A DNA stretch of 47,152 nucleotides from a virus: the IMG/VR virus record IMGVR_UViG_3300031566_000075, positions 1-47,152 of that record. One strand, written 5' to 3'. The notes beneath the pieces are model-generated. The model saw only the letters and a program-made list of their open reading frames with translations. It was not told the DNA's origin and did no database searches. Shown here piece after piece: positions 1 to 47,152 of this stretch (its first letter is position 1; the number at the start of each line of letters is the position of its first letter). Both the position numbers and the translations under genes were made by a program.

Positions 1-471
1 GAGGATTCGGACAACCTAACTGGTGGTTGGGGTTCCCTACTAACATTTCCACGGGTGTATGCCTATATCATAGAGGTAATTGTTACTGCTACTACAGCCT
101 ACCTTGCTACTGATATTGGTCAGGTATGTACTGAGAGTTCCGATGTGGGAGTAATCCGTGAGATTAGCCGAAAACTTCTAACTATTGGTGGAACTGGTAA
201 GCTGTTTGTGGAGATGCAGTCATCCGGAGATACCTACCCAACTTCTGGTGCCGCAATAACAACCACAACTGGAACCGGTGCAGGCACACAAGTTGGTGCA
301 GGTAGAATTCCCAACTGGGTTAGTGGTGGACTAACAATGGTTCGTAGGTTCTCCACACCCAAACGATACATCAGACTTGGTAAAGATGCTCCTAATGGTG
401 GGAACTTCGGTGATGTAGATGTTCTGGTTACTGGTTCCCAACATAGCTACGTTAATAACCTATACAGATAA
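1..471 (+). CDS. Head decoration-like protein, copy B1 (5' truncated by window)
   Basis: The reading frame is open from base 1 and ends at 471, so about 156 residues of the C-terminal part are present. It aligns residue for residue with the complete 241-residue protein at 44158-44883 from its residue 85 onward, so about 84 residues lie outside the window. Shared landmarks are DVGVIR-ISRKLLT, KLFVEMQ, an NW-SGGLTMVRRFSTPKRYIRLG block and an identical VNNLYR end. The C-terminal RYIRLG...DVDVLVTG pattern resembles Bbp16-type capsid-stabilising proteins, but that is a layout resemblance rather than a firm family call. The related full copy follows the major capsid gene, which supports a role on the capsid surface. 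Confidence 0.75.
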   Translation, partial: EDSDNLTGGWGSLLTFPRVYAYIIEVIVTATTAYLATDIGQVCTESSDVGVIREISRKLLTIGGTGKLFVEMQSSGDTYPTSGAAITTTTGTGAGTQVGAGRIPNWVSGGLTMVRRFSTPKRYIRLGKDAPNGGNFGDVDVLVTGSQHSYVNNLYR

Positions 472-482
472 GGAGGAATAAA

Positions 483-938
483 ATGCCTTTTGATGCTAAT
501 TTAGTTCTAGCCGATACAACCGCTGATTGGACTTATGCCAACCTAGATAGTTATGGCTCTCCAACCAGCACAACTAGAAATGATGGAGGCTTCGTAGTCA
601 TTGATACCCTTGCTCTTGGTGGACTAGCAGCCAAGGGTATGTGTGCGGTATTTATTGCCGATGCGGCTGCGGCCGTCGCAAGTGATGCCCTCACCCTTAT
701 AATTGAGGGTAGTGATACCGAAGCATTTACTACTGGTGACCTAGAAGCCCTAGCAGCCTTTGGTGTGGATGGTGCAGTTGGCTCAGGTATCATAGATGGT
801 GACGAGACACCGTGTACCATAGTCCGTCTATTCAATACTAACAGGAGGTATATCCGAGCCAAGGCTACTTGTGTTGCCGATGATGACTTCAAAACCTGCC
901 AAGTTTTCCTGGCTCCATGGGGATATGTAACAATTTAG
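483..938 (+). CDS. Head decoration-like protein, copy B2
   Basis: A 151-residue beta-rich protein with RBS AAGGAGG about 7 bases before the ATG, 11 bases after the previous stop. It is a close paralogue of 44895-45356: both start MPFDANLVLADTTADWTYAN, share LALGGLAAKGMCAVFIAD and end in VFLAPWGYVT. It also shares the MP-DANLVL start and a late RRYIR segment with the neighbouring larger decoration-like protein at 44158-44883, so the two genes inside each module are probably themselves ancient duplicates. Likely a virion surface or cement protein. No signal peptide or membrane segment. Confidence 0.75.
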   Translation: MPFDANLVLADTTADWTYANLDSYGSPTSTTRNDGGFVVIDTLALGGLAAKGMCAVFIADAAAAVASDALTLIIEGSDTEAFTTGDLEALAAFGVDGAVGSGIIDGDETPCTIVRLFNTNRRYIRAKATCVADDDFKTCQVFLAPWGYVTI

Positions 939-953
939 GAAAGGAGGGCTATT

Positions 954-2405
954 ATGGCTGATGTAAAAGCAATTACCCTTGAGGCCGGGTATATCACCAT
1001 ACGTGGTGATTCCGGGCCAGGAACAAAGTACAATGTACGGAAGATATTGGATGGTATCACCAACACCTATTATACTGGTGATTCTACCATCTACATCACT
1101 GATACCTATGTAGGGGTAGAGGTAGCCTCCCACAAGTCAGCACGGGTGGAGTTAACCTACGCCCCTGCAACTGCTGGTACAGCCTGTCCCATAGCCATCG
1201 TTGGTAAACTAACATTGGACGGAGACCTCACGGCTGCCAATGCCTACCCTGGTATGGGTTGGGGTATCCAAGGTCAAGTCCATGTTGCTACTGGTAGTAC
1301 CATAGATGGTTCCACTTATGGTGACCCAGGAGCCATCTATGCTGGTGTTCGTGGTGTCCTAACTGACACAGGGACTTCCACCTACACTAAGGGTATCTTA
1401 ACCTGCTTCTTTGGTGATATACAAATAACCCAAAATGCCTCGCTTGGTGCCAACTTCAAGGTCTACGGTATGTACCTATATCTCTACAATGCTGCGGGTA
1501 ATACCAACGTGGATGCGTTACTTGCTCTGGATAAACATGCCAGTGCTACTGCATCCACTATTGAGAAGGGTATATACATAAGATGTGGTATGACCACAGC
1601 CATTGATATTGACCCACAGGCTGGTGCCATAACTACAGGCATAGACTTAGGTACCATGGTCACAGGCATAGACTTTACTGGTACTATCACAGGCCATGGC
1701 ATTGATTTTTCGGACATCACCATATCTCCCGATGCTACTGGTTCTGCTGGGCCCTGTCTGATAAGGGCAGGTACTTATGGTGACCCTGCCACCACAACTT
1801 TTGTAGAGAACTCCAGTGCATACCAAGGTGGTCTGATTAGGCTGTATGGTGCCACTTCTGGTTCTGGCTCAAGCTATGATAGAGGAATATTCGTCTGTCT
1901 GGTAACAACTGGAACTAAGGGTATATTCCCTATAGCTGGTTTAGCTGAAGTAAGAAACCAAGCTGGTGATGGTCCAACATCAGTAGGGGCTGCCCAATTT
2001 ATTTGTGATTTACACACCACAGGTGCCAAACTGGCTGGACTTACTGGTTTCAGTGGTATGTTTGCTGCCTGGCTTAAGATTACTGCCATTGATGGAGCTA
2101 CTATTGCAGCTACAGCGAGGGCTGCACCACTCTGGCTGGACAACCAGCTATACGGTGCCAATGCCGCCGCCATAGGAGAGGAATATACCATCTTCTCTAC
2201 AACTGGTGGTTCTGTACCAAAAGCCTGGGCATCATTTGAGACCACTGGTGCTGGTTGGGCTAATCTCTTTCACTTTGATGAGACCTGTTATAATGTAGTC
2301 CCAGTTGTGGCCACTGGTTGTACCATAGCTGAGGGTGATGTCCCTTACCTTAGGGTATTACTAAATGCTACCTTATATGGTATTCCGTTAATTGAGATTG
2401 TTTAG
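954..2405 (+). CDS. Beta-rich virion surface protein, copy B3
   Basis: A 483-residue protein, rich in Gly, Thr, Ala and Ile, with RBS AGGAAAGGAGGG before the ATG. Its start (AITLEAGYITIRGDSGPGTK) matches the start of the protein at 45372-46757 (ALTVANDGYLTVRTNAGPPT), and both carry A-LW-DNQL near the C terminus. The middles have diverged strongly. Alternating short beta-like segments of the form Y-GV-G...GI...G recur along the chain, suggesting a beta-helix or beta-sandwich stack. Most likely a capsid fibre or exposed decoration protein; receptor or surface adhesion would be a guess. Confidence 0.7.
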   Translation: MADVKAITLEAGYITIRGDSGPGTKYNVRKILDGITNTYYTGDSTIYITDTYVGVEVASHKSARVELTYAPATAGTACPIAIVGKLTLDGDLTAANAYPGMGWGIQGQVHVATGSTIDGSTYGDPGAIYAGVRGVLTDTGTSTYTKGILTCFFGDIQITQNASLGANFKVYGMYLYLYNAAGNTNVDALLALDKHASATASTIEKGIYIRCGMTTAIDIDPQAGAITTGIDLGTMVTGIDFTGTITGHGIDFSDITISPDATGSAGPCLIRAGTYGDPATTTFVENSSAYQGGLIRLYGATSGSGSSYDRGIFVCLVTTGTKGIFPIAGLAEVRNQAGDGPTSVGAAQFICDLHTTGAKLAGLTGFSGMFAAWLKITAIDGATIAATARAAPLWLDNQLYGANAAAIGEEYTIFSTTGGSVPKAWASFETTGAGWANLFHFDETCYNVVPVVATGCTIAEGDVPYLRVLLNATLYGIPLIEIV

Positions 2406-2414
2406 GAGGATGGT

Positions 2415-2504
2415 ATGCCAAAGAAATTGGTGGAGAAACCTAAAGTACAACCCAAACCAGCAGTAGAGCTGGATGAGAATATGATTCCAATAAAGGAGAA
2501 GTAA
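2415..2504 (+). CDS. Small Lys/Pro-rich peptide, 29 aa (copy B4)
   Basis: ATG at 2415 follows an AGGAGG site at 2404-2409 and reads 29 codons (MPKKLVEKPKVQPKPAVELD...EK) to a TAA that overlaps the next ATG by one base. A positional equivalent of 24 residues with the same IS-PKKKEK-like ending lies at 46771-46845. Conservation of position, RBS and stop/start overlap in both modules supports real translation. Function unknown; it may serve mainly to couple translation. Confidence 0.55.
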   Translation: MPKKLVEKPKVQPKPAVELDENMIPIKEK

Positions 2505-2935
2505 TGAAACTTTCAAATGGTGAAGTCTTTGCAGCGTGGGATGGACTGGACAAAATAATGCAGGAGAAGCTACCTGTCAGGGTTAGCATGGGTCTAGCCA
2601 AAGTACGTACAGCCCTGTTCCCTGCATACAAGGAGATTTCTGAAGTCCGTGACTCCCTAATCAAGGTACATGGTGATAACCAGCCCAATGGACAAAAGGG
2701 ACTAACTGGTCCCAACAATCCAGATAAGAAACCTGTATCACCTGGATGGGATGCCTTCGTTGAAGCACATGGTATCCTAATGAATACCGAGAGGACTGAG
2801 GACTTCACCATTGGGAAAGTAAAACTCCCTGAGACAGTGGCCGCAACCTGTGATAAGTGTCACCACAATATGGATAGGCCATTTGAGATTGAGGGAGCGG
2901 TGGTACTAGCCCTTGAGAAATTCATAGAGGTGTAA
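2504..2935 (+). CDS. Conserved small phage protein (copy B5)
   Basis: A 143-residue protein, mostly helical (LDKIMQEKLPVRVSMGLAKV, then SEVRDSLIKVHG), with a late CDKCHH cluster. It resembles a common phage family whose members begin with an NGE-F---LDKL-KE-LPVK-SY-LAKL pattern and sit near head-completion genes; no function is known to me. The first 308 bases are about 98% identical to 46845-47152 (six differences counted). The start ATG overlaps the previous stop (TAATG). Confidence 0.7.
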   Translation: MKLSNGEVFAAWDGLDKIMQEKLPVRVSMGLAKVRTALFPAYKEISEVRDSLIKVHGDNQPNGQKGLTGPNNPDKKPVSPGWDAFVEAHGILMNTERTEDFTIGKVKLPETVAATCDKCHHNMDRPFEIEGAVVLALEKFIEV

Positions 2936-2936
2936 T

Positions 2937-3119
2937 ATGCCTACAGCAGTAGATAGATTAAGTAAGGATAGCTCAGATAGCCAGGTTAAGGCCGCTATTT
3001 CCGATTGTATAGCCACTGAGGTAAGAGGTGGTAGAGACCAGCAACAGGCTATAGCTATGTGCCACTCTATGGCTCGTGAGAAAACTGGTGGGCGTCCTGC
3101 TGCACCTAAAGGAGAATAA
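2937..3119 (+). CDS. Small virion-region protein, 60 aa
   Basis: Starts one base after the previous stop. The sequence has an AISDCIATEVRGG segment and a QQAIAMCHSMAREKTGG segment. The latter resembles the Q-A-IA-----AR-K-G motif seen in small phage proteins encoded near prohead genes. Unassigned function; the collinear position between two small genes and continuous coding support expression. Confidence 0.6.
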   Translation: MPTAVDRLSKDSSDSQVKAAISDCIATEVRGGRDQQQAIAMCHSMAREKTGGRPAAPKGE

Positions 3120-3121
3120 CA

Positions 3122-3382
3122 ATGCCGAGAAAAACATCACAGGATAGTATAGGAGTTGGTGTAAGTGATTATGGCCCAGCCGTAAGACTGGTAGATGAAG
3201 ATGGTGAAAGTCTGGTTGCTAAGGCAGAAGATGCTGTTAGGACTAAACCAGTTGGTCTTGGTGGTGATAGCTTAACTGATGTTTTGGGTGTGTTGGAGGA
3301 AATAAACGTAACACTTAAAACCACACACCTTGGACATGAATTACATTTATGGGAAGAGGAGGTAGAGCTTATAGAAGATTAG
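3122..3382 (+). CDS. Small acidic protein, 86 aa
   Basis: Starts three bases after the previous stop, with GGAG in the preceding codons. The C-terminal third (VLGVLEEINVTLKTTHLGHE then EEEVELIED) has the L--LEEI---LK pattern of a short helical hairpin common in small phage head-tail region proteins. No domain recognised. Probably a structural or assembly accessory. Confidence 0.55.
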   Translation: MPRKTSQDSIGVGVSDYGPAVRLVDEDGESLVAKAEDAVRTKPVGLGGDSLTDVLGVLEEINVTLKTTHLGHELHLWEEEVELIED

Positions 3383-3441
3383 TTGTTAATTGGCCTTTAA
3401 GTAGGATAGTTTAACTAATTAAAATTTAAGGAGAAGAACAA

Positions 3442-4071
3442 ATGTCGTTTTTAATGAAAGTAAGGCAAGTACTTGGTGGAAGTGCTGCGGTTGAGATGAG
3501 TGGTGATAAGAATGGTAATGCCTATATAGCACAGGCACTACCACCCTATGCAGTTTTGTGTGCTTCTGGAGCTAGTGTTAGGGTTGACTGTACCACTGCT
3601 GTTGCGGCAGTTGCAGCCATACCAACTACTACTGCCATGCTTACAGTTTGGAACGGTGATGCTACTAAGTCCTATATTATTGATAGGCTGTATGCACCAC
3701 AGTGGGAAGGTAATTCCACAACAATGGCATCCATAGCAATTATCTATTGTTTACATCCTGTTGGTATGGTACAACCAGGTGCCCAAGACCTTACACCTAA
3801 GAAGCTGAATGGGAATGGCAACTATGGTGGAAATGCCTGGTGTGATGTTGGACATACTGTAGTTAATAATGGTTGGGTCACTGCAGGAGGTATGACTCTA
3901 GGAACCCATGCTGATGATGCCGTTCCTGGTGCTGCCTATGTGGCCAACATAGATGGTAGAGTAGTTTTACCACCTAGAGCTGGGTTGTCTATGGTAGTTG
4001 TAACTGACCGTATTGCTACTAAGGTAAAGTGTGGTATGTCTTGGTTTGAAGTGGACCTAGATATAGCCTAA
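3442..4071 (+). CDS. Predicted beta-rich structural protein, 209 aa
   Basis: Preceded by AAGGAGAAGAACAA and a 59-base AT-rich gap. Ala/Val/Gly-rich with alternating hydrophobic strands (TTAMLTVWNGD, MASIAIIYCLH) and a late VLPPRAGLSMVVV strand, consistent with a jelly-roll or beta-sandwich. No family recognised. Position between head-module genes and the tail hub suggests a head-tail joining or virion surface role. An overlapping short frame at 3548-3736 is a shadow. Confidence 0.6.
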   Translation: MSFLMKVRQVLGGSAAVEMSGDKNGNAYIAQALPPYAVLCASGASVRVDCTTAVAAVAAIPTTTAMLTVWNGDATKSYIIDRLYAPQWEGNSTTMASIAIIYCLHPVGMVQPGAQDLTPKKLNGNGNYGGNAWCDVGHTVVNNGWVTAGGMTLGTHADDAVPGAAYVANIDGRVVLPPRAGLSMVVVTDRIATKVKCGMSWFEVDLDIA

Positions 4072-4082
4072 CTAGAATAGTA

Positions 4083-4105
4083 GGGAGGGGCTAACTACCC
4101 CTCCT
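4083..4105 (+). promoter_or_regulatory. Stem-loop just upstream of the hub-like gene
   Basis: Seven perfect pairs, GGAGGGG at 4084-4090 with CCCCTCC at 4098-4104, around a CTAACTA loop; a G-T pair can extend it. No U tract follows, so it is a poor intrinsic terminator. It ends 17 bases before the next ATG and contains a Shine-Dalgarno-like GGAGG in its 5' arm. It may mark an RNA processing point or modulate translation; not tested. Confidence 0.4.
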
Positions 4106-4121
4106 CTACTTGGGGAATAAT

Positions 4122-5345
4122 ATGCCACGAACAGTAGCTTTAGGGACTATAACCCAAGCCCTAATAGATACCCAAAGAGTTAGCGGTAGAGTTCCCTACA
4201 TCAAGATTTATATAAACTCTACCGACTATTCTTCCCGCCTCCTCTACTTAGAACACCATGAGGAAGCGTATAGGGATAGGGCTGTCATAGGACTATCCAA
4301 CCGTGATAATGCTTTGGATGCCCTAGACCTAGATGGGAAAGAGTTTGAGATTGGATATGGCTACGATACCACAGCACAGAGTGGTTCCACCACAGATAAG
4401 GTAGACACCGCTACACTTTGGGTTAAGTCCCACCAAATTATCTCCATTCAAGGAGAACGCATCTACCAAATATATGCGGAAGGCATGTGGATGTATCTCC
4501 GTGAGATGAAGGTAATTGCCGGAATAAATATTTGGAAAGCCAGTGTGGCTTATGTAGAGAACCAGACTGTTGGCCCAGTTACACCGAATGGGCATATCTA
4601 TAAATGTACCACGGCTGGGACTTCAGGTAGTAGTGAGCCTACCTGGCCCACCACCAGTGGAGAAACTGTTGAGGATAATACTGCTGTTTGGACTGAGGCT
4701 GGTTTAGCTTCTCCCTATTCCAACACCTTCAATGCCACCCATACAGTATATGGTTTAATTGAGCTTATTATAGAGGGAGCATTGGGCTGGACCCTCAGTG
4801 CCTTCGCTGGTACTCAGGATAGTATTATTAACTCCTTCAGTCCTGTATTTGATATTAACCAAATGCCATTTGAGAACGCCGCAGCCCTACTATATAGGTT
4901 GATATGGATGACCAAGTGTTACCTCCGAGCTAAAAATAGTAAGACCTTCCAGCTTGTGTATCCACAAACCACCGATACAGCAGATGAGACCTACTACTCA
5001 GACAAGGCCCACTGGTTCTTGGAGTATGTGGAGAAGTCTATCCTCCTTATACCCAATAGCATAGTGGTATTATGTAATCAGGACCCAACTGGTGAATGGA
5101 ATACAGCAGCATATCCAATAGTTGTAGGTACAGCCAAAGATGATGCTCAAATAGCCAAGTACCATGAGGTTATAGAAACCTTCAAAGCTGGTAGTATTAC
5201 TAGCCAAGCCAATGCTGACCTTAGGGCAGCTGCTATACTCAGCAAGTTAAAGTCCGAAATATTAGGTGGTAGACTGGTGATACCACACGATTCACAGGTA
5301 GAACCATATGATAAGGTGGAAATAGATGACCAGAGGGGACACTAA
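4122..5345 (+). CDS. Tail hub-like protein with inserted carbohydrate-binding-like module
   Basis: Start chosen at ATG 4122, which has GGGGA six bases upstream, rather than the in-frame TTG at 4110. About 407 residues. The middle (roughly residues 139-195) holds a module of the form W-----Y--G--V-P-G--Y-C---G-SG-SEP-WP, which recurs in phage tail proteins and resembles carbohydrate-binding inserts. The C-terminal end (VEPYDKVEIDDQRG) looks like the beta-strand region of hub or late-control D-type proteins. The gene stops there and the next starts in TAATG overlap, and the next protein's C-terminal half reads like the missing end of a hub. Role inferred: base of the tail. Confidence 0.55.
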   Translation: MPRTVALGTITQALIDTQRVSGRVPYIKIYINSTDYSSRLLYLEHHEEAYRDRAVIGLSNRDNALDALDLDGKEFEIGYGYDTTAQSGSTTDKVDTATLWVKSHQIISIQGERIYQIYAEGMWMYLREMKVIAGINIWKASVAYVENQTVGPVTPNGHIYKCTTAGTSGSSEPTWPTTSGETVEDNTAVWTEAGLASPYSNTFNATHTVYGLIELIIEGALGWTLSAFAGTQDSIINSFSPVFDINQMPFENAAALLYRLIWMTKCYLRAKNSKTFQLVYPQTTDTADETYYSDKAHWFLEYVEKSILLIPNSIVVLCNQDPTGEWNTAAYPIVVGTAKDDAQIAKYHEVIETFKAGSITSQANADLRAAAILSKLKSEILGGRLVIPHDSQVEPYDKVEIDDQRGH

Positions 5346-6607
5346 TGGCAACCGAAGAACAACTTTTATCTAATAATACAACACAATTCAGATTTGGTGT
5401 TATTCGTGTTGGGCAGCGTTTGACAGTAACCAACCGTGTAATTAGCAGACTATCTTTTAAGCTATTTAAGTCAGGAAGTCCTACTGGGAACGTAACCTAT
5501 ACTATCAGGAAAGTTTCTGACGATAGCTTATTAGCAAGTCAACTATTGATGGCTGCTAATAGTCTACAGACCACAACTACTTGGGAAGAACTTGTACTTA
5601 CAACTCCAATCTTTTGTAATGAAGAAGTGAGGATATTAGCAGAGTGTCCATCGGGCGACTTTCCTAATTTCGCAAATATAAGCTTTCAGGGAGCTCCTAG
5701 TACTAAAGATGGAGAGGAACAAACTTCTTATGTGACTGATTGGACTGACCATTCTACCTATGATTTGGCTTATATATACACATACACAGATGGAACGCCA
5801 TCAACTGTAACTACCCAGACAGTAACAAACATAGATGGAACTACAGCTACAGGTAACGGTAACATAACCAGTATAGGGAACAATAATCCCACAGCACACG
5901 GAGTTTGTTGGAATACTACTGGCACTCCTACAACTTCTGATAGCAAGACAGATGAGGGTGCAACTAGCTCAACTGGGGCTTTCACCACCAGTATGACAGG
6001 TCTAACAGCGGGAACAAAATACTATGTTAGGGCTTATGTCACCGCAGGTACTACAGCCTATGGTAATGAGGTAGTGTTCTGGGCTGATAAAGGCACTGTG
6101 TATCCTTCTGATGCCATTACCAGAGTCACTAACCTCATCCACCGCTACAATAGGGATGAAGGGGTATATGACCTTGAACTGGCTTTGGGTGAAGTAACCT
6201 CAGACTTTGGTCTACCTGAATGGTTATCCAAGCCACAACCCTCTACACCAGAGAAGGTAGTTGATGGTGCTGTTGTTGAGGAATCTGTACAGAAGGCAAT
6301 AGACAAGTTACTGAAAGGCCCAACACCTCCAATTACCGAGACTGGATTACCTGGTGTAACAATGCCATTTACCACCACGATGCCCACACCAGAAAAGATG
6401 GCTGAGCTTGCTGGTATGAGCCAAACGGTCTATGATAAGATAATTAAACAGGGAAAGGTAACAGAAGCATTGGAGGAGTTTGGCCCAATAACTGGTCCAG
6501 CCGACTTAGAGAAATTTAAGGCTAAGTACCCTGAGCTTGGGATAGGCCAGGGCATACCTAGTATTGGAACTCCTGAATATACACGATGGATGTTAGGACT
6601 GAAATGA
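5345..6607 (+). CDS. Tail protein with choice-of-anchor-like and Fn3-like domains
   Basis: 420 residues; the ATG overlaps the previous stop by one base. Residues about 10-140 form a beta-sandwich-like domain (ISRLSFKLFKSG, VTYTIRKVSDD, EVRILAECPSG). Residues about 155-245 match the widespread Fn3-like module with GNGNITSIG, GVCWNTTGTPT, GAFTTSMTGL and GTKYYVRAYVT. The segment AITRVTNLIHRYNRDEGVYD then LELALGEV resembles the terminal part of hub proteins. The last about 130 residues are Pro/Thr-rich then helical. It probably assembles with the preceding hub-like protein at the tail tip. Domain calls are from pattern recognition. Confidence 0.6.
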   Translation: MATEEQLLSNNTTQFRFGVIRVGQRLTVTNRVISRLSFKLFKSGSPTGNVTYTIRKVSDDSLLASQLLMAANSLQTTTTWEELVLTTPIFCNEEVRILAECPSGDFPNFANISFQGAPSTKDGEEQTSYVTDWTDHSTYDLAYIYTYTDGTPSTVTTQTVTNIDGTTATGNGNITSIGNNNPTAHGVCWNTTGTPTTSDSKTDEGATSSTGAFTTSMTGLTAGTKYYVRAYVTAGTTAYGNEVVFWADKGTVYPSDAITRVTNLIHRYNRDEGVYDLELALGEVTSDFGLPEWLSKPQPSTPEKVVDGAVVEESVQKAIDKLLKGPTPPITETGLPGVTMPFTTTMPTPEKMAELAGMSQTVYDKIIKQGKVTEALEEFGPITGPADLEKFKAKYPELGIGQGIPSIGTPEYTRWMLGLK

Positions 6608-9405
6608 AACTAACTGAATTTTATCCTGAAAAACAAGGTAGACCAGACAGCAAAGTAGCTCTGGATATGGAGTCTAGGTCATACATAGCTGCCTCAACTC
6701 CTTGGCAGATAACGGAGAGGCTTACTGTCCGAGGTGTGGCTTCCCTATCCACCAACAGCCAGGCTGTCTTGGTTAGTTTCCCATCAGAAACCGTAGCCGC
6801 TAATGGTATCTGGATTACCCTCAAGTCAACAGTTACCAGTGGGGACCTAACTGGCATAAGGTCAAGGGTATATGGTAATGCTGCCAGTTCTGGAGCCAAT
6901 GTTAGAGGTGGATACTTTGAGGCCAAGATGGCAGCAGCCTCCAAATACGTAGCCATGCTTGAAGGTTCCATATCCCATGCTGACTACTCGGCTGGTAGTA
7001 TAACGGTATCAGGAGATGTTAGAGGACTAACCTCCCATATCAGTCAAGGTTCAGGACTCAATGCCGCCAACCTATACGGACTACTTGTTAGTATCCAGAC
7101 AAGAGGTGACGAGACCATTACCTCCAATGATGTTGGTATCTATATAAAGAACGAGGCTGTAGGTGGTGCAGGTAGACAGATGGATGCTGCTGTCCTAATA
7201 GGTGATGTTAATGTAAGTGCTAGTGCCTTTACCTATGGTATAGATTTGTATGGTGCCAGTATTGCCACCGCTGATATTAGGTTTGCCAATGGTGAGACAA
7301 TAATAGGGTTAGATGATGTACCAGTAGATGCTGCTGCCACCTCCGCTATTAGTTCTAACTGGGCATACGACCATGTGGCGGCGGTTGACCCACATACAGG
7401 ATATAGGCTAGAAAGTGCTGACCATTCCCATCAAACTACTGGGGCAGAGGCAGGGCAGTTAGACCATGGGCTGGCATTGACATCGGCTTCCTTACTAGAT
7501 GATGACCACCCTGGATATAGGCAAAAGCATGGTATCCAAACAATAGGAGCAGTTACATTTGCTGATGCTACCCACATCCTTACAGTCGCTACGGGTATTA
7601 CTTACTGGTTTAATGGAACTCAAAAAGTAATATCTGGGAGTACCACCTGTGATATAGATACCTACGAAACCCTAACAGATAATACAGTTTATTGGTTCTA
7701 CTTTGATGACACCAGTGGGACACTGAAATGTTCTGATGAACTACCTGATTTCAAGGCCAATGTTTATGTTGCTGTTGTTTTCTGGAATGGAACAAATGGT
7801 GCTATCCATAGGGAACATCACGGTCATATCAGGAATCTAAATTGGCACGAATGGGCACACTTTACAGTAGGGTTGAGATATGAAAGTGGACTTACTTTAA
7901 CCTTACCAACTACAGATACTGATAATGCCCTACAAATAGAGAGTGGTATTATTTGGGATGAGGACTTAGAATCAGTAATATCACAGCAGACCACTTGCAG
8001 GATTGTTTATAAGGCAAGTGCATCTATCTATACTTGGGTTGCTTCATCCTTGCCCTATGCAGGTAGTGGAGTTCAACCACAATATCTGGATACTGATAAC
8101 TATACCCTTACCAATGTCGGAGCAAGTGATTTTGTCTGCATGTGGGTATATGCCACAAATGATATAGACAGACCAATTTACATAATCCCAACTCATGCTT
8201 CTACTGCCCACAATGTTATTGCCTTGGCGAGGGCAGAAGTGCAACCTATTTTGGCTGCTCTTAACCTTTCACCTGAGGTAAAACTTATCTACAGGTTTAT
8301 TTATAAAGGTAATGGAGAGTTCCAAGAATCAAACGATTATAGGCTAACACAAGCACTTCCCAGTGGAGGTGTTGCTACCGTTAATGCTGGTTCGGTTGCT
8401 TTTATACCAACTGGAGATATTGCGGCTACAACAGTTCAGACCGCAATAGAGGAACTTGACACCGAGAAAATCAAACATTCCTTGGCTACAGCAGTGAGTG
8501 ATTTCCTCATAGCTTCTGGTGTAGGAGTGTTTATTAAGAAAACACTGGCTGAAACATTGACCATTTTGGGTAAGGCTGTTGCGTCTGGACTTGCTTCCCT
8601 AAATGCTTCCTCAAAGGTAGTTCAACAGCCTGCTAGTATCTCCGACCACCTTGATGATACTGCTGGTGGGACTGATGCTGAGACTACCAAAGCTTCAACA
8701 TCCAATGTAGTATATGACCATACCGCAAACACAACTACAGCTCATGGAGCAGTATCGGCAGCCACAGCATCTAAGCTCGTAGTCCGTGATGCTTCAGCAC
8801 GAGCCAAGTTTGCTGCTCCTGCTGCTGCTGGGGATGCCCTGATAAAAGGAACAAGGGTAACTGCGGACGAACTACCAGCCGTTACTGATGAGTATTACTT
8901 GGTAGGAACTGGTGGTAATATGGAAGAAAGGGCTGTACTTGACATACCCACTCACGCTGCCTTATTTACTGGATTACACGGGCAGGCTATGGTTATAAAG
9001 CCTGATGATGAGGCTATAAATAATGATGAAGGCTTACAAAATGACGATGACCTAGTCATAGCAGTAGGGATTGATGAGAATTGGTTGGTAACTATAGTTT
9101 TATATGTAACCTCAGCTTCTGCAACACCCGATATAGATTACTTGTTCACGGTTCCTACTAATGGTGCTTTTCGTGGGTTAAGAGGCTTTGCTAACCCCGC
9201 CACTGCTGCTTTTAATTATGATTTAACAGCCGAGGGCACTATTGATGGAGTAGATAATACTACTAAAGTTGTTGCGATAATGGGTTATTATATAGGGGGA
9301 GACACAGCAGGTAATCTACAGTTACAGTGGGCACAGCATGTAGCAACTGTGGAGGATACTAAAATACTGACGGATTCTTTTATGATAGCTCATAGAATAG
9401 TTTAG
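6604..9405 (+). CDS. Tail fibre protein, 933 aa
   Basis: Start placed at ATG 6604, which overlaps the previous TGA as ATGA; an in-frame ATG at 6586 lies deeper in the upstream gene. Residues about 50-230 repeat the Gly-rich beta pattern found in the virion proteins at 954-2405 and 45372-46757. Near residue 290 is DHGLALTSASLLDDDHPGY, the L-DDDHP-Y motif typical of phage tail fibres. The C-terminal 130 residues form a separate beta-rich tip. Probably the receptor-binding fibre or its shaft. Two further proteins follow closely downstream. Confidence 0.7.
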   Translation: MKLTEFYPEKQGRPDSKVALDMESRSYIAASTPWQITERLTVRGVASLSTNSQAVLVSFPSETVAANGIWITLKSTVTSGDLTGIRSRVYGNAASSGANVRGGYFEAKMAAASKYVAMLEGSISHADYSAGSITVSGDVRGLTSHISQGSGLNAANLYGLLVSIQTRGDETITSNDVGIYIKNEAVGGAGRQMDAAVLIGDVNVSASAFTYGIDLYGASIATADIRFANGETIIGLDDVPVDAAATSAISSNWAYDHVAAVDPHTGYRLESADHSHQTTGAEAGQLDHGLALTSASLLDDDHPGYRQKHGIQTIGAVTFADATHILTVATGITYWFNGTQKVISGSTTCDIDTYETLTDNTVYWFYFDDTSGTLKCSDELPDFKANVYVAVVFWNGTNGAIHREHHGHIRNLNWHEWAHFTVGLRYESGLTLTLPTTDTDNALQIESGIIWDEDLESVISQQTTCRIVYKASASIYTWVASSLPYAGSGVQPQYLDTDNYTLTNVGASDFVCMWVYATNDIDRPIYIIPTHASTAHNVIALARAEVQPILAALNLSPEVKLIYRFIYKGNGEFQESNDYRLTQALPSGGVATVNAGSVAFIPTGDIAATTVQTAIEELDTEKIKHSLATAVSDFLIASGVGVFIKKTLAETLTILGKAVASGLASLNASSKVVQQPASISDHLDDTAGGTDAETTKASTSNVVYDHTANTTTAHGAVSAATASKLVVRDASARAKFAAPAAAGDALIKGTRVTADELPAVTDEYYLVGTGGNMEERAVLDIPTHAALFTGLHGQAMVIKPDDEAINNDEGLQNDDDLVIAVGIDENWLVTIVLYVTSASATPDIDYLFTVPTNGAFRGLRGFANPATAAFNYDLTAEGTIDGVDNTTKVVAIMGYYIGGDTAGNLQLQWAQHVATVEDTKILTDSFMIAHRIV

Positions 9406-9417
9406 TGGAGTTGAGAA

Positions 9418-9687
9418 ATGGAATATACAGAGCATTACGATAATTGGACAGAGCGAAATAACCTCTGTGATATTGCTAATGGCAATGGCTACAGGATGTT
9501 ACACGATAACTTTGACGAGGACTGGAAGCGAGGCGGTGAGCCTCACGGAACTATGATATTTACTGATGGACCTACTAAACAGTCTATTATTGAACCAGTA
9601 AGGGATGCCTTTGCTGAGATAGATGAGCTAAGGGCTGGACAAACTGAGATAAAGGCTATACTGGAGGACATAAGGGATGCAGGATAA
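9418..9687 (+). CDS. Small protein after the tail fibre, 89 aa
   Basis: Begins 12 bases after the fibre stop. The N-terminal half is rich in Asn, Asp and Trp (HYDNWTERNNLCDIANGNGY). The C-terminal 35 residues form a helix (IEPVRDAFAEIDELRAGQTE). No family recognised. Gene order suggests a fibre accessory, for example an assembly factor or collar piece, but nothing in the sequence proves that. Confidence 0.5.
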   Translation: MEYTEHYDNWTERNNLCDIANGNGYRMLHDNFDEDWKRGGEPHGTMIFTDGPTKQSIIEPVRDAFAEIDELRAGQTEIKAILEDIRDAG

Positions 9688-9820
9688 TAAGAAGAAACCT
9701 ACAGTATGGGAGATGTTTTGTAACTTCAATAAACTGGGTGGTGGTATCCAACAAATTGTACTTGACCTCATGAAGTGGGCATTAAAGAAGGAGAATAGAA
9801 ATGGGAAAGATAATATATGA
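9677..9820 (+). CDS. Small peptide, 47 aa
   Basis: ATG 9677 overlaps the end of the previous gene and reads MQDNKKKPTVWEMFCNFNKL onward to TGA at 9818-9820, inside the start of the next gene. There is an amphipathic segment (GGGIQQIVLDLMKWALKK). Overlap on both sides fits a translationally coupled run, but the RBS is weak (ATAAGGG). Unknown function; could be part of a lysis cassette with the next gene. Confidence 0.4.
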   Translation: MQDNKKKPTVWEMFCNFNKLGGGIQQIVLDLMKWALKKENRNGKDNI

Positions 9821-9986
9821 CCTATATAAAGTATTCCTATGGTTCTGGGGTTTTGCCCAAGGAGAACACATAACCGATATGCTACGGAGACAGAAGCAGA
9901 GGTTAGGTAAGGGCTGGTGGGTAGGTGTTGGTGGTGTATTTGGATTCCTAATCTGGCTAGTCCTACACATAATTGAAATATGCTGA
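9801..9986 (+). CDS. Small membrane protein, holin candidate
   Basis: 61 residues with AAGGAG RBS at 9787-9792. Residues about 39-58 (WWVGVGGVFGFLIWLVLHII) form one strongly hydrophobic segment next to a basic stretch (RRQKQRLGK), giving an inside-positive topology; an aromatic N-terminal segment (FLWFWGF) may also touch the membrane. Small size, membrane segment and position after the tail genes fit a holin or holin-like protein, but no endolysin neighbours it, so this is only a candidate. Confidence 0.5.
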   Translation: MGKIIYDLYKVFLWFWGFAQGEHITDMLRRQKQRLGKGWWVGVGGVFGFLIWLVLHIIEIC

Positions 9987-9997
9987 GGAGGTAAGAA

Positions 9998-11500
9998 ATG
10001 GCATTTAATACAAGGTATCTAGGAGAATACACAACACAGGTGAGGTTGGATATAGCAGACCCGATTGGTGGTGCAGGAATTTGGGCATCTACTGAAATTG
10101 ACAGGTGTATCCAAAGAGCCGTGGATGACCTGAGTAGGCACTATCCACTAGAGGCTGTGTATGAACATACCATAGTCCAAGATGTAGTTGGTGAACACTG
10201 GACTGTTGATGACACCTATGGAGTATTTGTTGAATTGGACAATAAACCAATCAAGCCTGAGTCCGAGACAGTTACGGACAGTTCAGGAAATGCTTGCACC
10301 AGAGACACCGACTATACCATGGACTACATCAATGGTAAGATAGCTCATATTGGTGGAGGAGAACTAGACAGTAGTGAGGTTAATTGCCATATTACCTATA
10401 AGAAGGATACCCTAGGCATAGACATATCCGCCATCATCACCAACCTCATCAGGATAACTGGTGTTGAATATCCTGTTGATAAGATTCCTCAACAGTCAGT
10501 AGCCTTTAGTATCTGGAACGACTTCATGTATATAGGTAGCCAGCGGGCTGGACAGTCTCAGATAGAACTTACCGATAAGGAACATATAGCCATCTATTAT
10601 GAGAAGCAACATACGGCCCCACTAACTGCTACAGCTCCTAGCTATCCTGCACTACTTGATGAGGTTGTCTGTAAGGGTGCTGCTGCCTATGCCTTCTTAA
10701 TTAAGGCTGTCAACTGTGAACACCAATGCGTGGTTGACCTAGCTACTATTAGGACAGAGCTTGGGCTAACTACTGCTGTCCATACCCTAATTACAGCCGC
10801 ACTGAATACCGTAACCGACTATATAAATGAGGCACATGACCAGGCTGGTAAGATGGGTGAGTACCTAGTTAGTAACGGAACCACAGATAATGCGGCTGAT
10901 GTGTTGGCTAATATCACCGATGATATAACTAATCTAAGGACAGCTATCAATGGAGCAATAGCTGGGGCCGATGCGGTCTTAGGTAAAATATCAACTGTTG
11001 ACCTTGACATAGCAACTGTTAGTCCAACAGCTTGGTTACTTGAGGGTGAGCTACTCATCAACCAACTGAACGATGGTGGTCCCAACGTTGCACCTATCTT
11101 TGCCGACTATGCCAGAGCTAAGATGCAGATATCCCAAACCAGGGCACAACAGGCAGCGGCTTATGTACAGGAGGCAGGTATGAGGTTATCCAATCTTAGA
11201 AGCTATATAGATGAGTCTGCTGGTTGGGTTAGTATAGCCAACGGATATAGGGACGATACCATTCAGAGATTGGGTATGGCACAGACAGCGGTGGCCCAGT
11301 CACAAACCTACATAGGACAGATAGACCGCTATATTTCTGAGGCTGCCCAGTATCAGGAGGTGGTGGCTAATAATATGTTACTGGCTGATAGGTACCGTGC
11401 TGAGGGACAGATTAGAATGGCTGAGTTTAATGCTATCCTATCAAGTAGGGCTGAGTATAGAAAGAGAGTGGCTAGCATACCACTTCGCCAACCGGCTTAG
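9998..11500 (+). CDS. Connector-like structural protein with long helical C-terminus
   Basis: 500 residues, RBS GAGGAGG. Residues 1-60 (YTTQVRLDIAD, WASTEIDRCIQRAVDDLSRH) match the helical start seen in many phage head-tail connector or adaptor proteins: V--DI-D------W-D-EI-R-I--AV-DLSR-YP. Residues about 200-240 include YPALLDEVVCKGAAAYAFL, also typical of that group. From about 250 to the end it is almost wholly helical with Gln/Ala heptad-like repeats (MQISQTRAQQAAAYVQEAG), an unusually long extension. Likely a virion connector or tail stem component. Its stop overlaps the convergent gene's stop by four bases. Confidence 0.6.
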   Translation: MAFNTRYLGEYTTQVRLDIADPIGGAGIWASTEIDRCIQRAVDDLSRHYPLEAVYEHTIVQDVVGEHWTVDDTYGVFVELDNKPIKPESETVTDSSGNACTRDTDYTMDYINGKIAHIGGGELDSSEVNCHITYKKDTLGIDISAIITNLIRITGVEYPVDKIPQQSVAFSIWNDFMYIGSQRAGQSQIELTDKEHIAIYYEKQHTAPLTATAPSYPALLDEVVCKGAAAYAFLIKAVNCEHQCVVDLATIRTELGLTTAVHTLITAALNTVTDYINEAHDQAGKMGEYLVSNGTTDNAADVLANITDDITNLRTAINGAIAGADAVLGKISTVDLDIATVSPTAWLLEGELLINQLNDGGPNVAPIFADYARAKMQISQTRAQQAAAYVQEAGMRLSNLRSYIDESAGWVSIANGYRDDTIQRLGMAQTAVAQSQTYIGQIDRYISEAAQYQEVVANNMLLADRYRAEGQIRMAEFNAILSSRAEYRKRVASIPLRQPA

Positions 11501-11700
11501 AAACCAACTGGTGGTAGTTCATCTGGACTCTGTTTGCTACCATCTGGGTTCCACAAACAATCAGGCCAGTAATGGATAACATCAGAATAAATACGTTGGG
11601 CGAATTGTCCACACTTAGGGCAGTTCGCCTTATGTTTCTCCTCCATTCTTTGTCTGACCTCAAACATTCCGTGTTCCTTACATATATATTGATAAATCAT
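11497..11700 (-). CDS. FmdB-like zinc ribbon protein
   Basis: Start taken at the ATG ending at 11700, which forms ATGA with the polymerase stop and has GGAGAG about eight bases upstream; the alternative ATG at 11706 is too close to that site. About 67 residues beginning MIYQYICKEHGMFEVRQRME, then CPKCG. This is the pattern of FmdB-type zinc ribbons, with the first Cys pair reduced to C-x2-H. Last gene of the leftward block. Role unknown; zinc binding inferred. Confidence 0.6.
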   Translation of the reverse strand: MIYQYICKEHGMFEVRQRMEEKHKANCPKCGQFAQRIYSDVIHYWPDCLWNPDGSKQSPDELPPVGF

Positions 11701-13376
11701 TCCCATCTCTCCAAGTAGCGTATTTCTATTGGTGTTCGGAAAGGAGCTATATGCTCCAACCCACTAAACCTATCTGGTAGTTCTATTCCATCAATCAGTA
11801 GCTCGTCATGGACCTGGAGTCTCATATCCATATCCTTACAATAGATAAGGGCTCGTTTAAGTATGTCAGCCGCACTACCTTGACAAGGATAATCAATAGC
11901 CTTTCTCTGCCTAGCCGCTAGGTTCTCCTCATCCTCAGTTGGTAGTCGCATCTCCCTACCAAATATAGTAACAGCCTTAACTCTACCTCTCTTCACCTCC
12001 TCATTCATAGTCTGGATATAGTCACCTGCTTGTGGAAATAAATTAAACCACATCTCCCTTAACTGTGTAGCCCTAACCTTGGACCTAATACCTGCTATCT
12101 CAGACAATGTATCGTCAGAGCCTCCATATACCATACCAAAGTTCACATTCTTGGATGTTGACCTCAGTATGCCTAAGAAATCAGATGTAACTTGGTGTAT
12201 ATCTCCATCTGTCTCATAGATATGGAGCATCTCCCTATCTTGTGAAATATATGCAAGGATACGAAGCTCAAGTTGGGAGAAATCCATATCAGTCCAGGTT
12301 CCACTATCAGGTAGTAACATGGCTCTAGCATTGATTCCTGTAGGTGACTTGGCTCCAGGTATATTCTGCATGTTAGGGTCTGTAGAACTTGGCCTACCAG
12401 TAGCCGCATCTAGATGATACCTAGTCCTGGCTCTGTCCTCCTCAGCCCATGGTACAACATAGTGGGAGAGTACATACTTTACCCGCCTATAGTCTAATAT
12501 CAACTGAGCTAATGGGTCATCCATCTTCTGTAATACTTCCTTGGCAGTGGATAACTTACCTGTCCTACGTCTTGTCTTGGCATTGTAGGTAAATGGTAAC
12601 TTACCAAAACTATCATAGGCTCCACGCTTGGCTAGTATCCAACCAACTTGTTGGTGTGAGCCAGGGTTAAATGCCTCAGCCATCTCACATGCTTCCCTAT
12701 ATCTCTCCACATCATCATCTAGTTCAACCTCCAACTGTTGCCTTACCCTATGGTCTATCAATAGTCCCTTAGCCGACATCCTTATCATAATTGGTATGGT
12801 CTGCATCTCCACATTAAAGTATTCTAGGTTAGTTTGTGGTAGAAATTCATAGTACAACTTAAGGGTAGCCATGGAGTCCTGCATACATTTCCTAGCCACT
12901 ACCTCCTGTGGCAGGTCAAGCATTATTTTGGCTCCAGCCTCCTTGAGCATATCCTTGACCTCATGTACCTCCATCTTGTGTACCCAGCCCAAGTCAGCTA
13001 GTCCATTATACTTGTGGCACAGGAGCCTGGACATAACATTAGTGTCGGCTATGTTCTCCAAGTCTATGTCAAACTCATCCATCACAGATAGGTCAAAGAT
13101 GGCATTGTGTAGTACCTTCATTATGTTAGGGTCCTTGAGTATATTCCATGGAACAACTGGAGACTCATTGGGGAACAGTGGGAAGTAGAAACAGATATTG
13201 GGTGTAGGTGCTATACTAACACCAATAGCTATCCGCTCCTTGAGTGAGATGGTTTCTATGTCCATCCCAATCAGGTGTGGTGTGGAATCAATCAGCCACT
13301 TCCTCAGTGTGTTACCTGATGGCTGTTCCTCACCCATATAATAGAACTGATGGTCTACATCGTGGGCAAAATACAT
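11697..13376 (-). CDS. polA: Family A DNA polymerase with 3'-5' exonuclease domain
   Basis: 559 residues. Exonuclease motifs: DIET with D39 and E41, LHNAIFD around residues 89-95, and DSMATLKLY at 167-175, where the usual Tyr before the Asp is Cys (C164). Polymerase motifs: STDPNMQNIPG at 331-341, motif A MDFSQLELR with D365, O-helix RSTSKNVNFGMVYG at 405-418 with K409 and F413, motif C VHDE at 522-525. Phe at 413 corresponds to the residue whose change to Tyr or Leu is discussed for viral PolA. Short for the family: no 5' nuclease domain. Replicative polymerase of the phage; first of a tight leftward run. Confidence 0.95.
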   Translation of the reverse strand: MYFAHDVDHQFYYMGEEQPSGNTLRKWLIDSTPHLIGMDIETISLKERIAIGVSIAPTPNICFYFPLFPNESPVVPWNILKDPNIMKVLHNAIFDLSVMDEFDIDLENIADTNVMSRLLCHKYNGLADLGWVHKMEVHEVKDMLKEAGAKIMLDLPQEVVARKCMQDSMATLKLYYEFLPQTNLEYFNVEMQTIPIMIRMSAKGLLIDHRVRQQLEVELDDDVERYREACEMAEAFNPGSHQQVGWILAKRGAYDSFGKLPFTYNAKTRRRTGKLSTAKEVLQKMDDPLAQLILDYRRVKYVLSHYVVPWAEEDRARTRYHLDAATGRPSSTDPNMQNIPGAKSPTGINARAMLLPDSGTWTDMDFSQLELRILAYISQDREMLHIYETDGDIHQVTSDFLGILRSTSKNVNFGMVYGGSDDTLSEIAGIRSKVRATQLREMWFNLFPQAGDYIQTMNEEVKRGRVKAVTIFGREMRLPTEDEENLAARQRKAIDYPCQGSAADILKRALIYCKDMDMRLQVHDELLIDGIELPDRFSGLEHIAPFRTPIEIRYLERWE

Positions 13377-13988
13377 CTAAATTTCTCCCCATTGTTTTGC
13401 CATAGTTACAGCAATTCCTGTAAAAGTTCGGCTCCTGGCTTTCATCCTCTCCAATGGTGGTAGTTTGAGGCTTTCCATATGCCAAGTAGAGTCATGCCTA
13501 CCATCTTTGTAAATATAAGGTATTGGTTCAACTATTTCTGTCGGCTTAAGTGATGGCAAGTTCTTTAACCATAGCCCAGTCTTTTTGGTGTGTTGGTGTC
13601 CAAACATATATGGATGTATATATTGGTTGGGTTTCCTCCATATAGTGGACATAATACCTACTGGGTTTTCTATGCAGATTTTATTTATTGGTGCATAAGC
13701 TAAATCCATAAAGAATGATATTGCTTCTTCCCTTCTCTCCATTCTGTCAGGGAAGCGTGATTGAAACTCAGGTTTCATCCATTTATTTCCAGTTACACAA
13801 AGATACGTACATGGTGGATGTGCTATCATTAAATCCCAACCATCATCCAAGATTTTAAGTACATCACCTTGTATGTGATTACCATTTTGTTCAGTAGGTA
13901 GTAGGTCACAACTCCAGGCATCATGCCCTAGGTTAGTAAAGGCATTTCTAACTATAGCACTAAACTCACAGGCTACTAGAATTCTCAC
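13377..13988 (-). CDS. C5-cytosine methyltransferase-like protein
   Basis: 203 residues abutting the polymerase start. The N terminus (MRILVACEFSAIVRNAF) is a motif-I-like cofactor site. AHPPCTYL carries the Pro-Cys catalytic dipeptide at P59-C60. CIENPVG (E107, N108, P109) replaces the ENV motif. The compact form without a recognisable target-recognition domain is frequent in phages. Probably methylates cytosine in phage DNA for protection; activity on a modified base is possible. Overlaps the next gene by four bases. Confidence 0.8.
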   Translation of the reverse strand: MRILVACEFSAIVRNAFTNLGHDAWSCDLLPTEQNGNHIQGDVLKILDDGWDLMIAHPPCTYLCVTGNKWMKPEFQSRFPDRMERREEAISFFMDLAYAPINKICIENPVGIMSTIWRKPNQYIHPYMFGHQHTKKTGLWLKNLPSLKPTEIVEPIPYIYKDGRHDSTWHMESLKLPPLERMKARSRTFTGIAVTMAKQWGEI

Positions 13989-14776
13989 TCCACTTTCCTA
14001 TAAATAATTATGTCCTCATCATCCACCGTCTCTAGTCCCTTAGCCCTCCTGTCACTGGTAAACCTACTACCTGGAGCCTTCCACTTAAACCAGGAATGTT
14101 CGGTGAATCCCATCTTCTTACATACTCGGTCAACCCACTTACTTAGATACACCCTCTTACCTTTCTCAATCCTATCTTTAATCACAATAGTAAGTGTGCC
14201 ACCAGGTGTTAGGCTTTCATAACAGAGCTTATATACCCTCTCCATAGCCTGGTTATAAAGGAATGTATTTAGTTTGGAGATATTTCTCTTATCCTTACTA
14301 TACTCCACCATCTGCCGGTCAGCCTCTACCAGTTCATCATCTTCATCTCCCTTCCTTACCTTGCGTATGTCCATGGCACCAGCATAAGGTGGTGAAGTAA
14401 TGATATGATTACACTGGATAGGTAGCAAGAACCTGTTGTCCCCATGTAGGAGTATTGCCGGAGTCACAGGTGAGTTTGCTTTTAACCCATCATACACCTC
14501 TTGTTGTAGTTGGTGGTAACCATCCTCAATCTCCAGTAATATAACTACCCTACCCATCAGCGTTGCAATTAGTAGGGTGCCAGTACCACCAAATGGGTCT
14601 AGTAGTACATCACCTGGTTTGGATACATACTCTATTATATCCTTCTCCAACCACATCTGCATCTTAGCTGGATGCTTCATGACCTGTGGAGGGAATATAG
14701 ACTTTCTCCAACTTGTGTCACTTGGGTAGATTATCCACCCATTCTTATCTTTTTTCCTGTCTGGTGCGAACTCCAC
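13985..14776 (-). CDS. DNA amino-methyltransferase (N4-C or N6-A)
   Basis: Start chosen at GTG (14774-14776), six bases after a perfect AAGGAGG; the longest frame would begin at 14818, mostly inside the upstream gene. 263 residues. LLDPFGGTGT (motif I, D60) precedes TSPPYA (motif IV, S128-Y131), and the C-terminal half has LTPGGTLTIVIKD. SPPY favours N4-cytosine type but does not exclude adenine. Together with the adjacent cytosine methylase it may shield phage DNA from host restriction. Confidence 0.85.
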   Translation of the reverse strand: MEFAPDRKKDKNGWIIYPSDTSWRKSIFPPQVMKHPAKMQMWLEKDIIEYVSKPGDVLLDPFGGTGTLLIATLMGRVVILLEIEDGYHQLQQEVYDGLKANSPVTPAILLHGDNRFLLPIQCNHIITSPPYAGAMDIRKVRKGDEDDELVEADRQMVEYSKDKRNISKLNTFLYNQAMERVYKLCYESLTPGGTLTIVIKDRIEKGKRVYLSKWVDRVCKKMGFTEHSWFKWKAPGSRFTSDRRAKGLETVDDEDIIIYRKVE

Positions 14777-14930
14777 TTGCATCCTCCTTGCCATGTTTAT
14801 ACCCATGTATAAAGGCATCCTTAAATAGCCTCATCTTCATCCTCATCTCCTCCAGCAGTATGCTTTCTAACCACATCCAGTGTTCCTCAGCCATTTGTCT
14901 TGGAGTCTTTTTAGGTAGTTTCTTAGTCAT
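14745..14930 (-). CDS. Small basic helical protein, 61 aa
   Basis: Starts after GAGGAGG, overlaps the previous gene by eight bases and runs 32 bases into the methyltransferase. It reads MTKKLPKKTPRQMAEEHWMW and later FIHGYKHGKE, the F--GY-HG pattern seen in many tiny phage proteins. No domain assigned. It probably participates in coupled translation with the methyltransferase. Confidence 0.6.
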   Translation of the reverse strand: MTKKLPKKTPRQMAEEHWMWLESILLEEMRMKMRLFKDAFIHGYKHGKEDASGVRTRQEKR

Positions 14931-15171
14931 CCTTATGCCTCCTCATGAATTTCCTAATTGTCCCTTTCTTATAATGTTGGTAATCCAAGTTGGTTATATC
15001 TAAACTTTCTCCATTAGGAGCCATTATCTCACACATTACTTCTTCATCCTCTAAGTCTTTTAGTTTTTGGTTTAAGCTACGGATGGTCTCGGCCTCCTGT
15101 GCCAATACTTCTGGGTCCACTAACAGAATAACTTTACCACATTGTTGACAAGTTATTTTATCAGGTATCAT
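14923..15171 (-). CDS. Small protein with one Cys pair and a helix
   Basis: 82 residues: MIPDKITCQQCGKVILLVD gives a single C-x2-C knuckle, followed by a coiled-coil-like stretch (ETIRSLNQKLKDLEDEE) and a basic tail. It may dimerise through the helix and share a metal site. Overlaps both neighbours by a few bases. Function unknown. Confidence 0.55.
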   Translation of the reverse strand: MIPDKITCQQCGKVILLVDPEVLAQEAETIRSLNQKLKDLEDEEVMCEIMAPNGESLDITNLDYQHYKKGTIRKFMRRHKDD

Positions 15172-15620
15172 GTTGTCCTCCCTATAGCCCTTTGAATGGT
15201 ACCACGACTGACTCCTGTTTCCTCAATTATCTCACTGTAGGTGAGACCCAAGATTCTGAGGGACCTTATCTCATCTTTAACATCTTCTAGCCTGGCTCTT
15301 GGTTTCGGGTTAGAAGGTATAATAGATAGTGCCTCCTCTGCTTTTTCAGCTTTAACGATTAGGTATGGTAGGACATTTGTTAGGAATAGCTTAACGCCTG
15401 GTGAGGCGGAGAATTGTAACTGGTAGCTAGCATTATATTGCCTATTCTTATTGGTATAAGAACTTACCCATGAATATATATCATAATCCTCTAGGAATAA
15501 CTTTATCTCCTCAAGTACGGGTAGGTAGTTTTGGGAAAAGCTAATCTTACAGCTTGACTTGGATTGCCTGACTATGGAACCTTCTCCATCAAAAAACCCA
15601 GCTAGATACGCCCATTCCAT
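15168..15620 (-). CDS. LAGLIDADG endonuclease with C-terminal helix-turn-helix
   Basis: 150 residues. Residues 5-14 read YLAGFFDGEG, a clear LAGLIDADG motif with the catalytic acidic residue; only one copy is present, so it would act as a homodimer. Residues about 118-148 (LGLTYSEIIEETGVSRGTIQ) form a resolvase-like helix-turn-helix that could add site specificity. Stand-alone inside the operon, not in an intron or intein that I can see. Likely a homing endonuclease. Confidence 0.85.
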   Translation of the reverse strand: MEWAYLAGFFDGEGSIVRQSKSSCKISFSQNYLPVLEEIKLFLEDYDIYSWVSSYTNKNRQYNASYQLQFSASPGVKLFLTNVLPYLIVKAEKAEEALSIIPSNPKPRARLEDVKDEIRSLRILGLTYSEIIEETGVSRGTIQRAIGRTT

Positions 15621-16358
15621 TTATACATCCCTCCCAAGTGCCCTTAGTATTTTCTTAGCACGGTTGATGCCTAGTTTTTTCTCACCTACAAGGGTCTCCG
15701 CTAAACCCTCTGGGTCCTGAATGATGGTATAGTAGGCTGTACCGTACCTATCAATCAAAGCCCTACCTATCTCCTCACCTATGTTGGCTCCTTTAATCCC
15801 CATCAAACTAATCACATGCTCATTGTATGGGTCAATCCTTATCTTCTCCTTGATGTACCGCTTGAGGGTAGTGTGTTCCAGTTTTTGGGAATTATTATAC
15901 AAAGCCACCAATGTATGAGCAGTTCCAATATAATGACATGTGTGGACAATAGTAATACCAGCCTTATCCAACTGACTGAGCCAAGCCTGAAACCCACCAT
16001 AGCTGGTATTATACTTATGGCTAGGTACCATAATCTTTCCTTTCTTGGCCAGCTTCCAACTCTGAACCGCCATCTTGAGTCCTGGTATGGGTTCACATGT
16101 TCCCTCATACAGTAGTATAGTTTCCTCAATCTCATTACCTAACTCCCTCCTTAACTGTTCCTCCACCTTGTCCATACCAGACAGTATCTCATCTATTTGT
16201 TTCCTCTCTACCTGGATACGGTGTCCATCACAAGCAAACCACATATAGTCTGCTATACCCATTGGCCCATGGTTGAGAGTCATCCTCTGAGTAGGTACAG
16301 ATTGTGATACCAATTCCTCAATTTGTATTGGTTCAAATGTATCCACCATAATAGTCAT
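15621..16358 (-). CDS. ERCC4/XPF-type structure-specific nuclease
   Basis: 245 residues. VDTFE near the N terminus (D6, E9), GIADYMW (D37) and VERKQ (E51-R52-K53) match the ERCC4 nuclease motifs ending in ERK. The C terminus has helix-hairpin-helix-like segments (VISLMGIKGANIGEEIGRAL and LGINRAKKILRAL). Members cut branched DNA; in a phage this could resolve recombination intermediates or debranch DNA before packaging. It abuts the LAGLIDADG gene and overlaps the HNH gene by four bases. Confidence 0.85.
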   Translation of the reverse strand: MTIMVDTFEPIQIEELVSQSVPTQRMTLNHGPMGIADYMWFACDGHRIQVERKQIDEILSGMDKVEEQLRRELGNEIEETILLYEGTCEPIPGLKMAVQSWKLAKKGKIMVPSHKYNTSYGGFQAWLSQLDKAGITIVHTCHYIGTAHTLVALYNNSQKLEHTTLKRYIKEKIRIDPYNEHVISLMGIKGANIGEEIGRALIDRYGTAYYTIIQDPEGLAETLVGEKKLGINRAKKILRALGRDV

Positions 16359-16774
16359 AGTTCCATTTCTCCAATTATCTCATCTAATGTATCCTCATCA
16401 ATACTAAGACAAAAGCTAATATCTGAGCGTGATAACTCGCTCTGTAGTAGCAATCTGAGTGCAAGTTCTTGAGTATGAGACATATTGTATAGCTTGTCTG
16501 TGTAGAGAGAATCAACCCAGCCAATGTCCTCACCGATTCTAACTAAGTGGACTAGTCCTTTGACCAAATACTCTTCAGACAATTTTCCTTTTTTATTCAT
16601 GTTACAATGGGTGCAACAAGCAACACCATTGGCAGTGATGGATGGACCATCCTTTGAGGCTGGTATTACATGGTCTATTTGGGTGGCAATATTACCACAA
16701 TAAATACAAACACCCTTATCCCTCAACATAATACGCCTAGCCATACCGACTCCAAAATTCTTACGGTGTGTCAT
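16355..16774 (-). CDS. HNH endonuclease
   Basis: 139 residues. C23-x2-C26, then QIDHVIPAS (D34-H35), an Asn-rich turn (ITANGVACC) and C54-x2-C57 give the zinc-stabilised HNH core. The C-terminal half is helical with an HTH-like stretch (LSRSDISFCLSIDEDTLDEI). It could be a free-standing homing nuclease or a DNA-processing enzyme; the location among replication genes, not beside the terminase, favours the former. Confidence 0.85.
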   Translation of the reverse strand: MTHRKNFGVGMARRIMLRDKGVCIYCGNIATQIDHVIPASKDGPSITANGVACCTHCNMNKKGKLSEEYLVKGLVHLVRIGEDIGWVDSLYTDKLYNMSHTQELALRLLLQSELSRSDISFCLSIDEDTLDEIIGEMEL

Positions 16775-16792
16775 TATTTCTCCAAACCATAG

Positions 16793-17047
16793 TTATTCCT
16801 TTACTTCTTCTAGTAGGGCTTGCCGAAGTAGATTAGGCAGTGCCCATAATGGAGTTGTCCCTTCAATGTACTTTGAAAGTCTCCCATCAATTACTGAGTA
16901 TTGAACTAACTCCCCTTCTATGTGTTTCGCCACCTTCTCTAGCTGGGCTTTGGCTACATTTTTTGCTAGGATATGGCGGTTTTGCTCCCCAGAAAAGTGA
17001 TAATCTGTAACCAAGTTAATTATTTCCTCATCAGTTAGTAGTATCAT
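16793..17047 (-). CDS. Small helical early protein, 84 aa
   Basis: Starts in overlap with the stop of the ATPase gene. It reads MILLTDEEIINLVTDYHFS and includes NVAKAQLEKVAKHIEG, a pattern repeated in many phage early proteins of unknown function. No catalytic motif. Likely an accessory of the recombination or replication cluster by context only. Confidence 0.6.
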   Translation of the reverse strand: MILLTDEEIINLVTDYHFSGEQNRHILAKNVAKAQLEKVAKHIEGELVQYSVIDGRLSKYIEGTTPLWALPNLLRQALLEEVKE

Positions 17048-17856
17048 TCCTCACCCCTTAACATTTTAATAACAGTATTTATCTTATCAAAAGTTGGTTC
17101 CTCAAAGGTCATACCCTCTAGTTCCTTAACCTCGGCTAGTTCCACGTTGAAGTATGGCTTCTTAGCCTTAGGATCCCAATAGGTTCTACCATATACATCA
17201 CATCCATCACCGAGTTGGGCCCAGCCATGGAGTGTGCGTTCACCAGTCTTATCCATACCCATTGACCCATCCCTCTGCCTGACTACACCATATTTGTCGG
17301 AGGCATGGTGGGTAAGGACTAGATTCTTACCGTGAGCTTTGGCTTGGTAGATAAACCCTCTCATCCTAGTATATGGTTCCCTATATTCCTGCTGTTGCAA
17401 CTGTGTCCGGAGAAACTTACCATCTTGTCCCTTACCATCAGGTCTGAGTGGTAGTTGTTTCTCCTGTAGTTCTTGGAGATAACCTAAGCAGGTGTCCTCA
17501 TATAGTAGTGTGCCTGTATCTACCACTATTGTCCGTAGGTCTGGGTCCTTTAGGTGCATAATAAATTTACCTGCAAACTGGTAGAACATCTCCTTGATAC
17601 CAACTATAATCTTGGATGGTCTGACAGTAGCGTTGACGGCATCCAGTTCACCTATTTGAATTGGTACTACGAACTGTTCCAACTTTATCTTACCACTGGC
17701 TACCCAGTCCTTGATGGGTAGATGTGGCAGGTTACGATTGGCCCGGTCAAACCCACCAATATCAAACTCCATATCTACTAGAGGTTTAGGGAAGGTCATG
17801 GCTAGGGTATTCTTACAGGATTTGTCCTCACCCCATAGGATAAATATCATACTCAT
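17044..17856 (-). CDS. Sak4/RecA-like recombination ATPase with altered P-loop
   Basis: 270 residues, RBS AAGGAGGG. The opening layout IFILWG......LAMTFPKPLVDMEFD matches phage Sak4-type AAA/RecA proteins. The P-loop reads GEDKSCKNT (G9-T17): Cys replaces the Gly before Lys15, and Asn takes the usual Ser/Thr place with Thr next. Walker B is TIVVDT (D113). LVLTHHASDKYG fits the sensor strand. Expected job: single-strand annealing or strand exchange, with the nearby exonuclease and ssDNA-binding candidate. Whether it hydrolyses ATP is uncertain. Confidence 0.8.
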   Translation of the reverse strand: MSMIFILWGEDKSCKNTLAMTFPKPLVDMEFDIGGFDRANRNLPHLPIKDWVASGKIKLEQFVVPIQIGELDAVNATVRPSKIIVGIKEMFYQFAGKFIMHLKDPDLRTIVVDTGTLLYEDTCLGYLQELQEKQLPLRPDGKGQDGKFLRTQLQQQEYREPYTRMRGFIYQAKAHGKNLVLTHHASDKYGVVRQRDGSMGMDKTGERTLHGWAQLGDGCDVYGRTYWDPKAKKPYFNVELAEVKELEGMTFEEPTFDKINTVIKMLRGEE

Positions 17857-17868
17857 CTACTTCCCTCC

Positions 17869-18051
17869 TTAAAAATCTGTCTGCCAAGGCCTGTTAGTAG
17901 GCCAGCCTCGTAAATCATAGTCCTCGTCAATGATTATTTCATCGGTGACTTTAATATCACCATCACCAAATACACCCTTGTAGAAATCTTCATCACATAA
18001 CAGTACCATCTCGTTGCCATCCATGTCCTCGTACAGGACTAGTTTATTCAT
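17869..18051 (-). CDS. Small acidic protein, 60 aa
   Basis: Its ATG overlaps the last base of the upstream nuclease gene. Very acidic (YEDMDGNE, CDEDFYKG, IIIDEDYDLRG). No domain recognised. Position between the nuclease and the Sak4-like ATPase suggests an accessory to recombination, or a DNA-mimic-like inhibitor given the charge; neither is shown. Confidence 0.55.
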   Translation of the reverse strand: MNKLVLYEDMDGNEMVLLCDEDFYKGVFGDGDIKVTDEIIIDEDYDLRGWPTNRPWQTDF

Positions 18052-18941
18052 TATCCACCTCCTTTTTCAATCAGTCCCTTACTACAATACATAGCCACCT
18101 CACAAAAGCTTCGGCATCGGACACCATCCCAACACTCACGGTTATCACATGGAGTAGTACATGACCCAATAGTCAATGCCTCGTCTAGGTTCTTAGCTTT
18201 AATATGGAAGAATGTCTTGACCTCATTATTATCCAGCCTCTTAACTGGTACCATATAAGTATTCCTCTCTATACCCCTTGACCTGGCTACGGCTAGTCCA
18301 CCATCCCTAACCGTGATTTGTATTTGCATCCTACCTATAGTCAGTCCTCTCTCCTCTAACATTACCCGGTAGCGGTTAAGTTGTAGCTCCGTATCATGAT
18401 TGTCAGCCTCCTGAGGCATCTGTTGGAACACAGTCACCATCTTGGGTGAGCCTACTGCTCCCCACTTACCTCCCCTCTTATACACTTCACCGGATGGGTC
18501 AGGTTTCTTGCCAGCCTCCACTATACCAAGGACCTTGGCTACTCTGTATGAACCCCATGTTTTATAATCGGTAAGGGTCCAGCCACCATTATCTGGCTCC
18601 AGCAAATCAAAGATGTCCCTGTCCTCATCTGTGAGTGCTATCTCGGAGGGTAGGTTAAGGGTCTTGGCTATATCACCCAACTGTTGGTGGTGCTTGGTAC
18701 CTAATAGGGCAAAGGCCATACCATCTGGGTCTATAGCATAGGGTTGGGTAAGTTTAAGGAATGAATACATAGTCCCATTAAGCAACTGTGTGGTGGAGGG
18801 TGTGCCTGTCCACTCCCTCTCCGTACCTATCATGGTTAGGGTCGGAAGTGTCAGGCACCTATCCCCCATACGACATTTGGTTAGACATTCCTTAACTGGG
18901 ATTAGTTGTTGGTCTGGACATTTGAACCATTCAAGACTCAT
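18051..18941 (-). CDS. Cas4/RecB-like PD-(D/E)XK exonuclease with Cys cluster
   Basis: 296 residues, RBS AAAGGAGG. Nuclease motifs: GTKHHQQLG (H84/H85), LTDYKTWG (D125, K127) and QLNRY (Q187, Y191). Cys residues at 8, 19, 23 and 29 and at 261, 265, 270, 276, 280 and 286 could hold an iron-sulphur cluster and a zinc site, as in Cas4/AddB-like nucleases. Probably the resecting exonuclease partner of the Sak4-like protein. Its start lies directly downstream of the candidate structured RNA, which may be part of its leader. Confidence 0.8.
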   Translation of the reverse strand: MSLEWFKCPDQQLIPVKECLTKCRMGDRCLTLPTLTMIGTEREWTGTPSTTQLLNGTMYSFLKLTQPYAIDPDGMAFALLGTKHHQQLGDIAKTLNLPSEIALTDEDRDIFDLLEPDNGGWTLTDYKTWGSYRVAKVLGIVEAGKKPDPSGEVYKRGGKWGAVGSPKMVTVFQQMPQEADNHDTELQLNRYRVMLEERGLTIGRMQIQITVRDGGLAVARSRGIERNTYMVPVKRLDNNEVKTFFHIKAKNLDEALTIGSCTTPCDNRECWDGVRCRSFCEVAMYCSKGLIEKGGG

Positions 18942-18964
18942 TTGTTTCCTCCTTTCCTTTTAGT

Positions 18965-19392
18965 CTGCCCTAGTGGGCTTTCGGTCATCTACTCACCCAC
19001 TAGAGCTACCTGAGCCTTCCTCCCTAAATACAGACTTGGCGACCACTCTTTTCACCACTTGTTCTTCTAGCACCTAGCAACATCTCCAGTGGTAAGTATG
19101 TTGTTCATAGGCTCAAGTCTCCACCTCGGCTCAGGCTGTGCCAGCTGTCCCTCATCCAGAATTCCTTTTTGAATCACCCGAAGGTGCTAAAGCGAGCCGA
19201 ATGTGTTGCGGTAGCTGGCACTCTTGCTGGCTCCCACCACCTATTAAGCTGACACCCTGTAGGTTCCGCCCAAAGGCTAGTCTACCCACTTATTCCAGCA
19301 CCAGCAAGCTATTTAATTGTTAATCTACTCATCCCAACCCACCAGTAGTAGCTACCCTTACTCAGTTTCAACTGGTGGGCTGGGTCAATAAA
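18965..19392 (-). ncRNA. Candidate structured RNA (unclassified), about 430 nt
   Basis: A 451-base gap without a supported gene, between two same-strand genes. Read on the minus strand it contains: a 14-bp helix with one G-U (19371-19384 with 19333-19346); an 8-bp helix (19301-19308 with 19223-19230); a 9-bp helix (19213-19221 with 19138-19146) enclosing a perfect CACC-UUCG-GGUG tetraloop hairpin (19175-19186); a 6-bp helix (19098-19103 with 19079-19084); and an 8-bp helix at the 3' end (18996-19003 with 18970-18977). A 7-bp pairing of 19194-19200 with 19126-19132 would make a pseudoknot and competes with an 8-bp pairing of 19128-19135 with 19009-19016. No rRNA, tRNA, tmRNA or RNase P hallmark seen. 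Confidence 0.55.
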
Positions 19393-20142
19393 TTAAGCAA
19401 CTACATGGTAAACTTTATTCTCATCAATGGTTACCTTACCTGATGCCTCCATGCCGGTTAGGAATGACCCATCAATAAAGGTATTGAGGATTGTAGTATC
19501 CTGCTTTACTATCGGGTCAGTGAATACTACCTGGTGCCACTGTTGGACATTCTTACCGTCCAATAGGGCTAGGGCCTGCTGACTAGCACTTACCCCAGCT
19601 GGAGCAGGTGCCGCAGCCTGGGCAAGTACACCTGTGGCTACTGGTGCCGGAGCAACAGCCGCCTCACCGGTAATTTCAACTACTGTCCAGCAGTTTGTGG
19701 GTTTATCCGACCACTGGCCAGCCTCATCCCTATTCGGGACCATGTGTCCAGGAGTAAATTGTAGGTGGAGTTTCTTACCAAGCAGGTAATCCATATTCTT
19801 AGCTCCTGCCTGCGGTACATCTGGAGCCAGACCGGCATTTACTATCTTATCTATTGATGCACCAAAGTAACCCATCTTACTCTTGGCTTTGCTGGATGCA
19901 GATATATCTATCTGTGCTATGGGTGAGGTGTACGGCTCTATTGAATCAATGACCTCTACCTCCTCAAAATTGTAGAGAGCCACTAGGTAGGAGCCACTTT
20001 GTCCTGTCCTCATTTCTCCGGTCACGGACTTGAGTACACCCCAGAAATCTCTGAGTGGAGTACCTGTATATCCTTCCTCAAATCCTCTCACCATCAGTGA
20101 GGCTAGTACCTGTTCCTGTGTTAGTTGTACTGGGTCTGCCAT
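19393..20142 (-). CDS. Probable single-stranded DNA-binding protein
   Basis: 249 residues. A beta-rich N-terminal domain (about 40-150) with KMGYFGASIDK, LLGKKLHLQFTPGH and CWTVVEI could be an OB-fold. A flexible Ala/Pro linker follows (AVAPAPVATGVLAQAAAPAP, about 165-185), then a small C-terminal domain ending IDENKVYHVVA. Layout and neighbours (exonuclease, Sak4-like ATPase, helicase) suggest an ssDNA-binding or annealing accessory. There is no classical acidic SSB tail, so the call is contextual. Confidence 0.5.
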   Translation of the reverse strand: MADPVQLTQEQVLASLMVRGFEEGYTGTPLRDFWGVLKSVTGEMRTGQSGSYLVALYNFEEVEVIDSIEPYTSPIAQIDISASSKAKSKMGYFGASIDKIVNAGLAPDVPQAGAKNMDYLLGKKLHLQFTPGHMVPNRDEAGQWSDKPTNCWTVVEITGEAAVAPAPVATGVLAQAAAPAPAGVSASQQALALLDGKNVQQWHQVVFTDPIVKQDTTILNTFIDGSFLTGMEASGKVTIDENKVYHVVA

Positions 20143-20304
20143 TTAATCTTCCTCCTTTTTTATTTCCGCCTTCGGTGTGAGCTTCTTCCTTATTCTATCG
20201 TAGGTGTTGCTAGCCTGTTCCTCATACTGTCCCTCATCACCCTCTACCTCTACGAAAATCTCCTCACCGGCCAGTTCTATCCTCCCTGTAATCTTTACAT
20301 GCAT
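20143..20304 (-). CDS. Small acidic/basic protein, 53 aa
   Basis: RBS AAAAAGGAGGAG before the ATG at 20304; the stop abuts the next ATG. It reads MHVKITGRIELAGEEIFVEV and ends in a Lys/Glu-rich tail (KKLTPKAEIKKEED). The first half looks like a short beta-hairpin. Translational context and coding quality are good. Function unknown. Confidence 0.6.
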   Translation of the reverse strand: MHVKITGRIELAGEEIFVEVEGDEGQYEEQASNTYDRIRKKLTPKAEIKKEED

Positions 20305-20305
20305 C

Positions 20306-20473
20306 CTACTCCTCCTTTTTATTTTGTTTAGCCAACTGTGTTAATATACACCCTTGAACCCACCTCTTAATAGTAAGTCCTGCATCCAATGCCATCTGCT
20401 TGACTTGCTTATGTTCCTCATCTGTGAGTGGAACATAGTAGTGGTGGTCGGTGACTATCCTTGTTTCATTCAT
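20306..20473 (-). CDS. Ribbon-helix-helix-like small DNA-binding protein
   Basis: Start placed at the ATG at 20473, directly after GGAGGAGGT; the longer frame from 20539 would begin upstream of the promoter -10. 55 residues: a beta-like start (RIVTDHHYYVPL), then LTDEEHKQVKQMALDAGLTI and KRWVQGCILTQLA, the strand-helix-helix layout of RHH regulators. First gene after the 20.51-kb promoter, so it may be an autoregulator and is one candidate for the protein that binds the shared promoter motif. Confidence 0.6.
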   Translation of the reverse strand: MNETRIVTDHHYYVPLTDEEHKQVKQMALDAGLTIKRWVQGCILTQLAKQNKKEE

Positions 20474-20509
20474 ACCTCCTCCGTTTAGAATTTTACAACT
20501 GATATGTAT

Positions 20510-20539
20510 ATCATAACATACTGGATAGTATCTTGTCAA
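20510..20539 (-). promoter_or_regulatory. Leftward promoter, 20.5 kb
   Basis: On the minus strand TTGACA (20534-20539), 18-bp spacer, TATGAT (20510-20515). Two copies of the TKACATAAY motif lie immediately upstream of the -35 (20541-20551 and 20556-20566). Predicted to serve the RHH-like gene, the ssDNA-binding candidate, the structured RNA and the recombination/polymerase genes beyond. Confidence 0.65.
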
Positions 20540-20540
20540 G

Positions 20541-20566
20541 TTGACATAATGTAGCTTTACATAATG
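20541..20566 (-). repeat. Pair of TTATGT(A/C)AA promoter motifs
   Basis: TTGACATAATG at 20541-20551 and TTTACATAATG at 20556-20566 on the plus strand, start-to-start spacing 15 bp. They lie between the end of the 36-residue gene and the -35 element. Same motif as at 25.9, 27.1-27.3, 29.2 and 42.5 kb. Confidence 0.65.
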
Positions 20567-20677
20567 TTAGTCCTTTTCCTTCTCCTTTACATCTATACCC
20601 ACTACGGTATAGAGATTAGATTGGTGTACCCTAAACTCTGTCTCCTCCTCGGTGTTGGTTAGTATCCACTCAATCAT
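20567..20677 (-). CDS. Small peptide, 36 aa
   Basis: ATG at 20677 overlaps the end of the upstream gene by eight bases; it reads MIEWILTNTEEETEFRVHQS and ends VKEKEKD just before the motif pair. Beta-like then acidic/basic tail. RBS weak (AGGAC). Likely expressed by coupling; function unknown. Confidence 0.45.
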   Translation of the reverse strand: MIEWILTNTEEETEFRVHQSNLYTVVGIDVKEKEKD

Positions 20678-21062
20678 TTCGTCCTGGCGCAGGGTTAGTT
20701 GCTTGGTTGGTATTTCGTCCTTGTTTGGTAATACCATTGGTCTCCTCCTTATCTATTAGTTTCTCTATTGCTAGGCATAGGGCTAAGGCAGGCTCTACCT
20801 TCTCTTGCATAACCTTCAACCACTCAGCAAACAGGAAAGCATAGATACTCATTATACTGGTTAGCCCCATAGGTAGCACACATACCTCAGCAATATACTT
20901 TGGCACAAGCCACTTAAAGCAGGCATCTAGGGAGTTGGTGAAGATAGGATACTCAGGACTATGACCACCATCAGGTCTCATCCAGAAGTAACCTCCACCA
21001 GGGCAACCACAGTACACAAATCCTACCCACTCAGCCAATCTCTTATCTAGTTCCTCATTCAT
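20670..21062 (-). CDS. ABA-sandwich-like phage protein, 130 aa
   Basis: The sequence has W/Y-rich strands (GGGYFWMRPDGG), P-YPIFTNSLDACFKWLVPK and a later PALALCLAIEKLIDKEE helix. This order resembles the small phage ABA-sandwich family, in which a strand block, a dispersed helix and a closing ALC-A helix occur. Overlaps the helicase-like gene stop by one base. Role unknown. Confidence 0.5.
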   Translation of the reverse strand: MNEELDKRLAEWVGFVYCGCPGGGYFWMRPDGGHSPEYPIFTNSLDACFKWLVPKYIAEVCVLPMGLTSIMSIYAFLFAEWLKVMQEKVEPALALCLAIEKLIDKEETNGITKQGRNTNQATNPAPGRND

Positions 21063-21832
21063 TATATACCTCCTATTATAGTCCTTCTCTTGAAGGTTAA
21101 GTCTCTCCTATCCACCCTAATATCTATGGGTAGTACCTTACCCTCAGTATGCCTTGTCTTTTCAAAGGTTAACTTCAAGTCCACAAAGGGGTCGCCATCA
21201 TTAACTAACTCCACATATATGATGGTATCTAGCCACCTCTTGAACCTGCTGGACCCAAACAGTTCATCGGTGCCATAGTGGTAGGTTTCACCCTCACCAT
21301 GTTCGGCTTGTCGGTTGTGGTGGACAAATATCATAGCCAGTTTGTATTTGGCTCGGAGCATATTCATACGGTCTAGGAATAACCCTACCTCATAGTCATC
21401 TACCAACTTGGCACTCACTGAGTTATATATGGGGTCTATACCAAGTACCATGGGATTGGTTCTAATTATCTCCTTCTCCAACTCACTATAGCCCCAACCT
21501 TTATCCACCTTTTCATAGAGTTCGGTACATAGCCAGAAGTTATCTGATGAGGTTTTGTTACCCAACGCATACTTCATGGCCCGCTTCCGGAGTGGTGTCT
21601 GTGGTATCTCGGACTGAAAGGAGTAGATTGGACTAGCCACAGTCTTGAAGTTGAACCAGTCCTTACCAGTAGATATACGGAAGGTAAGGTCTAACATTAA
21701 CATGGACTTCCATGTTGCCTCTGCTCCATATATCATCATAGTTCCTTGAGTGAGGAGTATATCATTGGATATAATCCACTCCTGGTAGGGCGGACGCCAC
21801 TGGATGAGTTCGTTGAGGGTGAGTCCTTTCAT
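21062..21832 (-). CDS. RepA/KaiC-like AAA helicase ATPase with altered P-loop
   Basis: 256 residues. The fold pattern is that of RSF1010 RepA/DnaB-type RecA-fold ATPases: P-loop YGAEATWKSML (G36-S43), strand SPIYSFQSEIP, Walker B MVLGIDPIYN (D133), then MIFVHHNRQ (H171-H172) and GTDELFGSSRFKRWLDT. The P-loop has Trp41 in place of the conserved Gly before Lys42, while Lys-Ser is kept. Likely the replicative helicase or helicase loader; no separate primase was seen. Adjacent to the ABA-like gene and preceding small genes. Confidence 0.75.
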   Translation of the reverse strand: MKGLTLNELIQWRPPYQEWIISNDILLTQGTMMIYGAEATWKSMLMLDLTFRISTGKDWFNFKTVASPIYSFQSEIPQTPLRKRAMKYALGNKTSSDNFWLCTELYEKVDKGWGYSELEKEIIRTNPMVLGIDPIYNSVSAKLVDDYEVGLFLDRMNMLRAKYKLAMIFVHHNRQAEHGEGETYHYGTDELFGSSRFKRWLDTIIYVELVNDGDPFVDLKLTFEKTRHTEGKVLPIDIRVDRRDLTFKRRTIIGGI

Positions 21833-22087
21833 CTAATCTATCACATAAACCTTTTTGAATTCGTCCCACTCCATCTCACAGATAACATCACCATTACCCT
21901 TCCTCAACGTCACAGGGTTACCTCTACCATGTTCCTCAACAGAGCAAAACATTGGTAGGTGTGCGTACTCCTTGTTGTCTAATTCCCGGAGACACTTCAT
22001 AATACAGTATCCCCAAGGTGGCGGTTTTAATACAATAACCTTCGCATCTGGGAAATCCCTCTTAAACCTTTCCATAGGATTATTCAT
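21833..22087 (-). CDS. Small protein, 84 aa
   Basis: Directly abuts the helicase-like gene. Sequence landmarks are RDFPDAKVIVLKPPPWGYCI, KCLRELDN and a C-terminal VICEMEWDEFKKVYVID. No catalytic pattern recognised. Possibly a helicase accessory by position only. Confidence 0.5.
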   Translation of the reverse strand: MNNPMERFKRDFPDAKVIVLKPPPWGYCIMKCLRELDNKEYAHLPMFCSVEEHGRGNPVTLRKGNGDVICEMEWDEFKKVYVID

Positions 22088-22544
22088 CCCCTAGTACCTC
22101 CTTTTTCTTAACCTCCAATAATTCTGGGTTCTCATAGATGTTGCCGATTACTTCGTGTTTATAGGTATTGAGAGGATACCCCTTGAAGCCGTATACTCTA
22201 ACCTTAATGTTCTTTTGCTCACTATTCTTGAAGGTAAAGCGAGATTCTTCTTTAACATACCAGCCAATACCTCTTTCATTGTCCTCATATTCTTCACCGT
22301 TATCAAAGTCCCCAAACCTAACTTCAGCCAATGAATAACCAGCGGGATAAATCCACTTCAATATATCCCCCTCATATATCTCCTTTCCATTCTTGTCCTT
22401 GAGTCCTGTGTATTGCATTACCTCTAACAAATCAACATCAGCAAGGTTATAGGTGAGATTGGCAAATGTGTAGAGATTCATACCTTCTCTACCAATCATT
22501 TCCTTGTTGTTCTTATCCCAAGCCCTAAACTTAATCTCTCTCAT
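22080..22544 (-). CDS. YopX-family protein
   Basis: Start set at the ATG at 22544 (RBS AAAAAGGAGGTG), not the longest frame from 22652. 154 residues: MREIKFRAWDKNNKEM, VMQYTGLKDKNGKEIYEGDI and a late VIGNIYENPELLE are diagnostic of the YopX family. Its function is unknown, although it is frequent in early regions of Gram-positive phages. Overlaps both neighbours. Confidence 0.9.
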   Translation of the reverse strand: MREIKFRAWDKNNKEMIGREGMNLYTFANLTYNLADVDLLEVMQYTGLKDKNGKEIYEGDILKWIYPAGYSLAEVRFGDFDNGEEYEDNERGIGWYVKEESRFTFKNSEQKNIKVRVYGFKGYPLNTYKHEVIGNIYENPELLEVKKKEVLGDE

Positions 22545-22956
22545 ATAACACCTCCTTTTTCTTATTCTCCAATAGGTCATATAATTCCAACTCAATGAGC
22601 AAGTAGCAAACACCAGAATCACAGGCCGGGCCGTACCTCCTACACCCATCACACTGAGGTAGGTTATCTGCCGTATACCTTAGTTTAAGTTTTTTTATCC
22701 ACTTACTCAAGGTGCTAGTGTCTACCTCATTATCCAACTTCTTAGCCACCACCGATAAGGAGCCACTCAGTAATATCCGTTCAATGGGCTCACCATGTAC
22801 CAACTCAAGGTACCTCATAAGTGGAGTCTTTAACTTAGGGTTAGTAGTTACCTCCGGCAAATGACGTAATACCCGTTGTTTTTTAGGCTCAGGCTTAAAG
22901 CTGGTTATGCCTAACTCCTTCATGGCTTGGGTGCGGATGTCCTTAGGTGTAGGCAT
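22531..22956 (-). CDS. Helix-turn-helix protein with Cys cluster
   Basis: 141 residues. Residues about 58-95 (IERILLSGSLSVVAKKLDNE then VDTSTLSKWIKKLKL) form a helix-turn-helix, the second helix being TSTLSKWIKKL. A Cys cluster follows (CDGCRRYGPACDSGVC). Likely a DNA-binding regulator; a second candidate for the motif-binding protein. Its ATG directly follows the stop of the small membrane peptide. Confidence 0.65.
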   Translation of the reverse strand: MPTPKDIRTQAMKELGITSFKPEPKKQRVLRHLPEVTTNPKLKTPLMRYLELVHGEPIERILLSGSLSVVAKKLDNEVDTSTLSKWIKKLKLRYTADNLPQCDGCRRYGPACDSGVCYLLIELELYDLLENKKKEVLYERD

Positions 22957-23055
22957 TTATCTCCACATCTCCCATCCTATTACTAGGGTGTGATAGACTA
23001 TGTAGAGTAGGGTGAGTATAGTTATTATAATTATTGGTATTAACCATCTACTCAT
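22957..23055 (-). CDS. Single-pass membrane peptide, 32 aa
   Basis: ATG at 23055 with GGAGG immediately upstream; the stop abuts the next ATG. It reads MSRWLIPIIIITILTLLYIV then ends WEMWR, so residues about 4-24 are one transmembrane helix with Trp/Arg at both ends. An early-expressed membrane peptide could act in superinfection exclusion or as a toxin-like takeover peptide; that is a guess from size and position. Confidence 0.55.
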   Translation of the reverse strand: MSRWLIPIIIITILTLLYIVYHTLVIGWEMWR

Positions 23056-23212
23056 CCTCCAAACCCCATTCTTTTGATAGTAGTTCCCAATATGTTTTGT
23101 ATTTATCATAAGAACTAGGGTTATCCTTCTCATACCGCTCTATTACTGCCTTCTGTCCCCCCTTAAAGGCGTTGGTCAGCATCCTGATTGTTTCCGCTTT
23201 AAGTTGTTGCAT
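23048..23212 (-). CDS. Small helical protein, 54 aa
   Basis: ATG at 23212 overlaps the upstream stop as TAATG; the stop overlaps the start of the membrane peptide. It reads MQQLKAETIRMLTNAFKGGQ and YDKYKTYWELLSKEWGLEDE. Helical and charged. Clear coding context; function unknown. Confidence 0.55.
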   Translation of the reverse strand: MQQLKAETIRMLTNAFKGGQKAVIERYEKDNPSSYDKYKTYWELLSKEWGLEDE

Positions 23213-23463
23213 TATTCCTCCTCTGGTTTATCCATTTCACTTAGGTCATAGTATATTTCAAATGGGTCAAAGGCTATCTCACATTGGAAGCATATAGCCC
23301 ACTCATTGCGTATCCACTCAGCCTTCTTATTATTACAGGCTGGACAGATATGGTATACAGCCAGGCTATTGGGTCCCCACTCCATTCTATCAGCCTTGCG
23401 TTGGAGTATTTCTATCTGGCTGGGTTCACCTGTATATATGCCATAACAGCGGTGTATCTCCAT
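23212..23463 (-). CDS. Zinc ribbon protein, 83 aa
   Basis: Start at ATG 23463 with AAGGA about eight bases before; a TTG one codon earlier is less likely. Two Cys pairs, CPACNNKKAEW and CFQCEIAF, 16 residues apart form a zinc ribbon. Short AT-rich gap upstream (23464-23514) with TATACT-like boxes but no convincing -35. Confidence 0.6.
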   Translation of the reverse strand: MEIHRCYGIYTGEPSQIEILQRKADRMEWGPNSLAVYHICPACNNKKAEWIRNEWAICFQCEIAFDPFEIYYDLSEMDKPEEE

Positions 23464-23514
23464 CAATCAGTCCTTAATATATTTTATGTTATATAAGTAT
23501 AGTATAAACAGATA

Positions 23515-23721
23515 TTATATTACTTTGTTCTTGGACTGTAGCTGTATCCTCAGCTTGTATATTAAATCCCTTGCCTCCCTCCGGTTAGAGGGAGTATGTT
23601 CTATTGGTAGTGGCCCTTCTCCTCTGTCTCCTAGGGCTGTGGCTAGTTTGGTTATGGCCCTAGTCTGACGGAAGGTGGGTGGTAGGTTCATTGAGCTAAT
23701 TGGATATATTTTTTCAGTCAT
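23515..23721 (-). CDS. DUF3072-like small protein, 68 aa
   Basis: Start ATG 23721 after GAGGTG; it forms ATGA with the upstream stop. It reads NLPPTFRQTRAITKLATALG, then SNRREARDLIYKLRI. The order P-T--Q---I--L---LG ... R-EA--LI--L is that of DUF3072-type proteins, which are small helical proteins with a possible DNA-binding role. Assignment by pattern only. Confidence 0.5.
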   Translation of the reverse strand: MTEKIYPISSMNLPPTFRQTRAITKLATALGDRGEGPLPIEHTPSNRREARDLIYKLRIQLQSKNKVI

Positions 23722-23903
23722 TCAACACCTCTATAGGGGAGAGTTGGAGTTCTTTTGGACTCATAGCCGTCCTCCATTACGAAATCTCTTAGGCATTGGT
23801 CACACACCTCGTATATTTTGGTTGTGTCCCATTTGTGTAAGGGTCCGCCATAGGGTGCTACTTCACCGAGTTGTTTACTGCAGGATTTACATTCTACTAT
23901 CAT
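23718..23903 (-). CDS. Zinc-knuckle protein, 61 aa
   Basis: Start at ATG 23903 (AGAGG eight bases before); the longest frame from 23957 overlaps the upstream gene. MIVECKSCSKQLGEVAPYGG gives C-x2-C, and YEVCDQCLRDF a second C-x2-C, so a two-knuckle zinc ribbon of about 40 residues is likely. Function unknown. Confidence 0.6.
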   Translation of the reverse strand: MIVECKSCSKQLGEVAPYGGPLHKWDTTKIYEVCDQCLRDFVMEDGYESKRTPTLPYRGVE

Positions 23904-23926
23904 TTGATACCTCTGTAGGGGTGGGT

Positions 23927-24232
23927 TTATTTTAATCCTCTTATGGCTTTGAACCACTCTGGTAAGCTGTGTCCGTGGTCATCAAATCCTAGTTCTCTAC
24001 AACGCTTACCATATTGTGTTACAAGCGAACAAATACTACAGCGAGGCAAACCTTTGGTAACCTGTTTAGTATATTCACACAGAGGACAGTTACCCCAATA
24101 ACCCTTACCCTTCCACTTCTTACCATCAGGACTGTTTAGAAATCCATACTTAGTTAGTCCTGATTTCTCTATCTCCTTCCACAACCTCTTACATTCCCTG
24201 ATTGCTTCCCTTTTGGTTAATTTGCTGATCAT
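23927..24232 (-). CDS. Cys-rich early protein, 101 aa
   Basis: RBS AAGGAGGG. Landmarks: REAIRECKRLWKEIEKSG, CPLCEYTKQ, CSICSL and KRCRELGF. Phage proteins with this helix-plus-zinc arrangement occur widely in early regions but have no known function. The start codon ATGATC contains one of only two GATC sites I found in the window. Confidence 0.6.
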   Translation of the reverse strand: MISKLTKREAIRECKRLWKEIEKSGLTKYGFLNSPDGKKWKGKGYWGNCPLCEYTKQVTKGLPRCSICSLVTQYGKRCRELGFDDHGHSLPEWFKAIRGLK

Positions 24233-24261
24233 TTTATTCCCTCCTTATTTTATGGGGTGGG

Positions 24262-24645
24262 TTATAAAACCTCACCGTTGTAGGATAGTTTCATACCATT
24301 CCCAAATAGGATTTCATACTTATCAGTCCTTTTATTTGGTGGTTGGTAATACCAAGTCCAATCACGCTGGTAGATTCTGAACGGAAACGACAAGCCTGCC
24401 AGTTCAAGGGCTAGGTTCAGTCTGGATTTAGTGTTCCTGGTGCAGTGCCCAGCCGAGTAGAGTTCAAGGCGGTCTGGATAGAACTCGGCTACCACATTTC
24501 CGTATAGCCTCATCGTTATAAACTCCTCGTCAGTCCACCCTCCCTCTAAGGTAGCAATGCTTTGGTGCCTTAGTTCCAGATAGGTATTGTTGGCTACCTT
24601 ACGGTGTCCGTGATATAGTTTGTCCTTTACATTTTGGTAACTCAT
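24262..24645 (-). CDS. Conserved early protein, 127 aa
   Basis: RBS AAGGAGG. Contains HRKVANNTYLELR, a beta-rich middle (FITMRLYGNVVAEF) and GHCTRNTKSRLNLALELAG. The pattern KVANNTYL ... LHGN-V ... SAG--T--TK-R-N is recurrent in phage and MGE proteins of unknown function. A 90-base leader with a strong stem-loop precedes it. Confidence 0.55.
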   Translation of the reverse strand: MSYQNVKDKLYHGHRKVANNTYLELRHQSIATLEGGWTDEEFITMRLYGNVVAEFYPDRLELYSAGHCTRNTKSRLNLALELAGLSFPFRIYQRDWTWYYQPPNKRTDKYEILFGNGMKLSYNGEVL

Positions 24646-24663
24646 ATTATTCCTCCTTATTGT

Positions 24664-24716
24664 GGAGGTAGGGCGGAGTTCGGTAAGATGAGAACCGCCA
24701 ATGGAACCCTACCTCC
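24664..24716 (-). promoter_or_regulatory. Strong leader stem-loop
   Basis: GGAGGTAGG near 24664 and its complement CCTACCTCC near 24708 form a 9-10-bp perfect outer stem. An inner GCGG/CCGC pairing plus TTC/GAA with a bulge continues it towards a 10-nt loop. It lies between two leftward genes, ends about 10 bases before the RBS region of the 127-residue gene, and its outer arm itself contains GGAGG. No U run follows, so I read it as a translational or RNA-stability element. Confidence 0.5.
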
Positions 24717-24736
24717 GGTTAAGTCCACTGGATAAA

Positions 24737-25042
24737 TCAACTCCCTATTGGTATACTTTTTAGTTCCTCCATAGATTTTGCTTCTATAACCTTCTTTTGT
24801 AGGTTGGTCATCCTTTTGGTCATATTAAGGAAGTCATCAAAGCTGGTTGGATTATACATAGCAGGTAGTAACATGATGAGTCCTAGACGGGCCAGTTTAG
24901 CACAACCCAAGTTATACTTACACCCATCACAGTTGGTGTGGTCTATATGGAACAAATCACATTCGGTACTGCCTTGACCCACCTCGTCTCCATTCTCCTC
25001 AACAAGTTTCCTTAGCTCATCCATAGGTTTGAAATCTTCCAT
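24737..25042 (-). CDS. Cys/His-rich early protein, 101 aa
   Basis: Start at ATG 25042 (RBS AAGGAGG), not the longest frame from 25087 that overlaps the upstream gene. Motif CDLFHIDHTNCDGCKYNLGC around residues 30-50 could bind a metal. The remainder is helical (FDDFLNMTKRMTNLQKKVIE). Unknown function. Confidence 0.55.
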   Translation of the reverse strand: MEDFKPMDELRKLVEENGDEVGQGSTECDLFHIDHTNCDGCKYNLGCAKLARLGLIMLLPAMYNPTSFDDFLNMTKRMTNLQKKVIEAKSMEELKSIPIGS

Positions 25043-25043
25043 C

Positions 25044-25208
25044 TTATTCCTCCTTATGTTTTTGGTCTGGTCTCTCAAGATGGACAAGTAGAGTCCTTGG
25101 CTTGACCAGGGTTATTTCCCTGATTTCCTCAGATGGGAGCAGTTGTTCCAGCCCATTGAGCATGTTTTGGATGTTAAGCCAAGGAACTCGGATGCTTCTC
25201 TTTGCCAT
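25044..25208 (-). CDS. Small basic protein, 54 aa
   Basis: RBS GGAGGTGACCTC before the ATG at 25208; the stop is one base before the next ATG. It reads MAKRSIRVPWLNIQNMLNGL, LLPSEEIREITLVKPRTLLV and ends RPDQKHKEE. A mixed alpha/beta pattern. No family recognised. Confidence 0.55.
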   Translation of the reverse strand: MAKRSIRVPWLNIQNMLNGLEQLLPSEEIREITLVKPRTLLVHLERPDQKHKEE

Positions 25209-25222
25209 TGAGGTCACCTCCT

Positions 25223-25363
25223 TTAGTTTATTCCAAACACAGCGGTATGTAGGATATGGTAGTCCACAATACCGGTGTATATTGGATACATCAGCTTGAA
25301 GTAGGTTGTGGTCTTGATACCTATACCATAGGCTACCAGTCTATCCTCGTTTATCTTGGGCAT
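25223..25363 (-). CDS. Small protein, 46 aa
   Basis: ATG at 25363 lies 23 bases inside the upstream gene and reads MPKINEDRLVAYGIGIKTTT then a hydrophobic, Tyr-rich end (LMYPIYTGIVDYHILH). RBS GGAGGTGACCAAT overlaps the previous gene's 3' end. Possibly membrane-associated; function unknown. Confidence 0.5.
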   Translation of the reverse strand: MPKINEDRLVAYGIGIKTTTYFKLMYPIYTGIVDYHILHTAVFGIN

Positions 25364-25565
25364 TGGTCACCTCCTCCGGTATATGCTTATCTCTCCATAC
25401 CTGTAGGTTGTGTAGTTCGTGCCTCTCTTTCCTTGATAATTTCAAAATACCTAAGTGTTCCTTAGTTACCGACTCCAATTCCTCAAGCCTCTTGAGCCTC
25501 CATTGATTAGCTCTGTCCACCGCAAATGGGTCTAGTGTTCTACCTCTCCTTAATGCTGATGTCAT
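25341..25565 (-). CDS. Basic helical protein, 74 aa
   Basis: Its start overlaps the previous stop as ATGA. Rich in Arg, Lys, Glu and Leu (RANQWRLKRLEELESVTKEH, then KLSRKERHELHNLQ), predicted to be two long helices. Could bind nucleic acid; not assigned. Confidence 0.5.
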   Translation of the reverse strand: MTSALRRGRTLDPFAVDRANQWRLKRLEELESVTKEHLGILKLSRKERHELHNLQVWRDKHIPEEVTNAQDKRG

Positions 25566-25681
25566 CCTTTACCTCCATTGTGCCTTATATCCTGCAGGTG
25601 TTTGATTAACACTTCAGAGCGGGTCCTACCCTCTGGTACCTCAATCTCCTTGTTGCATAGTGGGCATTGGACTGTATTCAT
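25562..25681 (-). CDS. C2H2-like zinc finger peptide, 39 aa
   Basis: ATG at 25681 reads MNTVQCPLCNKEIEVPEGRT and continues VLIKHLQDIRHNGGKG. C6, C9, H27 and H33 fit a C-x2-C...H-x5-H zinc finger of single-finger size. It overlaps the next gene by four bases. A tiny DNA- or protein-binding regulator is plausible. Confidence 0.55.
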   Translation of the reverse strand: MNTVQCPLCNKEIEVPEGRTRSEVLIKHLQDIRHNGGKG

Positions 25682-25700
25682 CCTTTATTTCCTTTACAGT

Positions 25701-25859
25701 TTATGGTTTGTATCTCCACGACAAGGATATAAACCCAAGGTTACAGTCAAGTGCCTTTGGCATGACTCCACCCATTGTATATGGGAGTTTAAAACTCCAA
25801 TCGGTGTATATCCCTATCCACAACCTACCAATACGCCTACTGAATATTATACTACTCAT
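25701..25859 (-). CDS. First gene of the SOS-box-linked operon, 52 aa
   Basis: ATG at 25859 follows AAGGAGGACAGAAGG and is the first frame after the 25.89-kb promoter. It reads MSSIIFSRRIGRLWIGIYTD and ends FISLSWRYKP: beta-rich with many aromatic residues. It looks like small early phage proteins that open with a IFSR-IG-LW-GIYTD pattern; no function known to me. Confidence 0.55.
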   Translation of the reverse strand: MSSIIFSRRIGRLWIGIYTDWSFKLPYTMGGVMPKALDCNLGFISLSWRYKP

Positions 25860-25891
25860 CCTTCTGTCCTCCTTCTTAATTGTCTACCTCC

Positions 25892-25921
25892 ATTATATCA
25901 TAATGGTATTGCTGTTGTCAA
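25892..25921 (-). promoter_or_regulatory. Consensus leftward promoter, 25.9 kb
   Basis: On the minus strand TTGACA (25916-25921), 18-bp spacer, TATAAT (25892-25897); both boxes match the sigma-70 consensus exactly. It lies about 33 bases before the ATG at 25859. A LexA-type palindrome ends two bases upstream of the -35, and two TTATGTAAA motifs lie further upstream. Confidence 0.75.
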
Positions 25922-25922
25922 T

Positions 25923-25936
25923 AGAACATATGTTCT
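25923..25936. promoter_or_regulatory. LexA-type palindrome (SOS box-like)
   Basis: AGAACATATGTTCT is a perfect 14-bp palindrome containing GAAC-ATAT-GTTC, which fits the GAAC-R-N-R-Y-GTTC core of Gram-positive LexA boxes. It sits directly upstream of the -35 of the 25.9-kb promoter, so binding could block or modulate it. An identical copy is at 27168-27181. Confidence 0.6.
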
Positions 25937-25938
25937 AC

Positions 25939-25986
25939 TTTACATAACATTAGTTGGCTCAGCTTCCCTTCTACTTTACATAACAT
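25939..25986 (-). repeat. Two copies of the promoter motif
   Basis: TTTACATAACAT occurs at 25939-25950 and 25975-25986 on the plus strand, start-to-start spacing 36 bp. Both are upstream of the 25.9-kb leftward promoter. The region 25860-26060 otherwise holds no gene I can support; repeats of TGTCC(A/C) also appear at about 25991-26028. Confidence 0.65.
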
Positions 25987-26060
25987 ATCCTGTCCATCAA
26001 TGTCCCTCAATGTCCACATCCTGTCCCTCCCTCCAGTGTATAGGTTAGCAGTCCTCCAAT

Positions 26061-26100
26061 ACAAAAGAAAAAGGACGAGGTTGGTAACTATTCCTCGTCC
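26061..26100 (-). terminator. Intrinsic terminator after the 26.1-26.9 kb unit
   Basis: On the minus strand GGACGAGG (26093-26100) pairs perfectly with CCTCGTCC (26073-26080) around a 12-nt loop, followed by a U-rich run (TTTTTCTTTTGT). Located just after the stop of the 184-residue gene. The best intrinsic terminator in the window. Confidence 0.85.
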
Positions 26101-26115
26101 CTATTCTTTAGGAGG

Positions 26116-26670
26116 TTAGTGTTTAATTAGTTCTGGATGGTCAGCCAATATCCTCTTGACTACCGGCTTTTCAGCTCCCCATTTGGCACTTCCCGGACTT
26201 GATGCGGCTCCGTCAAAGGCTGTCTTGATTTTGGCTTTCTCCTCATCCGTGGCGTACTGCTCCACCAGCTCACTTCTCCGAAGTCCTGTTTGACTCTGGA
26301 TTGTCACTCCAGTTCCGCCACCACCTCCGCCTCCGGACTTGCGAACTGTGGGTACCAGCAAGGCAACCGATTTATAAGTGATTTCGCCATCATCCAGTTT
26401 GTAAGTGAAACCTTTTGCCTTGACTTTGGCGAGGCTAGCCTTGACTTCCTTTGATATGGTGCCAAAGATTTCAATAGCTAGTTTCTCCCTGCCTCCCGCC
26501 ATTGCTGTTGCTTCCGCCACCTGTTTGGCTGCCTCTGCCTTGACGATATCCGAGCTGTGTTTCTGGATTGACTTAGCCAGTTTGGCTACGCTGGCATCGT
26601 CTCCGGCATCAATAGCTACCCGCATTTCAGCCTTAAGCTGGTCAAGTGTAGGTGCAGTTTCTTCTGCCAT
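26116..26670 (-). CDS. Two-domain protein with poly-Gly linker, 184 aa
   Basis: RBS AAAAAGGAG. N-terminal about 110 residues are helical and Ala/Lys-rich (SVAKLAKSIQKHSSDIVKAE) then beta-like (GFTYKLDDGEITYKSVALLV). A run of eight Gly (GGGGGGGG, about residue 113-120) links to a C-terminal domain (ELVEQYATDEEKAKI ... KRILADHPELI). The helix-linker-small domain layout recalls nucleoid-type DNA-binding proteins, but no match is claimed. Base use is more GC-rich, with CTG, CGG and ATC codons, unlike neighbouring genes. It has its own promoter and terminator, so it may be highly expressed or recently acquired. Confidence 0.6.
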   Translation of the reverse strand: MAEETAPTLDQLKAEMRVAIDAGDDASVAKLAKSIQKHSSDIVKAEAAKQVAEATAMAGGREKLAIEIFGTISKEVKASLAKVKAKGFTYKLDDGEITYKSVALLVPTVRKSGGGGGGGTGVTIQSQTGLRRSELVEQYATDEEKAKIKTAFDGAASSPGSAKWGAEKPVVKRILADHPELIKH

Positions 26671-26684
26671 TTTGTCTCCTTTTT

Positions 26685-26958
26685 GTTTATCACTCCTAGC
26701 GGCACAGGAGCCGCCATTATTAAAGTTTTCCTGTATGTTTTCCCATTATTTCACCAACGAACCTGCCCGACTCAACCGCCTCATCACCTGTGAGTAAATT
26801 GAGTTTGATGGCTTCCTCAAATAGGTCGTCCATCCTGCCTATGAGTTCAGCTTGTTCGTCGGTATATCCAATCTGTTTGCAGAAGTCTATCGTTCCTTGC
26901 ATCTTATTTGCTCCTAGCTTTTAGTAGCATAGTTCCTATGCTCCTAGGAGTGATAAAC
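26685..26958. repeat. 15-bp perfect inverted repeat flanking the 60-aa gene
   Basis: GTTTATCACTCCTAG at 26685-26699 and its exact reverse complement at 26944-26958. They bracket the 60-residue gene and the short intergenic spacer. In the leftward RNA the arms could pair over about 245 nt, placing a helix just before the RBS of the 184-residue gene. Could be a regulatory long-range stem or a mobile-element scar. Confidence 0.65.
26720..26902 (-). CDS. Small acidic helical protein, 60 aa
   Basis: RBS AGGAG about 8 bases before ATG 26902. It reads MQGTIDFCKQIGYTDEQAEL and LFEEAIKLNLLTGDEAVES, predicted helices. First gene after the 27.06-kb promoter and enclosed by the 15-bp inverted repeat. 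Function unknown. Confidence 0.55.
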   Translation of the reverse strand: MQGTIDFCKQIGYTDEQAELIGRMDDLFEEAIKLNLLTGDEAVESGRFVGEIMGKHTGKL

Positions 26959-26999
26959 TATAAGCTATCCAGTCTTTATTTAATAGACTGTGAGTCTAT
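26926..26999 (-). promoter_or_regulatory. Structured 5' leader hairpins
   Basis: Two 7-bp perfect hairpins with 3-nt loops: AGCATAG/CTATGCT at 26926-26942 and ATAGACT/AGTCTAT at 26983-26999. A palindrome CTCCTAGGAG lies between at 26941-26950, and a one-mismatch AGCTA..CC/GG..TAGCT pairing surrounds the second. They fall in the leader between the 27.06-kb promoter and the 60-residue gene. Confidence 0.5.
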
Positions 27000-27061
27000 C
27001 CTACTGGTTAGCTATTTGTTAAGGTACTAGCATTACCACTCTAGTATCATCAAGTATCTAT

Positions 27062-27091
27062 ATTATCGCATAGTAGGACATCACTTGTCAA
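27062..27091 (-). promoter_or_regulatory. Leftward promoter, 27.06 kb
   Basis: Minus strand TTGACA (27086-27091), 18-bp spacer, GATAAT (27062-27067). It would transcribe a leader of about 150 nt, then the 60- and 184-residue genes. Six copies of the promoter motif and a LexA-type palindrome lie upstream. Confidence 0.6.
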
Positions 27092-27098
27092 GTTTTCC

Positions 27099-27277
27099 GG
27101 ACATAACGGCAAGTAATCCTACAAGATGATACTTTTGGCTCATCCGGACATAACACGGCAGGATAGTAGAACATATGTTCTGATGTTGGTTGGACATAAC
27201 GGCTTGACATAATATACCAGTCCATCAGCTTGACATAATGTTGGCGGCTCTGTTGTTGGTCCAGCTTTACATAACAT
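27099..27277 (-). repeat. Cluster of six promoter-type motifs
   Basis: Plus-strand copies: GGACATAAC at 27099-27107, 27146-27154 and 27192-27200; TTGACATAAT at 27204-27213 and 27230-27239; TTTACATAACAT at 27266-27277. All share the core T/G-ACATAA-C/T and the same orientation. The interval 26903-27361 has no other gene that I can support; it is the largest regulatory gap of the early region. Confidence 0.65.
27168..27181. promoter_or_regulatory. LexA-type palindrome, second copy
   Basis: AGAACATATGTTCT, identical to 25923-25936, located about 77 bp upstream of the -35 of the 27.06-kb promoter and inside the motif cluster. The distance makes direct blocking of that promoter less obvious than at 25.9 kb. 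Confidence 0.55.
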
Positions 27278-27361
27278 ATCCAGCAGGACAGCAGAACGCC
27301 TGAGGCTGGGGTGGTTTATTTATGAGATGGAGTTTATTTTTTCTATTGATGGTCTCAGATT

Positions 27362-27496
27362 TTAATTTTTTTCACCATTTTTCTTTGGAGATGATGGAGT
27401 TCCAAGTTGCCAATTACATAAATGGGAGTACCTACATTCCCCATTTTTATTGAAGGAACAGACCTTCTTTAGGTATTTATTGGCTCCACACTTCAT
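27362..27496 (-). CDS. Small Cys-rich peptide, CCCH-like, 44 aa
   Basis: ATG at 27496 reads MKCGANKYLKKVCSFNKNGE, then CRYSHLCNW and a basic Ser/Pro/Lys-rich tail. C3, C13, C21 and H25 resemble a CCCH-type zinc finger in spacing style. The RBS is weak (AGGAAA), and its 3' end shares a TCAGATTTTAA tract with the 3' end of the neighbouring upstream gene. Moderately supported. Confidence 0.4.
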   Translation of the reverse strand: MKCGANKYLKKVCSFNKNGECRYSHLCNWQLGTPSSPKKNGEKN

Positions 27497-27517
27497 ATCT
27501 ATTTCCTATAGGGACTC

Positions 27518-27751
27518 TCAGATTTTAACTTTTCCTGGTGGATTGAATAACCCATCTATATAACATTCATAACAGATTCCAACATGGCATTCGCCCTTCC
27601 CATTACTATACTTCCCCAACTGTAGATTATAATACTCCACATCGTCAGGTAGGATAGGGTCTAAATCTATCTTAACCTCAACATCTATTCCCTTCAAGAT
27701 TGCCCTGCTGGTTTCCCTTGCCATTTCCTTGCCACATTTGTAACACTTCAT
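27518..27751 (-). CDS. Zinc ribbon protein, 77 aa
   Basis: RBS AAGGAGG. MKCYKCGKEMARE gives one C-x2-C; CHVGICYECYIDG supplies further Cys near residue 58-63; the middle is a beta-rich acidic segment (VEVKIDLDPILPDDVEYYNL). A two-site zinc ribbon is likely. Part of the operon starting at 29.15 kb. Confidence 0.6.
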   Translation of the reverse strand: MKCYKCGKEMARETSRAILKGIDVEVKIDLDPILPDDVEYYNLQLGKYSNGKGECHVGICYECYIDGLFNPPGKVKI

Positions 27752-27761
27752 TGTTTCCTCC

Positions 27762-28072
27762 TTAACTCAAACTAAATCCTGGTCCCTGTTGTGGCATATT
27801 TACCTTAGGTGTGGCCATCCCCTTCTCCACCCTAATACAATATACAGTTCCACAATCCACACACACATATCGTAGAAGAAGAGGATTATTGGTACCTGGA
27901 GATGTGTCCTACTCATATCCGCTATCATACTTTGGTGGTTGAACAACCAAGCCTGGGTATTGGTATTGGCCCTTCCCTTATCTATTTGACTTTGTATTTC
28001 CTCACCGGCTATCCTCCTGGTACTGCCACATGCTGGGCAACTGTCAAATGTTATTGGGGCTGGTTTCTCCAT
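27762..28072 (-). pseudogene. Zinc ribbon gene with apparent frameshift
   Basis: From ATG 28072 the frame gives a sensible start (MEKPAPITFDSCPACGSTRR, later NHQSMIADMSRTHLQ), then changes to a hydrophobic tail. In another frame, open only from about 27912, the sequence continues LLLRYVCVDCGTVYC and ends QQGPGFSLS at 27762, just before the next RBS. The second C-x2-C completes a zinc ribbon with the first CPAC. The switch falls within about 27898-27915. Either a real mutation, an assembly error, or unusual recoding; no slippery heptamer is evident. Confidence 0.55.
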
Positions 28073-28085
28073 ATCTACCTCCTTC

Positions 28086-28310
28086 CTATAATGATTTAAT
28101 ATCCAATCCCGGGTCCATCCTATATAACTTCCTCATAGCCGCATCAAATGTAATTGGTAACTTCTGTACATAGAGGCAATACTTACAAAGGAAATAGCCA
28201 TACTGACCCTCCCTAGTTACTTCATGGGAGTGGTGTGCCCCTGTAGGTGAGTCAGGGCATTTCCACCTACCAGACTTAAAGTATTTATCATCTGTTTTTC
28301 TGATATCCAT
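28086..28310 (-). CDS. Cys/His-containing small protein, 74 aa
   Basis: Start at ATG 28310, overlapping the upstream stop as TAATG, rather than the longer frame from 28322. Landmarks RWKCPDSPTGAHHSHEV and FLCKYCLYVQKLP give possible C/H metal ligands (C..HH.H..C-x2-C). Function unknown. Confidence 0.55.
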   Translation of the reverse strand: MDIRKTDDKYFKSGRWKCPDSPTGAHHSHEVTREGQYGYFLCKYCLYVQKLPITFDAAMRKLYRMDPGLDIKSL

Positions 28311-28747
28311 TATTCCAACCACTTCTTGGGTATTCCTCCAACCTTTGCAATCTGTACCATTATCTTACTCACCTGTTCATTTAGCCTTGCCTCATCCAAT
28401 ACCCTATCCGGATACTCAGACTTCAGCCCTCTCTTTCTCTGGTCTATAGATGCCTTCTGTCTCAGGAGTTTATATCGTAGTTCCCTCTGCTTATCCGTTA
28501 ATTTGGACTTAGGCTTCCTCTGATAAGGCACGTATGGATTCATCTTAAGATAATCCAACCCTTGTTCTATCCAGCACTGAGGATGGTAGTAACGTTTAAT
28601 ATTCCATTTACGGTTATCCTCATTACCTTTGTTCCAATAATAAACCTGGACAACTGGTGTCCCAGCCACCACATCCTGCTCGCACCACCTACACTTGGCT
28701 TTGTGTTGGCACCAATACATAAAGACATTGGGTATGGTCTTACCCAC
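28310..28747 (-). CDS. Zinc-finger protein, 145 aa, GTG start
   Basis: The start is GTG at 28747, seven bases after AAGGAG. N-terminal metal site: CQHKAKCRWCEQDV, then YYHPQCWIEQGLDYL, giving C..C-x2-C...H-x2-C, a treble-clef or PARP-like finger layout. The C-terminal half is basic and helical (KSKLTDKQRELRYKLLRQKA). Likely nucleic-acid binding. Confidence 0.6.
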   Translation of the reverse strand: MGKTIPNVFMYWCQHKAKCRWCEQDVVAGTPVVQVYYWNKGNEDNRKWNIKRYYHPQCWIEQGLDYLKMNPYVPYQRKPKSKLTDKQRELRYKLLRQKASIDQRKRGLKSEYPDRVLDEARLNEQVSKIMVQIAKVGGIPKKWLE

Positions 28748-28973
28748 GAATTAGCTCCTTTTCCTTCTCATGCTTTTCCTTCATCATATCCCAGTTACTA
28801 CCCTTAACCAGGTACAGAGGAAATATCACCCCACACTTACACTCAAATAGGTTCTTACCAAAAGCTGGGAAGTGGACAGGACAGTGTAATACTATGGATA
28901 GTCTAGAGCCCAACTCATCTACCTCCATTTGTCTTTGTGTACCTTGTAGGTAATATCCCCAACCAGTAGTCAA
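28740..28973 (-). CDS. Small Cys/His protein, 77 aa, TTG start
   Basis: The reading frame starts at TTG 28973, seven bases after AAGGAG inside the previous gene's end. Landmarks: SIVLHCPVHFPAFGKNLFEC, KCGVIFPLYL and a Lys/Glu-rich tail. C/H residues could bind a metal. A downstream ATG (MEVDEL) is an alternative start without a good RBS. Confidence 0.5.
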   Translation of the reverse strand: MTTGWGYYLQGTQRQMEVDELGSRLSIVLHCPVHFPAFGKNLFECKCGVIFPLYLVKGSNWDMMKEKHEKEKELIRG

Positions 28974-28974
28974 T

Positions 28975-29151
28975 TTACTTCTCCTTTATCAATGGCTCCA
29001 TAAGGTCAGAATAGAATCCATGTGTAGTTATCACTACACCTTGAGAGTGGAGGTATTTGAATAAAATGTCCCCCATAGTTGTTCCATCTTCGGGTTTAGC
29101 GTATCTAATAAGCCAGTTTATCCCTTCCCTTATCTCTTCTTGCTTAGTCAT
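28975..29151 (-). CDS. First gene of the 29.2-kb leftward operon, 58 aa
   Basis: ATG at 29151 after AGGAGG; reads MTKQEEIREGINWLIRYAKP and later ILFKYLHSQGVVITTHGFY. It lies about 57 bases from the predicted -10. A winged-helix-like outline is possible (helix, then strand pair), but nothing specific is recognised. Confidence 0.55.
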   Translation of the reverse strand: MTKQEEIREGINWLIRYAKPEDGTTMGDILFKYLHSQGVVITTHGFYSDLMEPLIKEK

Positions 29152-29207
29152 ATATCCTCCTATATAATATTCTCTATACTATACTTATATATCAATAATT
29201 ATATCTA

Positions 29208-29236
29208 ATTATAACACATAGGAATATATTTGTCAA
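29208..29236 (-). promoter_or_regulatory. Leftward promoter of the divergent pair
   Basis: Minus strand TTGACA (29231-29236), 17-bp spacer, TATAAT (29208-29213): exact consensus boxes and spacing. One motif copy (TGACATAACAT, 29244-29254) lies just upstream of the -35. Very AT-rich initial region. Confidence 0.8.
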
Positions 29237-29274
29237 GTAATTCTGACATAACATAAAATATATTTAGAAATGAC

Positions 29275-29303
29275 TTGACAAGCGTTATGTAAAATGATAA
29301 ACT
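29275..29303 (+). promoter_or_regulatory. Rightward promoter for the packaging genes
   Basis: TTGACA (29275-29280), 17-bp spacer, TAAACT (29298-29303). The motif TTATGTAAA occupies 29285-29293, inside the spacer, where a bound protein would block polymerase. It precedes the small terminase start by about 19 bases after the -10. A 38-base gap separates the two divergent -35 boxes. Confidence 0.7.
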
Positions 29304-29321
29304 AGAATGGAGGAGAATATT

Positions 29322-29846
29322 ATGCCAGAAACCGAAACAGACTCCATAGCTAAGTCCTTCCTACCAATGCTAGTTGATGATGGATTCGGTGATACTACTA
29401 CCGCAAAGCGGGCTGAGTATCTAAGCAAAAGGATATGTAACTTTTCCGTTAGAGAATCCTGCCAACTAGCCAAGGTTGCTGAGAAAACAGTCAGGAGATG
29501 GCGTGATGCTGACCCTGACTTTCTCCGTTTAGACACAGAGGGCATGACAGACCTTAGGAAGAATTTTGCCACAGAATATGTGGACATGCAGTTTACCCGT
29601 AACTTCCACCTAGTCCTCCAAAAGGACTTCAAGGTTCTATACAAAGATGCTACTAATGGTGGACTTACTGAAGCTGAGGAAAAGTACCTGGAGAAGATTC
29701 GTGCCCACTATACTCCACAGTCTTTGGCCATGGTTAAACAATTATTGGGTGGAGGTACTACTGACCAACCATTTGATTTTACTAGACTTACCATGACAAT
29801 CAAGAGGGAACAAATTGAAATAAGGGAGGAACATTCTAATGCCTGA
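29322..29846 (+). CDS. terS: Probable small terminase subunit
   Basis: Start set at ATG 29322, preceded by GGAGGAG; the longer frame from 29307 would contain the RBS. 174 residues. Residues about 40-70 (NFSVRESCQLAKVAEKTVRR then WRDADPDF) form a helix-turn-helix like TerS DNA-recognition domains. The C-terminal half is helical (EEKYLEKIRAHYTPQSLAMV). First gene of the packaging operon, upstream of the large terminase by several small genes, which is a looser arrangement than usual. Confidence 0.7.
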   Translation: MPETETDSIAKSFLPMLVDDGFGDTTTAKRAEYLSKRICNFSVRESCQLAKVAEKTVRRWRDADPDFLRLDTEGMTDLRKNFATEYVDMQFTRNFHLVLQKDFKVLYKDATNGGLTEAEEKYLEKIRAHYTPQSLAMVKQLLGGGTTDQPFDFTRLTMTIKREQIEIREEHSNA

Positions 29847-30090
29847 GAAAACCCAGAAGCAGATGACCTATGAAACTCACCAAGCAGTATTGGGGATTGA
29901 GGGAACAGAGGATAAAGGATTGGTGGGTGATGTTAAGGAAATCAAGGCCGATGTTAAGTCCCAGAACAAAAGGGTCACTAAACTGGAGGGTAAGCAAAGG
30001 CTTATATATGGGTTAATAATTGGTGCAGCTGGAGCTGGAGGTGGTCTGGGAGCCTTAATTAGTAAATTATTTGAGGGTTCAGTTGGCTAA
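29839..30090 (+). CDS. Small membrane-anchored coiled-coil protein (XhlA/holin-like)
   Basis: 83 residues. Residues about 25-55 are coiled-coil-like (GDVKEIKADVKSQNKRVTKL); residues about 58-78 (LIYGLIIGAAGAGGGLGALI) form one Gly/Ala-rich membrane helix near the C terminus. This coiled-coil plus C-terminal anchor is the layout of XhlA-like proteins that work with holins, and of some virion membrane proteins. Its start overlaps the terS end by eight bases. A lysis role is not proved. Confidence 0.5.
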   Translation: MPEKTQKQMTYETHQAVLGIEGTEDKGLVGDVKEIKADVKSQNKRVTKLEGKQRLIYGLIIGAAGAGGGLGALISKLFEGSVG

Positions 30091-30205
30091 AGGAGTAAGA
30101 GCATCAACCAGACAGAGGATTTCGGGTAGGAAGAATCTTATGAAGGCCAACGTTATGAGAATTGGTAGAAGGGGCATGAAGTATAAACCAAGGCAAGTAA
30201 AATAA
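30083..30205 (+). CDS. Very basic 40-aa peptide, TTG start
   Basis: TTG at 30083 overlaps the previous stop and has GAGG seven bases upstream. The peptide reads MAKGVRASTRQRISGRKNLM and ends MKYKPRQVK, with about a third Arg/Lys. It could bind DNA or RNA, or be a packaging cofactor. Coding support is moderate (in-frame, no other gene in the gap, RBS). Confidence 0.45.
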   Translation: MAKGVRASTRQRISGRKNLMKANVMRIGRRGMKYKPRQVK

Positions 30206-30219
30206 GGTAGGAGATAAAC

Positions 30220-30606
30220 ATGGCAGAATTTACAGATTATGCAGAGAACAAAATACTAAACCTGATGAGGGCGGCGGCCTGGACGGAGTTTGCAGCCTAT
30301 GTTGGACTATTTACAGCAGCACCCTCCGATGCTGGTGGTGGAACAGAAGTAAGTGGTGGTTCTTATGCAAGGAAGCTTATAGGACTAACAGAGGCTACAG
30401 GTGCAGGAGGTGCAACCTCAAATGCCGCAGACATTACCTTTACAACTGCGACAGGTGCGTGGGGAACCATAAGCCATGTTGGCATATTTGATGCTGTATC
30501 TGGTGGGAATCTGATAATGTGGACGGCGGTGGATGCCGAGAAAACTGTTGCGAGTGGTGATACCTACAAGATAAATGCTGGCGACTTGGATGTAACTGTA
30601 GCCTAG
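30220..30606 (+). CDS. Conserved virion protein, 128 aa
   Basis: RBS GGTAGGAGATAAAC. The sequence AAYVGLFTAAPSDAGGGTEV, SGGSYARKLIGL, NAADITFTTATGAWGTISHV and GIFDAVSGGNLIMW is a recurrent phage structural family with a jelly-roll-like pattern, usually annotated as a tail or fibre-associated protein. Its position in the packaging operon, away from the other tail genes, is notable. Confidence 0.65.
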   Translation: MAEFTDYAENKILNLMRAAAWTEFAAYVGLFTAAPSDAGGGTEVSGGSYARKLIGLTEATGAGGATSNAADITFTTATGAWGTISHVGIFDAVSGGNLIMWTAVDAEKTVASGDTYKINAGDLDVTVA

Positions 30607-30616
30607 TGGAGATTAA

Positions 30617-32092
30617 ATGATACTAAGGTTTAATCCAACAGGGACTCATATACATAAAGGCTTTCTTAAAGTTAGGGTAGACCTTTACCCTGAACCTACA
30701 GATAAGACCTATGCTATTCATTATGTCTATGTGCCTGTTATTCCAAGAGATGCCACAGAGGAACAGCTAAACGACCCCGAATGGATTAAGAAACTACCCC
30801 ATATTTGGCAACTTAATCCTTGCCTATGCCACTTCATAGTAATTGGGGAAACCACTCAACCCTCCGACCTGATGGGCTTCCTTAACCTCAAGCTCAATGC
30901 TGATATAGTCAAGGCGATTGATGATTCATTGGTGATGCCTAATGCTGCCCACCTGATAAGCTCCCTGATGAGAGACAGGAGCAAATTATCCGATAGCGTG
31001 GTAAAGACTAAGGACTTTACTGACCTGATTAGTTCAGTAAATGAGCGGTTCGTTACTCTACAAGCTCTACTGAGAAGTGGAGAGGGATTTGTTGTTGAAC
31101 CACAGTCTATTGATATAGGGACTGTACCCTTTGATGGTGCTAGTCTAAGTTATGCTACTTATACCTTGATACAATTAGAAAATCCTGCCAACGCAACTGG
31201 CACTATTGATACTGCACAGATTTGGATGTCAGTAAGTGCCACAGGATTCATTGTAGGAACAGCTTATTTAGATGAGGGCACTACATATCTAGTTAGGGAC
31301 AGTGAAGCCATAGGGAATGTAACTGCTGGTGCTCCAGACCCTGATGTATTTACTGGACTAACGATTGATGTAACATTAAACGATTATTGGGCTTGCTATG
31401 CTGCTACGGGGACTTATATGGGTGAATTCTCAGGATATGCTGGTTTGCGTTATGTTAGTGGTGATAAATTAACCGACAAACTTTCTTCCTCCTATTCCCT
31501 ATTAACTGGTGATACTGTTTCTGTTTATGGCACAGGCACAGAAGCAGGAGGAGTAACCCACGAAGGTGCTGCTACATTATCTGGTGTTGGAACTCTTACC
31601 TGTATTGGGAGGGGAATCTTTATAGGCAAGTCTACCTTGTCAGGAACGGGAACCTTAGCTAGTATAGGCAGACTGATAGCGATAGGCAAAGCTACCTTAT
31701 CTGGCACAGGGACACTAGCAGCCATTGGTAGAGGCATATTTATTGGTAAGGCTACCCTAGCTGGCATTGGGACTCTATCAGCAGTGGTTCACAAGGCTCT
31801 TAGAGGAGCTGCAACATTGTCAGGTGTTGGTACCCTAGTAGCTAAGGGTGTAATTACAGTTATTGGTAAGGCTACATTGTCTGGTACCGGTAGTTTATCT
31901 GTTAGTGGCCACATTGTTTCGGTAATAAAACTTACCCTTGCCTTGTATAACCGAGCATTGACAGCAACCCTATACAACCGGGCATTAACATCCAAACTTC
32001 ATGATAGGACATTAACGGCAACCCTATTTGGTCGGACACTAACAGCCAAGTTATATAATAGGGCAATAAGTCTTAAAAAGAGGACAGAATAA
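30617..32092 (+). CDS. Repeat-rich virion protein, 491 aa
   Basis: Three parts. Residues 1-150 are mixed (IHYVYVPVIPRDATEEQLND). Residues about 160-310 form a beta-sandwich-like domain (TYTLIQLENPAN, LNDYWACYAATGTYMG). Residues about 317-430 hold six degenerate repeats of about 20 residues with consensus KATLSGTGTLA-IGR-I-IG. Residues about 441-485 hold five repeats of about 10 residues with consensus LTATLYNRAL. Likely a fibrous or beta-solenoid virion component, perhaps a fibre; the repeats suggest length variation by slippage. Confidence 0.6.
   Translation: MILRFNPTGTHIHKGFLKVRVDLYPEPTDKTYAIHYVYVPVIPRDATEEQLNDPEWIKKLPHIWQLNPCLCHFIVIGETTQPSDLMGFLNLKLNADIVKAIDDSLVMPNAAHLISSLMRDRSKLSDSVVKTKDFTDLISSVNERFVTLQALLRSGEGFVVEPQSIDIGTVPFDGASLSYATYTLIQLENPANATGTIDTAQIWMSVSATGFIVGTAYLDEGTTYLVRDSEAIGNVTAGAPDPDVFTGLTIDVTLNDYWACYAATGTYMGEFSGYAGLRYVSGDKLTDKLSSSYSLLTGDTVSVYGTGTEAGGVTHEGAATLSGVGTLTCIGRGIFIGKSTLSGTGTLASIGRLIAIGKATLSGTGTLAAIGRGIFIGKATLAGIGTLSAVVHKALRGAATLSGVGTLVAKGVITVIGKATLSGTGSLSVSGHIVSVIKLTLALYNRALTATLYNRALTSKLHDRTLTATLFGRTLTAKLYNRAISLKKRTE
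31566..31908 (+). repeat. Tandem repeats encoding ATLSGTGTL units
   Basis: About six direct repeats of 57-66 bases inside the 491-residue gene, each encoding ATLSG-GTL followed by a variable IGR/IGK segment. Copies differ by several substitutions but keep the frame, so the array is selected at protein level. Confidence 0.75.
31939..32073 (+). repeat. Tandem repeats encoding LYNRAL units
   Basis: Five direct repeats of about 27-30 bases near the 3' end of the same gene, encoding LYNRALTA, LYNRALTS, LHDRTLTA, LFGRTLTA and LYNRAIS. Amphipathic and basic. This second, unrelated array directly follows the first. Confidence 0.75.
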
Positions 32093-32409
32093 TGGAAACA
32101 ATAACTATACCAAAGGGTGATATAGGATTTAACTTAGCCTTCACCATACAGGATTCAGATGGGGATGCCTACAATATAGGTACCTATACAGTGACCTTGA
32201 AGATGTGGGAAGTAGGTTCTCCTGGTACTTTACTCCTAGAGGAGGAGTGTACTGAAACTGTTGCGGCGTCTGGTACTTGCTATTATACGGTTGAAACAAC
32301 CAGCTTTGATACAGTGGGTCGCTTCCGTGCAGAATTGGAGTTGACTACATCTACCACCATTATAGAAAGTACTGAGGTCTTTGAGATAATTGTGGTGGAG
32401 AGTGGTTAG
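32092..32409 (+). CDS. BppU-like beta-sandwich virion protein, 105 aa
   Basis: The ATG overlaps the previous stop (TAATGG). ITIPKGDIGFNLAFTIQDSD, YTVTLKMWEVG and VGRFRAELELTTST follow the Ig-like pattern of BppU N-terminal-type domains, which sit at baseplates and carry receptor-binding proteins. Its partner is probably the repeat-rich protein just upstream. Confidence 0.6.
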   Translation: METITIPKGDIGFNLAFTIQDSDGDAYNIGTYTVTLKMWEVGSPGTLLLEEECTETVAASGTCYYTVETTSFDTVGRFRAELELTTSTTIIESTEVFEIIVVESG

Positions 32410-32418
32410 TAGGTAATT

Positions 32419-34071
32419 ATGACAACAACTGAACAAACATTCCGAGAACTGATAGGAAATAAAAGGAAGTTTATAGAAACTCTCCTAGTCGTGGAGAATA
32501 AGCAACGTCAGAGGGTTCCTTTTATCTATAATCCTATACAAGCAGACGTGGATGCTACCCAGACTGGGATGGATATATGGATTAAGCCCAGCCAGGTAGG
32601 ATTTAGTACCGAAAGAATTGCCAATAGGCTAGTAGATACCCTAACTAATCCTGGTACCAACACTGTATTGATTGCCTATGAGGATTTTATTACAGAACGG
32701 TTACTAAGTAAGGTAACCTTCTTCTATAACCATCTGGAGTCATTGAAGATACCAGGCTTCCCAATAATATACCATAATTCAACCTATGAGAAAACATTCC
32801 AATTCATAGTTGATGGTAGGGTACAAAGTACCTCATCCATCTATATTGCGTCTGCTAGGAGTAAAACAGCAGGTAGGGCAGAAACTATCCACCACCTATT
32901 GTTAGACGAGCATGGCTTTTATGTTCCCCAAGCTACTGACAATATTATTGTCCCAGCCATGGCTCGTATTCCTCCTGGAGGTACAGTAGATTCCTTCTCT
33001 ACTCCTAACGGTGAGGAGAATGAATTCCATGAATGGTATATAAGTGCTAAGGCAGGTAAGTCTGTATTTACCTCCCATTTCTACCCTTGGTTTATGCACC
33101 CTGAATATGTAATTCATTTAGGTGACCCAAGGATTCAGAAGTCTATTCCTGAAACAGATAAGGAAGAATTCAAGCTAACTGGTGATGAGGAAAAACTAAT
33201 GTTTACCAATCATCTTACCTTTAGCCAAATGCGGTGGCGTAGGTGGATGATACTTGTCATGGAGAGTCTGAGAAGAAAGGGGGAGATTAGGACCCTGTTC
33301 CCACAAGAATTCCCTGAAGATGATGTCTCCTGTTTCTTATCTACAGGTGAAATGTGGTATGACCACCTATTCATTGAGAATGTGGCCAAGACCTGTTATG
33401 ATGCACCCCACAAAATGGATGGCCTAAATGTCTGGTACCGTCCAGAAAGAACAGAAGAAGGCAAACCAACCAAACAATATTTGGTTATCATAGACCCAGG
33501 CCAAGAGAAGATTACCCAATCAGCCATAGGCGTAATGACTTTTGAGAAGGATGCTCTAGGTAATACCATTCCCATCTGGTGTGCCAGAGATGCTGGGTGG
33601 TACAGTCCAGAAGTAACATGGGATAAGGCAGTTAAGATATCCAACTATTACCACAGAGCAGAGATAGTTTGGGAAGCCAATGCCCATGGTCTAGCCATCT
33701 CAGTATTAGGTAAACACCGTAGACCCATCTATTTCAGGAAGGATATAATCAACGACATACCCACAATGGTACCTGGCTGGCTCACTACTGCTAGTACCAA
33801 ACCCTACATGATGCAACAGGTAACTAAGGCTTTACCTAACCTAGTCTGCCATGATATAGAGTTGGTGAGGCAGTTAAGGAATTTTAGGGTGGTAGGTGGC
33901 AAGCTAGAGATTGTGGGACTAGATGATATACATGATACCCTAGCCATAGGACTAGCCATTCATAATCCCAATCCAGTAAAAAGAGGTTATCAGGGTAGGA
34001 CTGGATGGAGACCTAACTGGGGTATAAAAGGTAGTAGGCGTCCAAAACATAGCGTGGCATTAAGGAGGTAA
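32419..34071 (+). CDS. terL: Terminase large subunit
   Basis: 550 residues. ATPase: WIKPSQVGFST (K56-T64) is the Q-x-G-x-S-T adenine/P-loop variant typical of TerL, Walker B HHLLLDEH (D163-E164), coupling motif DSFSTPNG. Nuclease: VIIDPGQ (D359), WEANAHG (E419) and LDDIHD (D502, D506) supply the RNase H-fold acidic triad. It packages DNA into proheads through the portal two genes downstream. Confidence 0.92.
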   Translation: MTTTEQTFRELIGNKRKFIETLLVVENKQRQRVPFIYNPIQADVDATQTGMDIWIKPSQVGFSTERIANRLVDTLTNPGTNTVLIAYEDFITERLLSKVTFFYNHLESLKIPGFPIIYHNSTYEKTFQFIVDGRVQSTSSIYIASARSKTAGRAETIHHLLLDEHGFYVPQATDNIIVPAMARIPPGGTVDSFSTPNGEENEFHEWYISAKAGKSVFTSHFYPWFMHPEYVIHLGDPRIQKSIPETDKEEFKLTGDEEKLMFTNHLTFSQMRWRRWMILVMESLRRKGEIRTLFPQEFPEDDVSCFLSTGEMWYDHLFIENVAKTCYDAPHKMDGLNVWYRPERTEEGKPTKQYLVIIDPGQEKITQSAIGVMTFEKDALGNTIPIWCARDAGWYSPEVTWDKAVKISNYYHRAEIVWEANAHGLAISVLGKHRRPIYFRKDIINDIPTMVPGWLTTASTKPYMMQQVTKALPNLVCHDIELVRQLRNFRVVGGKLEIVGLDDIHDTLAIGLAIHNPNPVKRGYQGRTGWRPNWGIKGSRRPKHSVALRR

Positions 34072-34074
34072 GTA

Positions 34075-34449
34075 ATGGTTAATCTTATTGAACGTCAAGC
34101 AGAGTTTGTATATAATGGGGCAAGGTTAGCTGCGACTGCGGCTGAAGCCCCCATTATACCCGTCCAATGGTCGGAGCGTGAGGAGCCATTTAAGGCACAA
34201 TTCTACCAAGTGATTGAAAGGCAATGTGGTGAACAGCGTTCTAGGTCACCAGAGGAGTTACATGGAAGTTGGATGCAATCTTATTTTACGATGGGGTGGG
34301 TATATGGTAATAAATATAGCCATGAGAATAAAACTCATCCTGACCTTGTGCCGTATGCTGATTTAGGGCGGTTAGAGCAGGATAAGGATGCTGTATTCGT
34401 AGCCCTATGTGAGATTGCTAGACAGTTTATCTATGAGGAGGTGAAATAA
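34075..34449 (+). CDS. RyR-domain protein, 124 aa
   Basis: RBS AAGGAGG. Residues about 60-105 (HGSWMQSYFTMGWVYGNKYS, then KTHPDLVPYADLGRLEQDKD) match the RyR domain: H-SW----...GW-YG-----KTHP-LVPY-EL---E--KD. Known otherwise from ryanodine receptors and various bacterial or phage proteins as a binding module of unclear ligand. Here it lies between terminase and portal with a one-base overlap into the portal gene. Confidence 0.75.
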   Translation: MVNLIERQAEFVYNGARLAATAAEAPIIPVQWSEREEPFKAQFYQVIERQCGEQRSRSPEELHGSWMQSYFTMGWVYGNKYSHENKTHPDLVPYADLGRLEQDKDAVFVALCEIARQFIYEEVK

Positions 34450-36128
34450 TGGCTGAGATAGGACCACAGTTCTATATAGACAAATGTAAAACCCTAAAAA
34501 GTAGTTGGTCAACTAGAGCCAAGAAATTCAAGGAGTGGTATGAAATCTTACTCCTCACCGATGAGTTGGAACAGGAGGGCATGGAGTCAGTCGTCACCAA
34601 TGACCCTAGAACTGGTTATAACCTTGCACGCCATCTCCTCACTACCATGGTTATAGCAGATAAGATTCCATCAGAAACTCTCCCTCCTGAGTTTGTTCCT
34701 GCAACCAGTTACCTGGAGAGTTTTACATCAAAAAGATGGTCGGAGCAGGAGAAACGGTATCGTTCAATGGGTAGACAGTCTTGGCTTGGTGAATTTGTCT
34801 CCTGGCTTCTAGCCACTGGCTGGTATTCAGTATTCTCTATGGTAACCGAGAAGGAAATCTGGGCTGAGGTTTGGTCACCTGCTGATTGTTATCCTGGATT
34901 TGGCCTAGACGGATTGGCAGAACATGCCCATATATATACACTATCTGCTGCGGCAGCAAGGAAGAAGTTAAAAGCCATGGGTTGGACAGTAAGACGTCCA
35001 CCTACTGATGACGTAACCATATATGACCATTGGGGTTTTGACACAGATGGTGATGTGGTCAATGGTGTGGTAATGGATAACGAGTTTGTTAAGAGACCAG
35101 TTAAGGATATTCCATTATCCAAACTGGGTATACTCCCTGTATTTTCATCTCCGGCTGGTGGACTCCCTGATATGGGTAGCATTGATGGACTAAAGAACAA
35201 GTGGCAGCAGCATTATGGAGAATCCTTTGTGGGTACCAATGAGGACCTTATCCTAAACTACAACAAGATGAGGAGCTTCATGCAACAGGCAGCTAGGACG
35301 GCCGCCCAGCCTCATTGGTTAGAAACATCTTCTGGTGATACACCCATAGCCACAGATACACTAATGAGTAGATGGGGTTCTGTTCTTCATGGTCAACCTG
35401 GTGAAGATGTCCGACCATTACAGGGTGTACCTATCCCCGTAGAACTTACCAATATTCTATTCCATTACCAAAATGAACTTCAGCGTGGTATGTTTCCTGC
35501 CGCTGTGTTTGGTAACGTCCAACAGCAAATATCCTATCTGGCCATGGCTAACATAGCCACAGCATCAATGCAGACCCTAACTCCCTATAGGGATGCTGTT
35601 AAGGGTATGAGAACTGACCTAGATAACTATTGGACAGATATGATAGTCATGAATGGATTTAGGCCCTATGGATTTAAGCTACCCAACAACATGCCTCCAC
35701 GTGAGGATAGAAGATTTGATGTTGATGTGGATATAGAGATTCCTGGACTACTGGTCCAAAAAGCCAACATAGCCAGAATAATGAATCCTAAGTTCAGACT
35801 TCCTGAAGTCTGGATAATTGACCGAATGTTCCCTGAAATTAAAAATGCCTTAAAGGCCCAAGCAGACATCCGTGCTGAGGATGCTATGATGGACCCAGAC
35901 GCTATCAAGGTAGATGCCATTCTTGGATACAGAGAACAGGCTAGAATATTCCGAGAGGCCAGAGATATTCCCAAAGCAGAGTTATATGAGAAGCTAGCCA
36001 AGAAAAAAGAGGCTGAGTTGGATATGGTGCAGCAACCGAAACAACCCACACCCGGTACAGTACCAGCGGAGGGAGAATTCCTCAGAGAATTAGGTGGTAT
36101 TCCAGCTGAAGGAGGTACCCGTGCCTAG
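34449..36128 (+). CDS. Portal protein
   Basis: 559 residues, ATG in TAATG overlap. Features: NLARHLLTTMVIADKIPSE, a long central crown/wing region, QNELQRGMFPAAVFGN around the expected tunnel helices, and a helical C terminus (YREQARIFREARDIPKAELY). Size and layout fit a P22/T7-style or generic phage portal. It sits at the vertex for DNA entry and exit. The end overlaps the giant protein start by eight bases. Confidence 0.75.
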   Translation: MAEIGPQFYIDKCKTLKSSWSTRAKKFKEWYEILLLTDELEQEGMESVVTNDPRTGYNLARHLLTTMVIADKIPSETLPPEFVPATSYLESFTSKRWSEQEKRYRSMGRQSWLGEFVSWLLATGWYSVFSMVTEKEIWAEVWSPADCYPGFGLDGLAEHAHIYTLSAAAARKKLKAMGWTVRRPPTDDVTIYDHWGFDTDGDVVNGVVMDNEFVKRPVKDIPLSKLGILPVFSSPAGGLPDMGSIDGLKNKWQQHYGESFVGTNEDLILNYNKMRSFMQQAARTAAQPHWLETSSGDTPIATDTLMSRWGSVLHGQPGEDVRPLQGVPIPVELTNILFHYQNELQRGMFPAAVFGNVQQQISYLAMANIATASMQTLTPYRDAVKGMRTDLDNYWTDMIVMNGFRPYGFKLPNNMPPREDRRFDVDVDIEIPGLLVQKANIARIMNPKFRLPEVWIIDRMFPEIKNALKAQADIRAEDAMMDPDAIKVDAILGYREQARIFREARDIPKAELYEKLAKKKEAELDMVQQPKQPTPGTVPAEGEFLRELGGIPAEGGTRA

Positions 36129-39100
36129 ATTATTACCCTTAGGACCAAAACCACCCACACAGTTTGGGCCTCCTCCACCTGAACCTCCTGAGCTTGAATT
36201 TACTATTGAGGATTGGGAAAAGAAAGCCAAGGAACATATGGAGTCTGCCCAAGCCAGTGAGCAGAGGTTACAGGAACTTGCTGTCCAATATGCGGATTTG
36301 ACTCCGCCACCACATCCAATAAAAACATTAGTGCAGATGCTTGGTATAGTTACGGCTGGACAGGCCGCACAGGAGGCACAACAACGGCAGAGGTTGGCCA
36401 ACCAACTTAAAACTGAGATAGCCAATACCGAGTTGGCTGTAGAACGTGATGACTTCTATGCTAGGTTATACACCCAAGTTCCTATAGTAATTTCTAGTGG
36501 TGGTATGACCACAGCAGAGGAAGTATTATCCATACTAAAACCACCAGAAAACTTCACACCTGAGGAATTAGATGAGGTTGGAGATATTATTGGTAGTATG
36601 GTAGAGGCTTTAACTGGTGCTCCACAACTACCTGAACTTGCTGCCGAGGCTGAACCCGTAGAGTTACCTGGGTTGGTGGCTCCACCCACAATGATTGAGG
36701 CTCCACCAACAACTATCCACTCCCTAACTGTGGATGCAATAGTACGTTCTGTTACTGCTCCTACGGCTCCTCCCTCCGTCATGTCTGAGGAGGAGTGGGT
36801 TCAATTCATGATAGATAGTGGACAGATTAGTAGTAAGGCAGACTTAGATACCATAGAGTATTTGGAGGACCAAGCTGCATCTATTGTGGATGAATGGCAG
36901 GAACGCAGTAATATGCTGGATACATACAGGTCTGGTATAGCGGAAATGCCTGATTACAAATTGGTTGATGTATTGAAGGAGATGGTAGTTCAACCTGGTT
37001 TGGCTTTGATGGAAATTGCTGGTATGTACTTTGAGCATGTGTCTGCTCCGTTAGCTGGGTTGATATGGAAAGATGTATTCCGCATCCGAGATATAGATGT
37101 AGCCTACCAAAACTATAAGAAAACTGACTCCACCTGGCAAGCCCTAGGTCATGCTTGGGAGGAGTGGGATGCTCCAGGTGAAGGTGCCGCAGAGTGGATA
37201 TTGAAGTATATGCTTATGGAAGGACTTACTGACCCATTGACTTATGTTGGTTGGGGTATAGCCACCAGAATAACCAAACCTCTAGGCTCTGTAGGTAGAT
37301 GGGTAGGTTGGGCTGAACGTGGCATAGCTGAGGTTTTTGACCTTCCATTTGATATGATTAAGGGTATAGTAAGGAGACTACCCAAAACTGTTGGACAAAA
37401 TGCTACCATTGCCATGACCAAATCCCTACAATATGTAGATAAGGCCATGACCCAGCGTTTTGGTAAAGCTGTTTGGCAAATGACCATGAGGGAATGGGAT
37501 GAAGGTGCTGAGGCATTTGTAAAATATGCCCTAAAGAATCCACAGTTGGATAATGTAGCCGCACGGGCTGGGCGTGAACTCCTAAAACATGTTCCTGTAA
37601 CTGAGAGAGAGGTATTGTCGTGGGCAACCAGACTAGGTACTACACTTACTCCTGACCAGGTAACCAGACAGACTGTGGCTGCTGTTGACAATATATTTGA
37701 GGACTTTTTCTCCAAGGTTGGTGGTGGTAGAAAACTATTAACCAACAAAGAGGCAGCGGATGAATTAGTTAGAGTATTGGTGGGTAACTTTGATGATGCT
37801 ACCTCAGTGGTTGCAGGTAAGTTATTATTAGAGAGGAGCCGAGGTATCATCAATAAAGCCTTATCCTTCGGCCAATCTAAGACAACCTTCAGTGCCATGA
37901 GGCAGTTGGGTAGGAGTACAAGGAAACTCTTTATAGATGCGGAGGATAGTGTAGTAGCTTTGGCTATGAAAGAAATGGGTAGAACAGCCACACTACTTAC
38001 TAAGATTCCAATTAGAGTCCAGAGAGTTTGGGCAAATGGTATAGATAAGTGGATAGTCCGTCCCTTTGCTGAGTCCTATTTAACTTTTGCTTTATATGGT
38101 CCCATGAATGTGGTAGAGGATGTTATCCGAACCACACTAGGTGGAGTAATGCCTGGTGGTAAGAGTGGTGCAAATTTTGCTCGTAAGTGGGCTGGAGTAA
38201 GCTATGACCCAGCATTGGTTAGTGAAAGGTCTATCTCTGAAACCCTAGGTACCATAGCAGCCAAGGAGTCTGGTGAATGGAATAACTGGATTCTCCAACT
38301 TGGTGGATTAGCCAAAGGCTTTGGTGATAAGACCTTTGATATTTTGGTGAGGAAGCCAGGTCAAATTGGTATGGCTATGAGGACACATTTTGTGGACGCC
38401 AAGGCCACCCAGATACTAAAGCAGATTGGCGGAGACCAGATGGAGAGGTTAGCCCGTACTGGACCCGATAAGCTAATGGGTGTCACCAACAAACGTATAG
38501 TTAAAAACGTACAGCAGGTAGCTATGGAGCTAAAAATGAATGGGTTACCTGATGCTATCCGTGCTGCTACTGATGATTTCACTAGAGCCAAGATAATAAG
38601 GAGAGAGGTAGATGATATATTACTGGAGCACCCTGACCTACCTAGACCAGTCAGGGACTTTGTAATGAGGCAGAATGATGAAGGTGTGTTATTTCAAAGT
38701 GTTAGGAAAGTTCCAAACTGGGAGGGAGTCACATTTACGGATATTCCCACTAACCTAACTAGAAAGATTGAGGCTATGGTAGATAATCTACCAATAGATA
38801 TCAAGCTACGGGTAAAATCTATTAGTATAGATTCTACCATTATTGCTCCAGCCGTATGGCATCCAGATGGTAGTATTGTCTTTAGGAGTATTGATGATAT
38901 TACACCAGAGTTACTATACCATGAAATTTTCCATGATATAGCCTTTAGGGTTGGAGATAAGACACAATTTTGGGCTGATGCGGCTAGGTCTATTGGTTGG
39001 GATGAAACTGCTGATGAAATATTGGCTAAGGGTATTACTGGTGATATAGCTCTGCTTAGAGAACACCCCATGACAGGTATAGTTCTTAGTGAGGCCATGG

Positions 39101-42100
39101 CTGATAAGTTTGGTGATTATGCTCTTGGTAAAGAGGTTGGTACTAAGTGGTACAATTTCTTTTCTAAGCATTTCCCTAAGGTATCACGTCCTGAGGACTC
39201 TATAAATATAGTTACTAGGGAGGCTAGTTCTTTGCTCTTAGATGATTTTATAGCTTCACCAGAACGAGCTACAGCACAATACAAGCAGTTAGCAGACCTG
39301 CTAGTACAATTTGATGTACGCAATCCCCAAGAAATGGCCCAGCTTATCCAGTCCCTTAATCTTATGTCCTCCACATATGGAGCTACTCCTAAGCAGATTT
39401 TGGGTAGGGCTGTAGAAAGGACTAGGGGATTACCCTTTGCTGAGAGAAGGGTTGCTATGGATAAAGCCCTAGACTCTATTACCCTATTTACTGAGAGGGC
39501 TGGAGTTGATATAGACAGGGTGGTGCAAAAGATTAAGTTGGATATACCCAACATATATAAGGGTAATCAAGCCTATATATCCAGCTCCGAGAATCTCTTT
39601 AATCTCCAAACAGCCAAGAGACTAAGGGCTGGAGAACTAGGTGAGATGACAAATGCTTGGAGACATGACTTCTTTGCGGCTGCTAGTCCAGCAGACTTAA
39701 AGAGTTCCAGTTTCTGGGATGACTTCTCCCGTGAAATAAATGGTAGATACCATGCCAGCAATATTGAGATGGCTGACTTTGATGGTATGATTAAAAATGC
39801 CATAGATGACTTGGATATAGCAGGTGGACTCAAAGCCAGACAACGGCCAGCGATTAAAATTGTGGATAGAGAGTTGGCTCCAAATGATGTAGCCCAGTTA
39901 ATTGGTGCTAGAGGAGATGATATATCCAGAGGGTTGATGGATGTGATGACATCCCAAAATGATAAGGATATGTTTACCTCCTACGTGATGGCTCATGTTA
40001 AACCAGATGATATAGGATTCAGCAAGGAATCAATAGGTAGAGTATATGACCAGATAGCTCTGAGCCTCCAGGTAGACCCAAAGAATATGAGCTGGGTGGC
40101 TGGTAAGCAAATGGAACTAGAGGCTGTGAGAAGGGACTTACACTCCCTATATAATAGTAAGCTATTACCAGATGATGAGATAGTGGCTATTAGGAAATAT
40201 TTTAATGATACGGCTGATGCTGTGGATAATGTGATGTATGAGGTTGGTGATATTCCTCAGGGTTGGGAGATTATGTATAGAGGTTCCTTGAAGGGAGAGA
40301 AGGGACTTGCGAAGGGTGACTTTCCTGGAGTATTCCTTTCAACCAGTGAGGCTGGGGCTGCCCAATATGGGACTGCTAGGAGATATTATATAAAACCTGG
40401 TCAGAGAATTTTGGACTTGGATGATGACGTTGTTGGTGGATTAGCTGATGAGTTTGCTAGGCTAAACCCAGCTGAGGCTAGTTTAATGAAACTACCAGAT
40501 GACTTGTTCCTATTTCCTGACAAGAAGTGGGTTAGGTTTTTGGGAGATAAGGGCTATACCGGAACATCAGTCGGTGCTGATAGATTTATATTCAACCCTA
40601 AAGATGTTAGGGTTAGGCCACCAAAGGCCCCTGTCAAACGGTTGAAACCTGAATTTACCAATTACAATGACCTCCGACAACAGGCCATGGATGAAGCCCA
40701 CAAGTGGTACTATAAGGAATTCACCGACTACACCAATGCCAATGCCTTTGATGCTACCATGAAAAGTATCTATCCATTTTGGACATATGAGTCCCAAAGG
40801 TGGTTTTGGTTACCCCGTTCATTCATTCGTCATCCTGGCACCTTCACAGCCTTTGAACGTTGGCAAGATAATACTGATTATGGTTATGTCCATATCCCAG
40901 GAACCAGCGTTGACATCAATCCATTCAGAGGTACAATATATGGTACCATGTCCACTCGCCTAGCCAGGAGGGACTACCCAGAATACTATGACTCCCTAGG
41001 TGCAGCCGGAGATGTCATAGAGTTCAGTGACTTCCTCTCCCGTTATGGCTTCTACCCTGGTGCCCATATTGGAGTACCCCTAACCATACTTGGTGGTGTA
41101 GAAATGCAGTTTGGTGAGGCTATGCCATCCATCATCAAGACTCCACTAGATGTCCTTATAGCTACATTTCCTGATAATGAATCGGTAAGGTGGATATCAG
41201 ACCATCTATTTGGTGATAGGTTCAGAGACTACCTAACAATACTTCAAATAAATAGGCGTGGTGGAGATGGCTCCCTTATATTCTCCAAGACTAAAGAGGG
41301 TGTAGCCCTCACTGAGGAGGAAGAACAATTAGTAGCTGATGCTAGGAGAGAGGTAGGCTGGTACAGTGCAGGATTTGAGCAATTTGCCATGTTCCGTATG
41401 CGGACAGATGAGCAGTACCAGATGTATGAGGAAGCTAGTAAGGTCATAGAGGAAATGACTGGCTTCACCCCAGACCAGCAGGAGTGGCTAAGGCAACATG
41501 GTCACCGTCTCTGGGATATGGTAGGTGGTATGTCTCCCAGCGAGCAGGCTATATTACAAGAGATGGATTACTATAAATGGGTTGGACAAATCAGACCACT
41601 CCTTCCCGGTAAGCAACAGGAAATACTTAACAAGATAGAGGTAGCCTGGAACCAAGTAGAGAAATATGGAGACCAGGTACAAACCACCAAACTCCAGCTA
41701 CAGAGAGAATTTCTATCAGGACAACGTGGGCCAGATGACTACCTATCTCAGCTATTGGATACTTACAATAAGCAGGGTGAATTTATAGATAATAAGATTG
41801 AGGAATATCCCCTCATGGATTTGGATAACCGTGCCGAATATTATAAGAAATACGGACAACCTCAGCCAGTCCTACACCCAATGAGGGAATTGATTAACCT
41901 TTACTTCTCCATAGAATTGTTGGAGATAACTGACCCTGAAACAGGAGAAAAGCATAGAGACTGGGATAACTTCTGGGCCCAGAGACAGGCCATTGAGGAT
42001 GCTATACCTGATGAGTTTAGGTCAGAGTGGGATGACTTCATCTCTAGGAACTCCACCCGCCTAGAGCAAATCAGGAGAGATGTATCCTCCACCTATTTCC

Positions 42101-42426
42101 GAACCTATAACAAAATCTGGGAGAAGATACTATCCACCTACAGTGATGAGGAACAGGCACTTGTTAATGAGTACCTATACCTTGAACGGACTGGACAGCA
42201 GTTAGATAGACAGGCCCAAATCAAGGCCACCATAAGTGCCAAAACCAACAATATGCTTATATCCAGTTTCCGCTCCGAAGTATCAGATGCCAAACAAGCT
42301 CTTAGGTATGCTAACCCACACCTAGATGCCTGGTTATTCTATTGGGGGCGAGTTTCAACGTTTGTAACACCACAGGCCGAGGAAACCTACAAACAAATAG
42401 CAGCCGATACTGGTAGACAAATATAA
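36121..42426 (+). CDS. Giant polyvalent virion protein with zincin motif
   Basis: Start set at GTG 36121, five bases after AAGGAGG; about 2,101 residues. N-terminal 250 residues are Pro-rich and coiled-coil-like. Around residue 934-938 is LLYHEIFHDIA, an HExxH zinc-protease motif, with a possible third ligand in EAMAD (E991). Residues about 1385-1445 (MYRGSLKGEKG, GVFLSTSEAGAAQYG) resemble an ADP-ribosyltransferase-like fold. Residues about 1551-1600 (YPFWTYESQRWFWLPRSF) and a long helical C terminus match modules of phage polyvalent or internal virion proteins. Following the portal, it is probably carried in the head and ejected into the host, as T7 and N4 internal proteins are. Confidence 0.65.
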   Translation: MPRLLPLGPKPPTQFGPPPPEPPELEFTIEDWEKKAKEHMESAQASEQRLQELAVQYADLTPPPHPIKTLVQMLGIVTAGQAAQEAQQRQRLANQLKTEIANTELAVERDDFYARLYTQVPIVISSGGMTTAEEVLSILKPPENFTPEELDEVGDIIGSMVEALTGAPQLPELAAEAEPVELPGLVAPPTMIEAPPTTIHSLTVDAIVRSVTAPTAPPSVMSEEEWVQFMIDSGQISSKADLDTIEYLEDQAASIVDEWQERSNMLDTYRSGIAEMPDYKLVDVLKEMVVQPGLALMEIAGMYFEHVSAPLAGLIWKDVFRIRDIDVAYQNYKKTDSTWQALGHAWEEWDAPGEGAAEWILKYMLMEGLTDPLTYVGWGIATRITKPLGSVGRWVGWAERGIAEVFDLPFDMIKGIVRRLPKTVGQNATIAMTKSLQYVDKAMTQRFGKAVWQMTMREWDEGAEAFVKYALKNPQLDNVAARAGRELLKHVPVTEREVLSWATRLGTTLTPDQVTRQTVAAVDNIFEDFFSKVGGGRKLLTNKEAADELVRVLVGNFDDATSVVAGKLLLERSRGIINKALSFGQSKTTFSAMRQLGRSTRKLFIDAEDSVVALAMKEMGRTATLLTKIPIRVQRVWANGIDKWIVRPFAESYLTFALYGPMNVVEDVIRTTLGGVMPGGKSGANFARKWAGVSYDPALVSERSISETLGTIAAKESGEWNNWILQLGGLAKGFGDKTFDILVRKPGQIGMAMRTHFVDAKATQILKQIGGDQMERLARTGPDKLMGVTNKRIVKNVQQVAMELKMNGLPDAIRAATDDFTRAKIIRREVDDILLEHPDLPRPVRDFVMRQNDEGVLFQSVRKVPNWEGVTFTDIPTNLTRKIEAMVDNLPIDIKLRVKSISIDSTIIAPAVWHPDGSIVFRSIDDITPELLYHEIFHDIAFRVGDKTQFWADAARSIGWDETADEILAKGITGDIALLREHPMTGIVLSEAMADKFGDYALGKEVGTKWYNFFSKHFPKVSRPEDSINIVTREASSLLLDDFIASPERATAQYKQLADLLVQFDVRNPQEMAQLIQSLNLMSSTYGATPKQILGRAVERTRGLPFAERRVAMDKALDSITLFTERAGVDIDRVVQKIKLDIPNIYKGNQAYISSSENLFNLQTAKRLRAGELGEMTNAWRHDFFAAASPADLKSSSFWDDFSREINGRYHASNIEMADFDGMIKNAIDDLDIAGGLKARQRPAIKIVDRELAPNDVAQLIGARGDDISRGLMDVMTSQNDKDMFTSYVMAHVKPDDIGFSKESIGRVYDQIALSLQVDPKNMSWVAGKQMELEAVRRDLHSLYNSKLLPDDEIVAIRKYFNDTADAVDNVMYEVGDIPQGWEIMYRGSLKGEKGLAKGDFPGVFLSTSEAGAAQYGTARRYYIKPGQRILDLDDDVVGGLADEFARLNPAEASLMKLPDDLFLFPDKKWVRFLGDKGYTGTSVGADRFIFNPKDVRVRPPKAPVKRLKPEFTNYNDLRQQAMDEAHKWYYKEFTDYTNANAFDATMKSIYPFWTYESQRWFWLPRSFIRHPGTFTAFERWQDNTDYGYVHIPGTSVDINPFRGTIYGTMSTRLARRDYPEYYDSLGAAGDVIEFSDFLSRYGFYPGAHIGVPLTILGGVEMQFGEAMPSIIKTPLDVLIATFPDNESVRWISDHLFGDRFRDYLTILQINRRGGDGSLIFSKTKEGVALTEEEEQLVADARREVGWYSAGFEQFAMFRMRTDEQYQMYEEASKVIEEMTGFTPDQQEWLRQHGHRLWDMVGGMSPSEQAILQEMDYYKWVGQIRPLLPGKQQEILNKIEVAWNQVEKYGDQVQTTKLQLQREFLSGQRGPDDYLSQLLDTYNKQGEFIDNKIEEYPLMDLDNRAEYYKKYGQPQPVLHPMRELINLYFSIELLEITDPETGEKHRDWDNFWAQRQAIEDAIPDEFRSEWDDFISRNSTRLEQIRRDVSSTYFRTYNKIWEKILSTYSDEEQALVNEYLYLERTGQQLDRQAQIKATISAKTNNMLISSFRSEVSDAKQALRYANPHLDAWLFYWGRVSTFVTPQAEETYKQIAADTGRQI

Positions 42427-42476
42427 ATTATGTTATATAAATATAGGTAGATATAAAATATATTTTTATATTATAC

Positions 42477-42505
42477 TTGACAAGTTATGTAAAGTGTGAT
42501 AATAT
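42477..42505 (+). promoter_or_regulatory. Rightward promoter for scaffold and capsid
   Basis: TTGACA (42477-42482), 17-bp spacer, TAATAT (42500-42505), after 50 bases of almost pure A/T (42427-42476). The motif TTATGTAAAG sits in the spacer at 42485-42494, as in the 29.28-kb promoter. The scaffold ATG is 20 bases past the -10 with a strong GTAGGAGG site. Gives extra transcription of the most abundant virion proteins. Confidence 0.8.
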
Positions 42506-42525
42506 TTATGGTAGGAGGTTATACA

Positions 42526-43110
42526 ATGACTATTGAAGCTCAGGCTGGAGACATCGCCCAGGATGGTTCTGTCACAATCAAGGTGGACGGTAAGAACGTC
42601 AAGTTTGTGAAGGAATCGGATTTAGGTGCTGTCAAAAGTGCTTCTGATGGTAAGGATACAGAAATCAGTAAACTCCAGGCAAACCTAGCTACAGCCAACA
42701 CCAAATATGATACTGAACACCAGACCGTACTACAGGAGCGGGCCGCCAAGGAGACGGCTGAGAAGGACAGCAGGGAGAGTGCCACCCTCAAAGCGAAGGT
42801 GGAAGAGCTAACAACCAAAGTGGCCGACCTTACTAAGGTTGGTGGTGAGCATGCAAATAAGCTCACCGAACAGACCCGCTCTAGGCTTATCACCGGATAC
42901 AAGATAGATGCGGAGAAGATAAAGGATATGGCTCTTGAAGATTTGGAAAGGACTGAAGCAAATCTTATTCTGGTAGGTGCAAAACCTACACCAGCTAATT
43001 ATGATGGGAAGGGAGCAGGAGGAGAAGGAAGTCCCCAAAGCCTGGAGGGTAAGAGCCCACTAGCTCTTGCCGTGATGGGTTATGAGGAATCTAACAAGAG
43101 CAAGAAATAA
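42526..43110 (+). CDS. Scaffolding protein
   Basis: Start at ATG 42526 after GTAGGAGG; the longer frame from GTG 42496 overlaps the promoter -10 and is rejected. 194 residues, acidic, with a coiled-coil centre (KLQANLATANTKYDTEHQTV, KVEELTTKVADLT) and a C-terminal basic end (YEESNKSKK) that could contact the capsid. Position just before the capsid gene and this composition are typical of phage scaffolds. Confidence 0.8.
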   Translation: MTIEAQAGDIAQDGSVTIKVDGKNVKFVKESDLGAVKSASDGKDTEISKLQANLATANTKYDTEHQTVLQERAAKETAEKDSRESATLKAKVEELTTKVADLTKVGGEHANKLTEQTRSRLITGYKIDAEKIKDMALEDLERTEANLILVGAKPTPANYDGKGAGGEGSPQSLEGKSPLALAVMGYEESNKSKK

Positions 43111-43123
43111 GGAGGATTAACTA

Positions 43124-44122
43124 ATGGCTGGAGAATTTACTCTAGTTGAGTTATCTAAAATTGAGACCGATACTTTAAGGAAGTCGGTCATAGATACCCT
43201 GTTGATGGAATCCAACATAATGCAGATAGTGCCGTGGGAAACCATTGGTGCCTTAGCTACAACTATAGTCAGGATGGGTACCCTGCCCAGTGTAGGTTTC
43301 CGTAAAATTAACGAGGGCTATGCGATTGGTACAGCGGCTCTGGAGCAGAAGGTTGAGAATATCTCCCTGATGGGCGCCTACTTTGACACCGATAAAGCCA
43401 TCGCCAGGGCAAAGAATACTATTGCCAATGCAAGGGCAATCACCCAGCTCATGATGACCAAGGCTATTGCCTACAAGTTCAACGACAAGTTTATCAATGG
43501 TAATCCGGAGAGTGACCCTGAGGAATTCAAGGGAATGAAAGAAAGGGTCAACGACATCTATGACGAGGGCTACACCGGCCAAATGGTTGCCTGTGTCAAT
43601 GTTAGCACTGGTGCCAATACTGGTTTCCTATACAACGATACAGCCGGACATGAGTTCCTAAATAACTTTGATAAGGGAATTTATGGTGTCAAGGGACACA
43701 ACCCTGATTTTGCATTGATGAACTCCAAATCACTTCTGGCTATTCGGGCACTCCTAAGGAGACTGAAGTTGCTGGATAACACCAAGGACATGTTTGACCG
43801 GGTGATTGATATGTACCAGAATGTTGCCATGGTTGACATTGGTGTGAAGGCCGACCAGTCTACCGAGATTATCCTGAATAGCGAAACCGCTGCTGGTGCG
43901 GCAACTGGTGATGACCTTACCTCCATCTACCTTGTGAAGTTTGGTATTGGTGAGTTTGTCTGGGGTCTCCAGGAGTATCCGATGGAAGTTACTGATAAGG
44001 GTGAACTGGAAGACAAACCAATCTACCGCACCGAGATGGACTGGCCGGTAGGTCTAGCAAATGCTGACCCGTATTCCATAGTTCGTATGCATGGTGTAAC
44101 ACCTAATTCGGATGCGAGTTAA
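43124..44122 (+). CDS. Major capsid protein (HK97-like)
   Basis: 332 residues, RBS AAGGAGG. N-terminal helix (LSKIETDTLRKSVIDTLLME), a DTDKAIARAKNTIANARAIT spine helix, then beta strands and a C-terminal PIYRTEMDWPVGL. Order and length fit HK97-fold capsid proteins of the short group without a large delta domain. Codons are more C-ending than in neighbours, as expected for a highly expressed gene. Located between the scaffold and decoration genes. Confidence 0.8.
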   Translation: MAGEFTLVELSKIETDTLRKSVIDTLLMESNIMQIVPWETIGALATTIVRMGTLPSVGFRKINEGYAIGTAALEQKVENISLMGAYFDTDKAIARAKNTIANARAITQLMMTKAIAYKFNDKFINGNPESDPEEFKGMKERVNDIYDEGYTGQMVACVNVSTGANTGFLYNDTAGHEFLNNFDKGIYGVKGHNPDFALMNSKSLLAIRALLRRLKLLDNTKDMFDRVIDMYQNVAMVDIGVKADQSTEIILNSETAAGAATGDDLTSIYLVKFGIGEFVWGLQEYPMEVTDKGELEDKPIYRTEMDWPVGLANADPYSIVRMHGVTPNSDAS

Positions 44123-44157
44123 GGGTGGTGGATGAAATGCGTAAAGGAGGAAGATAA

Positions 44158-44883
44158 ATGCCTTATGATGCAAACCTAGTTTTACGAGGAAAGTACGGTG
44201 CTACCGTGGCTGCGGCAGCGTATGTGGACTTAGACTCCAGTGATGCTGCGGCTACGGGTCTTGCAGTTGCCTCCACCGTTTCCTTTAATGATGACGGCAA
44301 CAGTGTGGTTGATTTGGGTGACCACGGTACTGGACCACTTGGCATGGACTGTATAATAATCCAACATGACCAGGCTACATCCTACACAAATTATGCCGAT
44401 TATGTGATTGAGGATTCAGACCACCTAGCTGGTGGTTGGCAGTCCTTACTTACATTCCCACGGGTATATGCTTACATAATAGAGCTAACCCTTACCTGCA
44501 CTACAGCTTATGTTCCATCAACCGATATTGGCCAGGTAGCCACAGAGACTTCTGATGTTGGAGTAATCCGTGCAATTAGCCGGAAACTGCTAACTGTTGG
44601 TGGAATTGGTAAGCTATTTGTAGAAATGCAGGGTTCTGGAGACCTCTATGACACCGCCGACCAAGCGGTAACAACCACAACTGGAACTGGTGCAGGTACC
44701 ATGATTGGTGTAGGCAGAGTTCCTAACTGGTCGTCTGGCGGATTGACTATGGTTCGTAGGTTCTCCACACCCAAACGATACATCAGACTTGGTGCTGATG
44801 CTCCTAATGGTGGGAACTTTGGTGACGTAGATGTCCTGGTCACCGGCTCCCAACACAATCATGTCAATAACCTATACAGATAA
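44158..44883 (+). CDS. Head decoration-like protein, copy A1
   Basis: 241 residues, RBS AAAGGAGG. Starts MPYDANLVLRGKYGATVAAA, has DLGDHGTGPLGMDCIIIQ in the first half and TMVRRFSTPKRYIRLG near the end. The layout (short start, VDLG...G-GPL, late RYIR-- strand pair) recalls Bbp16-type capsid-stabilising proteins. It directly follows the major capsid gene. The incomplete copy at the left end (1-471) is its paralogue. Confidence 0.7.
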   Translation: MPYDANLVLRGKYGATVAAAAYVDLDSSDAAATGLAVASTVSFNDDGNSVVDLGDHGTGPLGMDCIIIQHDQATSYTNYADYVIEDSDHLAGGWQSLLTFPRVYAYIIELTLTCTTAYVPSTDIGQVATETSDVGVIRAISRKLLTVGGIGKLFVEMQGSGDLYDTADQAVTTTTGTGAGTMIGVGRVPNWSSGGLTMVRRFSTPKRYIRLGADAPNGGNFGDVDVLVTGSQHNHVNNLYR

Positions 44884-44894
44884 GGAGGAATAAA

Positions 44895-45356
44895 ATGCCT
44901 TTTGACGCTAATTTAGTTTTAGCCGATACAACCGCTGATTGGACTTATGCCAACCTTGTCACTCCCAATACCTATGGCACTCCAACCAGCACAACCAAAA
45001 ATGCTGGAGGCTTCGTAGTCATTGATACCTTGGCATTGGGTGGACTAGCAGCCAAGGGTATGTGTGCGGTATTTATTGCGGACGAAACAGCCAACGCTGC
45101 TGGTGACGCACTTACCCTAATAATTGAGGGTAGCGATGCCTCAGACTTTTCATCTGGACTAGAAGCTCTAGCAGCCTTTGGTGTGGACGGTGCAGTTGGC
45201 TCAGGTATCATAGACGGTGATGAGACACCATGTACCATAGTGAGGCTCTTCTCAACCAACAGACGGTACATCCGATGCAAAGCCACTGTCACTTCCGATG
45301 ATGACTTCCACACTTGTCAAGTATTCTTGGCTCCATGGGGATATGTAACACTATAA
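44895..45356 (+). CDS. Head decoration-like protein, copy A2
   Basis: 153 residues, RBS AAGGAGG identical in position to copy B2. Begins MPFDANLVLADTTADWTYAN and ends APWGYVTL, with GVDGAVGSGIIDGDETPCTI in the middle. Paralogous to 483-938; the sequences are closest at both ends and in this block, and differ in the 40-60 segment. Confidence 0.75.
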   Translation: MPFDANLVLADTTADWTYANLVTPNTYGTPTSTTKNAGGFVVIDTLALGGLAAKGMCAVFIADETANAAGDALTLIIEGSDASDFSSGLEALAAFGVDGAVGSGIIDGDETPCTIVRLFSTNRRYIRCKATVTSDDDFHTCQVFLAPWGYVTL

Positions 45357-45371
45357 AGGAGGAGGATTAAC

Positions 45372-46757
45372 ATGGCTCAGAATATTGAAGCCCTGACTGT
45401 AGCCAATGACGGCTACCTAACTGTCCGAACCAATGCTGGTCCTCCTACCAAGTTCCCTGTGATAGGTAGTGTTGCTTATGCCACCACTTTCTCTGCTGGC
45501 ATAGTGGTTAGTGGAGGTACTACTGGTGTAGCAATTAGTGGTACCACTACTGGCCTTACTTCTACTGACCCAATCACAGTAACCCTGACTGGTGAGACTT
45601 CCTCACATATAGGAATCACATCCACAATAGCCGCCTCTGCAACATACACAGGTTGGGCATTAGGGGTCTTTGGTACCACCACTCTATCAGGAACATTAGG
45701 TACTGTAGGCCAGGCTGCTGGTGGTATATTTGAATTAAACCTGGCGGCAGGCTTTGCTGGTGCCACATCTGGACTACTCGTTGGTGCTATGATTGGTGCC
45801 TACGCAAACGCTACTAGCGGTGAGTTACCTACAGCAGGTTTATGGATTGAGGCAATAGCTGGAGCAACTGTGAGCCTAAAGGCAAGTGGTGCCAACACAG
45901 ATATGCCTTTGCTTGCCTTAGTCACAAGTGGTGGAGGTGGTGTAGGAGGGAACATGGCCAGCCTTGCCATAGAATTTGGTTCAGAGATAGCTGGCAAGAC
46001 AGTTGGAGTCCTTACTGGTGAGATGTACTACCACCAAACAATACAATGTAAAGCAAATGGTGAGCTAGTATATATGCCTTTATCTACAACAGAGGGTACC
46101 TATACCACAGCCTATCCAATTATTACTTCATACAATGGTGACCCTTCAATATCAATAGGCACGGCTGCTCTTCCACTAACCACAGCAACAACTGGTATGT
46201 CTGCTCTGAAGATTTGGAGTGATACTACCATTGATGACACTGAGTATCATGTTCCCCTGTGGGTTACTTCAATCCTAAAAAAGACTGGCGGAGGCACTAT
46301 CTACGGAATCAGGGCACATACTGAACTCGGAGCTACTTTTGAAGCAGACGCATCTGGAACTCTTGTCGGTGTGCATGGAAGAGTCAGAAACCAGGGTACG
46401 TTGAGTAACTCTGGCACAATAATGGCTGGTGTGATGGGACAAGTTTTACATGGGACAGGCACCCACACCACAGTTTCTCATATTGCCTCCCTTTGGGCTG
46501 ATAACCAATTAAGGAGTGATGGTATCGCAGGTCAGCATGAGTTACTCTATATGACCAATAATAATTCTGGTGCTGGTGTTAGAACGATAGGTCAGGCAAT
46601 ATTCCTGTATGGACCCTATGTAACGAACTTTGTCAACTTTAATGGTTGCCAGACTGGTGGAATGGTGGTTGATGGTGCTGGGGATGCTGAAGCTAGGACT
46701 GGTAGGATTATGATTAACGTTAATGGAGATACAAGGTATCTCTACTACTATGATTAA
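45372..46757 (+). CDS. Beta-rich virion surface protein, copy A3
   Basis: 461 residues, RBS AAAGGAGGAGG. The first 30 residues parallel copy B3 (ALTV-NDGYLTVRT). The middle carries stacked Gly/Thr-rich beta segments (IVVSGGTTGVAISGTTTGLT) and GIRAHTELGATFEADASGTL. The end ASLWADNQL ... RYLYYYD again parallels B3. It was probably duplicated and then diversified; likely an outward-facing capsid fibre. Confidence 0.7.
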   Translation: MAQNIEALTVANDGYLTVRTNAGPPTKFPVIGSVAYATTFSAGIVVSGGTTGVAISGTTTGLTSTDPITVTLTGETSSHIGITSTIAASATYTGWALGVFGTTTLSGTLGTVGQAAGGIFELNLAAGFAGATSGLLVGAMIGAYANATSGELPTAGLWIEAIAGATVSLKASGANTDMPLLALVTSGGGGVGGNMASLAIEFGSEIAGKTVGVLTGEMYYHQTIQCKANGELVYMPLSTTEGTYTTAYPIITSYNGDPSISIGTAALPLTTATTGMSALKIWSDTTIDDTEYHVPLWVTSILKKTGGGTIYGIRAHTELGATFEADASGTLVGVHGRVRNQGTLSNSGTIMAGVMGQVLHGTGTHTTVSHIASLWADNQLRSDGIAGQHELLYMTNNNSGAGVRTIGQAIFLYGPYVTNFVNFNGCQTGGMVVDGAGDAEARTGRIMINVNGDTRYLYYYD

Positions 46758-46770
46758 GAAGGAAGATAGA

Positions 46771-46845
46771 GTGAAAAGAATAAAAACAAAACCACAACCA
46801 GGTGGAAAAGGTGGTGGAATATCACCAAAGAAAAAGGAGAAGTAA
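46771..46845 (+). CDS. Small Lys/Gly-rich peptide, 24 aa (copy A4)
   Basis: GTG at 46771 with GGAAG upstream; reads MKRIKTKPQPGGKGGGISPK and ends KKEK, with the stop overlapping the next ATG as TAATG. Same position, size and Lys/Pro character as copy B4 at 2415-2504, though the sequence is different, except for the last bases (GGAGAAGTAATG). Confidence 0.5.
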   Translation: MKRIKTKPQPGGKGGGISPKKKEK

Positions 46846-47152
46846 TGAAACTTTCAAATGGTGAAGTCTTTTCAGCGTGGGATGGACTAGACAAAATAAT
46901 GCAGGAGAAGCTACCTGTCAAGGTTAGCATGGGTCTAGCCAAAGTACGTACAGCCCTGTTCCCTGCATACAAGGAGATTTCTGAAGTCCGTGACTCCCTA
47001 ATCAAGGTACATGGTGATGACCAACCCAACGGACAAAAGGGACTAACTGGTCCCAACAATCCAGATAAGAAACCTGTATCACCTGGATGGGATGCCTTCG
47101 TTGAAGCACATGGTATCCTAATGAATACCGAGAGGACTGAGGACTTCACCAT
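46834..47152 (+). repeat. Near-identical direct repeat with 2493-2811
   Basis: From GGAGAAGTAATG onward the two copies match at about 98% over some 319 bases, whereas the sequences immediately upstream are unrelated. The right copy is cut by the window edge. Two long direct repeats about 44.3 kb apart in the same orientation. Confidence 0.9.
46845..47152 (+). CDS. Conserved small phage protein, copy A5 (3' truncated by window)
   Basis: The frame is open to the end of the window (102 codons). It is almost identical to the first 102 codons of 2504-2935: six base differences, four of them changing an amino acid (A11S, R26K, N59D and one conservative or silent elsewhere). The minus-strand frame over it is a shadow. 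It implies that the module is repeated and that one more gene end lies beyond the window. Confidence 0.75.
   Translation, partial: MKLSNGEVFSAWDGLDKIMQEKLPVKVSMGLAKVRTALFPAYKEISEVRDSLIKVHGDDQPNGQKGLTGPNNPDKKPVSPGWDAFVEAHGILMNTERTEDFT

Follow-up and report, generated by a model that had tools for sequence, protein, structure and literature searches.

To our knowledge, few large RNAs of phages are known, and GOLLD and ROOL are the best studied among them. They are large ornate RNAs of phages and prophages without known function (PMC12286853). Like the RNA described here, they are long, elaborately folded and often associated with tRNAs, and the sizes are broadly similar, about 660 nt for ROOL and over 800 nt for GOLLD (PMC12286853) vs 140-630 nt here. 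On the other hand, the arms of the present RNA vary in number and order, a boxA leads it, no Rfam family matches it, and it is found in uncultivated phage contigs with Dehalococcoidia as probable hosts.

Other comparisons concern transcription. The nut site of phage lambda consists of a boxA and a boxB hairpin bound by the phage N protein, and the put RNA of HK022, with two hairpins, makes polymerase resistant to terminators in cis without any phage protein. Here, too, a phage RNA carries a boxA-like sequence and/or hairpins near promoters, and antitermination is possible, but the arrays are far larger and more variable than nut or put. Phage tRNA arrays are likewise rows of stem-closed domains, and some arms of the present RNA have D-arm, T-arm or acceptor-stem features. 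However, most arms are not tRNAs, and the tRNA-like ones are degenerate or lack a usable anticodon loop.

The boxA of rRNA operon leaders resembles the one here in sequence and in place, as a short linear motif right ahead of a long structured RNA that is not translated (PMC5725501, PMC10250234). The letters are identical in 16S leaders of the probable host order, whereas the phage boxA precedes arms and protein genes rather than rRNA. The gamma-proteobacterial boxA consensus is GYTCTTTAANA (PMC5725501). 16S rRNA and CRISPR arrays are examples of long non-coding RNAs that boxA precedes and whose transcription it raises (PMC7862264), and its antitermination complex may also aid RNA folding (PMC10250234).

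An earlier note, made from one phage locus, had proposed a new structured RNA there and suggested an Rfam search. In Rfam 15, which includes GOLLD and ROOL, no family matches the window (the whole stretch of viral DNA analysed, 47,152 nt) or twelve relatives at the gathering score, and the gap that holds the RNA, searched up to E = 10, returned only chance-level miRNA and snoRNA models. Group I and II introns, known ribozymes and riboswitches were rejected as candidates, as Rfam was empty of them for the window and the twelve relatives. A literature search covering few subscription journals found no description of this family. With its exchangeable arms and a boxA of host rRNA type, it forms a family distinct from GOLLD and ROOL, which are its nearest kind.

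A gene-free gap and its predicted fold

On the minus strand of the window, an operon running from 20142 to 18051 is broken by a 451-nt gene-free gap at 18942-19392. A gap of more than 400 nt between two minus-strand genes had been pointed out at 18965-19392; it is indeed free of genes, but its lower limit is really 18942. The features, all on the minus strand, are as follows.

19393-20142: upstream gene, 249 aa, OB-fold ssDNA-binding-like ('SSB-like')
19333-19385: arm P0, long hairpin (19371-19385 with 19333-19346) lying between the SSB-like stop codon and boxA; from the fold and the helix list
19309-19323: boxA, UUAACAAUUAAAUAG, just before arm A; one mismatch to the Dehalococcoidia pre-16S rRNA motif
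19223-19308: arm A, closing stem CUUGCUGG (19308-19301) with CCAGCAAG (19230-19223); from model R1 and covariation
19138-19221: arm B, closing stem GUGCCAGCU (19221-19213) with AGCUGGCAC (19146-19138); from covariation and model R1
19175-19186: CACC-UUCG-GGUG tetraloop hairpin inside arm B; from the sequence and the strand bias of tetraloops in the family
19009-19135: arm C, closing stem CCUGAGCC (19135-19128) with GGCUCAGG (19016-19009); from the fold, helices and compensatory pairs
18967-19006: arm D, GCUCUAGUGGG with CCCACUAGGGC; from the fold and the helix list
18948-18960: ribosome-binding sequence of the exonuclease-like gene, AAAGGAAAGGAGG; from the sequence
18051-18941: downstream gene, 296 aa, Cas4/PD-(D/E)XK-type exonuclease-like

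The names that the earlier note gave to the two flanking genes are plausible but weak. The upstream 249-aa protein (AlphaFold2 pLDDT 82) owes the label SSB-like to an OB-fold match alone, PrgE being the top Foldseek match (E = 1.9e-4, probability 1.0, low TM). The Cas4-like label of the downstream 296-aa protein is backed by PHROG 2139, an exonuclease (E = 3.3e-10), and by invariant cysteines at 8, 19, 23, 29, 265, 276, 280 and 286, but a structure search of the PDB gave no significant match.

For the minus strand of the gap, the predicted fold has -157.9 kcal/mol (z = -3.6), a value that none of 100 shuffled sequences equals, and for the plus strand z is -2.15. The gap contains six perfect Watson-Crick helices of at least 8 bp vs a mean of 1.15 in shuffles, none of 200 reaching six, in agreement with the claim that random sequence rarely gives so many. 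Five of them close the consecutive arms P0, A, B, C and D. The sixth is an alternative 8-bp pairing, 19189-19182 (UAGCACCU) with 19075-19068 (AGGUGCUA), which links the interiors of arms B and C and would abolish the UUCG hairpin. That hairpin, reported earlier in the minus sense, lies at 19186-19175. The alternative pairing, also reported earlier, exists in the letters of the window, but we found no conservation evidence for it, nor for a pseudoknot suggested along with it.

A conserved protein frame would have spoken for a gene in the gap. No sense-strand ORF of at least 50 aa lies within it, the sole ORF being antisense at 19138-19323 (+), and lengths vary widely among relatives, so a protein-coding reading was rejected. 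We looked for a promoter or an intrinsic terminator around the RNA in the window and found none; a discrete transcript would thus need processing. Incidentally, two short blocks at 8355-8423 (+) of the window weakly resemble array positions 296-318 (E about 0.06 and 2.6), which is probably a chance likeness.

Relatives, covariation and coding strand

Relatives of the exonuclease gene were absent from 50,697 phage records and, by profile, from 84,980 bacterial and archaeal genomes. IMG/VR contigs contain 41 loci that encode them. Cultured phages gave no relatives by protein, and a DNA comparison with them yielded just eight short matches at chance level (E about 6). Members of the RNA family come from dozens of uncultivated phage contigs, and their arms, about two to six per relative, differ in number, order and content. 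For example, the arrays of L066 and L067 finish with C and then A, not in the order A, B, C, D. The contig that carries L002, L028 and L032 holds a 77%-identical relative (L002) with a 348-nt gap past its SSB-like gene and matching closing stems; at the place of P0, L002 and L028 have a different, shorter hairpin.

Each arm type has its own pattern across the family. Arm A reads GCUUGCUGG-UGUCC-...-ACUAUCGG-...-CCGAG-CCAGCAAGC, arm B reads GCCAGCUA-CCCGAAAGGG-...-GUAG-...-CUAC-UAGCUGGC, arm C reads GCCUGAGCC-GA...GUA-GGCUCAGGC, and arm D is a G-rich stem. The interior of arm B diverges in the window, whereas that of the relatives carries CCCGAAAGGG, often with GUAGC..GCUAC; GUAG is present in 21 of 24 B interiors vs 11.7 in shuffles. 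Equivalents of arm D occur in L034, L039, L041, L055 and L070, and some are tRNA-like (L042, L044). As a family finder, the pattern GCYNAGCCTGAGCCGAG was rejected, with one true relative among 23 stretches. An exact 17-mer of arm B was found in 95 bacterial genome stretches, nearly all of them chance matches.

A covariance model (R1) was built from ten aligned relatives with the window excluded. In the 47-kb window it has a single match, at 19329-19136 on the minus strand (56.9 bits, E = 1.7e-15), and the window is one of the 22 phage records, out of 31, that it matches. Because the window and L002 supplied the motifs by which the relatives were chosen, this held-out test is strong, though not wholly independent.

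Covariation, which the earlier note had named as a check, was found in the closing stems of arms A and B. Alignment A4 takes in arms A and B of 10 sequences; 94.1% of its cells are paired, and both sides have changed in 8 cells vs 2.5 in shuffles. Its covariation score is 0.171 vs 0.104 in shuffles, none of 500 being as high, and slid controls stay at or below 0.077. Alignment A5, made of 25 B arms, scores 0.174 vs 0.094, again with none of 500 shuffles as high, and 24 of its cells are double changes; since the sequences are related, these shuffle counts are not probabilities. RNAalifold recovers the same B stem unaided. Between L002 and the window, UAGCCAGCU/AGCUGGCUA stands for GUGCCAGCU/AGCUGGCAC in the arm B stem, compensated at two pairs. 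Helix C has single compensated pairs, U-A in L108, U-A in L066 and A-U in L039, with strands read by hand.

These changes bear on whether the arrays are degenerate tRNA genes and hairpin debris with no present function. Array content does vary, and a minority of arrays have tRNA-like arms with a malformed anticodon loop or degenerate T or D arms, as debris would. However, the stems of arms A and B are compensated, junction motifs are conserved (CCCGAAAGGG, and GUAG at the frequency given above), and boxA is kept in the same place, which makes this reading very improbable.

The sense strand was distinguished by three measures over the arrays, with L050 and L061 excluded because their region limits are uncertain. 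Tetraloops (GNRA and UNCG closed by at least three Watson-Crick pairs) in 20 array regions number 18 in gene sense vs 1 in antisense, and shuffles give 5.4 (sd 2.3, maximum 13 of 300). Eleven sense loops are left when the conserved CCGAAAGG loop is set aside. GU mismatches outnumber AC in long stems by 31:16, and the mean folding z is -2.9 in sense vs -2.2 in antisense. This asymmetry in tetraloops, GU pairs and folding indicates that it is RNA of the gene sense, and not DNA, in which the element works. A replication origin, packaging site or recombination site could use inverted repeats as DNA, and such repeats are stable in either strand and adjoin replication and recombination genes here. 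Against such a site are the excess of sense tetraloops and of GU over AC, the occurrence of the element at several genomic positions, and a boxA count of 21 sense vs 1 antisense, so that we consider it the least credible reading. The proposal of a conserved structured RNA on the minus strand is thus borne out by R1, A4, A5 and the strand bias, and the existence and fold of this gene-sense RNA are well supported by sequence comparison.

boxA and the probable host

Many arrays have the motif UUAACAAYUGAAUAG ahead of them. Its core, UUAACA[AG], occurs in 21 of 40 array regions vs 2.1 in shuffles and 1 in antisense, and a clear boxA is missing from about half of the arrays. In five relatives the letters U-UAA-CAA of boxA include the stop codon of the SSB-like gene. 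Many Dehalococcoidia 16S leaders carry UUAACAAYUGAAUAG immediately before the 16S rRNA; that of L288 reads UUAACAAUUGAAUAG, an exact 15-nt identity with L034, L035 and L047. Both identity with a host rRNA leader and placement before an untranslated structured RNA, as expected of an rrn-type boxA, were thus found. By analogy with rRNA, we infer that the viral boxA may bind NusB-NusE.

Two metagenome-assembled genomes (MAGs) of Dehalococcoidia contain family members. One contig (L276), found through its arm B match, has a full array, and the other (L156) has an arm B upstream of a recombinase-like gene. L156 was the only 17-mer match retained, at 39.6 bits, because a coding match reached 30 bits and chance 17-mers stay at or below that. 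Both MAGs belong to one order, in which 2 of 84 genomes match; no other match was found in a 400-genome sample of the phylum. With these two and a third genome of the same order with the exact boxA (L288), that order of Dehalococcoidia (Chloroflexota) is the probable host, although a MAG binning error is conceivable. boxA and arm B would provide a sequence handle for recognizing Dehalococcoidia phages.

Our preferred explanation, held with middling confidence, is a modular phage non-coding RNA that is transcribed in the operon under borrowed rRNA-type boxA antitermination and probably acts in trans. The RNA would probably be transcribed within the replication-operon message of tailed phages infecting Dehalococcoidia. 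Ribosomes of the preceding gene come off the message at the stop codon; there or later, the host-rRNA-type boxA would emerge and could recruit NusB-NusE to polymerase as in rRNA synthesis. Antitermination would then carry transcription through the hairpin-rich, untranslated RNA and the following genes without premature termination. The RNA would fold while emerging, arms P0, A, B, C and D folding independently in a row, and the array, whole or excised from the message, would most likely act in trans as RNA. Arms are gained, lost or swapped from phage to phage, and a few of them are tRNA-like. In favour of this explanation are also the boxA copies behind promoters at other operon starts and the lone arm B copies described below, with a promoter in front (L121) or an intrinsic terminator behind (L107, L109). 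Counting against it are the arrays that have no clear boxA and the window's want of a promoter or terminator; moreover, arm interiors diverge fast and no obvious target emerges. As boxA ties the RNA to host rRNA synthesis, whether a phage borrows rRNA antitermination for a large non-coding RNA becomes a testable question.

Alternatively, boxA and the arms could act in cis on their own polymerase, like lambda nut or HK022 put, and let it read phage operons through terminators, with no trans role for the arms. boxA directly precedes the first arm, and in the same phages it also lies right behind promoters at other operon starts. Lone copies of arm B are suggestive as well. In L121 one lies behind a strong promoter, TTGACA-17-TATGAT, and upstream of terminase-like genes, and in L107 and L109 an intrinsic terminator stands between arm B and a scaffold-like gene (all gene names by eye). 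However, the two parts occur separately. boxA without arms is found shortly behind strong sigma70-like promoters (TTGACA/TATAAT-like) at other operon starts, namely L101 14840 (-), L035 1094 (-) and L067 477 (-), so these phages seem, by sequence, to use host-type boxA generally, and arms without boxA are found in the second copy of L121 and in L106. Moreover, the elaborate, variable and partly tRNA-like arms, with 200-600 nt, exceed the needs of known nut or put sites, and the arrays lie mid-operon, that of the window with no terminator behind it. We regard cis antitermination as the main rival, possible though not probable.

Genomic position, tRNA-like arms and processing

The earlier note offered two functions, a trans-acting RNA or a cis-regulatory leader of the exonuclease gene. 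The latter does not hold. At least two ORFs separate the RNA from the exonuclease gene in L002 and about 2 kb in L041, the RNA is placed behind an ATPase gene in L053 and L067, and a lone arm B stands elsewhere, ahead of late genes, for example a portal-like gene (named by eye) in L106. As the position directly upstream of the exonuclease gene is not constant, the RNA is not its leader. The trans-acting reading is the better of the two, and we infer trans action itself.

Some arms have parts of a tRNA. A D-arm-like GUGGCGGAAUNGGUAGACGC is present in arms of L042, L044, L053 and L067, and T-arm hairpins occur in L036, L042, L118 and L276 (4 vs 0.27 in shuffles). The first arm of the array in the L276 MAG contig (1037-1124, minus) is tRNA-Leu-like, scoring 39.5 bits with the Rfam tRNA model (cut-off 29); its acceptor stem is helix A, and its anticodon loop is short and malformed. 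The arms of the window showed no tRNA features against the full cloverleaf (RF00005), and across 17 records the tRNA family gave degenerate or unrelated matches only. The same genomic zone, or its vicinity, holds a degenerate tRNA at L036 6332-6375, one with an undefined anticodon at L071 7367-7446, tRNA-Tyr at L066 6605-6691 and tRNA-Gln at L108 10260-10335.

A bolder form of the preferred explanation is that this is a new RNA class, in which interchangeable junction arms and tRNA-mimic arms, made through the host rRNA antitermination route, would act in trans on the host translation or RNA machinery or serve as a decoy for tRNA-attacking defences. We put this forward tentatively and consider it rather doubtful.

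Excision of the array from the message would fit hammerhead-like cores near some arrays (L037, L050, L055 and L105). Near-complete type II cores, recognized by eye and not listed by Rfam, lie at L037 6950-7075 and L050 about 453-600, between the SSB-like gene and the array, in the order ACC-GAAAC, stem III, GUC, stem I, CUGAUGA-GGU. Partial cores in L055 and L105 were not accepted by Rfam, the L105 border having a weak Hammerhead_3 score of 20.9 bits. Type II hammerheads are known from bacteria, and prophage hammerheads may process long transcripts (PMC3088659). Where the array ends on its 3' side, just ahead of the gene after arm D, L105, L128 and L055 have CUGAUGAGGC behind a CCAGA..UCUGG-type hairpin.

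These cores, which adjoin some arrays, would also suit a cis-regulatory or mRNA-processing spacer. Its hairpins would set apart or stabilize stretches of the message, through RNase sites or protected 5' ends, and adjust the expression of the gene that follows. In some arrays the last hairpin is close to the ribosome-binding site of the next gene, e.g. CUCCCCUUCGGGGG in L035, L036 and L047. But the downstream gene varies, and what is conserved lies within arms A, B and C and not near the ribosome-binding site, so a spacer is an unlikely explanation.

Elsewhere in the window, gene starts are alike near both ends (483-2405 and 44158-46757; MPFDANLVLADTTADWTYANL at 483 and 44895, MPYDANLVL at 44158), which suggests that a structural gene cluster is duplicated. 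A 2110-aa ORF lies at 36094-42426. In the replication operon, ORFs at 15168-15620 (-) and 16355-16774 (-) have, by eye, LAGLIDADG-like (LAGFFDGEGSI) and HNH-like motifs and are possibly homing endonucleases.
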